Shown piece after piece: positions 1 to 64,000 of a DNA stretch of 64,000 bases. The notes under the pieces are model-generated. The model searched no databases. It saw only the letters and a list, made by a program, of their open reading frames with translations, and was not told where the DNA came from. This DNA comes from Alphaproteobacteria bacterium UBA4588 (lineage in GTDB: Bacteria > Pseudomonadota > Alphaproteobacteria > Rhodobacterales > Rhodobacteraceae), in NCBI GenBank assembly GCA_905182195.1, contig CAJJAW010000002.1:186001-250000 (forward strand). Direction: 5' to 3'. Made by a program: the position numbers and the translations under genes. Numbering within the stretch: position 1 is the first letter of the stretch; each line of letters starts with the position of its first letter.

Positions 1-7
1 CTCAACA

Positions 8-1171
8 TCATTTATACAGGCAGTCACGCATGTTGGTTAATCCGCGCTGCATTTCTTCTTTTGGAGCCACCAAAGCGACTCGGATGTAGCCAGACCCAGG
101 GTTCTGCTCGTTTGCGACTTGCCCCAGATATGATCCCGGTAGCACCCGCACCCCTGTTTCAGTCCAAAGTTTTAATGCAGCTACCTCATCATCTTCGACT
201 GGCAACCACAAGAAAAACCCGGCTTCTGGTGAATTATAAGACTGAATATTGGCAAAAATGTGGTCAGCCGCCTCAAACTTGCCACAATAAAGTTGCCTAT
301 TAGCAACCACATGGTCTTCGTCTGCCCACACTTGGGCAGAAACATGCTGGATAGGGCCAGCAACTGGGCAACCAGAATAAGCGCGTAGTTGTTTAATTCG
401 CGCTATATTTTTAGCACCCGACGCCACAAAGCCGGAACGTAACCCTGGCAGGTTTGAACGCTTAGACAGCGAATGAAAGGCGACCACCCGCTCCGGATCC
501 GCCCCCATCTGGGCTGAGACCTCCAGAGCCCCTGGTGGCGGGCTACGGCGGTAAATCTCACTATAGCATTCATCAGCAAAGATTTTGAAATCATAAGTCT
601 CAGCCAATGCAATGAGCCGCATCCAATAGTCCACACTAGCCACAGCACCCTGTGGATTGGATGGTGAGCATAAAAAGAATGCTGATGTTTTGTTTAATTC
701 TGCAGAAGTGAGAGTATCCAAATCAGGAAGAAATCCAGATTTCGTACTAGCCGGCAGATAGACAGGCTGCGCGCCAATAGCCATGGCTGCTACAGTATAG
801 ACCTGATAAAAAGGGTTTGGAATCAATATGTTGCTATTTGTTTGGCAAAGCGCAACAACAGCGTTAAACAAACCTTCTCGCGTACCGTTCAAAACCATAA
901 GTTGGCTATCGATATCCATATTCACACCATAGCGGCGATTTAAAAACCCACCAATCGATTTGCGCAATTCTGGGGTACCGTTGTTGTCAGGATAACTGTT
1001 AAACTCCGCTATGGCTTCAATCAAGGTAGGGCCCACCCAACCAGGGAAGGGATGTTTTGGCTCCCCAATGGTCATATTGATTATACCTCCACCCGGAGCA
1101 TGCCCGTCCAACAAGGCTCGCAAACGCGGCCATGTAGCTGTGGGCAAAGTATCAAATCGGGTGGGCATCAT
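8..1171 (-). CDS. class I/II PLP-dependent aminotransferase (DapC/aspartate aminotransferase-like)
   Basis: A 387-aa fold-type I aminotransferase that transfers an amino group between an amino acid and a 2-oxo acid in the cytoplasm. The PLP lysine is K237 in SLSKRSNLPG. Further family marks are SNPQGA (171-176) before the PLP-binding Asp, DECYSEIY (200-207), and Arg245 shortly after the lysine. Length is normal and the gene is complete, with its stop at the very edge of the window. Two adjacent ATGs (1171, 1168) follow an AGAGGA-like site. The N-terminal pattern resembles succinyl-diaminopimelate aminotransferase DapC of roseobacters, but substrate cannot be read from sequence, so no symbol is given. 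The amidase gene lies 60 bp upstream on the same strand. Confidence 0.9.
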   Translation of the reverse strand: MMPTRFDTLPTATWPRLRALLDGHAPGGGIINMTIGEPKHPFPGWVGPTLIEAIAEFNSYPDNNGTPELRKSIGGFLNRRYGVNMDIDSQLMVLNGTREGLFNAVVALCQTNSNILIPNPFYQVYTVAAMAIGAQPVYLPASTKSGFLPDLDTLTSAELNKTSAFFLCSPSNPQGAVASVDYWMRLIALAETYDFKIFADECYSEIYRRSPPPGALEVSAQMGADPERVVAFHSLSKRSNLPGLRSGFVASGAKNIARIKQLRAYSGCPVAGPIQHVSAQVWADEDHVVANRQLYCGKFEAADHIFANIQSYNSPEAGFFLWLPVEDDEVAALKLWTETGVRVLPGSYLGQVANEQNPGSGYIRVALVAPKEEMQRGLTNMRDCLYK

Positions 1172-1231
1172 CAGTCAAGTCCTCTTAACCGCTGGATTAG
1201 GCCAGCCAGTACAACACTGCAAATCAAAAGT

Positions 1232-2560
1232 TCATGCCATAGCATTTTCAGCTGCAGCTCCGACGCGCAACAGGTGATGCTCCTGCATCGGCGGGCAGAC
1301 CAACATTAATCCACAGGACGGAACGCCTGTCGGCAGTGTCAAAGAACAAGCCCCCATAAGATTGCTAATTCGAGTATTTCGAAGCGCTAATAGGTTTTCC
1401 GTCACGTAATAGTCGTGATCCTGATCCAAACGCGCAACATTTGGTGGCAAAATTGGTGAGCTGGGCATTAATACCGCGTCATAGCCAGCTGTCGCAGCGT
1501 AATATTCGATCCGTAATTGATCTAATTTTCTCCATCCCGCCACATAGTCTGGCGCCGATACGTTTGCACCGCTGCGAAACCGCAGAAGGATTTCCTTAAA
1601 CATGGCCCCAGGATTAGCCTCTATTTGATCTTTCCAAGTCCCGTAGGCCTCTGATGCAAACAACACGCCCGAAAGTTCCAAGGCTGCCTGTGCCTGCGGA
1701 ATTTTAACCCGCTCCACCACAGCACCCATTTTTCGCAAACACTCGATAGCGCTGTTGAAGCCCGCTAAAGGAGCCTCACGAATATCGTCAAACGCGGCAG
1801 TATCACAAATCGCAAAACGGCACCCCTCCAGCTTGACGTTGGTGAGATCAACGGGCTTGCTGCCCTCCAACGCTGCCAACGCAAGAGCTGCGTCTTCCAC
1901 AGAGCGGCATAGAGGGCCCACCGTATCAAACCGCGCACAGAGCGGAACAACCCCTTGCAAAGACAGTCGGCCACTCGTTGTTTTCAGCCCAACTAAATCA
2001 TTCCAGGCAGCTGGGATGCGAACAGAACCGCCAGTATCTGAGCCTATAGCCAATGGCGCCAATCCAAAAGCAACCGAGGCAGCAGCGCCCGACGATGACC
2101 CTCCCGACACAGCGGCATGATCATTTACACACGGCGATGTGGCAGTACTTGGGTTATGGCCAAGTCCTGAAAAAGCAAGCTCCGACATATGGGTTTTGCC
2201 AAGGCAAACGAGCCCTAAGCTGGTAGCAGTGCGCATCACTTCACAATCGGCATTCGGCACACGACCTTTTAACAATAAGCTGCCAGCCTCAGTGGCAACA
2301 TCCACGGTGTCAAACAGATCTTTCCAAGACACGGGAACCCCATCCAACGGTGATTTTCGTTGCCCAAGCTTTGCACGTTCCGCAGCGCAAGCGGCCTCAG
2401 CCAAAGCGCGTTCATGAGTGACGATGGTATAAATACGATCAGAAAAAGGGTGTGCGCCGATAGCATCCAGATAGGTTTGGGCCAAAGCAACAGGATCAAT
2501 ATCACCACTGCCAATTCCGCGCCCCAGAGTTGCCGCACTCATTTTCAACCATCTGATCAT
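1232..2560 (-). CDS. amidase (amidase signature family, GatA-like)
   Basis: A 442-aa amidase-signature hydrolase that cleaves a C-N amide bond. The Ser-cisSer-Lys triad is visible: Lys80 in VSWKDLF, cis-Ser in the GGSSSGAA loop near 153-160, and the nucleophile Ser near 179 in SDTGGSVRIPA. It is shorter than true GatA (about 490 aa), and no gatB or gatC is nearby, so a free-standing amidase is more likely than the tRNA amidotransferase subunit. The reading frame is open to 2641, but the ATG at 2560 sits 7 nt after AGGAGAAC and is the best start. It is divergent from the UbiH gene, with 82 bp between the chosen starts. Confidence 0.88.
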   Translation of the reverse strand: MIRWLKMSAATLGRGIGSGDIDPVALAQTYLDAIGAHPFSDRIYTIVTHERALAEAACAAERAKLGQRKSPLDGVPVSWKDLFDTVDVATEAGSLLLKGRVPNADCEVMRTATSLGLVCLGKTHMSELAFSGLGHNPSTATSPCVNDHAAVSGGSSSGAAASVAFGLAPLAIGSDTGGSVRIPAAWNDLVGLKTTSGRLSLQGVVPLCARFDTVGPLCRSVEDAALALAALEGSKPVDLTNVKLEGCRFAICDTAAFDDIREAPLAGFNSAIECLRKMGAVVERVKIPQAQAALELSGVLFASEAYGTWKDQIEANPGAMFKEILLRFRSGANVSAPDYVAGWRKLDQLRIEYYAATAGYDAVLMPSSPILPPNVARLDQDHDYYVTENLLALRNTRISNLMGACSLTLPTGVPSCGLMLVCPPMQEHHLLRVGAAAENAMA

Positions 2561-2642
2561 CAGTTGTTCTCCTGAATTTTTTTCCATGCTAACGATGTCG
2601 CACCCCCTCGACAATATCGCTTTGCTACCCCATGTCTTCAAT

Positions 2643-3860
2643 ATGGATTATGATGTCATCATTGCTGGCGGTGGGCTAACTGGAATTACCTTAGCCTTGG
2701 CCCTGCACCGGACTGGCATTCGCGCCGCCATCATTGACAAAAATACTCCACTCGTAGCACCAAACAACATCTTTGATGGCCGCTCCTATGCAATTGCCGC
2801 CGCCAGCCAAAAAATGCTTAACGTGCTTGGCCTGTGGGACGATCTGGCAAAAAATGCACAGCCAATGGTGGAAATTAAAGTCAGTGACGGATACGCTGGT
2901 GAGGTGCCGTCCCCTTTCGTAATGCAGTTTGATCAACAAGATTTTACCGAAGGGCCAATGGGGTACATGGTTGAAGACCGGAATTTGCGACGAGTTTTGC
3001 AGGGCGTGCTTAAAGACTCCAAGGTTACATTTAAGTCTAATACAGAAGTTTTAAGCCAGACTGTCAAACCTACACAGGTGGCAGTAGAATTAACCTCGGG
3101 AGCTACAATCACAGCAGCGGTTTTAGTCGGAGCCGATGGCCGCACCTCAAATACAGCCAAAACCGCGGGTTTAACTCGTTCTGGTTGGGATTATGGGCAA
3201 TCTTCACTCGTCTGTGCCATTGCCCATGAAAAACCTCACAACGGTATTGCACATCAATATTTCATGCCCTCCGGACCCCTAGCGATCCTGCCACTGACAG
3301 GAAATCGCAGCGGAATTGTTTGGACAGAAAAAACCGAAACGGCGCACCAGATACACGCGCTGGATAAAGCTGATTATCTCGACATTCTTCGGCCAAGGTT
3401 CGGCACGTTTTTGGGAAATATTTCACTGGCAGGTGAGAGATATATATACCCCTTAAGCCTTTCAACCACCCATAGTATGATATCACAGCGTGTGGCTTTG
3501 GTGGGGGATGCAGCCCATGAAGTACACCCCATCGCAGGCCAAGGCCTGAACTCTGGGTTCAAAGATGTAGCTGCCTTGGCACAGGTCCTATGCGATGCCA
3601 AACGTCGCGGCCAAGATTTAGGAATTGACACCACTCTTAAAGAATATCAACGCTGGCGTGGATTTGACAATGCTATGTTATGCACCGCCACAAATGGATT
3701 CAACCTATTGTTTTCGAACGATAATTTACTCGCACGCGGCCTGAGAGATTTAGGTTTGGGTTTGGTGGGCAGTACACCCATGCTGCGCCGCGCATTTGTA
3801 GCCAAGGCAGCTGGGACTACCGGTGATGTGCCTAGGTTGTTACAGGGAGAGCAACTTTAA
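2643..3860 (+). CDS. ubiH: UbiH/UbiF/VisC-family FAD-dependent hydroxylase (ubiquinone synthesis)
   Basis: A 405-aa class A flavoprotein monooxygenase, expected to hydroxylate a ring position during ubiquinone biosynthesis at the inner membrane. The Rossmann FAD motif DVIIAGGGLTG opens the protein, a DG-type motif (VGADGRTS) follows mid-sequence, and the family signature GDAAHEVHPIAGQGLN marks the second FAD-binding segment. The ATG at 2643 puts the dinucleotide motif at residues 3-11, as is usual. The frame extends to 2586, but that extra N-terminus is not family-like. No clear Shine-Dalgarno is seen for either start. UbiH, UbiF and Coq6 members are hard to tell apart. The gene is convergent with the Trm112-like gene, only 5 bp away. 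Confidence 0.88.
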   Translation: MDYDVIIAGGGLTGITLALALHRTGIRAAIIDKNTPLVAPNNIFDGRSYAIAAASQKMLNVLGLWDDLAKNAQPMVEIKVSDGYAGEVPSPFVMQFDQQDFTEGPMGYMVEDRNLRRVLQGVLKDSKVTFKSNTEVLSQTVKPTQVAVELTSGATITAAVLVGADGRTSNTAKTAGLTRSGWDYGQSSLVCAIAHEKPHNGIAHQYFMPSGPLAILPLTGNRSGIVWTEKTETAHQIHALDKADYLDILRPRFGTFLGNISLAGERYIYPLSLSTTHSMISQRVALVGDAAHEVHPIAGQGLNSGFKDVAALAQVLCDAKRRGQDLGIDTTLKEYQRWRGFDNAMLCTATNGFNLLFSNDNLLARGLRDLGLGLVGSTPMLRRAFVAKAAGTTGDVPRLLQGEQL

Positions 3861-3865
3861 GTGTC

Positions 3866-4039
3866 TCAATCAATCTCACGGGCTTCGCCTACCAACATGA
3901 TCGGGATACCATCACGTATCGGGTAGGCCAGATGCGCCGAGTTGGAAATTAACTCTTGACGCTGAGCATCATATTTCAAAGGCGCACCTGTTTGCGGGCA
4001 AATCAAAGCCTCAAGCATTTTACCATCAATATCACTCAT
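3866..4039 (-). CDS. Trm112/UPF0434-family small zinc-ribbon-like protein
   Basis: A 57-aa protein too short for many ORF callers. It starts [20 protein letters not shown] and contains [18 protein letters not shown], the typical Trm112/YcaR pattern in which the C-terminal half ends with a conserved GIP-ML-EAR run. Only one Cys of the usual N-terminal CPxC-type pair is present (CPQTG), so zinc binding is doubtful. Eukaryotic Trm112 activates methyltransferases; the bacterial role is not settled. Its ATG overlaps the stop of the upstream Lon-N-domain gene (ATGA, 4036-4039), which implies translational coupling. Confidence 0.85.
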
Positions 4040-4674
4040 TGTAAAAAATCCTCATCAGCACCACCGCGCAAGGCGAATTCGATTAATGTCGTTAATGTCT
4101 CGCGCCGCGTGCTAAGGCTCGGCGCTTCAAGAAGGGCTTGCTTGTCTCCAGGTTCAAAAGGGCAAAGCATAGATAAAGAATTAATCAGCAACTCATCATC
4201 TGCCTCCTGCATGGTCTCCCAATCCGTTGACAACTCTTGATATTCAAAAAAGCGCTTTAGGCCCGCCATAAACGCCGGGCGGTCAAAGGTTTTATCCTTT
4301 TCAACCTTGCCTAAATCACGCTCAAAACCGTCCCAACTTACATGGCAGCGGCGATAGGGGGCAAAGCCCTCCACCTCTTCCTTGATGCGAAACCTGCTCA
4401 CACCCGAAAGCGTGACCATATAGCGGCCATCCTCAGTTTCAGAAAATTGGTTTAGACGGCCGGCACAGCCGATAGAGTGCAACTTTGCCTCACCACCAGA
4501 CTGATAGGTCTGCACCATACCAATAAAACGACTGGACGTTTTCATACAATCTTCGATCATGCTGAGATAGCGCGGTTCGAATACATGCAAGGGCAGCTTA
4601 GCCCGCGGCAACAGTAACGCTCCCGGCAAAGGGAACACTGGAATAACGTCGGGCATATCATATCTTAATGTCAT
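4036..4674 (-). CDS. LON peptidase N-terminal (substrate-binding) domain protein
   Basis: A 212-aa stand-alone LON-N (PUA-like) domain with no AAA or protease module. The opening [27 protein letters not shown] (residues 9-35) is the classic LON-N start, and [19 protein letters not shown] and VSRFRI are also family-like. The Lon substrate-recognition domain occurs alone in many alphaproteobacteria, where its job is unknown; a role in protein quality control is inferred from its thioredoxin/chaperone-like neighbour YbbN. It lies 26 bp downstream of that gene and overlaps the Trm112-like gene by 4 nt, so the three probably form one transcript. Confidence 0.92.
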
Positions 4675-4700
4675 GGATCTAACCTAGCTCCACTACGGCA

Positions 4701-5633
4701 TCAGGCAAATATTAAAGATGATAATTTGCGACGGCCATTTAAAACAACTAGGTCATTTGCTGGTAGTGCATCAAAAATGGTGAATAATTGTACTTTAGCC
4801 GCACCATCATTCCATTCACGGTCCCTACGAAAAAGTTCTAATAATTGCTCAACCGCCGCTTCACTATCACCGCCCACATGCAGTGCTATTGCCATCTCCA
4901 TTCGGGCTTGGTGATTATCGCTATCAGCATCAACTGCAGCTTGTAGCTCAGTCAAAGGCCCCACATTCGCCGCTTGCTTAGCTAACTCAAGCTGAGCATG
5001 CACAGCCTCCATCTCCGGGGCTTGGCTGATCTCTGCCGGAGCACCATTCAAAATCGCTTCAGCTTGTGCCAAATCACCGAGAGCCAAGTGCGATTGCACT
5101 AAACCGGTATAGGCACCCACACTTGCGGGCTCTTCTTCTAATATTGCGGCAAAGGTTTGAGCTGCATCCACAGCTTCACCTTCAGCCAGCATTTCTTGAG
5201 CGGCAATCAAGGCATCGGCCAAACCGCCGTCCACAGGCTTACCGCCACCCAGAACGATAACACGGTCAACAAAGGCCTGAATTTCGGAGCCAGGCACGGC
5301 TCCTTGAAAGCCATCCACTGGCTGACCCTGCCAAAAGGCATAAACAGTTGGTACTGATTGAATTTTCAGTTGCTCAGCAATGCCCTGGTTTTTATCTATA
5401 TCCAGCTTCACCATCTTAATGAGACCACCGGCGGCGGTAACCGCGGCTTCTAACGCAGGACCAAGGGTCTTACACGGGCCACACCATGGCGCCCAAAAAT
5501 CAACAATAACAGGCACCGTTTGAGACATTTCCACAACGTCCTGCATAAAGCTCTGCTCTGTTCCGTCTTTGATCAGATCCCCAGCAACGTCAGCAGTGGC
5601 TAGGCTGGTGGGTGTAGTGTTTGGTTCCAACAT
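4701..5633 (-). CDS. ybbN: YbbN-like co-chaperone thioredoxin with C-terminal TPR region
   Basis: A 310-aa protein with an N-terminal thioredoxin domain and a helical TPR-like C-terminal half (from about residue 140). The active site FWAPWCGPCKT has both cysteines (C51, C54), so unlike E. coli YbbN, which lacks a complete redox site, this one may act as an oxidoreductase. YbbN proteins link DnaK/GroEL clients with redox control. The cis-proline context QSVPTVYAF is present. AGGATTT lies just upstream of the ATG. It sits between xth and the Lon-N-domain gene on the same strand. Confidence 0.9.
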   Translation of the reverse strand: MLEPNTTPTSLATADVAGDLIKDGTEQSFMQDVVEMSQTVPVIVDFWAPWCGPCKTLGPALEAAVTAAGGLIKMVKLDIDKNQGIAEQLKIQSVPTVYAFWQGQPVDGFQGAVPGSEIQAFVDRVIVLGGGKPVDGGLADALIAAQEMLAEGEAVDAAQTFAAILEEEPASVGAYTGLVQSHLALGDLAQAEAILNGAPAEISQAPEMEAVHAQLELAKQAANVGPLTELQAAVDADSDNHQARMEMAIALHVGGDSEAAVEQLLELFRRDREWNDGAAKVQLFTIFDALPANDLVVLNGRRKLSSLIFA

Positions 5634-5694
5634 TATTAAATCCTTGTCTGTTACGCTCTATATGAGCGTCACTGTCCCTTTTGCCAAGAGGCAG

Positions 5695-6483
5695 TTATAT
5701 ATCAAAGGTGGCAAAGACTGGCACGTGATCTGAGGGCTTTTCCCATCCTCGTACAACCCGCATGACGCGACTGGAGTGCGCTGAAGCGGCAATATCAGAG
5801 GTGGCCCAAATGTGATCCAACCGGCGGCCCTTATCAGCCTCATCCCAATCTTTGGCACGATATGACCACCAGCTATAGAGCAACCCCTCGGGGATATCTT
5901 GCCGAGTAACATCCACCCAGTCACCAGAAACCATCACATTATTAAAATACTCTACCTCTATCGGAGTGTGGCTCACAATTTTCAAAAGTTTTTTATGATC
6001 CCAAACATCATCTTCACGCGGCGCTATATTCAGATCTCCAACCAAAATTGCGCGCTCAGGCTTTTGGACATTAAAAATATCGCGCAATTCGGTGAGGTAG
6101 TCTAGTTTCTGACCAAATTTTTCATTCTTCTCACGGTCTGGCACATCACCACCTGCCGGAACATAATGATTGTGAATAGTCACCCCATTAGGCAAGATCG
6201 CCGCCACATGCCGGGCATGGCCGAGATTAGCTAGATCAAGCCCCCCTGCATCCTGCAAAGGTAGCTTCGACAAGATTGCCACACCATTATAGCCCTTTTG
6301 TCCACGCGCCACCATATGCGTATAGCCCAGTTCTGCAAAACCTTTGGTTGGGATAAGTTCAACTGGACTTTTGCATTCTTGTAGGCACAAAATATCCGGG
6401 GCTTCATCCTGCAACAATTGCAAAACAATGGGTTCGCGCAGCCTAACTGAGTTGATGTTCCAAGTGGCAAGGGTAAAGCTCAT
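5695..6483 (-). CDS. xth: exodeoxyribonuclease III
   Basis: A 262-aa member of the exonuclease III/AP endonuclease family, which cuts 5' of abasic sites and removes 3' blocking groups in base excision repair. Visible catalytic motifs are TWNINSVR at the N-terminus, LQECK (metal-binding Glu), VGDLNIAP, RRLDHIWAT, and the C-terminal SDHVPV with the catalytic Asp-His. Length is normal. It is leftward, 61 bp upstream of ybbN and 71 bp downstream of the membrane-anchored winged-helix gene. mutY, mutM and rnhB elsewhere in the window act in related repair. Confidence 0.94.
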   Translation of the reverse strand: MSFTLATWNINSVRLREPIVLQLLQDEAPDILCLQECKSPVELIPTKGFAELGYTHMVARGQKGYNGVAILSKLPLQDAGGLDLANLGHARHVAAILPNGVTIHNHYVPAGGDVPDREKNEKFGQKLDYLTELRDIFNVQKPERAILVGDLNIAPREDDVWDHKKLLKIVSHTPIEVEYFNNVMVSGDWVDVTRQDIPEGLLYSWWSYRAKDWDEADKGRRLDHIWATSDIAASAHSSRVMRVVRGWEKPSDHVPVFATFDI

Positions 6484-6554
6484 TGAGATACTCCGTTAAG
6501 ATCTGATCCCAACCATCTATAGAGCATGCAGAGCCACAACCAACCCGCTTTTGG

Positions 6555-7259
6555 CTAAATCATTTCTATAACATCTTTATCAATTGCCAATACATAGCCA
6601 CGCCGGGCCACATTTTTAATCAAAAGCGCACTCACCATTTGATTACCCAAACTATCACGCAACCGTTTGACCCGCGTGGCGCCTGCTGATTCATCACAGT
6701 CAGCCGCAGGCTTGCCAGCAATCACAGCCTCCAGTTCCGCACCACTCAACATGTCACCATCCATACGGGCCTCCGCCAAAACCGAAAGAGTTTCAATGGC
6801 AGCTTGTGTAAGTTGGAATTCCATATTGTTCAAAATTACCAAGTTTTCCGCTCGACTGATTAACATGGAAGAGACCTGGATGCCCGAAGCCTCAATATTT
6901 ATCATGCGTCGATTCAGCAGCAACAAAAGGCTAAGAAATGCTAAAGCGGCAAGCAATAAGGCTGCTGCCATAAGCATCAACACAAAAATGACCATGCGGT
7001 AGCTCGCCAAAGCATCCGAAAACGCTGTCCCAGATTGTGCCAAAATTTCTAGAATTTTGATCTCGCCTTTGCTGGTGAACGAATCATTCTCCACAAAGAT
7101 TTTCTCAACTCGCGTGTTGAACGCATTAGCGTCTGGCAAAGTCCACAAAAGCCAGGCACCAGTCAATGCGAGCAATCCAATGATTCCAGACAACCCTGCG
7201 GCGATGACCCAACGTGTAACTTTTCGGGATTCAGTAGCGGAGGAAATTTTCACCAGCAT
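6555..7259 (-). CDS. membrane-anchored protein with C-terminal winged-helix DNA-binding domain
   Basis: A 234-aa protein with two transmembrane helices (about residues 17-40 and 88-115), a short loop between them that should face the periplasm, and a C-terminal cytoplasmic part. The last 70 or so residues (GATRVKRLRDSLGNQMVSA followed by ARRGYVLAI) match the recognition-helix and wing region of OmpR/ToxR-type winged helices. ToxR and CadC carry this domain at the N-terminus before a single membrane pass; here the order is reversed. Target genes are unknown. The start overlaps the end of the small secreted-protein gene by 29 nt, so the two are co-expressed and possibly functionally paired. Confidence 0.75.
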   Translation of the reverse strand: MLVKISSATESRKVTRWVIAAGLSGIIGLLALTGAWLLWTLPDANAFNTRVEKIFVENDSFTSKGEIKILEILAQSGTAFSDALASYRMVIFVLMLMAAALLLAALAFLSLLLLLNRRMINIEASGIQVSSMLISRAENLVILNNMEFQLTQAAIETLSVLAEARMDGDMLSGAELEAVIAGKPAADCDESAGATRVKRLRDSLGNQMVSALLIKNVARRGYVLAIDKDVIEMI

Positions 7260-7509
7260 TTTCTTTCTGTGTTGGCGTTGGAATATTAAGCGACACTGTC
7301 AACAAGTTCAGTAAAATCCAACCATGTGGCAAAAGCCGAAGCGCCAAAGCTTGTGTAGCAGCCTTAGGGGTGCACTGCTGATCCGGCAACTGCATCACTC
7401 CATAATGCAATTTTAGCGGGTCATCACGCTTTGCTTTGTAACTTGCGTAGCAGGCGGCATCTGCAACGGAAGAGATAAAGACGGCATAAATTAATATTAG
7501 GTATTTCAT
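7231..7509 (-). CDS. small secreted protein, roseobacter family of unknown function
   Basis: A 92-aa protein with a signal peptide (MKYLILIYAVFISSVADA, cleavage before ACYA). The mature part begins CYASYKAKRDDPLKLHYGVM, contains a second Cys (QQC), and ends GENFLRY. This short pattern recurs in roseobacters upstream of the membrane winged-helix gene. Two cysteines suggest one periplasmic disulfide. The 29-nt overlap with the downstream gene indicates coupling. A ligand-sensing or anti-regulator role toward the winged-helix protein's periplasmic loop is an inference from position only. Confidence 0.65.
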   Translation of the reverse strand: MKYLILIYAVFISSVADAACYASYKAKRDDPLKLHYGVMQLPDQQCTPKAATQALALRLLPHGWILLNLLTVSLNIPTPTQKENAGENFLRY

Positions 7510-7649
7510 GCCTAAACCCTGACACCAACCCCAATGTTATTCAATGACACTAACCCGCAATCAAATAACATTTGGCAGTCATTGCTTGTCTCCAGAAATC
7601 CAAACGAAGTTAGATCATCAACTTCCACAGCGGCTATAAAGGATACAAC

Positions 7650-8096
7650 ATGCATAAGAAAATATTGGGGCTCACCATCATAAGTGCCATTGCCCTTGCG
7701 GGCATTGGCAGCTCTCCAGCCACAGCACGTGATAATGCGGCATTGGGTAAATTCCTCTTTGGGGGTTTAGCGTTTCTGGTCATCAGCGATGCACTAAGTA
7801 CAAAAGCTTCAGTGGCGCAACACGGCACACCTCCAAAGCCCAAGTCTACGGCGCCCAAAAGGTTTCCCACAAAAGGCCAGCATCGGAAAGTCCTGCCCGC
7901 GGAGTGCGAGCGCGTGATCGAAACTCAAGTTCGCAGAATAAGTATCGTGTCCAACCGATGCTTGAATCGCAATTACCACCAGGCAAATCGTCTGCCTGAA
8001 CAATGCCACCGCAAGTTACAAAAACGAAACGGGCGAATTATCCGCGGCTACAAGACCCGCTGCCTCAAGCACCATGGCTATCACTTTCAGTGGTAA
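7650..8096 (+). CDS. secreted basic protein of unknown function
   Basis: A 148-aa protein with an N-terminal signal peptide (MHKKILGLTIISAIALAGIG, then SSPATA before ARDN). A hydrophobic stretch follows (FLFGGLAFLVISDAL, about 34-48) that could be a second membrane or amphipathic segment. The C-terminal half is very basic with four cysteines (ECERVIE, SNRCLN, EQCHRK, TRCLKH), likely two disulfides. AAAGGA is well placed before the ATG. I do not recognise a characterised family. It is divergent from the small secreted-protein gene at 7509 and 101 bp upstream of rnhB. Confidence 0.6.
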   Translation: MHKKILGLTIISAIALAGIGSSPATARDNAALGKFLFGGLAFLVISDALSTKASVAQHGTPPKPKSTAPKRFPTKGQHRKVLPAECERVIETQVRRISIVSNRCLNRNYHQANRLPEQCHRKLQKRNGRIIRGYKTRCLKHHGYHFQW

Positions 8097-8197
8097 CACT
8101 TTGAGACACCACGGGTGCCAAGGCAATGGAAAAAAGTCTCTCAACATGAGGCTGGTTGCCCCTTTTTTATCTCAGACATTAACGGTATTATAAAGTT

Positions 8198-8833
8198 ATG
8201 GCCGATTTACCGACATTTAATTTTGAGCAGGAACTCCATGCGCAAGGCTTTCAATGTATTGCTGGCATAGATGAGGTGGGCCGTGGTCCACTGGCGGGAC
8301 CTGTATTTGCAGCAGCGGTTATATTGAACCCGAAGCATATCCCAGCTGGGCTAAATGACAGCAAAAAACTATCTGCTAAAAATCGAAATTTAGTTTTAGA
8401 AGATATTCTAAAACATGCGGATGTTTCCATAGCCAGCGCCTCTGAGCGCGAGATTGAACAGATCAACATCCTCCAAGCTTCACATTTGGCCATGGTCCGT
8501 GCCATAAATGGGCTGCAACGGCGGCCAGACCATGTGCTTGTGGATGGCAATTTAATCCCACGTGATTTAGATATTTCAGCCACCGCACTAGTCAAAGGGG
8601 ACGCCCGTTCCGTGTCGATTGCCGCGGCTTCAATTGTGGCAAAAATCAGGCGTGATTTGGTAATGTGTGATTTAGGGCAACAGTTTCCAGGATATGGCTG
8701 GGAAAAAAACGCCGGGTATCCAACAGCTCAACACCTAAAGGCACTCCAAGATTTGGGGGTTACCCCTCACCATAGACGCACCTTCAAGCCTGTACACAAT
8801 ATCTTGTATCAAGCAAAAAATTTAAGTTGCTGA
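8198..8833 (+). CDS. rnhB: ribonuclease HII
   Basis: A 211-aa RNase HII that cleaves RNA in RNA-DNA hybrids, including single misincorporated ribonucleotides. The signature GIDEVGRGPLAGPVFAAAV near residues 24-42 carries the Asp-Glu pair of the DEDD active site, and VDGNLIPRDL and KGDARSVSIAAASIVAKIRRD supply the other acidic residues. The C-terminal HHRRTFKPV is also family-like. Length is normal. It is followed by ccrM on the same strand after an 89-bp leader that holds methylation sites. Confidence 0.95.
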   Translation: MADLPTFNFEQELHAQGFQCIAGIDEVGRGPLAGPVFAAAVILNPKHIPAGLNDSKKLSAKNRNLVLEDILKHADVSIASASEREIEQINILQASHLAMVRAINGLQRRPDHVLVDGNLIPRDLDISATALVKGDARSVSIAAASIVAKIRRDLVMCDLGQQFPGYGWEKNAGYPTAQHLKALQDLGVTPHHRRTFKPVHNILYQAKNLSC

Positions 8834-8850
8834 TTAGAAAAAGAAATTGA

Positions 8851-10035
<1,185 letters not shown>

Positions 10036-10097
10036 TCCTCTAAAAATAACTCAATTAACGCCTGTGCTTGCAACTATTTTCAAAGCGCCAACTTATG

Positions 10098-10117
10098 CCC
10101 CACCCTTTGTGGTGGGG
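10098..10117 (+). terminator. GC-rich hairpin after ccrM
   Basis: A perfect 7-bp stem, CCCCACC with GGTGGGG, around the loop CTTTGT. It lies 63 bp after the ccrM stop in the 229-bp gap before the convergent mutY gene. No T-run follows, so it is either a weak terminator, an mRNA 3'-end stabiliser, or a bidirectional block between converging transcripts. The rest of this gap shows no gene. Confidence 0.35.
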
Positions 10118-10264
10118 GGTTATGTAGCAAGTTATTAGGCTTATTGCTTAAAAGGTATGCACTAATTTCTAATCAGCAGGGATGGTTAAATAACTCTTAA
10201 GTAGGTTATTTAGTGATTGATTTTTGCTCAACATAAGTACCTACGTAAATTGTGCTGACGCGAG

Positions 10265-11311
10265 CTATTCCAACCCAACAGCAATGCTCCAGACCTTGCG
10301 CATAACCGTTGGCAAATCCAGTGGACGAAAATCAGACTTTTCGATAAAGTGGCGGTTGCTGCGCTCTGGTAGCACAGATGCCACCATCACCCGCAGTCGC
10401 AAATGAAAGTGCGTGAAGGTGTGGCGAACCTCCTCGGGTGCTTCCACCCAATCAGCCCGAAAAGGTGGCATGAATTCCGGTGGATCTTCAGTCCAAGCAC
10501 TGACCGGCCACCCCAACATTCCACCCAATAACCCCCGATCCGGGCGTTGCTCTAACAAAACAGCCCCATCGGTGCGGTAGGCCACATAGGCTATTCCTTG
10601 GCGTGTTGGCTTCATAACCTTGGGAGATTTCTTAGGCAGCTCCCGCGCGGTTCCACGCTCCATGGCCAAACAACAGCAGCGCCATGGGCAGAGGCTACAG
10701 CTGGGTGACTTAGGCGTGCAAATCGTGGCTCCAAGATCCATTACCGCCTGCGCATAATCGCCCGCACGCTTGCGGGGTGTTAGCTCCTCAGCCAATTTTG
10801 TCAGCGGCACTTTTGCCTTTGGTAATGGTAGGTGTACGTCAAATAACCGCGCCATAACTCGCTCAACATTGCCATCAACTACAGTCTCAGGTTGATCAAA
10901 GGCAATCGATGCTAAGGCGGCACTGGTATAGGGTCCAATTCCAGGCAGACCTTGCAGTTGGTCACGATCAAAAGGGAACTGGCCCTCAAATTCCACCACT
11001 ATGGCCCGTGCACATTTTAACAAATTACGTGCCCTAGCATAATAACCAAGACCCGCCCATGCCGCCATGACTTCCGCATCATCAGCTGCAGCCAGATCAA
11101 AAATATTTGGCCAGAGCGTTGTAAATTTCACAAAATAGGCTTTGACGGCCGCAACTGTTGTCTGCTGCAACATAATTTCGGAAAGCCAAATGCGATAAGG
11201 GTCAGGCATTTGGCCTAATTTCCGGTCAGCAGGTGCGACACGCCAGGGCAAAACACGCGCATTATCGTCATACCAGGTCAAAAGTGTCTTAGAGTTCGGA
11301 TAATCACGCAA
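10265..11311 (-). CDS. mutY: A/G-specific adenine DNA glycosylase
   Basis: A 348-aa MutY that removes adenine mispaired with 8-oxoguanine. The order is an N-terminal helix-hairpin-helix glycosylase domain (LSEIMLQQTTVAAV, LQGLPGIGPYTSAAL, and VVDGNVERVMARL with the catalytic Asp region), the 4Fe-4S cysteines C-x6-C-x2-C-x5-C (CTPKSPSCSLCPWRCC), and a C-terminal Nudix-like domain that reads the oxidised base. The first codon at 11311 is TTG; no in-frame ATG fits better, and the N-terminus RDYPNSKTLLTWYDDNARVL aligns with the family from there. It works with MutM in the GO system. It is divergent from the DUF721 gene. Confidence 0.93.
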   Translation of the reverse strand: MRDYPNSKTLLTWYDDNARVLPWRVAPADRKLGQMPDPYRIWLSEIMLQQTTVAAVKAYFVKFTTLWPNIFDLAAADDAEVMAAWAGLGYYARARNLLKCARAIVVEFEGQFPFDRDQLQGLPGIGPYTSAALASIAFDQPETVVDGNVERVMARLFDVHLPLPKAKVPLTKLAEELTPRKRAGDYAQAVMDLGATICTPKSPSCSLCPWRCCCLAMERGTARELPKKSPKVMKPTRQGIAYVAYRTDGAVLLEQRPDRGLLGGMLGWPVSAWTEDPPEFMPPFRADWVEAPEEVRHTFTHFHLRLRVMVASVLPERSNRHFIEKSDFRPLDLPTVMRKVWSIAVGLE

Positions 11312-11396
11312 TAGTTAAAGTACCTTTTGTAAAAGAGGTGGCGTTAAGCCGTACTTAGGGTAAAATAGAGTAAATCAGGAAGAGTAAGAAAAATCG

Positions 11397-11918
11397 ATGC
11401 AAAAAATTGCAGGGTCATACGAAAAACGTCGCGCTGGGTTTCGGCACACCTCGCTTTTGGTTGAGCAAAAGCTTCGGTCTGCCGGCGAAACACGCGGGTT
11501 TGCCATAACCCGACTGCTTACCCACTGGGACGAAATTGTGGGCGTACAGTCGGCACAAATTTGTACACCTGTAAAAGTAAGCTATGCTCAAAAGGGATTT
11601 GGCGCCACATTGGTTATACTTACAACCGGCGCACAGGCACAGATGCTTGAAATGCAACTGCCCCAACTGCGCGAAAAGGTGAACGCTTGCTACGGATACA
11701 ATGCAATTTCTAGGATCCGTATCACTCAGACAGCACCTGTTGGCTTTTCTGATGGCAAGGCGCAGTTCAACGTAGCACCCAAACGCACAATCCCACCACC
11801 TTGTCCCGAAACGGCCGCAAAGGCATCTATAATTGCATGTGATATAAAAGATGAGGGCCTGAGAGCCGCACTCGCCGCGTTCGGTGAAAATATTATGAAA
11901 CACGAAAAGAGATCATAA
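11397..11918 (+). CDS. DUF721 (DciA-like) protein
   Basis: A 173-aa member of the DUF721 family. The core LLTHWDEIVGVQSAQICTPVKVSY followed by GATLVILTTGAQAQMLEMQ and YGYNAISRIRITQ is the DciA-like KH-type fold. DciA loads or assists the replicative helicase DnaB in bacteria lacking DnaC, so a role in replication is plausible, although alphaproteobacterial members are less studied. The C-terminal third is Pro/Ala-rich and variable. It ends 1 bp before the DsbA-family gene and is divergent from mutY, an arrangement usual in roseobacters. Confidence 0.8.
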   Translation: MQKIAGSYEKRRAGFRHTSLLVEQKLRSAGETRGFAITRLLTHWDEIVGVQSAQICTPVKVSYAQKGFGATLVILTTGAQAQMLEMQLPQLREKVNACYGYNAISRIRITQTAPVGFSDGKAQFNVAPKRTIPPPCPETAAKASIIACDIKDEGLRAALAAFGENIMKHEKRS

Positions 11919-11919
11919 A

Positions 11920-12585
11920 ATGAACAATAAAAATAATTATTTATTAGGTTTGGTTTTTGCTGCAGCTTTGGGCCTTGGCGCATACTTTGTAATGGCCCCA
12001 CAACAGAATGGCCTAGTAGGCTCAAGCTTTGGGGCGGCGAATGCGACAACCGCGGGTGAAGCCGACACCTCAACCATTGTTGACATGGTCTTGGGCGCTG
12101 AAGATGCTCCAATCACCATAATTGAATATGCTAGCTACACCTGCTCACACTGCCGATCGTTTCACCAAGGTGCCTTTAAAAACCTCAAAGCTGATTACAT
12201 TGACAAAGGCAAAGTACGTTTAACCTATCGTGAGATTTATTTTGACCGTTACGGACTTTGGGGATCGATCATTGCGCGCTGTGGCGGCCAGAATAAATTC
12301 TTTGCCATTTCAGATTTACTATACACCAAGCAAAGCGAATGGACCAAAGGTACTCCAGCCGAGATTGCAGACAATTTGCGTCGGATTGGGATAACTGCAG
12401 GGCTTTCGCAAGATGCCGTACAGGCCTGTTTCTCTGACGGGCAAAAAGCCCAAAATCTGGTCGCTTGGTATGAAGAAAATCGGGCTACGGATAGTATCGA
12501 TTCGACCCCATCATTCGTGATCAACGGAATAAAATACGCAAACATGCCCTATGAAGATTTCAAAAAAATCTTGGACGCACAATAA
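11920..12585 (+). CDS. DsbA-family periplasmic thiol-disulfide oxidoreductase
   Basis: A 221-aa secreted or membrane-tethered protein with an uncleaved-looking N-terminal hydrophobic segment (YLLGLVFAAALGLGAYFVM, 7-25) and a thioredoxin-fold domain with the redox motif CSHC (C75, C78) in YASYTCSHCRSF. The cis-Pro region reads STPSFVINGIKY. The family (DsbA/BdbD-like, Thioredoxin_4) oxidises or isomerises disulfides in exported proteins. It is tightly coupled to the DUF721 gene (1-bp gap) and convergent with lpxK (1-bp gap), so it has no room for its own terminator. Confidence 0.88.
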   Translation: MNNKNNYLLGLVFAAALGLGAYFVMAPQQNGLVGSSFGAANATTAGEADTSTIVDMVLGAEDAPITIIEYASYTCSHCRSFHQGAFKNLKADYIDKGKVRLTYREIYFDRYGLWGSIIARCGGQNKFFAISDLLYTKQSEWTKGTPAEIADNLRRIGITAGLSQDAVQACFSDGQKAQNLVAWYEENRATDSIDSTPSFVINGIKYANMPYEDFKKILDAQ

Positions 12586-12586
12586 G

Positions 12587-13579
12587 TTAGGACAAACCAA
12601 GATCGGCCAATTTTGTGTTGATCTTGGTCCAATCTTTAATCTCAAGCCGAACTGGAAGGGCCAAAACATCCAAGCGATACTCAGCGGGTAATCGCGCCGC
12701 ATCTTTTTCGGTACAAACCAGCTGCGCATTTAGAGACTTCGCCTTGGCGGCTAGTCGCTTCATTAATGTAGGTGAAAGTGGCTCATGATCTGAAAGCGCC
12801 TCGTACCCCAGAATATTAGCACCCAACCCGCGCAGAGTTGCAAAGAATTTTTCTGGGTGCGCAATCCCTGCAAAAGCGAATACAGCCACCCCGTCCCACA
12901 GCATACCTGTGTGCAATGGTTTAATCTCAGCATCAATATGAGGTACTGTCAGCGGAGAAAGTAGACTCGCTTTAAAGCTTTTTTGCTCCACTTCTGAGCC
13001 AATGATGATACACAAATCAGCTCGCATTAACCCTTTGGAAGAAGGCTCACGCAGAGGCCCAGCAGGAATGCAAAGCCCATTACCAAACCCAAAGGCGGCA
13101 TCCACTACAACGATAGAAAAATCCTTATAGACGGCAGGACTTTGAAAACCGTCATCCATCAAAATCACATCAGGGTTATTCATCAAAGCCAATTCCACGC
13201 CCAAGGCACGATCCGCAGATACCACCACTGGACAGAAGGCGGATATCAACAAAGGCTCATCACCCACATGCCCAGCCGTATGTTCCCGAGGGTTAACCAG
13301 AACTGGGGTTTTCACACTGCCCCCATAACCGCGTGACAAAACCACAACTCGCCAGCCTCGTCTTTGCAAATGCTCAGCCATAGCAATGGTAGTAGGGGTT
13401 TTACCCGAACCACCGGCATTGATATTTCCAATACAAACTACCGGGCAAATCGCGCGAGCGACATGGCTAGCTCTGCGTAAGCGCCAAGCAGTGGCCGCAC
13501 CATAGACCCAGCCTAGGGGCCAAAGGCCAAAGGCCATAACACCCCGGGGTTGATACCAGAATTTTGGGGCGCGTATCAT
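12587..13579 (-). CDS. lpxK: tetraacyldisaccharide 4'-kinase
   Basis: A 330-aa LpxK that phosphorylates the 4' position of the lipid A disaccharide at the inner membrane. The P-loop GGSGKTPT lies at residues 56-63, after a membrane-associating N-terminal segment (MAFGLWPLGWVYGAATAWRL). LMDDGFQ with DGFQSP is the family motif near the active site, and VCTEKDAARLP near the C-terminus is also conserved. It overlaps the upstream Kdo transferase-like gene by 4 nt (ATGA), as in other Rhodobacterales, so the two lipid A core steps are translationally linked. Confidence 0.94.
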   Translation of the reverse strand: MIRAPKFWYQPRGVMAFGLWPLGWVYGAATAWRLRRASHVARAICPVVCIGNINAGGSGKTPTTIAMAEHLQRRGWRVVVLSRGYGGSVKTPVLVNPREHTAGHVGDEPLLISAFCPVVVSADRALGVELALMNNPDVILMDDGFQSPAVYKDFSIVVVDAAFGFGNGLCIPAGPLREPSSKGLMRADLCIIIGSEVEQKSFKASLLSPLTVPHIDAEIKPLHTGMLWDGVAVFAFAGIAHPEKFFATLRGLGANILGYEALSDHEPLSPTLMKRLAAKAKSLNAQLVCTEKDAARLPAEYRLDVLALPVRLEIKDWTKINTKLADLGLS

Positions 13580-14712
13580 TTGTCCAAATCTCCAAATCCT
13601 GTTTTTTGTAGGGTCAACTCAACTAACCGGTCCGTCGCTATCGCTCCTTCAGACACAACGCGCCATCCTTTTGCCGCCATATCAGCACATTGATCGGGCC
13701 CCATCAACACCGCCACCCTTTTGCTCAAATCGCCCACTTCATGCAAGGGCACTGTAGCACCTGCCTCACGCAAGCGCTCATAGGCATGGTGGAAATTGAT
13801 GATGTCTGAGCCATGCACAACGGCACTGCCTAGCGCAGCGGCAACCATGGGGTTGGGAAGATTGCCTCCAGAGAGGCTACCCCCCATGTAAGACACTGAA
13901 GCAAGACGGTACCAAAGCCCCGTATCGCTGTCATCATCAGTCAGAAAAATCTGAGTGCGCGAATTGGGCTCTCCTTCAAGCGCCCGTGCATGGGTTATCA
14001 AATCAAGCTCTTCACAAAGTTTTAAAAACTCCACTTCGCTTGAAGGTTCCGCCAGATCGAAGATCAAGAGCATCCGATGTGCTTTGCGTTGCGCTTGCAA
14101 AAAAGCCTTTAGGACCATGCCTATTTCTTGCGGTGGTACTTGATGTGCAAACCAAACTGGCCGCCCAGTCAAAATTTCTCCAAGACGGTCACGCTCTTCC
14201 TCATTACAGCTAGGCGCCACGACGCCCCCCAACAATGGTCCAAGCACTTCTATATTACGGGCCGGCAAACCAAGACTTCGCAAATGCCCACTAGATTCGC
14301 CTGTTTCGACGAATGCATAGGACACTGGCCGAAGGGCCTGCCGCGCAACAGTCTTACGCCATAGCCAAGTTCGACCCCGCAACTTCCGAGTTTTAGCATT
14401 AACAAGTATAATTTGAATAGAAAATCTTTGGATCAATTCAAAAAGTGGTATGCTAATATTATCATCTGCCCATAAACATAAATCTGGCAACATTTTACTT
14501 AAGAAGTCCTGCCCTGATTGAAGGTTCGCCTCCTGCAAACGGACGACTTCAATATCAAAAATATATTCAGATGCCGGGGCTGAAAGCACATATGACAAAG
14601 ACGGTTCAATCATTTGAGCCCGCAAAAGTACCTCTAACATCGCATCAAGCGCAGCCGGTGTAGATGCGTGGGCCCAGATAATTGGTCCACCTGCACGCGT
14701 GACTTTTTTCAT
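13576..14712 (-). CDS. waaA: 3-deoxy-D-manno-octulosonate transferase-like protein (GT30 family)
   Basis: A 378-aa protein of the KdtA/WaaA family, which adds Kdo to lipid A. It is shorter than classical WaaA (about 420-430 aa) and lacks an obvious N-terminal membrane anchor. Family features are the Rossmann-like N-half (PIIWAHAST), GLPARNIEVLGPL, RPVWFAHQVPPQE where classical WaaA has a WVAASTHxGEE-like run, and YMGGSLSGGNLPNPMVAAALGSAVVHG in the C-half. The usual acceptor-side catalytic Glu motif is not clearly retained, so activity needs care. It overlaps lpxK by 4 nt. Genes of this position in roseobacters are annotated the same way. Confidence 0.75.
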   Translation of the reverse strand: MKKVTRAGGPIIWAHASTPAALDAMLEVLLRAQMIEPSLSYVLSAPASEYIFDIEVVRLQEANLQSGQDFLSKMLPDLCLWADDNISIPLFELIQRFSIQIILVNAKTRKLRGRTWLWRKTVARQALRPVSYAFVETGESSGHLRSLGLPARNIEVLGPLLGGVVAPSCNEEERDRLGEILTGRPVWFAHQVPPQEIGMVLKAFLQAQRKAHRMLLIFDLAEPSSEVEFLKLCEELDLITHARALEGEPNSRTQIFLTDDDSDTGLWYRLASVSYMGGSLSGGNLPNPMVAAALGSAVVHGSDIINFHHAYERLREAGATVPLHEVGDLSKRVAVLMGPDQCADMAAKGWRVVSEGAIATDRLVELTLQKTGFGDLDK

Positions 14713-14799
14713 TCCAGAACCACCTTACCCAAAGACGCCTAGTATCATACATAAGCTTTCATCAAGTATTTTGTAATTAAGGGGTATCTGACCCAGAAC

Positions 14800-15573
14800 T
14801 TACGTCAAGCCTGCCATAAGACCAAAATGGATATCAATGTTGCTAGCTACAATCCCATTTAATTGCCCAACCGGTGAATTAAATACTGGCTCTGCCCCAG
14901 CTTGATCGGTAACCAATCCACCAGCCTCACTCACAATCAAACACCCCGCCGCCACATCCCACTCCCACGTTGGTCGCAAGGTAAGCATACCATCAAACTC
15001 ACCATTGGCGACAAGACAAAGTCGATAGGCTAACGATGAGCGAAAACTGCGCTTCAAGTCAGGGAAGCCACCGGGCCAAAACTCTTCTTGAAAATTGCCA
15101 TTGGACGAAAGTATATTCGCGCCTAGCGTTTCACTGCGCGTCGAGACAGTGATCGGCAAGCCATTCAGATAAGCACCCCCCCCAACCGTAGCGGTGAACA
15201 TCAAATCGATCATCGGCATATAGACGGATGCACTCTGAATATGTCCAAATCTTGCAATCGCTAGAGAATGTGCCCAATGCGGTGTGCCCTCAATAAACGC
15301 TCGGGTACCATCAATGGGATCGACAATGAACACATGCTCATGCGAAAGTCGGTCAGTGGAGTCCTCTGTCTCTTCAGACAGCCAGCCGTAGCCTGGCCTA
15401 GCCGTACGCAGATCACGAGCCAACATGCGGTTTACTTCTAGATCAGCTTCCGTGACAGGGCCTGCAGTCCCTCCCTTATCCCAAGTCTTTGGGCTTTTTT
15501 GGAAGTAGTGCTTGGCAATATCACCAGCAGAACGTGCAGCCTCAGTTAAGAGATTAAGATCATCCACCAGCAA
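14800..15573 (-). CDS. inositol monophosphatase-family phosphatase (CysQ-like)
   Basis: A 257-aa Mg-dependent phosphatase of the IMPase/FBPase superfamily. Motifs: WLSEETEDS (metal-binding Glu), VDPIDGTRAFIEG (the central DPxDGT metal site) and WEWDVAAGCLIVSEAGG (third metal Asp). Candidates are 3'(2'),5'-bisphosphate nucleotidase, inositol-1-phosphatase or histidinol phosphatase; sequence alone does not decide. The frame begins with TTG at 15573, with GTG at 15567 as an alternative; both overlap the end of pmbA, so translation is coupled. No DUF4170 gene separates it from waaA as it does in some relatives. Confidence 0.85.
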   Translation of the reverse strand: MLVDDLNLLTEAARSAGDIAKHYFQKSPKTWDKGGTAGPVTEADLEVNRMLARDLRTARPGYGWLSEETEDSTDRLSHEHVFIVDPIDGTRAFIEGTPHWAHSLAIARFGHIQSASVYMPMIDLMFTATVGGGAYLNGLPITVSTRSETLGANILSSNGNFQEEFWPGGFPDLKRSFRSSLAYRLCLVANGEFDGMLTLRPTWEWDVAAGCLIVSEAGGLVTDQAGAEPVFNSPVGQLNGIVASNIDIHFGLMAGLT

Positions 15574-16906
15574 TCGCCATGCCCGGTATCAATAGCGACG
15601 GCACAACCCGTGACAGATGCAGACGGCCATCATTGGCTGGCACTATACGCATCAACATATCGCGCAAATTTCCTGCAATTGTGCATTCATTCACTGGGTA
15701 GGTGATCTCACCATTTTCCACCCAGTAGCCTGAGGCCCCACGCGAATAATCTCCAGTTGTGGCATTGATAGACGAGCCAATCAAAGAGGTCAGCAAAAGC
15801 CCTGTGCCCATATCACGGATCAAATCTTTTCGGCTCTGGGTTCCAGCTGTCAATTCAACATTACCAACACCGGGAGATGGTGGGCCTGATGGGCCGCGCA
15901 TGGCGGAACCTGTGCTGGACAGGCCTAGCTGGGCCGCAGTTGCTAAATCCAAGGTCCATTGCTGCAACACCCCATCCTCGACAATATGGCGCAAAGCGAC
16001 CGGCAGGCCCTCTCCGTCAAATGGCCGCGAACCGCCAGTGCGGATCCTAAGCGGGTTTTCAATCAATGATATACCTTGCGGCAAAACTGAACCCAGCATT
16101 GCGTCCTGCAACCATGTCGCGCCACGGGTAACGGCCAAGCCATTAGTCGCAGACAGCAAGTGCCCAATAAGACCACTTGAAATTCGTTCATCATATAAAA
16201 CTGGAAACACACCTGTGGGCGGCTTGCGCGCACCTTGGCGCGCTACTGCCCTAGCGCCCGCTGACTGCCCAACTTCGGCCGCTCCGCGCAAATCAGAACG
16301 AAAGATACGTGAATCGCCATCATAATCACGCTCCATATGAGTGCCTGATCCAGAGATCGCTACGCAGGAAAATCCATGATCCGTCCGCACATAGCCACCA
16401 CTAAAGCCATTCGACATGCAGAGATGGATGCGGCGCGATCCAAAACCCGCACCCGCAGATTGACACTTAGTTACCCCAACCACGTCAAGCGCGTTTGCTT
16501 CAGCCTCAAGGGCCGTTTGCTGTAATTCCGCCGCGGAAGGTTCCACTGCAGGGTCGGCAAGTTGCAAAGCGTTCACATCCCAATCAGACGTCAACTCTAC
16601 CGCCGTGGCTTGGCGAATATAGGTATCATCTGGTGCGTGACGCGCCATTTCAACGGCACGTTCCGCCATCTCTTGGATCGTATCGGTGCTGGTATCTGAC
16701 GCCGAAACACAGGCCTGCCGCGCGCCAACAAAAACCCGCAGACCAATATCCACCCCTTCAGAGCGTTCTGCTTGCTCAAGCTTTCTCGCCCGCACTTCTA
16801 TTGAATGGGAAATGCCATCTACCGCCATTGCGTCACAACCGTCAGCACCAGCGCGTTTGGCGGCATCCAGCAACTGCTGGCCAAGGTCTGTCAAAGATCG
16901 TTTCAT
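15560..16906 (-). CDS. pmbA: PmbA/TldE metallopeptidase subunit
   Basis: A 448-aa member of the PmbA/TldD family. In E. coli TldD and TldE (PmbA) form a heterodimeric zinc protease that matures microcin B17 and degrades CcdA; TldE lacks the metal ligands. Here the region where TldD has HExxxH is not seen, so this is TldE-like. Recognisable parts are GISHSIEVRARKLEQAERSE near the N-terminus, GVFPVLYDERISSGLIGHL mid-protein and RGASGYWVENGEITYPVNE near the C-terminus. GAGGAATGACCC precedes the ATG. A tldD partner is not in this window. It is the first gene of the leftward lpxK run. Confidence 0.92.
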   Translation of the reverse strand: MKRSLTDLGQQLLDAAKRAGADGCDAMAVDGISHSIEVRARKLEQAERSEGVDIGLRVFVGARQACVSASDTSTDTIQEMAERAVEMARHAPDDTYIRQATAVELTSDWDVNALQLADPAVEPSAAELQQTALEAEANALDVVGVTKCQSAGAGFGSRRIHLCMSNGFSGGYVRTDHGFSCVAISGSGTHMERDYDGDSRIFRSDLRGAAEVGQSAGARAVARQGARKPPTGVFPVLYDERISSGLIGHLLSATNGLAVTRGATWLQDAMLGSVLPQGISLIENPLRIRTGGSRPFDGEGLPVALRHIVEDGVLQQWTLDLATAAQLGLSSTGSAMRGPSGPPSPGVGNVELTAGTQSRKDLIRDMGTGLLLTSLIGSSINATTGDYSRGASGYWVENGEITYPVNECTIAGNLRDMLMRIVPANDGRLHLSRVVPSLLIPGMAIAGG

Positions 16907-17109
16907 GGGTCATTCCTCTTCTCAGACCTAGGTAACCAGCAATGACCTGCCCTACAAGGCAGAGCAGTTTTAAGATTTGATTTAGTCAAATTTTTTTACA
17001 ATATGTTCCTAAAAATCTCAGTCTTTGCTTGAAACGCCGGCGCAACTGCTTATCACGCCAACCAGATACCGCTGGACATGCGCTACGCTCTAAACTGAAG
17101 GAATAAGAA

Positions 17110-18123
17110 ATGATAAGAATTGGTCTTTTAGGCGCAGGGCGCATTGGGCAAGTCCACGCGCGCGCAGTATCTTCAGTACCAACCGCGCAACTGGTGGCTA
17201 TCGCCGATCCTTTGAGTGAGGCAGCCGAAGCCGTGCGTAACACTTATGGCTGCGATATTCGTACCATAGAGCAAATTTTGGTTTCTGACGATATCGACGC
17301 GGTGATCATCTGCACCCCAACCGACACCCACGCGGATCTGATCGAACAATTCGCCCATGCCGGCAAAGCCATCTTTTGTGAAAAACCTGTGGATCTCAGC
17401 CTTGAGCGTGTACAAGCTTGCCTTGCTGTAGTCGGTGAAACTAAGGCTACTTTGATGGTTGGCTTTCAGCGCCGCTATGATCCTGACTTCCAAGCCCTGC
17501 GCGCTGCCATCGATGCGGGCCAAATTGGTGACGTGGAAATGGTTACCTTAATCAGCCGCGACCCTGGCGCGCCGCCCTATGATTACATTGGACGTTCCGG
17601 CGGAATTTTTCGCGATATGATGATCCATGATTTTGATGTTGCGCGCTGGATGCTGGGAGAGGAAGTGGAAACCGTACAAGCCGCCGCTTCTGTCCTCACA
17701 GATCCTGAAATTGGTAATTGTGGTGATTTTGACAGTGCCAATGCTATTTTACGTACTGCCAGCGGCAAGCAATGCACCATTACCAATTCACGCCGCGCCA
17801 CATTTGGATACGACCAACGTATTGAAGTGCACGGCTCGGCAGGGTCAGTGGCCGCAGACAATCACCATCAATCCCGGATCATCGTCGCCAATGAACATGG
17901 CTACACCCGCCCACCACTGCTTGATTTTTTTATGACCCGCTACATTGCGGCCTATACTGCAGAGATTAAACATTTTGTAGATTGTGTGGCCAACCGCGCC
18001 CAACCGCACACCAGTGGACATGATGGCTTGATGTCTATCGCTCTGGCCGAAGCAGCTTTAGAATCTGTGCGCACCGGCTCAGCTGTGCGCCCAGCGGACA
18101 TCTTAAATAGAAAAAAATACTGA
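17110..18123 (+). CDS. iolG: inositol 2-dehydrogenase-like oxidoreductase (GFO/IDH/MocA family)
   Basis: A 337-aa NAD-dependent dehydrogenase. The Rossmann GAGRIGQVHARAV opens the protein, EKPVDL carries the catalytic Lys, and the C-terminal domain has MMIHDFDVARWML with the conserved Asp/His pair, followed by the GFO/IDH/MocA C-terminal fold. The pattern is close to myo-inositol 2-dehydrogenase, which makes 2-keto-myo-inositol. No other iol genes are present, so the symbol rests on similarity and the true substrate may be another cyclitol or sugar. AAGGA is 7 nt before the ATG. Confidence 0.8.
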   Translation: MIRIGLLGAGRIGQVHARAVSSVPTAQLVAIADPLSEAAEAVRNTYGCDIRTIEQILVSDDIDAVIICTPTDTHADLIEQFAHAGKAIFCEKPVDLSLERVQACLAVVGETKATLMVGFQRRYDPDFQALRAAIDAGQIGDVEMVTLISRDPGAPPYDYIGRSGGIFRDMMIHDFDVARWMLGEEVETVQAAASVLTDPEIGNCGDFDSANAILRTASGKQCTITNSRRATFGYDQRIEVHGSAGSVAADNHHQSRIIVANEHGYTRPPLLDFFMTRYIAAYTAEIKHFVDCVANRAQPHTSGHDGLMSIALAEAALESVRTGSAVRPADILNRKKY

Positions 18124-18196
18124 ACGTCACAAAAAAAGAGTGACAGAAACCTGTGACATGTGCCACGATTTGATATCTTATAAAAAGGTATGGTAG

Positions 18197-18613
18197 ATGA
18201 CGCTGCATAAACGCATTCGACCTTTTAACACCAAGGAAACCTACCCAGAACAAAAGCTCGATAATGACTTATCGCAAGGTGTAGTTGCGCGCGGCACGAC
18301 AGTGTTTCTTCGTGGACAAGTGGCACAGGATCTTGACAGCCGCATCAGCCTTCATGAAGGGGATGCCGCCAAGCAAACCAAAAAAACTATGCAGAATATT
18401 GCCTTACTATTGCAAGAGGCCGGCACAACAATGGAGGCCGTGTGCCGCATTGTCGTTTATCTAACCGACATTCGGTATCGTGAGGCTGTCTATCAAGAGA
18501 TGGGCAAATGGTTAAAGGGCGTACATCCCTGTTCAACTGGAATTGTGGTCTCAGCATTGGCGCGGCCAGAATGGGTGGTTGAAATCGAAGTCACCGCAGT
18601 AATCCCAGATTAA
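18197..18613 (+). CDS. RidA-family enamine/imine deaminase
   Basis: A 138-aa YjgF/YER057c/UK114-family protein. RidA hydrolyses reactive enamine/imine intermediates such as 2-aminoacrylate. The conserved run LLQEAGTTMEAVCRIVVYLTDIRYREAVYQEM and the C-terminal ARPEWVVEIEVTAVI match the family; the arginine that binds the carboxylate in RidA proper (R105 region, normally CVEVARLP) is not in the usual context (LARPEWVVEIE), which points to a Rid2-7 subgroup. It lies 38 bp upstream of a DUF1028 gene, a pairing that recurs in roseobacters. Confidence 0.85.
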   Translation: MTLHKRIRPFNTKETYPEQKLDNDLSQGVVARGTTVFLRGQVAQDLDSRISLHEGDAAKQTKKTMQNIALLLQEAGTTMEAVCRIVVYLTDIRYREAVYQEMGKWLKGVHPCSTGIVVSALARPEWVVEIEVTAVIPD

Positions 18614-18651
18614 AGAAATGGGCGAACGCCACCCCCAGCAAAGGATACCAC

Positions 18652-19329
18652 ATGACAATCTCCCTAACAGGCCGTTGCAGAAATACCGGAATGTTTGGAG
18701 TGGCTATCACCACATCCTCAATCAGCGTTGGGTCCCGCTGCCCACACGCTCGCGCAGGGGTTGGAGCGGTGGCGACCCAAAACATCACAGATCCACATTT
18801 GGCAACATTGGTTCTCAATCAAATGGAAGACGGTCACTCAGCTCAGGAGGCCATCAACCGCGTGACCACAAACCAAGATTTCATCAACTACCGGCAGCTT
18901 ACAGCTATCGATCATAACGGCACTACAGCCCATTTCACCGGCACACATATACTGGGCACCCATGCCATACATGAGGCGGTTGACTGTGTTGCAGCCGGAA
19001 ATTTGCTGTCATCATCTGCCGTACCAAAATCCATGGCAGCAGGATTTAACTTAAATCCAGAGGCTCATTTAGCCGAACGCCTGATCCTCGGTTTGGAAGC
19101 AGGCATAGCGGCTGGAGGTGAAGCTGGCCCAGTTCATTCTGCAGCTTTGATCGTTACTGATAAAATGCCCTTTTATTTGGTGGATTTGCGGGTGGATTGG
19201 GATGAAAAAAGTCCAGTCGCCCAGTTGCGGAAACACTGGCAGGCTTACGCACCACAAATGCAGGATTACCTGAACCGCGCTATCAATCCCATTGCAGCGC
19301 CGAGCTATGGCGTAGCTGGTGATCCCTAA
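18652..19329 (+). CDS. DUF1028 family protein (Ntn-hydrolase-like)
   Basis: A 225-aa DUF1028 protein. The start TISLTGRCRNTGMFGVAITT and the central VGSRCPHARAGVGAVATQN are typical, with QDFINYRQLTAIDHNG and LAERLILGLEAGIAAGGEAGPVHSAAL later. DUF1028 proteins adopt an Ntn-hydrolase-like fold and some carry a peptidoglycan-binding tail; this one lacks the tail. Biochemistry is unknown. The gene follows the RidA gene closely with AAAGGA before the ATG. The shared neighbourhood suggests degradation of an amine or amino-acid derivative, but that is inference. Confidence 0.85.
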   Translation: MTISLTGRCRNTGMFGVAITTSSISVGSRCPHARAGVGAVATQNITDPHLATLVLNQMEDGHSAQEAINRVTTNQDFINYRQLTAIDHNGTTAHFTGTHILGTHAIHEAVDCVAAGNLLSSSAVPKSMAAGFNLNPEAHLAERLILGLEAGIAAGGEAGPVHSAALIVTDKMPFYLVDLRVDWDEKSPVAQLRKHWQAYAPQMQDYLNRAINPIAAPSYGVAGDP

Positions 19330-19646
19330 AAATCCGGCCAGCACAATCGGTTGGACAGTCCCAGCAAAGATGTCATAACATTCCATTAGAAACGCGGAGT
19401 TCCCATGCCTATGTCTTTACCCCCCATCACAGCATTTGCCATCAAGTATGATGCTGTTGCCTTGGTGACCTACACCGCAACAAGGGCAATTCCGCAGCTG
19501 CCAAGGGCTCAGCCTGCGCCATGGTCGTGAACAATTAAACGCCACCACCCATTGGCGACGGAACGTAAAATTTAGGAAAACTGGCCGAGGTATTGAGATT
19601 GACACTACGGCTCTCACAAGAACTCTACTTCAGAAAGTGACTTAAT
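19330..19646. other. 317-bp gap between DUF1028 and GST genes, no supported gene
   Basis: Frames on both strands are short (41-66 codons) and show no family pattern. A weak ATG frame at 19404 reads 41 codons without a convincing ribosome-binding site. In related roseobacters a further catabolic gene can sit in this place, so this may be a scar of gene loss, but no recognisable remnant was found. No hairpin with a T-run was seen after the DUF1028 gene. Confidence 0.4.
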
Positions 19647-20252
19647 ATGCAATTGATCATGGCGGCGGCTTCTCCTTTTGCGCGCAAAGTGCGCGTGTTA
19701 TTACGCGAAACAGACCTGTTAAAAGACGTGCAAGAGGTCTATGTGGCAACTTCGCCCTTTAAATCAGACCCAACCGCTCAAGCGGCCAATCCAACCGGGC
19801 GTATCCCGTCTTTGACCCGCCCTGAGGGCCCAGCGCTTTATGACAGCCGCGTCATTACACGCTATCTAGATGCGCGTATCGATGCTGGCCTTTACCCTCA
19901 GGCGGAGCTTTGGGACGTCCTAACGCTTGAAGCCACGGGGGATGCGATGATGGATAGTGCGGTTAGTATTTCCTATGAGACACGATTGCGCCCTGAACAT
20001 ATGATCAGCGCTGATTGGATCGATGCCCAATGGTCCAAAATCATAGGCGGATGCGATGCGCTGCAAAACAATTGGATGCCCCATTTGAACGGCCCTTTGA
20101 CCATGGCACACATCAGCACGGCCTGCGCCCTTGGCTATCTTGATCTTCGCCATGACGTCCGTAACTGGCGGCAAGGCCACGATGTCTTGGCCACGTGGTT
20201 TGCGAGCTTCGCAAAACGAGACAGCATGGTGGACACGCATTTCGAGGGTTAA
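19647..20252 (+). CDS. glutathione S-transferase family protein
   Basis: A 201-aa GST-like protein. The N-terminal thioredoxin fold begins MQLIMAAASPFARKVRVLLRE, where the Ser of SPFARKVR is the likely catalytic or glutathione-stabilising residue. The cis-Pro segment reads NPTGRIPSLTRP and the glutathione-binding ALYDSRVITRYLD follows. An all-helical C-domain completes it. The subgroup resembles YibF-like GSTs. Substrate unknown. It is downstream of the RidA/DUF1028 genes and upstream of petABC, with about 200 bp of leader before petA. Confidence 0.88.
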   Translation: MQLIMAAASPFARKVRVLLRETDLLKDVQEVYVATSPFKSDPTAQAANPTGRIPSLTRPEGPALYDSRVITRYLDARIDAGLYPQAELWDVLTLEATGDAMMDSAVSISYETRLRPEHMISADWIDAQWSKIIGGCDALQNNWMPHLNGPLTMAHISTACALGYLDLRHDVRNWRQGHDVLATWFASFAKRDSMVDTHFEG

Positions 20253-20451
20253 ATTAGTCCTAAAACCGAATTTTTAGTGGCACGCAGAAATGTCACTTAA
20301 ATGCGGCAAATTTACTCCTTGCGGGCTGCGCCCGAATGTCAGCTGGACGTGGCACGATCAGTGGTCTAGGAACCGCACCGAGAGACCTCGCGTTTATGGG
20401 GTCTGAGTCTATCAGGCCGTCGAAGGGCCGAAATTAATTTGGAGGAACCTC

Positions 20452-21024
20452 GTGGCGCATACAGAAGAACACGACGGCACCCGTAGAGATTTTCTCTACT
20501 ACGCGACAGCAGGCGCAGGAGCAGTAGTAACGGGCGCAGCAGTATGGCCTTTGGTCAACCAGATGAACCCTTCAGCAGATGTACTGGCCTTGGCCTCAAT
20601 CCGCGTGGATGTGGCTGACGTTGAACCAGGTACCCAAATCACTGTTCTATGGCAAGGCAAGCCTGTTTTTATTCGCCGTCGGACCGACAGCGAGATCCAA
20701 ACAGCCCGTGCTACTAACATGGATGAGTTGATCGACGGCAATGGCCGCAACGACAACAAACCTGATCTGCCAGCTACTGACGAAAACCGCACACTTGATG
20801 AAAGTGGCGAATGGTTGGTAATGCTGGGTGTTTGTACACACTTGGGCTGCGTGCCTTTAGGTGATGGCGCAGGCGATTTTGGTGGTTGGTTCTGTCCATG
20901 TCACGGTTCGCACTATGATACGGCAGGCCGAATCCGTAAGGGCCCAGCCCCAGAAAACCTATTGGTTCCAGTGGCCCGTTTCGACGGTGAGACTGAACTA
21001 GTTATCGGTAAGGAGAGCGCATAA
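20452..21024 (+). CDS. petA: ubiquinol-cytochrome c reductase iron-sulfur subunit (Rieske)
   Basis: A 190-aa Rieske protein of the cytochrome bc1 complex, which moves electrons from ubiquinol to cytochrome c1. A twin-arginine-type export anchor ([16 protein letters not shown], 11-26) is at the N-terminus. The 2Fe-2S ligands are C128 and H130 (CTHLGC) and C148 and H151 (CPCHGSHYD), with C133 and C150 forming the stabilising disulfide. The start codon is GTG at 20452, five bases after a GGAGGA site. First gene of petABC; its stop overlaps the petB start. Confidence 0.96.
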
Positions 21025-22361
21025 TGGGCGGAATTCCACACGATCATTACGAACCAAAATCAAAATCGGCAAAGGCGTTTCATGCTCGCTTACCTATCGT
21101 TGGCCTTTTATATGACACATTGATGTTCCCAACCCCAAAAAACCTAAATTGGATGTGGATTTGGGGTATCGTTTTGACATTCTGCCTAGCGATGCAAATC
21201 GTTACCGGAGTTGTCCTAGTAATGCATTATACGCCACATGTTGATCTAGCTTTTGCCTCGATCGAACACATCATGCGTGATGTAAATGGCGGTCATATGA
21301 TTCGCTATTTCCACATGAATGGTGCGTCTTTGTTTTTTATCGCCGTTTACGCACATATTTTTCGTGGCCTATATTATGGCAGCTACAAAGCACCACGTGA
21401 GGTCACGTGGATCATTGGAATGCTGATATACTTGCTCATGATGGCAACTGGTTTTTTAGGCTATGTGCTGCCTTGGGGTCAAATGTCGTTCCACGGAACA
21501 TCAGTAATCACCGGGCTGTTTGGCGCTATTCCATTCATTGGTGAGTCCCTACAAACTTGGCTTTTGGGCGCAGGTGCTGTGGGCCAACCAGCTTTAAACC
21601 GCTTCTTCAGCCTGCACTACTTGCTTCCGTTCCTGATTGCAGGGTTGGTGATCGTACACATCTGGGCTTTCCACACCACGGGCAACAACAACCCGACGGG
21701 TGTTGAAGTGCGCCGTGGCTCCAAAGCTGAGGCTGAAAAAGACACACTGCCATTCTGGCCATATTTCGTGTTGAAGGATCTGTTTGCCTTGGGGCTGATC
21801 CTGACTGTGTTCATGGCGATTGTAGGCTTTATGCCAAATTACCTGGGCCACCCCGATAACTATATCGAGGCCAACGCATTGGTGACACCGGCCCACATCG
21901 TACCAGAATGGTACTACCTCCCATTCTACGCCATCCTACGCGCCTTCACATCTGAAGTTTGGGTCGTTCAAATAGCAAGCTTTGTTACTGGCGGCATTGT
22001 CGACGCTAAGTTCTTTGGTGTGTTGGCCATGTTTGGTGCGATTGCAGTTATGGCTTTGGCGCCTTGGCTAGATACTTCCACCGTACGCTCGGGCCGTTAC
22101 CGCCCAATGTTCAAATGGTGGTTCGGTATTTTAGTAGCTGACTTCATTTTCTTAATGTGGTTAGGCGCACGCCCTGCAGAGGAGCCATATGCAACCTTCT
22201 CCTTGATTGGAGCAACCTACTGGTTTGCATACTTCCTAGTTATCTTGCCTTTGCTAGGTGTAATCGAAAAACCGTCAGCACCGCCGGCAACCATCGAAGA
22301 TGACTTCAACGCCAAATACGGCAAACCCAGCGCAGCTGATGCTGCTAACCCGGCAGAGTGA
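21024..22361 (+). CDS. petB: cytochrome b of the bc1 complex
   Basis: A 445-aa cytochrome b with the full set of membrane helices. The quinol-oxidation site [14 protein letters not shown] and the haem-ligand helices ([22 protein letters not shown], and [15 protein letters not shown] after the second) are present, as is [16 protein letters not shown]. Length is normal for Rhodobacterales, with a variable C-terminal extension rich in Pro and Ala. The ATG overlaps the petA stop (TAATG) behind AAGGAG, so the two are translationally coupled. petC follows after 12 bp. Confidence 0.97.
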
Positions 22362-22373
22362 GGGGGACTAAAT

Positions 22374-23174
22374 ATGTTCAAGAAACTCACAACAGGCGCC
22401 ACGCTAGCTTTGGCCCTTGCCGCTGGCGGGGTGCAGGCTGCCGGCAGCGAAGGTCATGTGCATGACCATGCCTTCTCGTTCGAGGGCCCGTTCGGGTCCT
22501 ACGACCAGGAACAGTTGCGTCGTGGACTAAAGGTTTACACAGAAATCTGCTCAGCTTGCCACGGCATGAAGTTTGTAGCCATTCGCTCTTTAGGTGATGA
22601 GGGCGGCCCACTTTTAAGCAAAGATGAAGTGCGTGCATATGCGTCCGAATTTGTTGAAGTTTGGGATCAGTCGCTCAATGACGGGGAAGGCGATTACCGC
22701 GAGGCCTTGCCGGCCGATCACTTCCCGAAGGGTGGCAATGCAAACGCACCAGACCTTTCATTGATGGCAAAAGCCCGCGCAGGCTTTCACGGGCCAGTAA
22801 GTACCGGCATCAATCAACTGCTAAAAGGTATGGGTGGCCCCGAGTATATTTATTCATTGCTTACAGGTTACACCGGCGAAGAAAAAACATCAGCGGGTGT
22901 GACACTATATGAAAACACTGCTTATCCTGGTGGTTGGATTTCAATGGGCCCCCCTCTTTATGGCGAAGACGTTGAGTTTGCAGATGGACACAAGAATGAT
23001 CTCGAACATCTTTCTGAAGACATTTCTGCTTTTCTAATGTGGACGTCAGAGCCAAAACTCAACGACCGCAAACGCGCCGGACTGGTTGGAGTTCTAATAT
23101 TGGGCTTCCTGACGCTGATGTTGTTTTTGGCAAACAAGGCGCTCTGGCGTCCAATAAAATATACAAAAGACTAA
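22374..23174 (+). CDS. petC: cytochrome c1 of the bc1 complex
   Basis: A 266-aa cytochrome c1. A cleavable signal (MFKKLTTGATLALALAAGGV, then QA) is followed by the haem-binding CSACH (C59, C62, H63). The distal Met ligand is expected in the GGWISMGPPLYGE region, and one C-terminal helix (LVGVLILGFLTLMLFLANKALW) anchors the protein. It passes electrons to soluble or membrane cytochrome c. GAGGGGG precedes the ATG. A strong terminator follows at 23197. Confidence 0.97.
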   Translation: MFKKLTTGATLALALAAGGVQAAGSEGHVHDHAFSFEGPFGSYDQEQLRRGLKVYTEICSACHGMKFVAIRSLGDEGGPLLSKDEVRAYASEFVEVWDQSLNDGEGDYREALPADHFPKGGNANAPDLSLMAKARAGFHGPVSTGINQLLKGMGGPEYIYSLLTGYTGEEKTSAGVTLYENTAYPGGWISMGPPLYGEDVEFADGHKNDLEHLSEDISAFLMWTSEPKLNDRKRAGLVGVLILGFLTLMLFLANKALWRPIKYTKD

Positions 23175-23196
23175 GTCTTTTTATAATGTAGAGGAA

Positions 23197-23226
23197 AACG
23201 CGTCTCAACTGAGGCGCGTTTTTTTA
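23197..23226 (+). terminator. rho-independent terminator after petC
   Basis: A 10-bp stem, AACGCGTCTC with GAGGCGCGTT (one G-T wobble), and the loop AACT, followed by TTTTT. It ends petABC. Because its 5' flank is purine-rich (GAGGAAAACG) the reverse strand also shows a hairpin followed by TTTTCC, so it may help stop the convergent thiBPQ transcript, whose last stop codon is at 23224. Confidence 0.85.
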
Positions 23227-23922
23227 TGTCCTACTGCCAAGGTAAGCGCGCAGTGCCGGTGGTGGAGCCTTAAAAAGTTGTTGGATCGGTTGCGGTGCCG
23301 TAGCACAGCGATCTGCCACTAATATCGCTTGATTTGCAAAAGCCAGCGCGTCCTTCGGATCGTGGGTCACCATCAACGCCGTTGTAGCCGTGGCGTCCAG
23401 TATCCCCCGCAAAACATCCAACATCTCATCCTTCAAAGCGGGTCCCAAAGCGGAGAAGGGTTCATCCAGCAGCAGCAAGGGACGTTGACGCAACAACACT
23501 CGCGCCAAGCCTACCCGGCCAAGCTGGCCACCCGACAGATCACGCGGATAGGTTGCTGATTTATCAGCCAATCCCACTTGGTCTAAGGCGGCGCTGACCT
23601 TCTCCCTTTGCGCCTGAGACAACCGCATATCCGGACTGATGCCAACCGCTACGTTGTCCATCACGCTCAGGTGCGGAAATAGGTTATTATCTTGAAACAG
23701 AATGCTCAACGGCCGCCGCCCCGGATGATCAGGCATCACTTCACCATCCCAAAGCACCTTACCCGCGTCAGCCGCAATAAATCCGGCTATCCCATTAAGA
23801 AAAGTAGACTTGCCGCCACCTGATGGGCCGATCACCGCCACACGAGCGCCGGTTGGGACTAAAAAATCCGCAGACAGCACAAAGTCACCCTGTTGAAAGC
23901 GAACCTTATTTAGAGCCAACAT
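23224..23922 (-). CDS. thiQ: thiamine ABC transporter ATP-binding protein
   Basis: A 232-aa ABC ATPase that powers thiamine (TPP) import with ThiB and ThiP. Walker A is GPSGGGKST, the signature is LSGGQLGRVGLARVLL, and Walker B is LLLLDEPFSALGP, followed by the switch His in TALMVTHDP. The ATG at 23922 follows GAGGGGG with 8-nt spacing; a TTG 21 nt upstream keeps the frame open but is less likely. It overlaps the 3' end of thiP by 17 nt. Confidence 0.92.
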   Translation of the reverse strand: MLALNKVRFQQGDFVLSADFLVPTGARVAVIGPSGGGKSTFLNGIAGFIAADAGKVLWDGEVMPDHPGRRPLSILFQDNNLFPHLSVMDNVAVGISPDMRLSQAQREKVSAALDQVGLADKSATYPRDLSGGQLGRVGLARVLLRQRPLLLLDEPFSALGPALKDEMLDVLRGILDATATTALMVTHDPKDALAFANQAILVADRCATAPQPIQQLFKAPPPALRAYLGSRT

Positions 23923-25474
23923 ATCCACGTCCCCCTCGGTCAAATATCCAAAATAACACCAAACTTTGCGCCACCAAAACCACAGCCACGCCCGCCGCCT
24001 GATCCATGCGGTAGGCTCCCATCAGCCTATACAGCATCAGTGGCAAAGTTTGCAGATCAGGATCCGAAAACAGAGCAATCACACCAAGATCTCCCATAGA
24101 TAACGCCACTGCCAAGCCCGCCGCAAAGCCAAGCGGGCGACGCAGACGCGGCAGAACAATCCGCGACAGCCAAACCCATTGGGTCATGTTGAGACTGCAC
24201 CGCAGATGTAAGTAATCCGTATAGATCTCGCGCACCGCAGGCATCAACACTCGCAAGGCAAACGGAAGCGCCATCATAGCATTCACGCTGGCAGTAATCG
24301 GAACGGCAAATATCATTGGTTGGGCAAAAGGAAAGATCATCAAGAACAAGCCAGTTCCGACAACCAAGGGGCTCGTCGCCAATCCCAAAATACCAACACC
24401 CTCAGCTAAATTTCGTGCAGCTATACCCCTACACGCAAATGTAAGCGCAAGACTCAGCGCCATAGCTATGCAAACAATAGTAGATGTAAGAGCGATGAGC
24501 AGCGAGGTCAGGCTCGCGACAATCACTTGATGCGGCAGGTTGTGGATATGCCCAACGCCACGAAAAAGAATGGCACTGAGTGGCATAACCAGAAATGCGG
24601 TTGCACAGAAGATCCAGATACAATCAGCGGTCCGATGCCCGTAAGCATCAAACCGTTGCGGCAGACGGTCCAGCCCCAGCCCATCAGTTTGCGGCAAGGG
24701 CACAAGAAACGCCAGCACAGCGACACCACCACAGAGTGAGAATTGCACCACAGCCAGGCTCGCAGCCTTACTCAAATCAAAGTCCAGCCTGAATGCCTGA
24801 TATATCGCCAGCTCAATGGTTGTGCCCTTTGGACCACCTCCAACCGCTAACGCCACGGCAAAGCTGGTGAGACAGAGAAGAAAAATTAACAAAAATGCCC
24901 CAGGAAGAACAGTCCTCAACAAAGGCCATTCGATCAAACGAAAGTATGCCCACGGCGAGGCTGCCAGACTATGCACAACCCGGAACCGCTCAGCCGGCAC
25001 TGCGGCCCAACCCTGCAGTAAAAACCGGGTGGCCAGCGGTAGGTTGAAAAACACATGTGCAAGGATGACGCCAGGGGGACCGTATATTGACAGCCTTGCA
25101 AAGCCAGCCCACGTCAGAAAGTCACTGATCCAACCTGCACGGCCAAAGACCGCCAGCAGACCAAGAACCCCCACGATAACCGGTAAAATAAATGGCGCGC
25201 CCAGTAACGTGATGAGACCCTGTCGCCCAATAAAGCTCTGACGCGCTAAAGCGCGGGCCACTGGTATCGCAATCCCTACACTCAAGCCCGCGGAGATGCA
25301 GGCCTGCCAAAGGGTAAACCGAATGGCCAACCAGTCAGCCACACTCAAAATTCCAAGCCCCTGCCCTTGAGTAGCTACGGCCACAGCGGTCCCAATTGAA
25401 AAAACAAGCAGGGCGGCTAAAACCGCCCCACCTAGAATTATGCGCAAAATTATTGCGATAGTGCTGTCTGCCAT
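23906..25474 (-). CDS. thiP: thiamine ABC transporter permease
   Basis: A 522-aa fused permease with two BPD-transporter modules, each of about six helices, as is usual for ThiP. The N-terminal module carries HVFFNLPLATRFLLQGWAAVP around its EAA-like loop and the C-terminal module carries LRCSLNMTQWVWLSRIVLPRLRRPLG, where the family's ATPase-coupling loop lies. It overlaps thiB by 25 nt at its start and thiQ at its end. The order thiB-thiP-thiQ behind a TPP riboswitch fixes the substrate as thiamine or its phosphates. Confidence 0.93.
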   Translation of the reverse strand: MADSTIAIILRIILGGAVLAALLVFSIGTAVAVATQGQGLGILSVADWLAIRFTLWQACISAGLSVGIAIPVARALARQSFIGRQGLITLLGAPFILPVIVGVLGLLAVFGRAGWISDFLTWAGFARLSIYGPPGVILAHVFFNLPLATRFLLQGWAAVPAERFRVVHSLAASPWAYFRLIEWPLLRTVLPGAFLLIFLLCLTSFAVALAVGGGPKGTTIELAIYQAFRLDFDLSKAASLAVVQFSLCGGVAVLAFLVPLPQTDGLGLDRLPQRFDAYGHRTADCIWIFCATAFLVMPLSAILFRGVGHIHNLPHQVIVASLTSLLIALTSTIVCIAMALSLALTFACRGIAARNLAEGVGILGLATSPLVVGTGLFLMIFPFAQPMIFAVPITASVNAMMALPFALRVLMPAVREIYTDYLHLRCSLNMTQWVWLSRIVLPRLRRPLGFAAGLAVALSMGDLGVIALFSDPDLQTLPLMLYRLMGAYRMDQAAGVAVVLVAQSLVLFWIFDRGGRGYVGSK

Positions 25475-26427
25475 TCCACCAAGGCTACGTTCCGCAGCGC
25501 AGCGGCCTCAGTGGGGGAAAAAATCAAAGATTGCTTGGCGCTCAAGGCTTTTGGAAATCCTTCCGGCAGGCCCGCTGCAGGGGTTACGGCTGGGAACATC
25601 CAATTTGTAGTTGGAATAATACTTTGAAAAACGTCTGAGACCATAAACTGCAAAAACTGATCCGCCAAGGCGCTCTGATCCGAGCTGGCAAGTTTACCCG
25701 CCACTTCTATTTGCATGTAATGACCTTCATCAAAGACAGCAAAACTTTTGGAAGCATCCCCTTCAGCGATCAGGTGATAGGCCGGAGAGGTTGTGTAAGA
25801 CAAAACCAAATCTGCCTCGCCTTCCAAAAACATCCCATAAGCCTCCGACCAACCTGCCGTGACTGTCACAATATTGTCAGCCAAATCAGTCCAAACATCT
25901 GCCGCATCCACGCCATAGGCAGCTTTGACCCACATCAGCAGCCCCAGACCAGGTGTTGATGAGCGTGGATCTTGGATTACGATTTTGAGGTCACTGTCGG
26001 CCAATGCTCGAAAGTTTGTTGGGGTTTCAAGCTCTGCGTTTTTCACAAATGCAAAGTAGCCCCAGTCGAACGGCGCAAAATACGGATCGGCCCAGCCGCC
26101 GGGTACAGCATAATTTGCCGTAATCGAAATAGGGGCAAACAATCCGGTATCTGCAGCAGCCACCATCAAATTGGTGTCCAAGCCCAGGATTACATCGGCA
26201 TCAGAGCGGCTGCCTTCCAGCTTCAGCCGCGCTAAAAGTGCGGCGCCATCTCCAGCACCTACCATCCGAAGATCACAGCCACAGGTGGCTTCAAATGCAG
26301 CCTCAACTGCTGGGCCAGGACCCCAGTCAGAGACAAAGCTATCGTAAGTTAAAATTGTTAAAACAGGTGTTTCTGCCACTGCCGTAGTTGTCAAAAACAG
26401 TCCTGCGAATAGTGAAGTGAGTCTCAT
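25450..26427 (-). CDS. thiB: thiamine/TPP-binding periplasmic protein
   Basis: A 325-aa periplasmic substrate-binding protein. A signal peptide (MRLTSLFAGLFLTTTAVA, cleavage before ETP) precedes the mature domain. LTYDSFVSDWGPGPAVEAAFEA and the later WMFPAVTP are typical of ThiB. An in-frame ATG lies at 26439, but the GGAG within it forms the Shine-Dalgarno for the ATG at 26427, and the signal peptide starts cleanly there. First gene of the TPP-regulated thiBPQ operon. Confidence 0.93.
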   Translation of the reverse strand: MRLTSLFAGLFLTTTAVAETPVLTILTYDSFVSDWGPGPAVEAAFEATCGCDLRMVGAGDGAALLARLKLEGSRSDADVILGLDTNLMVAAADTGLFAPISITANYAVPGGWADPYFAPFDWGYFAFVKNAELETPTNFRALADSDLKIVIQDPRSSTPGLGLLMWVKAAYGVDAADVWTDLADNIVTVTAGWSEAYGMFLEGEADLVLSYTTSPAYHLIAEGDASKSFAVFDEGHYMQIEVAGKLASSDQSALADQFLQFMVSDVFQSIIPTTNWMFPAVTPAAGLPEGFPKALSAKQSLIFSPTEAAALRNVALVEWQTALSQ

Positions 26428-26472
26428 AATATTCTCCATATCGCCGAACGGAGTCAGGGATTGGAGTATTCC

Positions 26473-26556
26473 AAACCTTCCCTCCGCCGGTACTAGCCGG
26501 TTCAGGTTCTACGGGTTTGCTAACGCATCTCAGCCCAAATGGGCGCCCCGAGGTAA
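26473..26556 (-). promoter_or_regulatory. TPP riboswitch (THI element) upstream of thiB
   Basis: On the minus strand the conserved blocks appear in the right order: a GGGGC-type stem start near 26547, CTGAGAT (26527-26533), ACCC near 26511, AACCTGA (26502-26508), and TACCGGCGGAGGGAA (26478-26492). Together these form the TPP-sensing aptamer. It sits about 50 nt before the thiB start, so control is probably at translation initiation or by early termination when thiamine pyrophosphate is high. The plus-strand gap from here to aroC (26557-26739) shows no gene. Confidence 0.95.
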
Positions 26557-26739
26557 GTTTTTGCTATTCTGAATTATGAGTGAATACAATCCTAAAATGG
26601 GAAACAGTGGCCAGGTTGGTCGACCTACCACACTGCTCCACCAGTCCAACGCGTTTGCCTTAAGGTTACCTTAAGCTATTCACCTAGCCCTTGCTCCGAT
26701 TGCCCAGCAACGATATTGCATGCTCAAAGGAGCTGTCAC

Positions 26740-27843
26740 ATGAGCCTAAATACTTTTGGACATTTGTTTCGAGTCACCACCTGGGGCGAAAGTCACGGAC
26801 CAGCCTTAGGGGCCACCATTGACGGCTGTCCTCCTGGGGTCGAGATTTCCGAGGCCATGATCCAACACTGGCTAGACAAGCGAAAGCCTGGGCAAAACAA
26901 ATATACCACCCAGCGGCGTGAAGCTGATCAGGTGAAAATACTATCTGGTGTATTTGAGGGCAAAACCACGGGTACACCAGTTCAGTTGATGATCGAAAAT
27001 ACCGATCAACGCTCCAAAGACTATGGCGATATTATGGATAAATTTAGGCCTGGCCATGCTGATATTACCTATTGGCAGAAATATGGCATTCGCGACTATC
27101 GTGGCGGCGGACGCAGTTCAGCGCGTGAAACAGCAGCACGCGTGGCGGCTGGGGGCTTAGCGCGGCAAGTGATCAAGATGCTTGCACCCTCAGTAAAAAT
27201 CACTGGCTTCATGTGCCAAATGGGCCCACATAAGATTAACCGCAAAAATATGAATTTAAATCAAATCGAGCAAAACCCATTTTGGACCCCGGACACAAAA
27301 GCAGCTGAAGACTGGGCCAGTTATTTGGACGGGTTGCGCAAATCAGGCAGTTCCATTGGAGCGGTGATTGAAGTGGTGGCAACTGGCGTTCCAGCCGGGA
27401 TTGGCGCGCCTATTTATGGTAAATTGGATACAGATCTAGCAGCAGCCATGATGAGCATCAACGCCGTAAAAGGCGTGGAAATTGGGGACGGCATGGCCGC
27501 CGCTGAACTCACAGGCGAGGCCAATGCCGATGAAATCTCCATGGGCCAAGATGGGCCAAAATACAGCTCCAACCATGCGGGTGGCATTCTGGGTGGACTG
27601 AGTACAGGCCAAGATCTTGTGGTACGTTTTGCCGTGAAGCCGACATCATCGATCCTAACCACCCGAAAAACGATCAATAAATTAGGCGAAAACACCGAAA
27701 TCATAACCAAGGGCCGCCACGATCCCTGCGTGGGTATCAGAGCAGTTCCAGTGGGTGAGGCCATGATGGCCTGCGTCATATTAGATCATCTGCTTTTACA
27801 TCGCGGTCAAATCGGCGAGAATAAGGGAAAAATTGGCGCATAG
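26740..27843 (+). CDS. aroC: chorismate synthase
   Basis: A 367-aa chorismate synthase, the last step of the shikimate pathway, which needs reduced FMN. Signature regions are [24 protein letters not shown] near the N-terminus, [19 protein letters not shown] mid-protein, and [17 protein letters not shown] with [18 protein letters not shown] near the C-terminus. The frame opens with a TTG at 26716, but the ATG at 26740 follows AAAGGAG and is the family start. It is convergent with the copper-chaperone gene, 9 bp away. Confidence 0.97.
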
Positions 27844-27852
27844 GCTCTGGTA

Positions 27853-28284
27853 TTAAGGTCGCGCGATCACTACAAATTTGATATCTAACGTGCCCGCGTT
27901 TTTAAACTGCAAGCTAGCCTCAATTTCGTCACCCTCTGCCCAGCCATCGGTAAGGCCCATAAACATCACATGATAGCCACCAGGCGAAAATTCGATTTGT
28001 CCCTGCCCCGGAACCTGGACCATCATGCGGTGCTGCATGGTCATAACGCCTTCCTGCATGAGGGATTCGTGGATCATGACCCTCGGAAAATCAGCTGTAA
28101 CAGCCATCAAAACATCCGCCGTTCCGTAATTGATAAGCGTGAAATAACCTGCGCCACTGCGTCCATTTGTGGGATAAGAAAATGACTTTTTGACTGTAAG
28201 GTCGCCAAGATTGTAATCCTCAGCAGATACCGAACTACAAATTATCAAAAGGGCTGCTATTATATATCTCACAATGGTCTCCAT
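27853..28284 (-). CDS. PCuAC-type periplasmic copper chaperone
   Basis: A 143-aa copper chaperone A(C) family protein (DUF461), which delivers Cu(I) to the CuA centre of cytochrome oxidase. A signal peptide runs to about CSSVSA. The H-M-x10-M-x21-HxM copper motif is visible: VMIHESLMQEGVM starts it, and GGYHVMFMGL ends it. The ATG at 28284 begins METIVRYIIA; the GTG at 28272 lies 6 nt after the GGAG of the same sequence, so either codon could start the protein. It is divergent from rnr and convergent with aroC. Confidence 0.88.
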   Translation of the reverse strand: METIVRYIIAALLIICSSVSAEDYNLGDLTVKKSFSYPTNGRSGAGYFTLINYGTADVLMAVTADFPRVMIHESLMQEGVMTMQHRMMVQVPGQGQIEFSPGGYHVMFMGLTDGWAEGDEIEASLQFKNAGTLDIKFVVIARP

Positions 28285-28364
28285 TATTTGGCACAGGTTG
28301 TTTATATAAACTTGGCTTAAATCCAAGGGTTTAGAAAGTCTACGGTGCATGTTAATGAATTTTT

Positions 28365-30611
28365 ATGGCTAAAATTCCAACTCAGGCGGACATTCTCGAA
28401 TGGATCCGCGCGCACCCAGAAAAATCGTCTAAACGAGATATTGCCAAAGCTTTTGGCATCAAAGGCGCTGCGCGCATTGATCTCAAACAAACGCTGAAGG
28501 AATTAGAGGCCGAAGGGTACATTTCCCAACGCAAGCGAAAGTTTAGTGATCCAGATACATTGCCCCCAGTCTCGGTCCTGCAAATGCTGGGACCTGATGA
28601 ACAGGGCGATATGTTTGCTGTACCTTTGGAATGGGAGGGTACCGGGGCCTTGCCCAAAGTCTTAATGCAGGTGCGCTCAGGCGAACCTGCACTCGGTCAA
28701 GGCGATCGTATTTTGGCTCGCGTGGCCACCACCAAGGATGAAGACAGCCATCAATATAATGGGCAACTGATCCGAGCGATCGGCGCCAACCCTAAACGAG
28801 TACTCGGCATTTTTCGCTCCAACGCCGAGGGTGGCCGTATTGTTGCCATTAACAAAGGTGAGGGCAAGGAATGGATCGTGGGTCCTGATGCCACAGGCGA
28901 AGCAAAAGACGGCGAACTGGTTGAAGCCGAACAGTCCGGCCCCAAAGGACGTCTTGGCCTTCCGCGCGCACGGGTTGTTGCGCGCTTGGGCGATCCATCA
29001 GCACCAAAAGCCGTTTCCCTGATTGCCATTCATCAACATGGGATTCCTGATGCCTTTCCTGATGCAGTTATGGCACAGGCCGATGCCGCCAAACCCGCGA
29101 CCAGCAAAAACCGCGATGATTTGACCGAACTGCCTTTGATCACCATTGATCCCGCCGATGCGCGTGATCACGATGATGCGTGCTGTGCTGTTTTGGATGA
29201 CGATCCTGTCAACCCAGGTGGGTTTTTGCTTTGGGTCGCGATTGCCGATGTCGCTCATTACGTCACGCCTGGATCCATCCTAGATACAGAGGCCAGACGC
29301 CGCGGAAATTCTACCTATTTCCCAGATCGAGTCGTGCCAATGCTACCCGACCGCTTATCAGGCGATCTGTGCTCTTTGCACGAGGGCGTCCCGCGGCCTT
29401 GTATCGCTGTTGAGATGAAGCTCTCTGCCACAGGCGAAAAACTATCACATAGATTTTTGCGCGGCATGATGCGCTCCCCAGCCTCTTTATCTTATGAGGA
29501 AGCACAGGCCGCGATTGATGGAAATCCATCCGAGCGAGCAGCACCTTTAGTTGACCCGGTCCTTACACCCCTATTCGCCGCCTATGACGCGTTGAAAATG
29601 GCCCGCGAGCGGCGCCAACCTTTGGAATTGGATCTGCCGGAACGCAAAATTATCCTGTCTGACGCAGGTAAGGTGGCGTCTATTAATTTTAGTGATCGGC
29701 TGGATGCCCACCGTTTGATCGAAGAATGCATGGTGCTGGCAAATGTGGCCGCTGCAGAAACCCTGATCGCCAAGCAACAACCGCTTTTGTTCCGAGTTCA
29801 TGAGGAACCCAGCCCAGAAAAGCTTGAGTCACTGCGAGAAACGGCCAAATCCGTTGGCCTTGTTCTAGCAAAAGGCCAAGTTTTGCAAACCCGGCACCTC
29901 AATCAATTGCTGCAAGGCGCGGCGGGTAAAGATGAAGCAGAATTAATTAACCTTTCAACATTACGGTCCATGACACAGGCGTACTATAGCCCGCAAAACA
30001 TGTCGCACTTTGGATTGGCCCTTCAGAACTATGCACATTTCACATCACCGATTCGGCGTTACGCGGATCTGTTACTGCATCGAGCTTTGGTTTCTGCGCA
30101 TAGCTGGGGCAAAGACGGGCTGTCGCCGCAAGATGTTGAGATGCTGGACGAGACAGCCAAGCAGATCAGCGACACTGAGCGGCGTTCAATGGTGGCGGAA
30201 CGGGATACAACCGATCGGTATCTGGCGAGCTTCATGGCCGAGCGGGTTGGAAATGAATTTTCTGGCCGTATTTCAGGAATCGCGCGTTTTGGCATTTTCG
30301 TTAAGCTGGATGAAACTGGGGCCGATGGCCTGGTGCCTATCCGCTCTTTGGGTCGTGAGTATTTTGAGCATGACGCCGAAACTCAAACCCTTCGCGGCAC
30401 CGAGAGTGGCACCGTAATTGGGCTGGGCCAGCGCGCGGTTGTAAGGCTTTCCGGAGCAACCCCAGTGACCGGGGGCATTTTGCTAGAATTGTTGGAATTG
30501 GAAGACTCAAAGTTGCAAAAGCGCCCAGGAAGACGCAAAAACGGGTACTCAGGCAGTAAACGTGGCTCCCCAAAGGGCAAATCCAGAAAGGTTACCAGAA
30601 AGCAGCAATGA
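28365..30611 (+). CDS. rnr: ribonuclease R
   Basis: A 748-aa 3'-to-5' exoribonuclease of the RNB family that degrades structured RNA and takes part in trans-translation. Domain order: N-terminal helix-turn-helix-like region (ILEWIRAHPEKSSKRDIAKAF), cold-shock domains, the RNB catalytic core with TIDPADARDHDDA carrying the metal-binding aspartates, then an S1 domain (FSGRISGIARFGIFVKL) and a lysine-rich tail. Length is normal. No strong Shine-Dalgarno is seen. It overlaps the following lytic transglycosylase by 4 nt. Confidence 0.95.
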   Translation: MAKIPTQADILEWIRAHPEKSSKRDIAKAFGIKGAARIDLKQTLKELEAEGYISQRKRKFSDPDTLPPVSVLQMLGPDEQGDMFAVPLEWEGTGALPKVLMQVRSGEPALGQGDRILARVATTKDEDSHQYNGQLIRAIGANPKRVLGIFRSNAEGGRIVAINKGEGKEWIVGPDATGEAKDGELVEAEQSGPKGRLGLPRARVVARLGDPSAPKAVSLIAIHQHGIPDAFPDAVMAQADAAKPATSKNRDDLTELPLITIDPADARDHDDACCAVLDDDPVNPGGFLLWVAIADVAHYVTPGSILDTEARRRGNSTYFPDRVVPMLPDRLSGDLCSLHEGVPRPCIAVEMKLSATGEKLSHRFLRGMMRSPASLSYEEAQAAIDGNPSERAAPLVDPVLTPLFAAYDALKMARERRQPLELDLPERKIILSDAGKVASINFSDRLDAHRLIEECMVLANVAAAETLIAKQQPLLFRVHEEPSPEKLESLRETAKSVGLVLAKGQVLQTRHLNQLLQGAAGKDEAELINLSTLRSMTQAYYSPQNMSHFGLALQNYAHFTSPIRRYADLLLHRALVSAHSWGKDGLSPQDVEMLDETAKQISDTERRSMVAERDTTDRYLASFMAERVGNEFSGRISGIARFGIFVKLDETGADGLVPIRSLGREYFEHDAETQTLRGTESGTVIGLGQRAVVRLSGATPVTGGILLELLELEDSKLQKRPGRRKNGYSGSKRGSPKGKSRKVTRKQQ

Positions 30612-31720
30612 CGTTTGAAAGCTGGAAATCCGACTTTTTAATACGCGCCGCAGATGATGGGGTGCCAGCGGCAATTCTGAATCAAGTTTCTCCTTTTTTG
30701 ACATCCGCCACCGGTGCAGCGCAGGCTGATATGGCCCAACCCGAAGCACGAAAAACCCTGCAGCACTATGTTGAGCGGGCCGTCAGTGATAAACGCGTGG
30801 CACAGGGGCGGATGTCTATCGCGCAGTATGATGCAATTTTCGATCAAATTGAAACTGACTATCAAGTGGACCGCCATGTCATTGCGGCGATTTGGGGGAT
30901 GGAATCCAACTATGGCAGCATCCGAGGCGATGTTCCGGTGATTTCGGCTTTGGCCACATTGGCAGCTCAGGGTCGAAGAGCCCCAATGTTTGAATCCCAA
31001 CTTTTAGCTGCCTTTGAGATTGTCACCCGTGGCATCAAAACGCCAGAACAAATGCTGGGAAGTTGGGCTGGGGCTATGGGGCACACGCAGTTTATGCCCA
31101 AATCCTATATCGATTTTGCCGTCTCTGCCAATAATGGCCGCCCCGATATTTGGGCTGAAGATCCAGCAGATGCTTTGGTCTCCACTGCCCATTTTTTGGT
31201 GTGCCACGGCTGGAAGGGCGACCTGCCTTGGGGTACGCCTACGGATGTGCCTAAGACTGAAAACCTACACGGCCTGCGCCATCTTCCTCCTCAGAATCTC
31301 ACCCATTGGAACTCACTTGGTATTTTACCACAAAGAGCGGGTGCTATTAATTATGAAGCGCGATTAATCTTACCCGGCGGCGTTGCCTCATTGGGTTTTG
31401 TCGTATCAGAGAATTTTGATGCCTTGCTGCGCTATAACAATGCAGCAGCTTATGCGATTGCCGTTGGCCATTTGGCCGATCGTCTAAAAGGCGCGCCGGC
31501 CCTCACGTTCCCACCGGGCGGTGATGCACGCGGCTTAACGCAGCCTGAAATGCGGTTTGTGCAATCACGACTAACCGAGTTGGGCTTTGATACCCTTGGG
31601 GCAGATGGGTTTTCTGGGCCAAAGACCGAGATGGCCGCAGAGGCTTTTCAAGCCGTACAGGGTTTGCCAGTGGATGGGTTTGTGGGTCTGGCATTGTTGA
31701 GGCATTTAGAAACGCTTTAA
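30608..31720 (+). CDS. lytic murein transglycosylase (MltB-like, SLT_2 plus peptidoglycan-binding domain)
   Basis: A 370-aa protein with an SLT_2 domain (about 1-285) and a C-terminal PG_binding_1 domain (about 305-370; LTQPEMRFVQSRLTELGF). The catalytic Glu is in IAAIWGMESNYGSIRG, and SWAGAMGHTQFMPKSYIDFA is the MltB signature. It cleaves glycan strands to 1,6-anhydromuropeptides. Oddly, no signal peptide or lipobox is present: the start at 30608 overlaps the rnr stop, and the protein begins right where the mature domain would. The upstream frame is closed, so the export signal is lost or export is not used. Confidence 0.85.
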   Translation: MTFESWKSDFLIRAADDGVPAAILNQVSPFLTSATGAAQADMAQPEARKTLQHYVERAVSDKRVAQGRMSIAQYDAIFDQIETDYQVDRHVIAAIWGMESNYGSIRGDVPVISALATLAAQGRRAPMFESQLLAAFEIVTRGIKTPEQMLGSWAGAMGHTQFMPKSYIDFAVSANNGRPDIWAEDPADALVSTAHFLVCHGWKGDLPWGTPTDVPKTENLHGLRHLPPQNLTHWNSLGILPQRAGAINYEARLILPGGVASLGFVVSENFDALLRYNNAAAYAIAVGHLADRLKGAPALTFPPGGDARGLTQPEMRFVQSRLTELGFDTLGADGFSGPKTEMAAEAFQAVQGLPVDGFVGLALLRHLETL

Positions 31721-31749
31721 CCCGAGACTATCTTCAAATTCTGCAGATT

Positions 31750-34700
31750 TTATTGCAGATCAGCCCCCACCCGTTGAGGTTGTCTTTTACCCACCTGCGC
31801 AACACCTTTCCCTACCACCACAGCCGCGACAGGACCCTGCCCCATGCCTGGGGTTAGGCGGTGCCGGATCAATGCCACAGGATGGGCGCGCAGAGTCAAA
31901 CGCATGGATACGTAGTCTTCTACCACCTCCTCGCCCTCCGTCATTTGTGGCAAATGCACCTGTGGCTCAACAATGCCTTCCCCCTCTAAATTTTGTGAAA
32001 AAAGCGGTAAGGGGCGATCCGCCGTAATGACCTTAGCCGCCCACAGCGCTGCACGACGTGATAAGCCTAGGCTATGAAAGGCATCGGCTTCCGCCAAGGC
32101 TTGAATCATTTTTGGGCTGATGCCCGCCTTCCGCCAAACCGCATCAACATCCATATAGCCATTGCCGCGCGCGGCAGTCAGCCATGCCACCTCATCCTCA
32201 GACATGCTTTTGACTTGTCTAAATCCTAATCTTATCGCCAAGCCATCGCTCCCATCCGGCTCCATCACATTATCCCAATAACTGGCGTTGACGCAGACAG
32301 GCCGGACCTGAACCTCATGGGCGCGGGCATCACGAACAATTTGGGCAGGAGCATAAAACCCCATGGGCTGGGCATTCAACAAAGCACAGGCGAATATCCC
32401 CGGATGATGACGCTTCAACCAGCTCGAAACATAGACCAACAGGGCAAAACTGGCCGCATGGCTTTCGGGGAAACCATAGGCCCCAAAGCCTTCAATCTGG
32501 GCAAAACATCTGGCAGCGAAGTCCCCTTCATAACCGTTGCGCCGCATGCCACGCATGAAAAGGGATTTAAATTCACTAACATTTCCGTGCTTTTTGAATG
32601 TGGCCAATGAGCGGCGTAGGCGGTCGGCTTGCTCCGGGGTAAACCCTGCACCCACGATCGCGATTTGCATAGCTTGCTCTTGAAACAATGGCACTCCCAG
32701 TGTTTTTCCTAAGACGGCACCCAACGCATCCGAAGGGAAACTCACCGCCTCCTCCCCATTGCGGCGACGGATATAAGGATGCACCATATCACCCTGAATG
32801 GGACCGGGTCGAATGATCGCCACCTCAATGACAAGATCATAAAAGGTGCGTGGACGCATGCGCGGCAAGAAATTCATCTGCGCTCGGCTCTCAACCTGAA
32901 ACACACCAACACTATCTGCCCGACACAGCATATCGTAAACGTCAGGATCTTCCGGCGGCAATGTCGCAAGACTATACGCCACCCCATGATGCATGGCGAT
33001 CAGATCAAAGGCTTTGCGGATACAGGTCAGCATGCCCAGAGCCAAAATATCCACCTTCAAAATACCCAGGCTGTCGATATCATCCTTGTCCCAACAGATC
33101 ACAGTACGCCCTTCCATTGTGGCGTTCTCGATTGGCACCAGCTCATCCAACCGTCCATCGGTCACGATAAACCCGCCAACATGCTGTGACAGATGTCGCG
33201 GAAAACCGATCACCTCATAGATCAAAGCTATGGTTTGGCGAAGGTGAGGATCACTGGCATCAAGACCAATTTCAGCCATACGGCTGGCCTCCAGGCCTTT
33301 GGCTGAGAAAAACCCCCAGAGCTGAGACGAGAGCGCACCAATTGTATCTTCAGACAGACCCATGGCGCGGCCCACTTCGCGAATGGCTCGCTTGCCCCTG
33401 TAATGCACCACCGTGGCACAAAGCCCGGCGCGATGCCTGCCGTAGCGCGCATAGATATGCTGGATCACCTCTTCGCGGCGCTCATGCTCGAAATCCACAT
33501 CAATGTCAGGAGGCTCATTGCGGGCCTCTGAAACAAAGCGCTCAAACACCATGGTGCCCACCTCCGGGCTTACAGAGGTGACACCCAAACAATAGCACAC
33601 CACAGAATTGGCAGCAGATCCCCGGCCTTGGCACAGAATACCACGCGACCGGGCGAAGGCCACAATATCATTTACGGTCAAGAAATATGGCTCATACTCC
33701 AGCTTACTGATCAAAGACAGCTCATGCTCGATCAATCCTTTGACCCTCTCGCTGGCGCCATTGGGATAACGCCACTCTAGTCCTTCATAAGCCAAGCGCC
33801 ACAGTCGGTCTGCAGGCGTCTCGCCTTCGGTCAGCTCTGAAGGATATTCATATCGCAGGCTATCAAGAGAAAAACCAAGACGCTCCAACACTCGCCCCGT
33901 TTGGGTCAAAGCATCAGGATAGGTCTGAAACAAAACGGCGGCCTCAGCAGCAGAGCGGATGCGTTGCTCCGCATTCACCTGTGCCGCACGGCCCAAAGCA
34001 TCCACCCGCACCCCAAGACGAATTGCGGTCAAAGCATCAGTTAAGCGTCGACGCGACCCATGATGCATTACCGGGGCGGCAGAGGCCACCAAGGGCACAG
34101 AAAGCGTGTGAGCAAGGGCAGCGATATTCTTAAATTGGTGGGTATCCTGGCCATCATAGGCAGGGGCCAAAAAGAGCATCACATCTTGGGGGAAGCGGCG
34201 TATCAAACTGCGCGCCTGTGACACCCATGAGGTTGCACCAGCCTGCACCTTCTCAGTTGGTGGCGCGTGCAGCACCATCAATTGATCGCCCCCAAACTCC
34301 AGTAAATCCGTCAAGCCCAATGTCGCAGGTCCCTTTCTCCGCTCGCAACCGACCCCGCGAAATCAAACGACACAGCCTACCCCACCCAGACCGGTTGACA
34401 GGCAAGAGTGTGGCCGCAAAACCGTCCCGCAATACGATCTTAGCCGCTGGAAGCAAGCGCGGCGTGTTATAAATCTGCGCAGAAGGGCTGGGCTTACACT
34501 CAAGCGGGGCGGGTGGTCCAATCAATCCGACGCCCCTATCAAAAGTCTGCCGTTCAGCCACTAAACGCGCGATTTCACGCGATCTTGTGTGTGCCCTCAC
34601 AATCCCCGCAACAGAATTCACATCAGCAATCGCCACCGCAGACAGGCCCAAGAGTGCCGCACGGTCCATATATTCTTCAGGATGCGACCCACCGGTGAGA

Positions 34701-34780
34701 AAGGTGAAATTCGAGCAGGCCTGCAGTTCCGCCCAAGGGCGCTGCGGCTTTAGCAGGTGAATTACATCGGACAAAGGCAT
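31750..34780 (-). pseudogene. dnaE2: error-prone DNA polymerase DnaE2, split by one frameshift
   Basis: The two pieces together give a near full-length ImuC/DnaE2 (about 1,009 aa), the lesion-bypass C-family polymerase of the SOS mutasome. The N-terminal PHP part runs from the ATG at 34780 (ELQACSNFTFLTGGSHPEEY) to RGRLRAEKGTCDIGL; the rest continues as TDLLEFGGDQL in another frame. One extra base within 34308-34318 accounts for the break (removing a G of the GACGGAT run restores LDDLLEF). The polymerase core is otherwise intact, with PDIDVDFEHERREEV carrying catalytic aspartates. No imuA or imuB is next to it, although they usually accompany this gene. Sequencing error or real inactivation are both possible. 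Confidence 0.85.
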
Positions 34781-34912
34781 AACGGCAAACCAAGTAAGTG
34801 ATTCCACCCAGCACTTTGTTCACACTTTGTTCTAACGTTCAATTCTATTGTCGTTAGGTTTCGCTTTTCCTCGATTGCCAAGCCACATAGACTGTCCAAA
34901 ACGGAGGAAATC

Positions 34913-36088
34913 ATGACAGACATCGTAATTCTAGGCGGCGCCCGCACCGCAATTGGCACATTTGGTGGCAGCTTGGCAGGGGTTACTCCCATCGATCTTG
35001 GCGCCATAGTGGCCAAAGCAGCCTTAGAGCGCGCTCAGGTTGAAGGCGGTCAAATTGGTCATGTAGCCTTTGGCCATGTCATCAACACCGAGCCGCGCGA
35101 TATGTACCTATCACGAGTTGCAGCGCTTCAGGCTGGAATTTCCGACAGCACGCCTGCGATGAATGTAAACCGCCTGTGCGGCTCAGGCTTACAAGCCATA
35201 GTGTCGGTTGCACAATCGCTGATTCTGGGCGACATCGAATTTGGATTGGCCGGTGGCGCAGAAAATATGAGCCGATCTCCCTATATCATGCAATCGCAAC
35301 GATGGGGTCAAAAGATGGGTGACGTCAAAACGCTAGATATGATGCTGGGCGCGTTGCATTGCCCCTTTGGCACAGGCCATATGGGCATTACCGCAGAAAA
35401 CGTAGCGCAAGAGAATGCGGTGACACGAGCAGATCAAGACGCCTTCGCTCTTGAAAGCCAGAACCGAGCGGCGGCAGCCATCGCCGATGGTCGCTTTGTG
35501 GATCAAATCACGCCAGTGTCGATTAAGGTCAAGCGCGACATGGTAGATTTCATCACAGACGAACATCCAAAAGCCACAAGCGCTGAGGTTTTGGCCGGGC
35601 TGCGCACCGTGTTTCAAAAAGACGGCACCGTGACTGCAGGCAACGCCTCAGGCATCAATGACGGGGCTGCGGCTATTGTTTTGGCCCGCGCCGATGCGGC
35701 CGAACGCGCGGGACTGACACCTAAGTTTCGTCTGCTCGGCTATGGCCACGCTGGCGTGCGCCCTGAAGTCATGGGGATTGGACCAGTTCCAGCCGTTGAA
35801 AATCTAATGGCGAAAACAGGTCTCTCGATTGGTGATTTCAACGTGGTGGAAAGCAACGAAGCTTTTGCGGCACAGGCTGTTGCAGTGAACCGAGGCCTTG
35901 GCCTAGATCCAGCACGGGTGAACCCGAATGGCGGTGCCATTGCTTTGGGTCACCCAGTCGGTGCCACGGGCGCGATCATCATGGTGAAGTTGATGGCCGA
36001 GCTGGAGCGCAGTGGCGGCAAAAGAGGGCTGGCTACTATGTGCATCGGCGGCGGCCAGGGGATCGCTGTGGCGATTGAACGTATTTAA
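34913..36088 (+). CDS. acetyl-CoA C-acetyltransferase (thiolase)
   Basis: A 391-aa biosynthetic-type thiolase that condenses two acetyl-CoA or cleaves acetoacetyl-CoA. The nucleophilic Cys is in NVNRLCGSGLQAI, the His site in NPNGGAIALGHPVGATGA, and the second Cys in MCIGGGQGIAV. The start TDIVILGGARTAIGTFGG is typical, and CGGAGGA lies before the ATG. Without a phaB neighbour, a role in polyhydroxybutyrate synthesis (PhaA), in beta-oxidation or in ketone metabolism cannot be separated. A perfect hairpin follows its stop. Confidence 0.93.
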   Translation: MTDIVILGGARTAIGTFGGSLAGVTPIDLGAIVAKAALERAQVEGGQIGHVAFGHVINTEPRDMYLSRVAALQAGISDSTPAMNVNRLCGSGLQAIVSVAQSLILGDIEFGLAGGAENMSRSPYIMQSQRWGQKMGDVKTLDMMLGALHCPFGTGHMGITAENVAQENAVTRADQDAFALESQNRAAAAIADGRFVDQITPVSIKVKRDMVDFITDEHPKATSAEVLAGLRTVFQKDGTVTAGNASGINDGAAAIVLARADAAERAGLTPKFRLLGYGHAGVRPEVMGIGPVPAVENLMAKTGLSIGDFNVVESNEAFAAQAVAVNRGLGLDPARVNPNGGAIALGHPVGATGAIIMVKLMAELERSGGKRGLATMCIGGGQGIAVAIERI

Positions 36089-36096
36089 TCTCAAGA

Positions 36097-36129
36097 TAGG
36101 CGCCGCCTCTCACATAAGGGCGGCGCCTA
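36097..36129. terminator. bidirectional hairpin between thiolase and cytochrome c genes
   Basis: A perfect 11-bp stem, TAGGCGCCGCC (36097-36107) with GGCGGCGCCTA (36119-36129), and an 11-nt loop. It fills the 47-bp gap between two convergent genes, so it probably ends both transcripts. The T-run is short on the plus side (GATTTATT) and absent on the minus side. Confidence 0.65.
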
Positions 36130-36135
36130 GATTTA

Positions 36136-36579
36136 TTACTCAGCAGACAAGCTGAACAAATACGCATAAACATTGCGCGCATCTTCTTCATCCCGCACTT
36201 TATAGCTCATCTTTGCACGGGCCTTTTTGTCATCCAAGAAAGTACGCAAAAAGCCTTTGGGGTCTTGAACATACGCCACAAAAGTTTCTTCATTCCAAAT
36301 CAAACCATTTTCAGCACCAGCGGTCACAATGGATTTACCGTAGCGGTAATCCTTAACCATGCCAGCACCCGCCCCTGCAATATTGTAGAGGTTTGGTCCA
36401 GATTTTCCATTACGGCCCGCAAGCTTTTCGCCGTCATCATTCACAACAAGATGGCAGGCCACGCATTGTTTACCGAACACGGCTTCACCAGCAACAGCAT
36501 CGCCAGTCGCCGCATGGCCGCCAGCTAGAACCGGTGAGGCCAGCATAAGTGATAGGGCTGCAATTAAAGTATGTTTCAT
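36136..36579 (-). CDS. cytochrome c, c2/c550-like
   Basis: A 147-aa periplasmic class I cytochrome c. The signal peptide ends near LASPVLAGG, the haem site is CVACH (C39, C42, H43), and the axial Met is expected in RAKMSYKVRDEEDARNVYAYL (about 123). It is an electron carrier between the bc1 complex and terminal oxidases (or a photosynthetic reaction centre in relatives). An open frame extends to 36636, but the ATG at 36579 begins a clean signal peptide after AAGGGAAC. A convergent thiolase gene lies across the hairpin; hemA is upstream on the same strand. Confidence 0.9.
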   Translation of the reverse strand: MKHTLIAALSLMLASPVLAGGHAATGDAVAGEAVFGKQCVACHLVVNDDGEKLAGRNGKSGPNLYNIAGAGAGMVKDYRYGKSIVTAGAENGLIWNEETFVAYVQDPKGFLRTFLDDKKARAKMSYKVRDEEDARNVYAYLFSLSAE

Positions 36580-36666
36580 TCTCAAGTTCCCTTTCGTTCC
36601 ATTTTCTTGATTTAGCCCATCGACAGACCCACTCAAGCCCTTAGCTAAAAAGATAATCGTTTCGTA

Positions 36667-37878
36667 TTAAGCTACGTCACGCGCCAGGGCACATTGCTTC
36701 CACAGCTCAGACAGTGCGGAAACAAGATGATCCACATCCGCATCTGTGTGAAGCGGCGAGGGTGTAAAGCGCAGACGCTCTGTCCCCTTTGGCACCGTTG
36801 GATAATTTATCGGCTGCACGTAAATGCCGAATTTATCCATCAGATAATCCGCCAGCATCTTAGTTTTCACAGCATCCTTGATCATGACAGGCACGATATG
36901 GCTGTCATTTTGCAAATGTGGAATGCCAGCCCGGTCCAAGCCGGCACGCAGGCGGGCCACTTGGGCGCGCTGTCCCAAACGCTCAGCATCACTGGTTTTA
37001 AGATGCACAATCGAGGTGCGGGCCGCAGCCGCCACCGCGGGGGGTAATGCGGTTGTAAAAATGAAACCTGATCCAAAGGAGCGGATAAAATCACAAGTCG
37101 CTTCAGAGCCAGTGATATATCCACCGACACAGCCAAATGCCTTGCCCAACGTACCTTCAATGATATCGATCCTATGCGCCAAACCTTCGCGCTCGCTGAT
37201 ACCACCACCACGAGGGCCGTACATGCCAACCGCATGCACCTCATCAAGATAGGTCAGGGCACCGTGCTGTTCGCAGACATCCAAAATCGCAGCCATTGGC
37301 GCAATGTCCCCGTCCATGGAATACACGCTCTCAAAAGCCACAAGCTTTGGGCGATCCCCACAGGCGGCTAATTTGCGATCCAGATCGTCCACATCATTAT
37401 GCGCCCAGATCATTTTTTCGGCTTTTGAATGGCGAATGCCTTCGATCATCGACGCGTGATTTTCGCTGTCAGACAGGATCACAACATCCGGAATTTTAGC
37501 GCCCAAGGTGGTGAGTGTGGTCCAGTTGGACACATATCCCGAGGTGAACAAAAGCGCCGCTTCCTTGCCATGCAAATCTGCCAATTCACGCTCAAGCAGC
37601 AGGTGGTCATGATTGGTCCCACCTATATTACGCGTACCACCGGCGCCAGTGCCACAACGGCCCACGGCCTCTTGCATAGCAGCAATCACCAATGGATGCT
37701 GACCCATACCTAAATAATCGTTGGAGCACCAAACCGTCACATCACGGGTTCCTCCCTCAAAGTGATTGGTGGCCCGAGGGAATTTGCCCGTACTGCGTTC
37801 CAGATCGGCAAAGTATCGATAATTGCCATCTTGTTTCAGCTGGTCGAGCTGATCTTTGAAAAAACTATCAAACGACAT
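36667..37878 (-). CDS. hemA: 5-aminolevulinate synthase
   Basis: A 403-aa ALA synthase, the PLP enzyme that joins glycine and succinyl-CoA in the C4 (Shemin) pathway of tetrapyrrole synthesis, as in animals and alphaproteobacteria. The PLP lysine is in [16 protein letters not shown], and the family runs [24 protein letters not shown] and [17 protein letters not shown] are present. The product feeds haem for the cytochromes in this window. The 264 bp upstream (37879-38142) show no gene; a partial Fnr-like TTGAT lies in it, but the second half-site is poor. Confidence 0.96.
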
Positions 37879-38142
37879 CGCAGATTTCTTTCTCTTGCCT
37901 CGGTGAAGCTCACCTTGCCTGAAAAATTTTCACATGACAGGCTTGATCTTTGTATTATAAGGACCTCGCGCAAATATCCGCAGTTCTTCAACCATTTTTT
38001 ACACAGTTGGCCGCGACATTTCAGCCGTCCTCAGGCTTAACTTATAAAATTTGTCCAACATAGGCACCAAACAAGGATGTCCACTGCTTTTGCTTAAATA
38101 AATTTATCCCTATAGACACTGCATAACTTGAGGGCAAAACCA

Positions 38143-38668
38143 ATGGAAATTTTGATTCCCGCGTGGGTGGACGGTACGTTGCAACCGGTTGAAAAGCTGA
38201 AGACCCATCTGCGCGGCCTACGTCATAAGGCCGTGTCTGTCTTTGTGATGCGGGGCGGTGAAACACTTTTACAACGCCGTGCGTTGGAAAAATACCACAC
38301 ACCCGGCCTTTGGGCTAATGCCTGCTGCACGCATCCAGAATGGGACGAGACCGGGCTAGAGTGCACGATCCGAAGGCTGGATGAAGAACTTGGAATTTCC
38401 AAACAAATTCCAATGTATCGTGACACGGTGGAATATCGTGCCGATGTGGGGGGCGGTATGGTTGAACATGAGGTTGTCGAGATATTTTGTCGTCCAAGGC
38501 GATGACATTTCCGTCGTAGAAAATCCAGATGAGGTTATGGATCATCGCTGGGTCAGCTTGCAAAGTTTGGTTGGCGAGATCGCCGAGCGACCACAGGATT
38601 TCACTCCTTGGCTCAAAATCTACCTAGATCAGCATGCCACAAAAATATTCGGCGATCACACCGGATAG
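38143..38668 (+). pseudogene. idi: isopentenyl-diphosphate delta-isomerase, frameshifted
   Basis: The pieces together give a type I IPP isomerase of about 174 aa, which interconverts IPP and DMAPP. The first piece holds LKTHLRGLRHKAVSVFVM, KYHTPGLWANACCTHPEWDE (catalytic Cys and metal-binding His/Glu) and EYRADVGGGMVEHEVVEIF; the second continues ISVVENPDEV and DFTPWLKIYLDQH. An extra T in the TTTT run at 38485-38488 separates them. The start is the ATG at 38143 behind GAGGG. Its end overlaps the convergent yaaA by 45 bp. The deoxyxylulose phosphate pathway makes both isomers, so loss could be tolerated. Confidence 0.85.
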
Positions 38669-39433
38669 TCGCGCAAAAAAACTGGGGCTCTCAGGTGTGG
38701 ATTGCTTTGGTTGATATACATATCCGCCCACGTCAAAATTCGCGATCTGAGCCACGTCTGCAAGCCTGTTTTGCACCACAAAGCGCGCCATAGCGCCGCG
38801 GGCTTTTTTGGCATAGAAGCTGACGATTTTAGCTTTTCCATCTTTAAACTCTAAAAATTGGGGCGTGACAATCTTTAGAGCCAGAGCAGTCGCATCAACT
38901 GCCCCAAAGTACTCTTGGCTCGCACAGTTGATCAAAGCTTTTGATCCCGTCACCTCAGCCTGCGCATTCAAAGCTTTAGAAATATCTTGGCCCCAATATG
39001 CATAAAGTGATCCGCCCCGCTCGGTCTTCAAACGGCTGCCCATTTCAAGCCGATAAGCTTGGATTTGATCCAATGGCCGCAGCACACCATATAGCCCTGA
39101 TAAAATCCGCAGAGTGATCCTGAGCCCAGCGCATATCATCGTCACTGAAGCTCACAGCCTCGAGCCCCTGATAGGTGTCCCCTGCAAAGAGCCAAAGCCG
39201 CAGGGCGCAGAGCTTCAGCATCCGGTTCAGCTGCGTAATTACTAAACCTGTCACGGTTGAGGCTCGCCAAATTTTTGCTTATCGACATAAGTTTTTGCAA
39301 ATCCTCAACGCGAAAGTGCCCGGGCAGTTTTTACGAGGCTCATGGCGTCCTGCAAAAACTCAGGTTGTGTGAGGTCAATGCGCTCCACCGCCGACCAATC
39401 CAGCTTTTTCGCCGGTGAAATACATACCAACAT
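38624..39433 (-). pseudogene. yaaA: YaaA-family peroxide-stress protein, broken by three frameshifts
   Basis: A YaaA (DUF328) protein of about 268 aa can be rebuilt from four frames. It starts MLVCISPAKKLDWSAVERID after GGAGAG (ATG at 39433) and continues through VEDLQKLMSISKNLASLNRD, then FAGDTYQGLEA, then LRILSGLYGVLRPLDQIQAY to the C-terminus. One extra base is needed near 39309 (GCGTT), one near 39189 (CTCTTT) and one near 39114 (CACTCT). YaaA helps limit iron-driven damage under peroxide. Its SD and start are intact. It lies directly after recQ and converges with idi. Confidence 0.8.
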
Positions 39434-39469
39434 GGTTCGCTCTCCTATATCCAGTAACTCTAGCGCAGC

Positions 39470-41521
39470 TTACGCAGACTGCAAGATTTCCAAGAAATGC
39501 CGTGCCAAAACGTTCAGTGCGCGCTGAATTCATTCCCGTCATGTGCGCAAGCTGCTCCAAGCTTTTGGCCGGGCGTATTTTCGCAATATTACGCAGACGT
39601 CGCAGTAGAGCAGGCCAGACGCTTTTCTCCGTCAAATGCACGCCGCGTTCTAGCTCTTTCTGGCGCGCCACAAGCTGATCAAATACATCACCCTCAGGCC
39701 GCCCCGCCATTTTGCGGCGTGTCGGATGCACTGGGTTTCAACTCCAGTGATCACCGATAAAAACGCCTGCCCATAGCTTTCCAACTTCTTAGCACCGACC
39801 CCCCCGACAGAGGCCATCTCATCAAGCGTCGTCGGCCGACGCTCCGCCATCTCAATAAGTGTTTTATCATTGAACACTATATACGCAGGAACTTTTTGTT
39901 GTTCAGCCAAGTTCCGCCTTTTAGCTTTAAGAGCAGACAACAGCGGTGCATCTTCGTCTGACACAAGAGATTTAACCGTTGGGCGACGTTCACTAGCCGC
40001 AGCGTTGATGCTGTCTTTGCGCAGTTGGATTTCGGCCTCACCTTTTAACAAGGGCCGAGCGTTTTCGGTGAACCGTAGACCACCATGGCGCTCAGGATCC
40101 GGGCGGATCAAATCATAGCCCATCATTTGGCGGAAAATGGCTTGCCATTGTGCTTTGCTGATGGCTTTACCCACCCCGAAGGTTGGCAGCTCATTATGCG
40201 CCCGTTGCCGCACTTTTTCAGTATTGTTGCCTCGCAAAACATCAATCAAATGGCCGGCACCAAACCATTCACCCGTGCGCAAAATCGCAGACAGCGCCAT
40301 GCGGACTGGCTGTGTGCCATCAAATAACTCAGGAGGGCTGTCACAAAGATCACAGTTGTTGCAGGTAGCACCGCTCTCCCCAAAATATTTAAGTAAGGTC
40401 GTGCGACGGCAGGTCAGGGCCTCCGCTAATCCTAGCAAAGCATTCAGACGGGCATGATCAGCCATTTTGCGATCTGCAGGCGCCACGCCTTCATCGATTT
40501 GAGAGCGGCGCAAGCGAATATCATCAGACCCAAACAGCGTCAGCGTTTCGGCTGGCGCGCCATCACGACCTCCCCGACCAATTTCTTGGTAATAAGATTC
40601 AATCGACTTGGGCAAATCAGCATGCGCCACCCAGCGAATATCAGGCTTATCAACCCCCATTCCAAAGGCCACAGTTGCCACAACGATCAATCCATCCTCA
40701 CGTTGGAACCGGGTTTCTACAATTCGACGATCTTCGGCCTCCATGCCACCATGGTAATGACAGGCTGAATGCCCAGCCTCACGCAGAGCCTGAGCCAAAG
40801 TCTCAGTCTTGGCTCGCGTGCCACAATAGACAATGCCCGATTGCCCCTGTCGCAAGCCTGCAAAATTTAAGATCTGTTTGCGCGGTTGATCTTTTGCTGC
40901 AAAAGCCAAGTGCAAATTAGGCCGATCAAAGCCATGCAAAAAGCTGACCGGAGCCACCCCATCAAACAGTTTGTTGATGATTTCAGCTTGTGTTTCTTCA
41001 TCAGCCGTAGCGGTAAAGGCCGCTAAAGGTACACCCAACGCCTGACGCAACTCACCAATACGCAGGTAATCAGGGCGAAAGTCATGGCCCCACTGCGAAA
41101 CGCAATGCGCCTCATCTACTGCGATCATGCTCACGCCAACCCGCCGCAACATACCCAAGGATGAGCCAGCAGCCAGTCGCTCTGGTGCAAGGTAAAGCAG
41201 CTTCAGTGTGCCTTGCTCCAAAGCCTCCCAAACCGCGTCAGTCTCTTCAGGCGTGTTGCCAGATGTCAAAGCACCAGCACTCACCCCCACCGCTTGCAAA
41301 GCGCGTACTTGGTCTCGCATCAAAGCTATAAGTGGTGAAATAACAACCGTCACACCCTCACGCATCAGTGCTGGAAGTTGAAAACAAAGCGATTTTCCAC
41401 CGCCTGTTGGCATGATGGCCAACACATTTTGACCCTTTGTTACAGCTCGAACGATATCCTCCTGCCCAGGGCGAAAGGCGTCGAATCCAAAGACATCCCT
41501 CAGGAGGGCAGTATGGGGCAT
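39470..41521 (-). pseudogene. recQ: RecQ DNA helicase with a frameshifted C-terminal HRDC end
   Basis: A 3'-to-5' superfamily 2 helicase. The first 600 or so residues are intact: Walker A IMPTGGGKSLC, DEAH box (VDEAHCVSQWGHDFRPDYL), zinc site (TCNNCDLCDSPP), winged-helix RQC domain and a first HRDC domain. A lost base near 39730 shifts the frame after VITGVETQ, and the reading then continues HPTRRKMAGRPEGDVFDQL. Further indels near 39622, 39596 and 39490 are needed to give LACSTATLRNIAKIRP and the normal ending FLEILQSA with stop at 39470. If real, the protein would end with about 23 foreign residues and lose the last HRDC domain but keep helicase activity. Confidence 0.85.
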
Positions 41522-41536
41522 GCAGATTCCGATGAT

Positions 41537-41815
41537 TTATTGGCCGTAGTAGACCAGCGTGTATTGTAGCGCTGCCACCATCAGCAAGCCAATCAGCGGC
41601 GCAAGATCAAGCCCACCCATATTTGGAATATACTGGCGAATACGCCCATAAATCGGGTCCAAAATACGACTTAAACCCTGCCAAACTTGGCTGACAATGG
41701 CCTGATGGAGGTTGAGTACATTAAAAGAAATCAACCAGCTCATGATAAAATGAGCAACTATAAAAAACCAAATCACGTTTAGGATCATATAGGGTATCGC
41801 AAAAATAGGAGCCAT
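41537..41815 (-). CDS. YggT-family small membrane protein
   Basis: A 92-aa integral membrane protein with two hydrophobic segments (IPYMILNVIWFFIVAHFIMSWLISF and LDLAPLIGLLMVAALQYTLV). The central SRILDPIYGRIRQYIPNMGGLDLAP is the YggT signature. Family members are linked to cell division, osmotic shock tolerance or protein assembly, but no reaction is known. The ATG at 41815 follows GAGG with 6-nt spacing and is preferred over the one at 41833. It is 15 bp upstream of recQ on the same strand. Confidence 0.85.
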   Translation of the reverse strand: MAPIFAIPYMILNVIWFFIVAHFIMSWLISFNVLNLHQAIVSQVWQGLSRILDPIYGRIRQYIPNMGGLDLAPLIGLLMVAALQYTLVYYGQ

Positions 41816-41954
41816 TAGAAACCTCGATTTCATGTGTCTATGTTTATCTAATCGCTTCGGCTCGTATCGGCAAGAGACTTACGCTTAGATTATGGCCTAG
41901 GATCTTGACCTTGAAGTTTACAAAGGTGAATTGAAACAAAAATGGAGGCCTTTT

Positions 41955-42335
41955 CTGTATCCCTTTGTCCGCTTATCATGGCAGTCTTTTCTGCACCGTA
42001 AGGCAACGGCTCTCCGGGGCAGTGAAACTTATCACAGCACTCATTATTGCCTACCTTGGGATTTGGATATTTGGTTGGAGCTGAATAACGGCTGCACCCT
42101 ATCAATTTACGACATGGGCCGCTTGCCAATAGTCACCACAGACCATCTTTAAAAAGAGTTAGGCCATGATGTAGGTCCCACTGAAATTTTTGGGTTGGGT
42201 AGCCGCTTAGATCACCGCCAAAAATCTCCCACCATGGCCTCGCATGCAGATAAAACCTTAAGAAATCCTTGCCTTGACATCACCTCTCCGCCAATATCGT
42301 TGAAAGAATGGGCGGAGACCAGAATTTCTGATATG
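41955..42335 (+). pseudogene. remnant of a 4HBT-like acyl-CoA thioesterase
   Basis: The first 66 codons read YPFVRLSWQSFLHR, then THYCLPWDLDIWLELNNG, then LSIYDMGRLPI, and end early at TAA (42150-42152). This is the hallmark N-terminus of roseobacter hotdog thioesterases of about 180 aa. The expected start codon reads CTG (41955), exactly 6 nt after a GGAGG, so ATG to CTG may have occurred. Downstream, in the frame leading to the transporter, DITSPPISLKEWAETRI looks like the family C-terminus. The middle is deleted, so about 150 bp are missing. Assignment of the C-terminal part is tentative. Confidence 0.55.
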
Positions 42336-43736
42336 ATTATGCAAGAACAGTACCTTAAAAAACGCGTTCGAGGCTGGGTGATGTTTGATTGGGCCACCCA
42401 GCCGTTCTATACTCTTGGCCTTACATTTATTTTCGGTCCCTATTTCGCCAGTGTTGCAGCTGAGTATTTTCTTAACAGCGGCTTGGATTTAGCCAGCGCA
42501 AATGCCAGAGCACAAACCATTTGGTCTGGGGGACAAGCGATTGCTGGTTTATCTGTAGCAGTAATTGGGGTTTTAGCCGGAGCTTATGCAGACAGCTCGG
42601 GACAACGAGGGCCCTGGCTTTGGGCAACTTCCATCATCTTTGTAATTTGCTCATGGATGCTTTGGTTTATGGTGCCAGATGGCTCTACCATGTGGTCATC
42701 TTTAATCTTATTCTCAATTGCTTTCGTGGCCGTAGAGCTGGCGCTAGTGTTTACAAATGCCGTGCTGCCCAGTCTTGGCGACCGGTGCGAAGTGGGTAAA
42801 ATTTCAGGAAGTGGCGCTGCGTTAGGTTATATGGGCGGTATTTTAAGCCTATTCATAATGCTATTTTTCTTTTTCGACGAAACCGGCAAAACTTTCTTGA
42901 TTAGCCTTGATCCAGGGTTTGGCCTTCTAGACCCAGAGGCCCGCGAAGGTACGCGTGCAGTTGGGCCCCTTATCGCAATTTGGTTTATAATCTTTATGGT
43001 ACCTTATTTCATATGGGTGCGCGAAGACAAAACCTCAAAACGCCAAGGCGGGTTTTTTCAATCCATGAGTGCGCTACAACTGTCACTGCGAGGTATTGTT
43101 AAACGCCCCAGCCTATTCGCCTTCATGGGCTCACAAATGTTTTATCGTGATGCGTTGAATGGGCTCTACGCATTTGGCGGTGTCTACGCAGTTCTGGTGC
43201 TAGAGTGGGAACAAACACAGCTTGGGGTCTTCGGTATAATCGGTGGGATCTCAGCCGCACTCGGGACATGGATCTCCGGAAAGTATGATCATAAAATTGG
43301 CCCCCTTCCGGTAATCCATTTCCACATTATGGTACTAATCATCGTGTCTCTGTGCATAATAGGGATGTCCCGCACCCACTTTTATGGCATCGTTTTGGCT
43401 GATGGCTCCGACCTTCCAGATATTCTCTTATATGCCTGTGGCTCAGCTATTGGCGCGTCTGGCGGTGGAATATATGCCGCAAGTCGTTCAATGATGGTAC
43501 GCCATACCGACCCATCCCGCCCGACCGAGGCGTTTGGGCTATTTGCATTAGCAGGCAAAGCCACAGCATTTTTAGCACCACTTCTTATAGGAACATTTAC
43601 CTATTTTCTGAACGACACTCGCTTAGGCTTTGCGCCTATAGTGGGTCTATTCATTTTAGGCATGTTTCTACTGCGTTGGGTGAACCCAGATGGAGATCAA
43701 AAAAAATGGGAAACGTCCTCTATGCCTGCTCATTAA
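42333..43736 (+). CDS. MFS transporter, UMF1/Atg22-like family
   Basis: A 467-aa twelve-helix major facilitator protein. The N-terminal RGWVMFDWATQPFYTLGLTFIFGPYFA is the signature of UMF1/Atg22-like permeases, and NAVLPSLGDRCEVGKISGSGAALGYMGG the conserved loop after helix 5. Yeast Atg22 exports vacuolar amino acids; bacterial substrates are unknown. The frame opens at 42195, through the thioesterase remnant, so ATG 42333 (or 42339) is chosen from family alignment; neither has a strong Shine-Dalgarno. Its end overlaps the mepA start by 31 bp. Confidence 0.8.
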   Translation: MIMQEQYLKKRVRGWVMFDWATQPFYTLGLTFIFGPYFASVAAEYFLNSGLDLASANARAQTIWSGGQAIAGLSVAVIGVLAGAYADSSGQRGPWLWATSIIFVICSWMLWFMVPDGSTMWSSLILFSIAFVAVELALVFTNAVLPSLGDRCEVGKISGSGAALGYMGGILSLFIMLFFFFDETGKTFLISLDPGFGLLDPEAREGTRAVGPLIAIWFIIFMVPYFIWVREDKTSKRQGGFFQSMSALQLSLRGIVKRPSLFAFMGSQMFYRDALNGLYAFGGVYAVLVLEWEQTQLGVFGIIGGISAALGTWISGKYDHKIGPLPVIHFHIMVLIIVSLCIIGMSRTHFYGIVLADGSDLPDILLYACGSAIGASGGGIYAASRSMMVRHTDPSRPTEAFGLFALAGKATAFLAPLLIGTFTYFLNDTRLGFAPIVGLFILGMFLLRWVNPDGDQKKWETSSMPAH

Positions 43737-44626
43737 CATTAACCTTTTTAATCGGCGGGCTACCCAGTTTCTTAGTTGCACAAACGCTGGCCGATAAACC
43801 GCAAGCGCGCCCCAGCCTTGTAGCAAAAACTCTAGCTAAAGATCTATTTGGCGTGGCAGAATTGGGCTCTCAACAAAAACCACAGTCTTTTGGAGGTTAT
43901 GCAAAAGGCTGTTTAGCTGGCGGCACCGTCTTGCCAGAAACTGGCCCAACATGGCAGGCAATGCGTTTGTCACGCAACCGAAACTGGGGCCAACCAATCA
44001 CTGTTGACTATTTGCAAGATTTATCTCGCAAAGTAGCCAAACATACCCGCTGGTCTGGGATATATGTAGGTGACATCTCACAGCCACGCGGTGGGCCCAT
44101 GCTTTCTGGCCATGCCAGCCATCAGATTGGGCTAGACGCTGATATTTGGCTCTTACCTAAAACTGATAAAACCCTGACACCGGCTGAACGAGAACAAATT
44201 TCCTCCATTTCAATGCGTCGCGCGTCCGGCGCCTTTACCAATGATCAGTGGACCAAAGATCACGAAAAGGTGTTACAATTGGCCGCGTCTGATCAACGTG
44301 TAGCACGGATTTTCTTATTTCCTGGAGCTAAAGTCGCAATGTGCAAATCTGCGACAGGTAATCGATCTTGGTTGCGCAAAATTCGTCCTTGGTATGGGCA
44401 TCACTATCATTTTCATGTTCGCTTAAAGTGCCCAAAAGGACAAAATTCCTGCGTTAACCAAGCCCCACCACCACCAGGCGATGGCTGTAACGAGGCCGGA
44501 AATTGGGTGAAGCGGATCTTGAACCCGCCACCACCAAACCCCAACGCCAAGCCACGCAAACCAAAACCGCCTATAACACTTGCTCGATTGCCACACCAAT
44601 GTACCAAAGTTTTATCTGCTCTATGA
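43706..44626 (+). CDS. mepA: penicillin-insensitive murein endopeptidase
   Basis: A 306-aa LAS-superfamily zinc endopeptidase that cuts the D-Ala-mDAP cross-links of peptidoglycan in the periplasm. A signal peptide (MGNVLYACSLTLTFLIGGLP then SFLVAQT) precedes the catalytic domain. Metal-binding motifs SGHASHQIGLDADIW and WYGHHYHFHVRL supply the His-Asp-His set. The proline-rich tail NPPPPNPNAKPRKPKPP is odd and may be a linker. The ATG at 43706 lies inside the end of the transporter gene after GGAG; the frame also opens at 43676. Confidence 0.9.
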   Translation: MGNVLYACSLTLTFLIGGLPSFLVAQTLADKPQARPSLVAKTLAKDLFGVAELGSQQKPQSFGGYAKGCLAGGTVLPETGPTWQAMRLSRNRNWGQPITVDYLQDLSRKVAKHTRWSGIYVGDISQPRGGPMLSGHASHQIGLDADIWLLPKTDKTLTPAEREQISSISMRRASGAFTNDQWTKDHEKVLQLAASDQRVARIFLFPGAKVAMCKSATGNRSWLRKIRPWYGHHYHFHVRLKCPKGQNSCVNQAPPPPGDGCNEAGNWVKRILNPPPPNPNAKPRKPKPPITLARLPHQCTKVLSAL

Positions 44627-44776
44627 TGTCTCAAACGAGACTGAATTATTCCTAAATAGACCTCAGGCTCATCTTCTTTTTAAATTAACCTTGAAAGATT
44701 GCCACATGCCTCGTAGGTGGGCCCGTCAAACCTGACCAAGTCGCCGCTACCTTGGCTAAAAAACGGAACTGAAAAT

Positions 44777-45421
44777 ATGAAAAATACATACCTCCCTGGC
44801 ATTATTGCCATGGCCACCGTCGTGGTGACCTCTAACATCCTTGTACAATATCTCCTTGGAAATTGGCTGACATGGGGCGCCTTCACTTATCCGATTGCTT
44901 TTTTAATTACCGATATCATGAACCGCGTCTATGGCATTTCTGCGGCGCGGCGCGTTGTGTTTACAGGCTTTGTCGCTGGCGTTTTATGCTCTCTGATTGG
45001 CACACAAATCATGATGCAAGGGGATGGCTATACGTTCCCAGCAGTCACATTACGTGTGGCTATTGGCTCAGGCATTGCTTTTCTAGCGGCACAACTGCTG
45101 GATATTCAAATTTTTGATCGCCTGCGCAGTGGTTCTTGGTGGCGTGCACCGTTGGCGTCAACCCTGATTGGCAGCGCACTGGATACGTTTTTATTCTTTA
45201 GTATATCCTTTTCAGCCATGTTTAACGGTTTGGAAACTGCTAATATTCCAGACTGGGCTCAGGGTGCTGTGCCCCTGCTCGGCAGCGGTCCAGAATTGCC
45301 ACTTTGGACCTCTCTAGCGCTAGCCGATTGGATGGTGAAACTCGCTTTATCCTTAATAGCTTTAGTACCATTCCGAGTGTTGGTACTATATCTTGTGGAG
45401 CCATCTGAACAAAATCATTGA
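44777..45421 (+). CDS. VUT-family (YhhQ/QueT-like) queuosine-precursor transporter
   Basis: A 214-aa integral membrane protein with about six helices. Conserved marks are LTWGAFTYPIAFLITDIMNRVYG and GSALDTFLFFSISF, typical of the vitamin uptake (VUT/COG1738) family. E. coli YhhQ imports queuosine precursors (preQ0/preQ1) for tRNA modification, and that role is likely here. The ATG at 44777 is chosen because the extra 20 codons to 44717 lack family similarity. No preQ1 riboswitch fold was recognised upstream (44627-44776). It ends 40 bp before the arfB leader element. Confidence 0.75.
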   Translation: MKNTYLPGIIAMATVVVTSNILVQYLLGNWLTWGAFTYPIAFLITDIMNRVYGISAARRVVFTGFVAGVLCSLIGTQIMMQGDGYTFPAVTLRVAIGSGIAFLAAQLLDIQIFDRLRSGSWWRAPLASTLIGSALDTFLFFSISFSAMFNGLETANIPDWAQGAVPLLGSGPELPLWTSLALADWMVKLALSLIALVPFRVLVLYLVEPSEQNH

Positions 45422-45481
45422 CTTTGTGTTTTCCTCTGACAAGTTGGTGATAACTTTAACCAGCTGAAAGGAGGTGATCCA

Positions 45482-45538
45482 GTGTCAAGAAAGGTATTGG
45501 AGAATGGTGTCGTAACAGGTTTGGGGGGTACCCTCTGA
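45482..45538 (+). CDS. 18-codon leader ORF
   Basis: A GTG-started frame reading VSRKVLENGVVTGLGGTL and ending at TGA (45536-45538). It begins directly after the 16-nt anti-SD complement, with the GGAGG core 7 nt upstream, the ideal spacing. The codons are ordinary, with no run of one amino acid that would suggest classical attenuation. If real, it would be translated at very high initiation rate, and its ribosomes would sit close to the hairpin at 45547. Confidence 0.35.
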   Translation: MSRKVLENGVVTGLGGTL

Positions 45539-45613
45539 GGCAACCCTTGGTGGATGACCACCAAACTTGGGCGCAGGTGTCCTAAACGACCCGGCCTCCG
45601 CACAACTTTCGAA

Positions 45614-45641
45614 GGGCCGTCCTATCTGGGCGGCCCTTTTT
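45614..45641 (+). terminator. strong rho-independent terminator before arfB
   Basis: GGGCCGTCC (45614-45622) pairs with GGGCGGCCC (45628-45636), with one G-T pair and the loop TATCT, followed by TTTTTCTTT. The terminator lies just 21 bp before the arfB start. It must end the upstream transcript (VUT gene and leader) or act as an attenuator for arfB. Confidence 0.9.
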
Positions 45642-45661
45642 CTTTATGGCATAGTACACAC

Positions 45662-46084
45662 ATGTTACAAATTAATGATGAGATAGTGATTCACGACTGG
45701 GAGCTGACTGAAAGCTTCACCCGCTCCCAAGGGCCGGGGGGACAAAACGTCAATAAGGTCTCAACTGCGGTGGAGCTACGGTTTGAAGCGGCCCGCAGCC
45801 CAAGCCTTCCAACGCATGTGAAAGTACGACTCAAAAAACTGGCTGGCCGAAAATGGACCCTTGAAGGTGCTTTGATTGTGAGAGTGGAAGACACTCGCTC
45901 GCAAGCCCGCAACCGCGAAATTGCCCGTGACAGACTAAAAGAGTTGATCCTCCAAGCAGCCATCCGCCCAAAACGACGCATCGCAACCCGGCCAACCCTC
46001 GGATCTCAAAAACGTAGGTTGGCCAGCAAGGTCCAACGTGGCACAGTAAAATCTCTCCGTGGGAAGGTAAAAGATGACGAATGA
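45662..46084 (+). CDS. arfB: alternative ribosome-rescue factor B (ArfB/YaeJ)
   Basis: A 140-aa peptidyl-tRNA hydrolase of the class I release-factor family that frees ribosomes stalled without a stop codon. The catalytic GGQ lies in SQGPGGQNVNKVST near residue 25, and the basic C-terminal tail (PKRRIATRPTLGSQKRRLASK) enters the empty mRNA channel. The chosen ATG at 45662 gives the usual N-terminus LQINDEIVIHDWEL; the frame is open to 45554, where an ATG sits in the loop of the leader hairpin, but that start would read through the terminator. Its end overlaps the next gene. Confidence 0.93.
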   Translation: MLQINDEIVIHDWELTESFTRSQGPGGQNVNKVSTAVELRFEAARSPSLPTHVKVRLKKLAGRKWTLEGALIVRVEDTRSQARNREIARDRLKELILQAAIRPKRRIATRPTLGSQKRRLASKVQRGTVKSLRGKVKDDE

Positions 46085-47339
46085 TATAATGGCGCGCCGC
46101 GAGGCCGTATTGGGCCCAAATGTACCTACTTTCTACAAGAACCCAGTTCATTTAATCAGGGGCGAGGGGGTTTGGGCCTGGGATGCTGCGGGCAATAAAT
46201 ATCTTGATTGCTACAATAATGTGCCTCATGTGGGCCATTGTCACCCACATGTTGTGGCTGCAATTGCCAATCAAGCTTCAATATTAAATACCCATACCAG
46301 ATACCTGCACGATGGGATCATCAACTATGCTGAACGTCTCACAGCCAAGTTTCAGCCACAATTGGATCAGGTAATTATGGTCTGTAGTGGTTCAGAGGCC
46401 AATGATATTGCGCTACGGATGGCACAGGCCATGACCGGAAAAACTGGTTTAATTTCAACTGATAACACTTATCACGGCAATACGATGGCGGTGTCACAGC
46501 TTTCATCACGCAAGCCACCGATCGGGGGATATGCGGCGAACATTCGTCATGTACCCGCGCCTGATACACTCCGTCCGGTCGGGGGAACTGCAGATGGCCA
46601 AGCACAGGCCTTCGCACGTGAAATTCAAACGAAAATTGATGACTTGGAGGCGTCTGGTCACGGCTTCTCAGGTTTTCTGTTTTGCCCGACCTTTGCAAAT
46701 GAAGGCCTACCAGATTTACCCAAGGACTTCATGCTGCCTGCAGCCAAGGTGATCCATGCGGCAGGAGGGATTTTAATCTCTGACGAGGTTCAACCCGGTT
46801 TTGGCCGTACCGGTGACACATGGTGGGGCCATGATTGGCTTGGCTTATCACCAGATGTGGTGACATTGGGTAAACCCATGGCAAATGGTCACCCAGTTGC
46901 CGCAGTTGTGGCAAAATCAGAAGTTATGGCCGCATTTCGAAACGCTTTTGGGTATTTCAACACGTTTGGCGGAAACCCAGTAAGCTGTGCCGCCGCCGCA
47001 GCTACTTTGGATGTAATCGAGCAAGACAATCTTATAGAAAACGCCAAGGAAGTTGGCGCGGAATTTTTGCACAGCCTGTACAGTATCAACCATACTAGCA
47101 TTGCAAATATCCGAGGTCGTGGGCTTTTCATAGCGTTGGAGTTGGAAACCGACGGTGTTGCCGACGAAGCGCTAGCGGCCCATGTGGTTGAATATGCACG
47201 CAACAACGGCATGTTGATGGGTCGAACTGGGCGCAAGCGTAATGTGTTGAAATTACGGCCCCCTATGCCGTTCAGTGCCTCTAACGCCATAGTGGCCAGT
47301 GACATTATGGCCCGAGCCTTTAAGGCTACTAAAGTATGA
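46074..47339 (+). CDS. class III PLP enzyme, likely phospho-lyase (PHYKPL/ETNPPL-like)
   Basis: A 421-aa class III aminotransferase-fold enzyme. The PLP lysine is in TLGKPMANGHPVA, with DEVQPGFGRTGDTWWGH upstream and SGSEANDIALRMAQ near the N-terminus. The closest named relatives are ethanolamine-phosphate and 5-phosphohydroxy-L-lysine phospho-lyases, which remove phosphate and ammonia rather than transaminate. That reading fits the kinase encoded next door. GGGAAGG precedes the ATG at 46074, which overlaps the arfB end; a second in-frame ATG at 46089 is possible. Confidence 0.8.
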   Translation: MTNDIMARREAVLGPNVPTFYKNPVHLIRGEGVWAWDAAGNKYLDCYNNVPHVGHCHPHVVAAIANQASILNTHTRYLHDGIINYAERLTAKFQPQLDQVIMVCSGSEANDIALRMAQAMTGKTGLISTDNTYHGNTMAVSQLSSRKPPIGGYAANIRHVPAPDTLRPVGGTADGQAQAFAREIQTKIDDLEASGHGFSGFLFCPTFANEGLPDLPKDFMLPAAKVIHAAGGILISDEVQPGFGRTGDTWWGHDWLGLSPDVVTLGKPMANGHPVAAVVAKSEVMAAFRNAFGYFNTFGGNPVSCAAAAATLDVIEQDNLIENAKEVGAEFLHSLYSINHTSIANIRGRGLFIALELETDGVADEALAAHVVEYARNNGMLMGRTGRKRNVLKLRPPMPFSASNAIVASDIMARAFKATKV

Positions 47340-48268
47340 AAAACCTAAATGAAATTGCAGCTGAATGGGGAGCAATTGGCTCAGTTGAACTGGTCGCAGA
47401 ACGAGAAAATACAGTCTACCGGATAATGCGGACTGACGCGCCAGCAGCTCTCCGACTGCATCGAGCTGGTTATCAAAATGAAGCTTCTATCCTATCTGAG
47501 CTACAATGGACCAAACGCTTGGCTGAAGCAGGCTTTCCCTGTCCAAAGCCTATAGCAAAGCCAGATGGGACGTTTCTCACACCACTTGCGGATGGCCGCT
47601 TCGCTTCAGTGGTCTCTTGGGTGGAGGGCGCCCAGATTGGGGCTGCGGATGAACCATTTGAAGGCAGCATTACGCAGCACTGTGATCTCTATAGCAACTT
47701 AGGTCGCCTGCTGGCTCAGCTACACAACACAAGCGATGGGATTAATACAGACGGCATTACTCGTCCCACTTGGGATCTATCAGGTTTACTTGGGAAAGTT
47801 CCATTTTGGGGGAGGTTTTGGGAAAATCCTGCCCTTTCAGCCAGTGAGAGTAATTTCATGATCTATGCCCGAGACACTGCACATGCTCACTTAAGGGATA
47901 TGAAAAATGCAGATTTTGGATTAATTCATGCAGATGCTTTACAAGAAAATGTCTTTATAAATGAGGCCGGTCTTACACTTATAGATTTTGATGATGCAGG
48001 GTTTGGCTATCGCAGTTATGATCTCGGGGTGTCCTTGTCGCAGCATTACACCTTGCGATATCTGGACGATCTAATTGCAGCAATTCAGACGGGATATGGC
48101 ACACTCCGTAAGGCCCCTAGCATTGAAGATATAAAATTCTTCTTAATGCTACGTTGCTTTGCCTCATCCGGTTGGGTTATCTCGCGGCAAGCCAAGAAAA
48201 GTCCTACGCAACGAAGGTATGCTGAACGCGCCTTACATATGGCCCATCAGTGGTTAACCACCCCTTAA
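47336..48268 (+). CDS. APH-family small-molecule kinase (hydroxylysine/ethanolamine-kinase-like)
   Basis: A 310-aa phosphotransferase with the aminoglycoside phosphotransferase fold. The Brenner-like motif FGLIHADALQENVFI gives catalytic Asp and Asn, and LIDFDDAGFGYRSYDLG the metal-binding Asp. It overlaps the phospho-lyase gene by 4 nt (ATGA). In animals hydroxylysine kinase (HYKK) and phospho-lyase PHYKPL act in sequence; the adjacent pair here suggests a kinase followed by a phospho-lyase acting on hydroxylysine or an amino alcohol. Convergent with pncB, overlapping by 4 nt. Confidence 0.82.
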   Translation: MKNLNEIAAEWGAIGSVELVAERENTVYRIMRTDAPAALRLHRAGYQNEASILSELQWTKRLAEAGFPCPKPIAKPDGTFLTPLADGRFASVVSWVEGAQIGAADEPFEGSITQHCDLYSNLGRLLAQLHNTSDGINTDGITRPTWDLSGLLGKVPFWGRFWENPALSASESNFMIYARDTAHAHLRDMKNADFGLIHADALQENVFINEAGLTLIDFDDAGFGYRSYDLGVSLSQHYTLRYLDDLIAAIQTGYGTLRKAPSIEDIKFFLMLRCFASSGWVISRQAKKSPTQRRYAERALHMAHQWLTTP

Positions 48269-49557
48269 ACGATAACCGGCTGTGATGATTGCTCATCCAA
48301 GTTGAATACCCTTTTATAACGCTCAATCTCATCTACTGGCCCCATCGCTTTGTTTGGGTTGTCAGACAGTTTAACCGTCGCTTGACCGTCCGCCTTGACT
48401 GCTTTGCAAACTAGAGAGAATGGCTTCAAAGCATCATCTGGGACCAAACCGCGAAAATCATTAGTGAGCAAAGTTCCCCAGCCAAAGGACACCCGAACCC
48501 GCCCACAAAACATAGCTTGAAGTTCAGAGATTTTAGCGACATCGAGGCCATCTGAGAAGATCACCAGCTTTTGGGTGGGGTTTTCGCCACGGCTCTTCCA
48601 CCACTTTATAGCCTTTTCAGCACCTAAAAATGGGTCTCCAGAATCAATTCGAATCCCAGTCCATTTCGCCAGCCAATCCGGCGCATTATTCAAAAATCTT
48701 TCAGTGCCATAAGTGTCAGGCAAGATAATGCGCAAATTACCATCATGTTCATCATGCCAGTCAGACAACACATCATAGGGCGCTTGCCGCAAAGCCTCAT
48801 CAGATTGGGCCAATGCCGCATAGATCATGGGTAATTCATGTGCATTTGTGCCAATGGCCGCTAAATCACGGTTTTTCGCAATTAAGCAATTGGAGGTACC
48901 TACAAATTTATCACCCAAGCCTTCAGTCATCGCCTGTACCGCCCAATCCTGCCAAAGAAAAGAATGGCGCCGGCGAGTGCCAAAATCTGCAAGTCGCAAA
49001 TTTTCGATCTTACGTAGATGTTCGATCTTTTCCCAAAGCTTAGTCATCCCACGCGCGTACAAAATTTGTAGCTCAAACTGCCGCATACCACCCAGAACAG
49101 CACGGCCACGCAGTTCCATTAATACAGCTAATGCTGGGATTTCCCAAAGCATCACCTCAGGCCAACTACCCTCAAAAGTGAGTTCGTACTGCCCATCTCG
49201 TTTTTCAAGATGATAGGGAGGTAGGCGCATGGTTTCAAACCAATCCATAAATTCCGACGAGAACATTTGGCGCTTACCATAAAATGTATTGCCACGCATC
49301 CATGTACTTTCACCACGGGCTAAAGACAAAGATCGGACATGATCTAGCTGCTCTCGCAATTCTCCCTCATCAACCAAATCCGCTAGACGAATATCATTCG
49401 AGCGGTTGATCAAACTAAAGGTAACCTGGGTACTCGGTTTGCTACGAAACACCGATTGGCACATCAATAGTTTGTAGAAATCAGTATCTAGTAGGGAGCG
49501 TACAATGGGATCAATTTTCCATTTGTGGCTCCAGACGCGTGTGGCAATATCAACCAT
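48265..49557 (-). CDS. pncB: nicotinate phosphoribosyltransferase
   Basis: A 430-aa NAPRTase that turns nicotinate into nicotinate mononucleotide in NAD salvage. Early TDFYKLLMCQSVF is the typical start; FGTRRRHSFLWQDWAVQ and the core EKAIKWWKSRGENPTQKLVIFSDGLD with VSFGWGTLLTND carry the phosphate- and base-binding parts. Its ATG overlaps the pncA stop by one base (TAATG), so salvage steps PncA and PncB are coupled. The long 5' extension IATRVWSHKWKIDPI is usual for proteobacterial PncB. Confidence 0.94.
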   Translation of the reverse strand: MVDIATRVWSHKWKIDPIVRSLLDTDFYKLLMCQSVFRSKPSTQVTFSLINRSNDIRLADLVDEGELREQLDHVRSLSLARGESTWMRGNTFYGKRQMFSSEFMDWFETMRLPPYHLEKRDGQYELTFEGSWPEVMLWEIPALAVLMELRGRAVLGGMRQFELQILYARGMTKLWEKIEHLRKIENLRLADFGTRRRHSFLWQDWAVQAMTEGLGDKFVGTSNCLIAKNRDLAAIGTNAHELPMIYAALAQSDEALRQAPYDVLSDWHDEHDGNLRIILPDTYGTERFLNNAPDWLAKWTGIRIDSGDPFLGAEKAIKWWKSRGENPTQKLVIFSDGLDVAKISELQAMFCGRVRVSFGWGTLLTNDFRGLVPDDALKPFSLVCKAVKADGQATVKLSDNPNKAMGPVDEIERYKRVFNLDEQSSQPVIV

Positions 49558-50147
49558 TAGACGACGCTCACTTTTGCTGATTCCATTTTACTTAGAGCAA
49601 GTTCAAGAGATTCACCCATATTAATTGCGCGGCATAATCTCGTATCAACAGTCACTTTAAACCCTTGACGTATGGCATCCAAAGCAGAAAAGGCAACGCA
49701 GTAATCAGTGGCCAGACCTGCAAAAGTGAGATCACGCAAGCCCCGGGAATTTAAATAACCTTCCAAGCCTGTAGGCGTTATTTGGTCATTTTCAAAAAAG
49801 GCAGAGTAGCTATCAATAGCTGAACGGTAGCCTTTGCGGAGAACTAAATCTGCACGGTCACTTCTAAGGGCTCCGTGAAACAACGCCCCAGTAGTGCCTT
49901 GTACACAATGATCCGGCCAAAGGACCTGTGGACCATAAGGCATTTCAACTCTGGAAAAGGATTCCGCGTAATGACCACTGGCAAATGATGAATGCCCCAC
50001 AGGGTGCCAATCTTGAGTTAAGATCACAGCATCAAAACCTACCATCGCCTCATTAATGGGATCCACAATTTCATCACCACCCATCACCGGCAACGCGCCC
50101 CCAGGACAAAAATCATTTTGTACATCGACTACAATCAAGGCGCGCAT
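49557..50147 (-). CDS. pncA: nicotinamidase
   Basis: A 196-aa nicotinamidase (isochorismatase-like fold) converting nicotinamide to nicotinate. VVDVQNDFCPGG has the catalytic Asp, TQDWHPVGHSSFA the metal-binding Asp-His set, VLRKGY the Lys, and LATDYCVAFSALDA the nucleophilic Cys. The open frame starts at 50222, but the ATG at 50147 after GTGGGAG gives the family start RALIVVDVQNDF. Upstream of and coupled to pncB. Confidence 0.94.
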   Translation of the reverse strand: MRALIVVDVQNDFCPGGALPVMGGDEIVDPINEAMVGFDAVILTQDWHPVGHSSFASGHYAESFSRVEMPYGPQVLWPDHCVQGTTGALFHGALRSDRADLVLRKGYRSAIDSYSAFFENDQITPTGLEGYLNSRGLRDLTFAGLATDYCVAFSALDAIRQGFKVTVDTRLCRAINMGESLELALSKMESAKVSVV

Positions 50148-50306
50148 TAAGGTCTCCCACCTTAGCTTATTCCCAGAGTTAAAGACCACAGTCCCTAAGG
50201 TCAATATTACCTGCGACAACATAACAGTCCATTTTCAAAACCTAGGCAACAGCAGTTAGCGGTAGCTTACCTGCAACAGATCTTGCGGGATGCCAGACTT
50301 CAGACT

Positions 50307-51197
50307 ATGACCCTGCGCATGTTCACAGTTTCAGCACTTTACCACTTCACCCGCTTTGATGATCCTGCTGCTCTTTGCCCACCAATGCTGTCATTGTGCG
50401 AACATGAAGGCATTAAGGGCACACTCTTGATTGCAGCTGAGGGCATCAACGGTACCGTCGCAGGTCCAAAACAAGGGATTTCACGACTGTGGCAGCATAT
50501 TGGAGCACTTCCAGGCTGCTCAGATTTTGAACATAAAGAAAGTATAGCCCAATCCATGCCTTTTAAACGTATGAAGGTTCGACTAAAAAAAGAGATAGTC
50601 ACAATGGGACAGCCTGACGTAGACCCGCACGCCACAACGGGCCATTATGTGGAAGCAGCGGAGTGGAACGCCTTAATCACCTTATCTGACGTAGCAGTAA
50701 TTGATACTCGCAATGATTATGAGGTGGAAATTGGCTCTTTTGAAGGTGCGATTAATCCACAAACCAAGACCTTTCGCGAGTTTCCCGAATGGTGGGCTAA
50801 GAACAAGCATCACTTTCATAACAAAAAAATAGCTATGTTTTGCACAGGTGGTATCCGTTGCGAAAAATCTACCAACTTTTTGTTGAGCGAAGGTGTTGAG
50901 GACGTTTACCATCTCAAGGGTGGAATTTTGAAATATCTTGAACAAGTGCCGCAAGATAAAAGCACTTGGGTTGGAGAGTGTTTTGTTTTTGATAATAGAG
51001 TTTCCGTCGGCCACGGCCTTGCAGAAGGCAATTATGATCAATGCTATGCTTGCCGTCGGCCAATAACTGCAACTGATAAACAGCGCCTAGATTACATCAA
51101 AGGTATGCAGTGCCATCAATGTGTAGACGAGTATACAGACGAAGACCGCGCTCGGTTTGGCGAACGTCAGAGACAAATCGATGCAGTATCTAAGTAA
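50307..51197 (+). CDS. trhO: tRNA uridine(34) hydroxylase TrhO (YceA-like rhodanese protein)
   Basis: A 296-aa protein with an acylphosphatase-like N-terminal domain and a rhodanese domain. TrhO makes 5-hydroxyuridine at tRNA position 34 using oxygen and prephenate-linked chemistry. The catalytic Cys is in IAMFCTGGIRCEKST, and GTLLIAAEGINGTVAG, MKVRLKKEIVTMG and VIDTRNDYEV are conserved. The C-terminal CYACRRPIT and CHQCVDEY make a zinc-ribbon-like pair. The frame opens at 50283; ATG 50307 or 50319 (MFTVSALYHF) is the likely start. Divergent from pncA. Confidence 0.9.
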   Translation: MTLRMFTVSALYHFTRFDDPAALCPPMLSLCEHEGIKGTLLIAAEGINGTVAGPKQGISRLWQHIGALPGCSDFEHKESIAQSMPFKRMKVRLKKEIVTMGQPDVDPHATTGHYVEAAEWNALITLSDVAVIDTRNDYEVEIGSFEGAINPQTKTFREFPEWWAKNKHHFHNKKIAMFCTGGIRCEKSTNFLLSEGVEDVYHLKGGILKYLEQVPQDKSTWVGECFVFDNRVSVGHGLAEGNYDQCYACRRPITATDKQRLDYIKGMQCHQCVDEYTDEDRARFGERQRQIDAVSK

Positions 51198-51523
51198 GTA
51201 TAGTTAGAGCGCCCTTTAGCCATTCCTCAAGCTTTAGAATTAGAGATTCGCGCTGCAGCATCATATGCTGTAATTAATAGACAACTACGGCCCTCACGGC
51301 CAGATACACTAAACCCTGCGAATTTTCTCTAAAATGATAATGTTGAGGGAGGGATCTGCTTTCTTCAAATAATAATCCATCCAAAGCCTAGTATAGTCCA
51401 CACCACTCAATAGGGCATCGTAGGTATAGTTTTGTTCAAAATTAGGCACGACTTTAGAAGCCCACCCAACTTTTTATACCAAAATTAAACTGACCACGTT
51501 CTTAGATCCTAGTTTTAGTAGGA
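51198..51523. other. 326-bp gap between trhO and gyrB, no supported gene
   Basis: No frame has family-like content and stops are frequent. ATCCTA (51506-51511) and TAGGAT (51519-51524) form a perfect 6-bp inverted repeat just after the gyrB stop, without a T-run, and may be a weak terminator. On the minus strand a short open stretch around 51230-51320 looks protein-like but has no recognisable domain. Confidence 0.4.
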
Positions 51524-54443
<2,920 letters not shown>

Positions 54444-55070
54444 TTAGACAAATGGGATCACCAGCCTAACAGCAATCAGCAGCATACCAGATACGGTGTT
54501 GAGGCGCCGCACAGTGCGTGGTGGCTGCAAAAATGCCCGCGCCTTATTCACAAAAATAGCTAAAGTTAAATTACCTAAAAGTGGTATTGAAATGGAAACC
54601 ACAACAATAGCAATGATGTCCATCGGAACCACTTTAGTTAAATCAAAAAATCCAGGCAAAACCCCCATATAAAATAAAATAGCCTTAGGGTTTCCCAAAA
54701 TTATCAAAACCCCAGAAATAAAACCTGCCCACATACCAGGGTGGGTGAGGCGGCTATCATTGCCCAAAACGTTTTATGCTTTTAGATTTAATAACAGACC
54801 CATAACTAAAAATACCATAGCGGCCACGTAGCGCAGAATAGCTATGATGCCATCGATCTCGTTAACCACCCAGCTTACGCCTAAAATAGCGAGGGTCGGC
54901 CATATCGCATCTCCAAGGGCTCCGCCTAGCGCCAGAGGCCAAGCAGCTTGAAACCCACCAGCAATTGCGCGCGCCAAAAGCGCCACCCAGACTGGTCCAG
55001 GCGTGAGAAATAAAATTAAAAGGGCTATGGCATAGAGTGCTAGATCCGAAGCTTGCAGTGTCATACTCAC
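54444..55070 (-). pseudogene. LysE-family transporter with an in-frame nonsense codon
   Basis: Two halves lie in the same frame and are split by TAA at 54774-54776. The first half (LALYAIALLILFLTPGPVWVALLARAI) is the LysE/RhtB N-terminus, and LLNLKA runs into the stop. The second resumes DSRLTHPGMWAGFISGVLI and LGNPKAILFYMGVLPGFFD, which align with the expected C-terminal half. Undamaged, the product would be about 207 aa, a six-helix amino-acid exporter. A single base change explains the break. It overlaps the recF stop by 4 nt. Confidence 0.85.
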
Positions 55071-56173
55071 TGAAATTTTACCTGTGATTTTCCATCCGCT
55101 TCAGACACCAATAAATGTTGCGCGCGGGGACCCAACTCCTCAAAAAGCTCTGGCCCCGTGCCAGTCATCCAAGCCTGTGCCCCAAGCGCGCAAATTTCAT
55201 CATAAAGAGCAGCCCGGCGACCAGCGTCCAAATGGGCAGCGACCTCATCTAGAAGCAGTACAGGTGGGATGCCTGTTTGCTCATTCAACGCACGCCCATT
55301 CGCTAAAATCAAAGAGATCAACAGCGCTTTTTGCTCTCCAGTTGAGCTATCTTTGGCTGGCACATTTTTTGCTGCAAAAACGCCATAGATATCATCACGA
55401 TGTGGCCCAGCAAGGGTTCGACCCGCTACAATATCACGCCCTCGGTACTCAGCTAAAATAGCGGCTAAATCTTCACTATTTTTGGGTATTTCAATACTTT
55501 CAGCATTAGTAAGCGTCAGATTTGCAGTGGGAAAGGATGTTTCGGCGTCCTCCTGAGAAGCATGGATGTGCATTAACGCCTCTTTACGCGCAGCCCATAT
55601 TTTTATGCCCGCCACCGCCATCTGCCCTTCAATGGCCCGATACCAGTGTGCGTCTTGAACTTGTTCCTTTAATAATCGATTTCGTTCCCGCATATTTTTT
55701 TCATAATTCAAAACATTTTCGGCATGGCTCGGGTAAAAAGAAAGTGTCATACGATCCAAAAACCTACGGCGACCATCAGCGCCTTCGGTCCACAAACGAT
55801 CCATGGCTGGTATCAACCATAACACCCGCGCAATACGACCTAGCGTCACCTGTGTGGCGGCCTTACTATCTATGCGGACCTGACGAGCAGCACCATTCTC
55901 AGACCAAGTTTCAATTTCATGCATGCGGTCTTGAGACCGGAGAATAGCCTTTACCTTCCAACCAACGGCCTCTGGCCGACGAGTCATGTCTTCAGCACTA
56001 GCACGGCGCACCCCGCGACCGGGCGACAACAATGAGACAGCCTCCAAGATATTGGTTTTACCGGCCCCATTAGCACCATAAATAGCAATAGGCCTCGAAT
56101 CACAGGCAATATTAACCACGTGATGTGATCTAAAATGAGATAGTCTTAGGGATTCGAGGAAAAGATTGGGCAT
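55067..56173 (-). CDS. recF: DNA replication and repair protein RecF
   Basis: A 368-aa SMC-like ATPase that loads RecA at gaps during recombinational repair with RecO and RecR. Walker A is YGANGAGKTNILEA near the N-terminus, the signature and Walker B are near the C-terminus (STGEQKALLISLILA, VLLLDEVAAHLD). The start is consistent with the family (NLFLESLRLSHFRSH). It lies 24 bp downstream of dnaN. The lysE start overlaps its stop by 4 nt. Confidence 0.94.
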   Translation of the reverse strand: MPNLFLESLRLSHFRSHHVVNIACDSRPIAIYGANGAGKTNILEAVSLLSPGRGVRRASAEDMTRRPEAVGWKVKAILRSQDRMHEIETWSENGAARQVRIDSKAATQVTLGRIARVLWLIPAMDRLWTEGADGRRRFLDRMTLSFYPSHAENVLNYEKNMRERNRLLKEQVQDAHWYRAIEGQMAVAGIKIWAARKEALMHIHASQEDAETSFPTANLTLTNAESIEIPKNSEDLAAILAEYRGRDIVAGRTLAGPHRDDIYGVFAAKNVPAKDSSTGEQKALLISLILANGRALNEQTGIPPVLLLDEVAAHLDAGRRAALYDEICALGAQAWMTGTGPELFEELGPRAQHLLVSEADGKSQVKFQ

Positions 56174-56197
56174 TTGCGCCCTTCACATTTTATCAGC

Positions 56198-57316
56198 TTA
56201 AACTCGCATTGGCATAACGACATATATTGCCGAAGTATCATTACCTTCTCGCATCAAAGTAGGGTCACCCGCAGTATTGAATAGAAAAACTGCGTTTTCC
56301 CGATCAACTTGGCTAGCAATTTCAAGAAGATACTTCGCATTAAAGCCAATTTCTAATTTCTCATCACCATAAGCTACTGCCAGTTCTTCTTCAGCAGCGC
56401 CACTGTCTGGCGCATTTACTGATAGAATCAAACGATCTTCATCCAATGATAATTTCACAGCACGTGAACGCTCAGACGATACCGTGGCCACACGATCAAC
56501 CGCTTTTGCAAATTCAGAGGCATCGACCTCAAGCTTGCGTGTATTACCGGATGGAATAACACGGGTATAATCAGGAAACGTGCCATCAATAACTTTTGAA
56601 GTCAGTGTTACATTCGGTGTGGCAAAGCGTACTTTAGTCTCAGAGACAGACACGGCAATTTGCGCATCATCATCATCTAAAAGTTTACGCATTTCACCAA
56701 CTGTTTTACGCGGCACAATAACGCCCGGCATATCTTCGGCATTTGTAGGCAGGTCAGCATCAATCCGCGCTAAGCGGTGACCGTCAGTGGCCACACAACG
56801 AAGTTTTTGGCCTCCATCACCTTCAGCAATATGCATATAGACGCCATTCAAGTAATAGCGGGTCTCTTCTGTAGAAATCGCAAACTTTGATTTATCAAAC
56901 AACCGGCGTAGCATCATGGCAGGAGCTGTGAAATTAGAAGTGTATTCTGAAGAGGCCATAACCGGAAAGTCTTCTTTTGGAAGCGTCGCCAGCGAGAAAT
57001 TGGATCTACCAGCTTCCACTGTGAGGCGACCCGCTACACCATCATCAACCAGGTTTACAAGCGCACCATCAGGCAGTTTGCGAACGATTTCATGCAACAT
57101 TACGGCAGAAACCGTGCTGGCCCCCCCACGCTCTACCATTGCAGTCACACGATCAACAATCTCTATATCAAGATCCGTAGCTCGGAAGGACACATGGTCT
57201 CCATCCGCTTCGATCAAGACATTCGCCAATATTGGAATCGTATTTCTGCGCTCCACAACGGACTGTGCTTGGGACACAGCCTTCAACAAAGTTGAGCGTT
57301 CAATAGACAGTTTCAT
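56198..57316 (-). CDS. dnaN: DNA polymerase III beta subunit (sliding clamp)
   Basis: A 372-aa beta clamp that dimerises into a ring around DNA and gives processivity to Pol III and docks MutS, DnaE2 and others. Three repeats of the clamp fold are evident; the N-terminal KLSIERSTLLKAVSQAQSVVERRNTIPILANVL is highly typical, as is the C-terminal MPMRV. Normal length. It lies between dnaA (103-bp gap) and recF (24-bp gap). Confidence 0.97.
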   Translation of the reverse strand: MKLSIERSTLLKAVSQAQSVVERRNTIPILANVLIEADGDHVSFRATDLDIEIVDRVTAMVERGGASTVSAVMLHEIVRKLPDGALVNLVDDGVAGRLTVEAGRSNFSLATLPKEDFPVMASSEYTSNFTAPAMMLRRLFDKSKFAISTEETRYYLNGVYMHIAEGDGGQKLRCVATDGHRLARIDADLPTNAEDMPGVIVPRKTVGEMRKLLDDDDAQIAVSVSETKVRFATPNVTLTSKVIDGTFPDYTRVIPSGNTRKLEVDASEFAKAVDRVATVSSERSRAVKLSLDEDRLILSVNAPDSGAAEEELAVAYGDEKLEIGFNAKYLLEIASQVDRENAVFLFNTAGDPTLMREGNDTSAIYVVMPMRV

Positions 57317-57419
57317 TGCCGTTCTCCGTCACGTATTTTGAAGCTAAACCGTAAAGAGTTTTCCACGGGACACAAGGCTTTGTCGACGGCGTTTGGGAGT
57401 TGTGGGGCTAGAAAAGGTT

Positions 57420-58766
57420 TTAACCCTCTAATGAACGCCGAAGCATATCAAGATCATCTGACATTTGACTATCTTGGTTACGAAGATCATCGATTCGACG
57501 CACGCCATGCATTACTGTTGTGTGGTCTCGCCCTCCAAACCGGCGGCCAATTTCAGGCAAAGATCTGCTTGTAAGTTTTTTACATAGATACATCGCAATT
57601 TGCCGAGGACGCGCATAGCTGCGTAGCCGTTTGGGACCCAACATATCAGACAAGCGAATGTTATAATGCTCACTTACTTTGCGTTGAATCTCTTCAACTG
57701 TAACCTTGCGGTCAGAGATCCGAAGAATGTCTGACAAACAGTCCTGTGTCATCTCAACAGTAATTTCGCGACCAACCAATGATGCAAAAGCAAATAAGCG
57801 TGTCAAAGCACCCTCAAGAACTCGGACGTTTGCAGAAATACGATGGGCTAGGAATTCAACTACGTCCTGACGCACTTCGATGCCAGGATAGCTTGACTGA
57901 TACAACCCAATTTTTGACTGCAGAATGCCCAAGCGGAGTTCATATGTGGTAGGATGAAGATCGACTACCAATCCACATTGCAGACGACTAGCAATACGAT
58001 CTTCCAGGTGTTTAATCTCACCAGGGGCTCGATCTGCAGATATAATGATCTGCTTATTTTGATCGACCAGCGCATTAAAGGTATGAAAGAATTCCTCTTG
58101 CGTGCTGTCTTTACCCGCAATGAACTGAACATCATCAACCATCAAAACATCAACTGATCGGAATAGTTCTTTGAAATCCATCATCTTTCGTTCGCGCAAT
58201 GATTGCACAAAACGATACATAAATTGCTCCGCAGACAAATACATAACGTTGATATCAGGTCGATTTGACTGCAGCTGCCAAGCGATGGCGTGCATCAAGT
58301 GGGTTTTTCCAAGACCCACACCACCATAAAGAAAAAGTGGATTAAACGTAACAGGGCCGGCTTCTGCAACCCGTTTGGCCGCAGCATGAGCTAGTTCGTT
58401 GGGTTTTCCGACCACAAAATTGTCAAACACAAATCTTGAGTCCAATTTTGCACCTTGAATCTCCCGCAGTTTAGCGGACTCAGACACGGTCTGCGCTGCA
58501 TTAACGGCCAGAATGGCACGATCAGCGCGCCCAACAGAAAAAGAAACTCGCTGAGCTTGTAAGCCCGACGCACATATTTGAAGTAATATTTGATCCCCAA
58601 AATGCTGCTGTACATAATTTCCAAAAAAGCTTGTGGGCACAGAAAATTCGGCAGTTCCACCAGTTTCATTAATAAATTGTAATGGCTCAATCCAGGACTT
58701 AAAATTGTTTTGACCAAGAGTTTTGCGTAGACGGTCAGAAGCGATACCCCAAATTTCTAGTGTCAT
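57420..58766 (-). CDS. dnaA: chromosomal replication initiator DnaA
   Basis: A 448-aa DnaA. Domain I is at the N-terminus; AAA+ domain III has Walker A FLYGGVGLGKTHLMHA and Walker B VLMVDDVQFIAGK; domain IV ends with the DNA-binding RRFGGRDHTTVMHGVRRID. The frame opens at 58799, but the ATG at 58766 (MTLEIWGIASDRLRKTL) follows AGGGGAAA. The upstream region has an inverted repeat, a near-DnaA box and four GANTC sites, so autoregulation and methylation control are likely. dnaN is downstream. Confidence 0.97.
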   Translation of the reverse strand: MTLEIWGIASDRLRKTLGQNNFKSWIEPLQFINETGGTAEFSVPTSFFGNYVQQHFGDQILLQICASGLQAQRVSFSVGRADRAILAVNAAQTVSESAKLREIQGAKLDSRFVFDNFVVGKPNELAHAAAKRVAEAGPVTFNPLFLYGGVGLGKTHLMHAIAWQLQSNRPDINVMYLSAEQFMYRFVQSLRERKMMDFKELFRSVDVLMVDDVQFIAGKDSTQEEFFHTFNALVDQNKQIIISADRAPGEIKHLEDRIASRLQCGLVVDLHPTTYELRLGILQSKIGLYQSSYPGIEVRQDVVEFLAHRISANVRVLEGALTRLFAFASLVGREITVEMTQDCLSDILRISDRKVTVEEIQRKVSEHYNIRLSDMLGPKRLRSYARPRQIAMYLCKKLTSRSLPEIGRRFGGRDHTTVMHGVRRIDDLRNQDSQMSDDLDMLRRSLEG

Positions 58767-58893
58767 GCGTTTCCCCTGAACCCCAAAGCTTATAGCCAAA
58801 TTACAGCCTAAAAAGTGCTCTGCAATTACATTGCATCACAAACAAAAAAGTAGCCACCTACCGAAATAGTAGAATTCTTTCCTAGTAAATACA

Positions 58894-58924
58894 CTTAAAT
58901 TATCCACTAAAATGGATATTTAAG
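58894..58924. promoter_or_regulatory. inverted repeat with a near-consensus DnaA box upstream of dnaA
   Basis: CTTAAATTATCCA (58894-58906) and TGGATATTTAAG (58913-58924) pair along 12 bases with a single extra T in the left arm; the spacer is CTAAAA. The left arm overlaps TTATCCACT, one mismatch from the TTATNCACA DnaA box. Located about 130-160 bp before the dnaA start, it could be an autoregulatory operator or part of an origin. The 437-bp gap between dnaA and rpsT otherwise holds the GANTC cluster and the rpsT terminator, with no gene. Confidence 0.45.
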
Positions 58925-58990
58925 TAAATTTCTGGACCAAAGTTTTGTCGCCGTTCAGCAGCGGCAATCGCTAAAATCCATCATCCCCAA

Positions 58991-59085
58991 GATTCGTTAT
59001 GTGACTCGTACTACTTTTTATCCTCGAGGCAACGGGCTCTGCAATAGATCTTAATTCTTGACTCCGTATTTTCAGAAAAAGAATC
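58991..59085. promoter_or_regulatory. cluster of four GANTC methylation sites upstream of dnaA
   Basis: Four CcrM targets within 95 bp: GATTC 58991-58995, GACTC 59003-59007, GACTC 59060-59064 and GAATC 59081-59085. About 0.4 sites would be expected by chance. In Caulobacter, GANTC methylation near the dnaA promoter couples dnaA expression to replication. Position 225-320 bp 5' of the dnaA start suggests the same control here, or use near an origin. Confidence 0.5.
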
Positions 59086-59156
59086 TCCAGCTCACATATT
59101 AATCTTTGGAGATTTTAAAAATAATTCAACTGTTTTCTGAGACTTAAATAAAAAAA

Positions 59157-59186
59157 GGCGCTGTAAAAAATCTGCGCCTTTTTTTA
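59157..59186 (-). terminator. rho-independent terminator after rpsT
   Basis: GGCGC (59157-59161) and GCGCC (59174-59178) form a stem around a 12-nt loop. The stem is extended by flanking A and T runs on both sides. On the minus strand it lies 18 bp after the rpsT stop and is followed by seven Ts. Bidirectional use is possible but no convergent gene is present. Confidence 0.85.
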
Positions 59187-59203
59187 TAAATTTATAACAA
59201 GCC

Positions 59204-59467
59204 TTATGAGATAGCTTTGACCCGGGATGCCAAACGAGAAACTTTCCGTGAGGCTGTATTTTTGTGGAATATACCTTTTGTCACTCCGCGCATTAACTCT
59301 GGCTGAGCGGCACGAAAAGCAGAAACTGCTGCATCTTTATCACCAGATTCAATAGCTTCTTCAACTTTGCGTAGAAAAGTCCGAATACGTGATTTGCGAT
59401 TTTTATTTACTGCGGTCCGGCGCTCTATTTGGCGCGCTCTCTTTTTAGCTTGTGGTGAATTTGCCAT
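59204..59467 (-). CDS. rpsT: 30S ribosomal protein S20
   Basis: An 87-aa S20, a basic three-helix protein that binds 16S rRNA early in 30S assembly. The start [21 protein letters not shown] is unmistakable, and [26 protein letters not shown] is the conserved C-terminal helix. The frame extends to 59500, but the ATG at 59467 follows AGGA with 9-nt spacing. A strong terminator ends the transcript. Located 437 bp upstream of dnaA, as in many alphaproteobacteria. Confidence 0.96.
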
Positions 59468-59619
59468 GATATCAGGTCCTGTTTTGATCTTGTGCCACAC
59501 GTACTACCGCTAGGCCCATACCGAATTGGACCGGATCATATAAAGCCAAGCGGGCCACACGCGCATTTAATTAAGGCGCGTATAGCGAGTTTTTCTGAAG
59601 TTGCAAAGTGATTCTAGAC

Positions 59620-60396
59620 TTACTTATCCCGAAAATGCGGCTCGCGTTTTTCTATAAAGGCTGACATACCCTCTTTTTGATCCTCGGTTGCAAACATCGA
59701 ATGAAAAACCCGGCGCTCAAACAACAGGCCCTCTGATAATGTTGTCTCATAAGATCTATTCACAGCGTCTTTTGCGGCCACAGTGGAAAGTTGAGATTTT
59801 TCAGCTATTTTAGCAGCCACTTCGAGCGCAACCTCCATTAAGCGCTTAACCGGTACAACACGGCTAACAAGCCCTGATCTCTCAGCTTCTTCAGCATCCA
59901 TGAATCGCCCAGTCAGATTCATATCCATTGCCTTAGACTTGCCTACAAAGCGGGTCAGCCGCTGAGTGCCGCCAATGCCTGCAATAACACCAAGGTTAAT
60001 TTCAGGCTGGCCAAACTTCGCATTTTCAGCACAGATGATAAAATCACACATCATCGCCAATTCACAACCACCACCCAGCGCGTAGCCAGAAACGGCTGCT
60101 ATAACGGGTTTTTTCGCAATCTGAATTGGCATCATGCTCGCACCAAATAAATCACCAGTAACAACTTCAACAAAAGATTTTTCTGCCATTTCGGTTATAT
60201 CAGCGCCAGCAGCAAAAGCCTTTTCAGATCCAGTGATAACCATGCAGCGCACTTTATCGTTGGCCTCAGCTTGAATTACAGCATCACCAAGTTCAGCAAC
60301 TAGTTGACTATTCAAAGCATTAAGAGCCGTTGGGCGGTTTAATTTTATTACACAGATGTGATCTGCTATTTCGACAATGATTGTCTCATAAGCCAT
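59620..60396 (-). CDS. enoyl-CoA hydratase
   Basis: A 258-aa crotonase-family enzyme that hydrates trans-2-enoyl-CoA in beta-oxidation. The oxyanion hole is formed by AFAAGADITEM and ALGGGCELAMMCDF, and catalytic glutamates are expected at GCELA and GQPEINLGVIAGIGGTQRL, both present. The C-terminal EKREPHFRDK matches mitochondrial-type ECHS1/short-chain hydratase. It is isolated from other fatty-acid genes, although the thiolase elsewhere in the window could share the pathway. Confidence 0.94.
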   Translation of the reverse strand: MAYETIIVEIADHICVIKLNRPTALNALNSQLVAELGDAVIQAEANDKVRCMVITGSEKAFAAGADITEMAEKSFVEVVTGDLFGASMMPIQIAKKPVIAAVSGYALGGGCELAMMCDFIICAENAKFGQPEINLGVIAGIGGTQRLTRFVGKSKAMDMNLTGRFMDAEEAERSGLVSRVVPVKRLMEVALEVAAKIAEKSQLSTVAAKDAVNRSYETTLSEGLLFERRVFHSMFATEDQKEGMSAFIEKREPHFRDK

Positions 60397-60459
60397 GCTT
60401 GGCCCCTGAATTGCTTCTTTAAGATAATAACGCCTATCAGGTTCACATTCGATAGCAAG

Positions 60460-61311
60460 TTATCTTTGACAGATTGGACAGTAGAAGCTGGATCGCCCCA
60501 CTTGAGTGACACGCTTAATAACACCAGTGCACTCATCGCTTGCGCAGGGCAAACCTTCCCGGTCATAAACTTGGAAATTGTGTTGGAAGTAACCTAATTC
60601 ACCACCAGTTTGACGATAATCTTTAAGACTTGAGCCTCCTGCCAAAATGGCCTCTTCAAGGACCTCTCGAATAATGGGTAAAATTTTGCCAATACGGGAC
60701 TTGGAAAGCCCCCCCGCCTTATACATTGGTAAAATCTTGGCGCGGTAAAGCACTTCACAGACATATATATTGCCAAGTCCTGCAATGATTCTTTGGTCCA
60801 AAAGCAATGATTTTATTGGAGCGGTTTTCCCTGCGAACGCAGATATGAGGTAAGCTTCATCAAAAGAATTGCCTAAAGGCTCCGGCCCAAGTGATGCCAA
60901 GAGCTTATGTTGCTCCACAGCCGCCGTGACTGCCAAATCCATCATGCCAAAACGGCGGGCATCGTTGAAGGTGATCCGCGCATTATTTTCCATATGAAGC
61001 ACGACATGGTCATGTTTTTCAACTGCAGGGTGGTCTAGAAAAAATTGGCCGAGCTGAATACCAGACACCAACATCCGACCAGACATTCCAAGATGCACAA
61101 TTAATGTTTCATCCGAATCCAGATCAATGAGGATATATTTTGACCTGCGACGCAATCCAAGAACCCGCGCACCGGTTAAGCGGTCTGCCAAATTCGGTGG
61201 GAAGGGCCAGCGCAAATCAGGGCGGTTAACATCAGCCTTAGCAATCAATTGATTTTTCATGGCGGGTTCCAGTCCGCGGCGGACTGTCTCAACTTCTGGT
61301 AATTCGGGCAT
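60460..61311 (-). CDS. mutM: formamidopyrimidine-DNA glycosylase
   Basis: A 283-aa Fpg/MutM that removes 8-oxoguanine and formamidopyrimidines and nicks abasic sites. The N-terminal [13 protein letters not shown] provides the Schiff-base Pro and catalytic Glu; [23 protein letters not shown] has the Lys and H2TH approach, and [18 protein letters not shown] the helix-two-turn-helix. The C-terminal zinc finger has CASDEC and CPICQ cysteines. Divergent from ubiE. Confidence 0.96.
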
Positions 61312-61396
61312 CTAAACGCTTCCTTATGGTAGTTCACATTGTATCAGCCGTTCCGCACATTATAAGGGGTGCTATACACACAAAAGGGTCTGTCCT

Positions 61397-62149
61397 ATGC
61401 AAGGCACTGCTGAGCAAACAACACACTTTGGTTTCGAAACCGTTCCAGAGGCCGAAAAGGCTGGCAAAGTGCAGAACGTTTTTACTTCTGTTGCCAGTAA
61501 ATACGACATTATGAATGATATCATGAGCGTGGGCATTCATCGTATTTGGAAAGAAGCTATGATGGATTGGTTGGCCCCAAGGCCTGGCCAAAGGCTGCTC
61601 GATGTTGCAGGTGGCACCGGCGATATTAGCTTCAAATTCCTGAAGCGTGCTGGTTCTGGGCATGCCACTGTGCTTGATATAACTGAAAACATGCTAATTG
61701 AAGGTCGCAAACGCGCAGAAACCGATCAAATTCTAGATAGTTTGGATTGGATAGTAGGTGACGCAATGTCCCTGCCCTTTGCCGACAACAGCTTTGATGT
61801 TTACACTATAAGCTTCGGCATCCGCAACGTCACGCAACCGCAAGAAGCGCTGAATGAAGCTTTTCGGATTTTGCGGCCCGGCGGGCGTTTGATGGTACTG
61901 GAATTCAGTCAAATTCCAGTACCCTTAGCGCAAAAAGCCTACGATCTTTACTCGTTCAATGTGATTCCAACTATGGGAAAACTGATCACAAATGATCGTA
62001 GTAGCTACCAATATCTAGTCGAATCGATTCGTAAATTCCCCGATCAAGAAACTTTTCTCAGCATGGTGCAGCATGCTGGGTTCAAAAATACTAGCTATCG
62101 AAACCTATCACTTGGTATTGCGGCACTTCATTCAGGTTGGAAAGTTTAG
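61397..62149 (+). CDS. ubiE: ubiquinone/menaquinone methyltransferase UbiE
   Basis: A 250-aa C-methyltransferase in ubiquinone synthesis. The motif I AdoMet site is [16 protein letters not shown], and the UbiE signatures [17 protein letters not shown] near the N-terminus and [34 protein letters not shown] are clear. Normal length. The stop touches the ubiB start (62150) with no gap, so quinone genes are translated together. Divergent from mutM with an 85-bp shared promoter region. Confidence 0.96.
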
Positions 62150-63679
62150 ATGCGCGGTCCACATAATATATTTCGTTTGATCCGCACGGGCGCCACACTG
62201 GAGCGCACAGGCGCAATGAATGTTATTTTAGATGCCTATAATGCCCCTTGGGGTGTACGTCTCGGAGCAAAAGTTTTAGGCTGGCCATTCCAATGGCTTG
62301 GCTACAAGGGCGATACCACCATGCCACCGGCAACCCGCGCGCTTACAGCCTTAGGACCTGCCTACATAAAGTTTGGGCAAATTTTGTCAACTCGGCCCGA
62401 TGTGGTGGGCGAAGAGTTGGCCGTTCAGATGCGAGTGCTACAAGATAAGCTTCCCCCCTTCCCCATGGCGGACGCCAAACAGATGATTGAGGCTGAGCTT
62501 GAACAGCCCTTGGAGGGACTTTTTAGCGAATTTAGTGAACCTGTTGCAGCAGCATCCATCGCACAAGTTCACCGTGGCAAGCTAATCTCTGATGGGTCTA
62601 ATGTTGCAGTCAAAGTACTTCGCCCCGGAATTGAAAAAGCCTTTCGCCGCGACATAGATGCTTTTTACTTTGCAGCCAGAATGATTGAGACCTTAGCACC
62701 CAGCGCCCGACGTCTGCGTCCTCTGGATGTGATCGCCCACTTCGAAGGCGTGGTAATGGGAGAGCTGGACTTGAGACTAGAAAGCAGTGCGGCTGGTGAA
62801 TTCGCAGCCAACACTGAAGCCGACTTAGGATTCCAGTTGCCAAAGGTCAATTGGAACTTATCTGGCAAGAATGTAATGACAATGGACTGGGCCGAAGGCA
62901 TCTCGGCTGGAGATAATGCCGCATTGGACGCTGCGGGCCATGACCGGAGAAAAATTGGCGAACGAATCTTACAACTATTTTTATCCCACGCACTGCGCGA
63001 TGGGTTTTTCCACGCTGATTTACATCAGGGGAATATTAAAGTCGCCGCTAATGGAGATGTGATTGCTTATGATTTTGGCATCATGGGGCGCATCGATGAA
63101 TACACTCGCCGGGTCTATGCCGAAATCCTCTTTGGCTTTATCCGCCGTGATTACAAGCGCGTGGCAGAGGTGCATTTTGAAGCTGGTTATGTTCCAGCTG
63201 ATAAAGATGTCGATGAATTTGCCCGTGCACTTCGGGCCGTAGGTGAGCCAATTTTCGGTATGGACGCCACCCAAATAAGTATGGGCAAAGTTTTAACATA
63301 TCTTTTTGACGTCACAGAGCAGTTTGGTATGGAGACTCGCACAGAACTAATTTTATTACAGCGCACCATGGTTGTAGTGGAGGGAGTAGCTCGCAGCTTG
63401 CACCCTCAGATCAATATTTGGGAAGTGGCCCATCCAATTGTGGAAGATTACATCAAACAAAGCATTGGGCCCAAGGCCCTGATGAAAGATCTGTTAAAAA
63501 CTGCACGTATATTGTCGCGCTTTGGTCCCAAACTTCCACAAATGGCAGAGGCAGCACTAATTAAAACATACAACACATCTCATAAAGGCCTTAAGCGTTC
63601 CTCTCACACAAAACGTTGGTTTTTTATGGCACTTGCCTTGGGCCTATCTGTCGGCTGGATCACAGCGCAGGTACTTTGA
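62150..63679 (+). CDS. ubiB: UbiB-family ubiquinone biosynthesis kinase/ATPase
   Basis: A 509-aa ABC1/ADCK-like protein kinase-fold ATPase needed for ubiquinone synthesis. The KxGQ motif is in AYIKFGQILSTRPD; AAASIAQVHRG is the unusual Ala-rich nucleotide loop, VAVKVLRPGI has the Lys, FFHADLHQGNI the catalytic Asp, and AYDFGIMGR the DFG-like segment. A C-terminal hydrophobic helix (WFFMALALGLSVGWITAQVL) anchors it in the membrane. The usual next gene in relatives, coaBC, is absent; glmM follows after 104 bp. Confidence 0.95.
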   Translation: MRGPHNIFRLIRTGATLERTGAMNVILDAYNAPWGVRLGAKVLGWPFQWLGYKGDTTMPPATRALTALGPAYIKFGQILSTRPDVVGEELAVQMRVLQDKLPPFPMADAKQMIEAELEQPLEGLFSEFSEPVAAASIAQVHRGKLISDGSNVAVKVLRPGIEKAFRRDIDAFYFAARMIETLAPSARRLRPLDVIAHFEGVVMGELDLRLESSAAGEFAANTEADLGFQLPKVNWNLSGKNVMTMDWAEGISAGDNAALDAAGHDRRKIGERILQLFLSHALRDGFFHADLHQGNIKVAANGDVIAYDFGIMGRIDEYTRRVYAEILFGFIRRDYKRVAEVHFEAGYVPADKDVDEFARALRAVGEPIFGMDATQISMGKVLTYLFDVTEQFGMETRTELILLQRTMVVVEGVARSLHPQINIWEVAHPIVEDYIKQSIGPKALMKDLLKTARILSRFGPKLPQMAEAALIKTYNTSHKGLKRSSHTKRWFFMALALGLSVGWITAQVL

Positions 63680-63783
63680 GTTTTTAGTAATTTTGTATCA
63701 ATAACATAGATAGTAATTTGCCCACATCGGATGTATCAATTTGAAAGTGGATAATGTACTTAGTAGGCCTGAGAGGAATAAAA

Positions 63784-64000
63784 ATGAAACGTACCCTGTT
63801 TGGAACAGATGGAGTGCGCGGAACCGCGAATACTTATCCGATGACAGCAGAGACTGCGTTGCGGTTGGCGGCGGCCGCTGGGCGATATTTTAGGACAGAC
63901 AAAACGCAAGGTCATAAGGTCGTTATCGGGAAGGATACGCGGCGGTCTGGCTATATGATTGAAAGTGCATTGACTGCTGGGTTTTTGTCTACTGGAATGG
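63784..64000 (+). CDS. glmM: phosphoglucosamine mutase, 5' part only
   Basis: The first 72 codons of a phosphoglucosamine mutase cut by the window end. [20 protein letters not shown] is the signature start, and [13 protein letters not shown] is conserved. GlmM converts glucosamine-6-phosphate to glucosamine-1-phosphate for UDP-GlcNAc, which feeds peptidoglycan and lipid A. The active-site phosphoserine loop lies beyond the window. GAGAGGAATAAAA precedes the ATG. Confidence 0.93.

Follow-up and report, generated by a model that had tools for sequence, protein, structure and literature searches.

A structured RNA with a 16S-complementary block and a conserved mini-ORF start and stop: a candidate ribosome-gated small RNA of Alphaproteobacteria

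The window (the whole 64,000-nucleotide stretch of Rhodobacteraceae DNA analysed here) carries, between the genes vut and arfB, an RNA of approximately 190 nt that we tentatively read, at close to an even chance, as a stand-alone small RNA gated by the ribosome: its mini-ORF would act by being translated, and the peptide would be a by-product. What is visible in the sequence itself is a block about as long as the free tail of the 16S rRNA, a start codon at a fixed distance from it, a conserved stop codon, a predicted closing helix and a terminator.

The RNA lies downstream of vut (44777..45421, on the + strand, as are all features of the window given below), which encodes a queuosine precursor transporter (TIGR00697, 85.8 bits, cut-off 50.95), and upstream of arfB (45662..46084), a 176-aa ORF with its own stop codon at 46082-46084; the identity assigned to arfB in an earlier note on this DNA holds, with 177.2 bits against NCBIfam NF006718 (cut-off 100). 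A candidate -35 element of the RNA's own promoter, TTGACT at 45418..45423, overlaps the vut stop codon. Among the 60 nt that precede the block, the first half contains TTGAC in 83 of 168 Rhodobacteraceae loci, and the column consensus at this place is weak (tTtg); our placement of the 5' end near 45450 is a guess. At its other end the RNA closes with an intrinsic terminator (45611..45645), made up of a stem at 45611-45639 and a T run, with 12/12 pairs present in both predicted folds of the window. The strong terminator that the earlier note had placed before arfB is confirmed, and arfB starts 22 nt past its hairpin.

The block itself (45466..45482, GAAAGGAGGTGATCCAG) matches the 3' end of the organism's own 16S rRNA as an exact complement over 17 nt, i.e. 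is an extended Shine-Dalgarno sequence, and so bears out the 16-nt complement reported earlier. Since a search of the own genome (2,623,753 bases) with at most one mismatch allowed returned three matches, namely the window and the two 16S genes, where both matches lie at the 3' ends and on the other strand, the 16S match is both exact and rare; the position of the mature 16S 3' end is assumed. The core of the block that is common to the lineages, GAAAGGAGGTGRTC, is invariant at 12 of 14 positions, and the remaining two vary between A and G only, in all 30 of the 30 loci chosen by the Rfam family RF01867. The 16S tail beyond helix 45 is free, and the computed duplex of the block with this tail reaches -32.8 kcal/mol, as compared to -7.8 and -8.7 kcal/mol for two ordinary Shine-Dalgarno cores. 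A 16S end of the Sinorhizobium meliloti type with the same tail is found in an oligonucleotide table (PMC6943124, accessible part). The length of the block stands out given that, according to the available sections of a Caulobacter study, a Shine-Dalgarno sequence is present in only 24.6% of Caulobacter genes (PMC4117421). A core that spans the 16S tail and a duplex of this computed strength would both be expected of a decoy or reserve for 30S subunits, in which pairing with the full tail parks or counts free subunits and the mini-ORF serves only to let them go; parking, however, needs no conserved stop codon, and we regard this explanation as improbable.

As for the samples that underlie the counts below, a pattern with a fixed block and a fixed NTG supplied most loci, which were kept if the block was within one substitution and an NTG came next. 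Within the Rhodobacteraceae set, 96 distinct loci (from 112 named-genome stretches) come from a search with a 23-mer, in which codons 2-3 are fixed as well. Less biased are the 30 loci derived from RF01867 and a search with the start codon left free, the genomes of which overlap those of the 385-genome pattern search. All counts are of sequences, not of independent events.

Next to the block, the GTG at 45482-45484 opens an 18-codon mini-ORF (45482..45538, MSRKVLENGVVTGLGGTL) that ends with the TGA at 45536-45538, just as the earlier note had it. When the start codon was left free (pattern AAAGGAGGTGRTCNNNNNTC; 240 genomes of the class), 47 matches were obtained in 46 genomes, and all 47 have ATG, GTG or TTG; the reversed pattern, used as a control, gave 2 matches in the 240 genomes. 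The end of the reading frame is equally constrained. Exactly 18 codons are found in 159 of the 170 distinct Rhodobacteraceae loci, and in 66 of 74 once the loci chosen by the 23-mer are removed. Codon 19 is TGA in 63 loci, TAG in 63 and TAA in 33, with TGG, the fourth T-purine-purine combination, found in none of the 159 18-codon loci of this family. Outside the Rhodobacteraceae (85 loci) the ORF mostly has 22-26 codons. In frame 0, 169 of the 170 Rhodobacteraceae loci have their first stop codon at 17-30 codons, versus 40 and 43 in the other two frames; for the 85 other loci the figures are 75 versus 11 and 13.

The peptide between these two signals behaves differently. In the Rhodobacteraceae, close-pair differences number 7075, 7162 and 5188 at codon positions 1, 2 and 3 (19425 in total), and the synonymous share is 0.30 in frame as compared to 0.36 and 0.28 out of frame; no protein-level (purifying) selection on the peptide is detectable in this set. 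Judged as a small protein, the mini-ORF thus has a conserved start and stop in one frame, and purifying selection is not seen in the Rhodobacteraceae set. Across lineages, the peptides share little past an MS start. The conservation of start and stop without that of the peptide suggests that what matters is the passage of the ribosome rather than its product; this pattern of selection was not foreseen in the earlier note. The codon table of the Rhodobacteraceae contains no run of a single residue of the kind that control codons or a stalling peptide would call for. The invariant TTGGAG at codons 6-7 in this family is accounted for by pairing in a helix over the start codon (P1b, see below).

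The conserved start and stop would also suit an ordinary small mRNA that couples a very strong Shine-Dalgarno sequence to a functional micro-peptide, and a few lineages look the part: the peptide is near-invariant in some (L308-L310), and three loci (L044, L132 and L133) have forms of 55-56 codons with a secreted look. Outside the Rhodobacteraceae the motifs EQP (14/85 loci) and TW (13/85) recur, although we read these as putative traces of RNA pairing. Set against this are the third codon position, which is not the freest in the Rhodobacteraceae (5188 of the 19425 close-pair differences), the in-frame synonymous share, which is not raised, and the scarcity of common residues past the MS start. 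On the first two of these grounds we reject a functional peptide for the Rhodobacteraceae, and for the RNA at large we consider a micro-peptide rather unlikely.

The RNA has a relative in Rfam. A search of 301 bases of the window matched RF01867 (CC2171) over its full length with 41.5 bits (E 1.2e-7), below the gathering score of 75 bits. In Rfam, RF01867 is classed as an sRNA of Caulobacter. Common to both RNAs are the GAAAGGAGGUGAUCCAGUGUC block close to the 5' end, a terminator, and a helix between the region that follows the start codon and the foot of the terminator (GAAAG/CTTTC in the window), while the letters of the closing helix and of the middle part differ. By sequence comparison, the RNA in the window is a diverged relative of RF01867, the Rhodobacteraceae form of an alphaproteobacterial family. 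Eight further Rfam matches were set aside, namely mmgR/suhB, RNAI, sX14, ncS025, SorY, sbrA, Betaproteobacteria toxic sRNA and BjrC68, all of which are below their cut-offs and reach into the terminator. Landt 2008 is reportedly the paper in which CC2171 was discovered. Neither the Rfam entry nor the literature examined, as far as its accessible parts go, mentions an ORF or a 16S match for RF01867; among the mentions found there, the family appears in table rows only, and a 2018 paper states, in the part available, that the ncRNAs of the 2008 set, CrfA aside, were without further characterization.

The family is widespread within the class. Among 385 alphaproteobacterial genomes, RF01867 matches 85 at E<=0.001, of which 13 pass the cut-off, and the strict pattern of block plus start codon (AAAGGAGGTGRTCNNDTGTC) is found in only 84, a limited reach that counts against our reading. 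The same pattern occurs in 136 of 198 Rhodobacteraceae genomes and, in a phylum-wide sample the rows of which are grouped by kinship, in 50 of 86 Alphaproteobacteria and 0 of 213 other Pseudomonadota. The reversed pattern gave no match in the class, Rhodobacteraceae or phylum-wide searches. Searches of plasmids and phages with the RNA of the window gave no match; a 46-nt query gave 9 plasmid records (Azospirillum, Methylobacterium, Sphingobium and Skermanella), with no annotated feature beneath the matches.

The gene neighbourhood bears on whether the RNA works alone. In the Rhodobacteraceae, vut precedes the RNA in 151 of 158 loci and arfB follows it in 139 of 161, with a median distance of 60.5 nt between terminator and arfB (128 loci with a found terminator). 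Outside the family, arfB and vut are each beside the RNA in 0 of 86 loci, and among 85 loci the next gene shares the strand of the RNA in 39, lies on the opposite strand in 39 and was not called in 7 (by our own simple gene calls). No cluster of neighbouring proteins with at least five loci, the size from which clusters were considered, contains loci from outside the Rhodobacteraceae, except for one that holds two. By eye, three loci outside the family (L005, L007 and L012) appear to have a downstream protein in common. Since the neighbours differ outside the Rhodobacteraceae, the RNA is best seen as a separate unit that in one family comes to lie before arfB, and the even split of 39 to 39 is what leads us to the stand-alone reading.

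The earlier note had offered two interpretations of the locus: a translated attenuator that couples arfB expression to the state of the ribosome, or a stable ribosome-binding small RNA. The first makes the RNA an arfB leader: whether transcription ends at 45611-45645 or continues into arfB would depend on the loading of a ribosome or on its translation of the mini-ORF, so that a ribosome-rescue factor is matched to the state of the ribosomes. The conserved start and stop, the regular presence of arfB as the next gene at a short median distance, the abutting of closing helix and terminator, and the 22 nt in the window, which would leave little room for a separate promoter, all suit this view. 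It does not extend beyond the family, where arfB is never the neighbour and strand is evenly split, and within the family 19 of the 22 loci that lack arfB nevertheless keep an ORF of exactly 18 codons. On these three counts control of arfB is at most a lineage-specific extra; we reject it as a general function on the neighbour counts, and think it unlikely as the main role of the RNA. A leader-peptide attenuator in the strict sense fails for the same reason, as outside the Rhodobacteraceae there is no conserved co-directional gene (39 to 39), which leaves at best a trait of the lineage. The second interpretation, a stable ribosome-binding small RNA, is the closer of the two, in view of the kinship with RF01867 and the RNA's own terminator. 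Taken together, the observation of the earlier note is partly confirmed and its interpretation partly supported.

Two other ribosome-rescue systems were considered. Control of the arfA type relies on a rescue-gene message that is cut or stalled ahead of its own stop codon; here arfB has its own stop, and the hairpins studied are all upstream of the gene. A tmRNA is ruled out for the window, where ARAGORN found no tRNA or tmRNA gene and hence no tRNA-like domain with a tag ORF.

The transcript 45450-45645 folds at -74.5 kcal/mol, as compared to a shuffled mean of -64.1 (z -2.46), and 3 of 200 shuffles fold at least as well. We followed its helices in an alignment (A1) of 70 of the 94 non-redundant Rhodobacteraceae RNAs. 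The five helices tested there (P1, P1b, Pa, P4 and the terminator) have 95.0% of 2310 cells paired and two-sided changes at 17 of 33 pairs; 0 of 500 shuffles were as high on any of the five helix measures, and pairing fell to 39.9-52.0% when partners were slid. The centroid fold of the window contains all pairs of P1, P1b, P2, P4 and the terminator, and the minimum-energy fold lacks only P4. In the terminator, 98.3% of cells are paired and 8 of 9 pairs show two-sided changes.

Two of the helices would cover the site of initiation. In P1 the Shine-Dalgarno sequence is predicted to be masked through pairing of GGAGGT (45470..45475) with GCCTCC (45594..45599), an internal anti-Shine-Dalgarno copy, with 6/6 pairs in both folds; in the alignment (columns 24-30/184-190, consensus GGAGGUG/CRCCUCC) 96.3% of cells are paired over the 70 sequences, with one-sided changes only. 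P1b, which lies over the start codon, pairs TCCAGTG (45478..45484) with TATTGGA (45495..45501, codons 5-7), again with all pairs (7/7) in both folds; 96.7% of cells are paired (consensus UCCAGUG/UAUUGGA) and two-sided change is absent. Changes on one side would follow if pairing with the 16S rRNA keeps the other arm constant, and both helices are consistent with pairing, unproven by covariation.

Changes on both sides are seen in Pa, which joins GAAAG (45489..45493, codons 3-4) to CTTTC at the base of the terminator (45606..45610) and is supported by both the alignment and the class comparison. Two-sided changes are present at 5 of its 5 pairs and 86.3% of cells are paired; the column pair 45/206, for instance, is AU in 37 sequences, GC in 31 and GU in 2, and two of the five pairs fail in 21 of the 70 sequences. 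Pa would form a pseudoknot with P1/P1b, a kind of pairing that nested folds do not admit, and so does not appear in them. A helix that joins codons 3-5 to the foot of the terminator was not foreseen in the earlier note. P4 (GTCGT, 45509..45513, with ACGAC, 45586..45590; consensus GUCGG/CCGAC) has two-sided changes at 4 of 5 pairs, with the column pair 67/176 being GC in 65 sequences and UA in 3, the window among the latter; its 5/5 pairs are present in the centroid and 0/5 in the minimum-energy fold.

P2, formed by CAGGTTTGG (45516..45524) and CCAAACTTG (45561..45569), has 9/9 pairs in both folds. It is out of register in the alignment and was therefore excluded from the helix test there and tested by partner swapping, in which the best helix scores 6.79 in cis versus 5.84 with swapped partners (127 measured of 134 RNAs). 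Its 3' arm overlaps that of the perfect 7-bp hairpin with an ATG in its loop (45547..45564) to which the earlier note had drawn attention. That hairpin exists in the letters, and its ATG at 45554 is indeed in frame with arfB, but a search for such a hairpin finds it in only 2 of 134 Rhodobacteraceae RNAs, the window included, and as a fold it does not hold up: its 3' arm is taken by 45516-45524 in P2, and 0/7 of its pairs are present in either fold. A relative from the same genus (L138) carries the RNA without it. A further hairpin, P3 (45537..45548, GAGGCAACCCTT), starts inside the stop codon and presents a GCARCC element in its loop; the element occurs in 133 of 170 Rhodobacteraceae RNAs, where shuffling gives a mean of 9.8, and in 21 of 85 others, where it gives 5.2.

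Across the class, the closing helix recurs in the same position and in different letters, as in CATTGTC/GACAATG, ATGAGATT/AATCTCAT, CATGAAT/ATTCATG and CGTTTGG/CCAAACG. The best class-wide helix scores 5.61 in cis and 4.04 with either swapped partners or shuffled arms, and a score of at least 5 is reached by 45 of the 66 loci with a found terminator, versus 20.1% of swaps. Loci in which our simple terminator finder detected none (26 of 170 in the Rhodobacteraceae and 19 of 85 elsewhere) were dropped from these helix tests. Inside the Rhodobacteraceae the gain is small (4.43 in cis versus 4.24 swapped, 144 loci) because the letters are shared.

Masking of the block does not extend as far. CCTCC is present in 123 of 170 Rhodobacteraceae RNAs versus 35.3 in shuffles, and is not enriched outside the family (14 of 85 versus 10.1). 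Folding 40 RNAs per group, we obtained a predicted openness of the block of 0.157 in the Rhodobacteraceae versus 0.365 in shuffles (lower in 36 of 40), and of 0.423 versus 0.336 outside (lower in only 11 of 40), which leaves masking there unsupported. For the window alone the effect is not significant, with an openness of 0.255 versus 0.350 and 20% of 50 shuffles as low. A looser test of duplex energy, which came out lower than in shuffles in both groups, gave a mean z of -1.55 for the 170 Rhodobacteraceae RNAs and -1.21 for the 85 others, as compared to 0.15 and -0.14, respectively, with the block reversed. An internal copy of the 16S tail in every lineage, as we had at first supposed, is only half borne out, with folding and motif counts supporting it in the Rhodobacteraceae only; masking by an internal anti-Shine-Dalgarno copy is supported by these predictions as a trait of that family and unsupported elsewhere.

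The same motifs could point to an sRNA that acts in trans, with a ribosome bound at the Shine-Dalgarno sequence guarding the 5' end and GCARCC or CCTCC acting on mRNAs. Stab-SD elements of Bacillus, likewise a strong Shine-Dalgarno sequence near the 5' end, give protection through the bound ribosome in this way; we know of no structured RNA with conserved start and stop codons among them. The filing of RF01867 as an sRNA agrees with action of this kind, as does the enrichment of GCARCC in both groups and of CCTCC in the Rhodobacteraceae, and Caulobacter ncRNAs are mostly untranslated according to the accessible part of one study (PMC4117421). The lack of CCTCC enrichment outside the Rhodobacteraceae and the conserved stop codon, which a Stab-SD element does not need, count against it, and we consider it unlikely.

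In the reading that we favour, that of a stand-alone RNA gated by the ribosome, a 30S subunit would load by pairing the block with its whole free 16S tail, and the ribosome would translate the mini-ORF and exit at a fixed place. Its passage would open the closing helix and, in the Rhodobacteraceae, also displace the internal anti-Shine-Dalgarno copy, so that the RNA would alternate between two forms, one closed and free of ribosomes, the other open and ribosome-bound. We infer that the state of the RNA most likely sets its own stability or its action in trans; in the Rhodobacteraceae, some read-through into arfB may be added.

Small RNAs with a tiny ORF are a known kind, and rnTrpL/peTrpL of Sinorhizobium meliloti, as described in the available part of PMC10117765, is an example: it too comes from an alphaproteobacterium, is small, ends in a terminator and carries a tiny translated ORF. 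Unlike the RNA studied here, which has a very long Shine-Dalgarno sequence and no target operon conserved across lineages, rnTrpL is a leaderless trp attenuator. Long pairing with the 16S tail drives initiation, at small ORFs too, in the extended Shine-Dalgarno sequences and uORFs of Staphylococcus aureus (PMC13009471, accessible part); those are leaders and ordinary initiation sites, whereas the RNA here is stand-alone and structured.

Published data on translation point both ways. The Caulobacter study lists 133 ncRNAs, 27 of them from the 2008 set, in which, by name and year, CC2171 should be included; as far as its available sections tell, ribosome profiling found these regions to be untranslated, which counts against translation of the RNA, and two earlier Caulobacter ncRNAs to be translated (PMC4117421). 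In S. meliloti, the accessible part of another study describes SEP1, a protein of 23 aa with a pI of 4.18 and the highest translation efficiency of the non-annotated set (PMC10117765); one lineage of our RNA has a 23-codon form with an ATG start and a computed pI of 5.36-6.5. On what these partial texts give, the translated Caulobacter ncRNAs or SEP1 may be an earlier sighting of the RNA's translation. In the literature searched, we found no published report of a widespread RNA with complementarity to the full 16S tail in which start and stop are conserved and the peptide is not, and the available parts of PMC12559287, PMC5107571, PMC3927594 and PMC2873474 do not describe it.

A more far-reaching version of our reading, which we consider unlikely, makes the RNA a sensor of free, intact 30S subunits, with the pool of competent ribosomes being read by the cell through an RNA that encodes a meaningless peptide. 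In the Rhodobacteraceae, only a subunit with a complete 3' end would displace the anti-Shine-Dalgarno copy; by translating the mini-ORF, such a subunit would bring the RNA from its closed into its open form, and in this family the readout would be placed before a ribosome-rescue gene.

Filed as a non-coding sRNA, the RNA looks like a widespread mini-mRNA with selection on its start and stop codons and none on its peptide. If this is true, the passage of the ribosome would itself be the signal, a stand-alone RNA would be switched mechanically by translation, and Alphaproteobacteria would possibly possess in it a readout of their ribosome supply.

Several genomes of Alphaproteobacteria carry more than one match to RF01867, the family (CC2171) of which the small RNA upstream of arfB is a diverged relative: three in genome G271 and two each in G012, G278, G244, G039 and G160. 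In Methylobacterium, Azospirillum, Sphingobium and Skermanella, relatives of the block, i.e. the extended Shine-Dalgarno complementary to the 16S rRNA 3' end, also occur on large replicons (plasmid records H1–H9), with no annotated feature beneath the block match in any of these nine records. The window holds another RNA element, a TPP riboswitch on the reverse strand (26462–26560; Rfam match above cut-off, 72 bits).

In several lineages outside Rhodobacteraceae (including loci L299 and L316), a GAGCARCC hairpin close to the 3' end of the mini-ORF encodes EQP, and the same holds at L086, within Rhodobacteraceae. In this family the GCARCC element recurs 3' of the mini-ORF stop codon, in the P3 hairpin loop.

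At three loci (L044, L132 and L133), the same block and start are followed by an ORF of 55–56 codons, the predicted product of which looks like a small secreted protein; the block may therefore have been reused there for a real gene. Finally, while the mini-ORF peptides of other lineages are free to vary, one lineage with genomes of 7–8 Mb (L112, L308, L309 and L310) has a 14-codon form with a near-invariant peptide, MSxxKRCHLAGIAR, and this lineage may be under special constraint, acting on either the peptide or the RNA.
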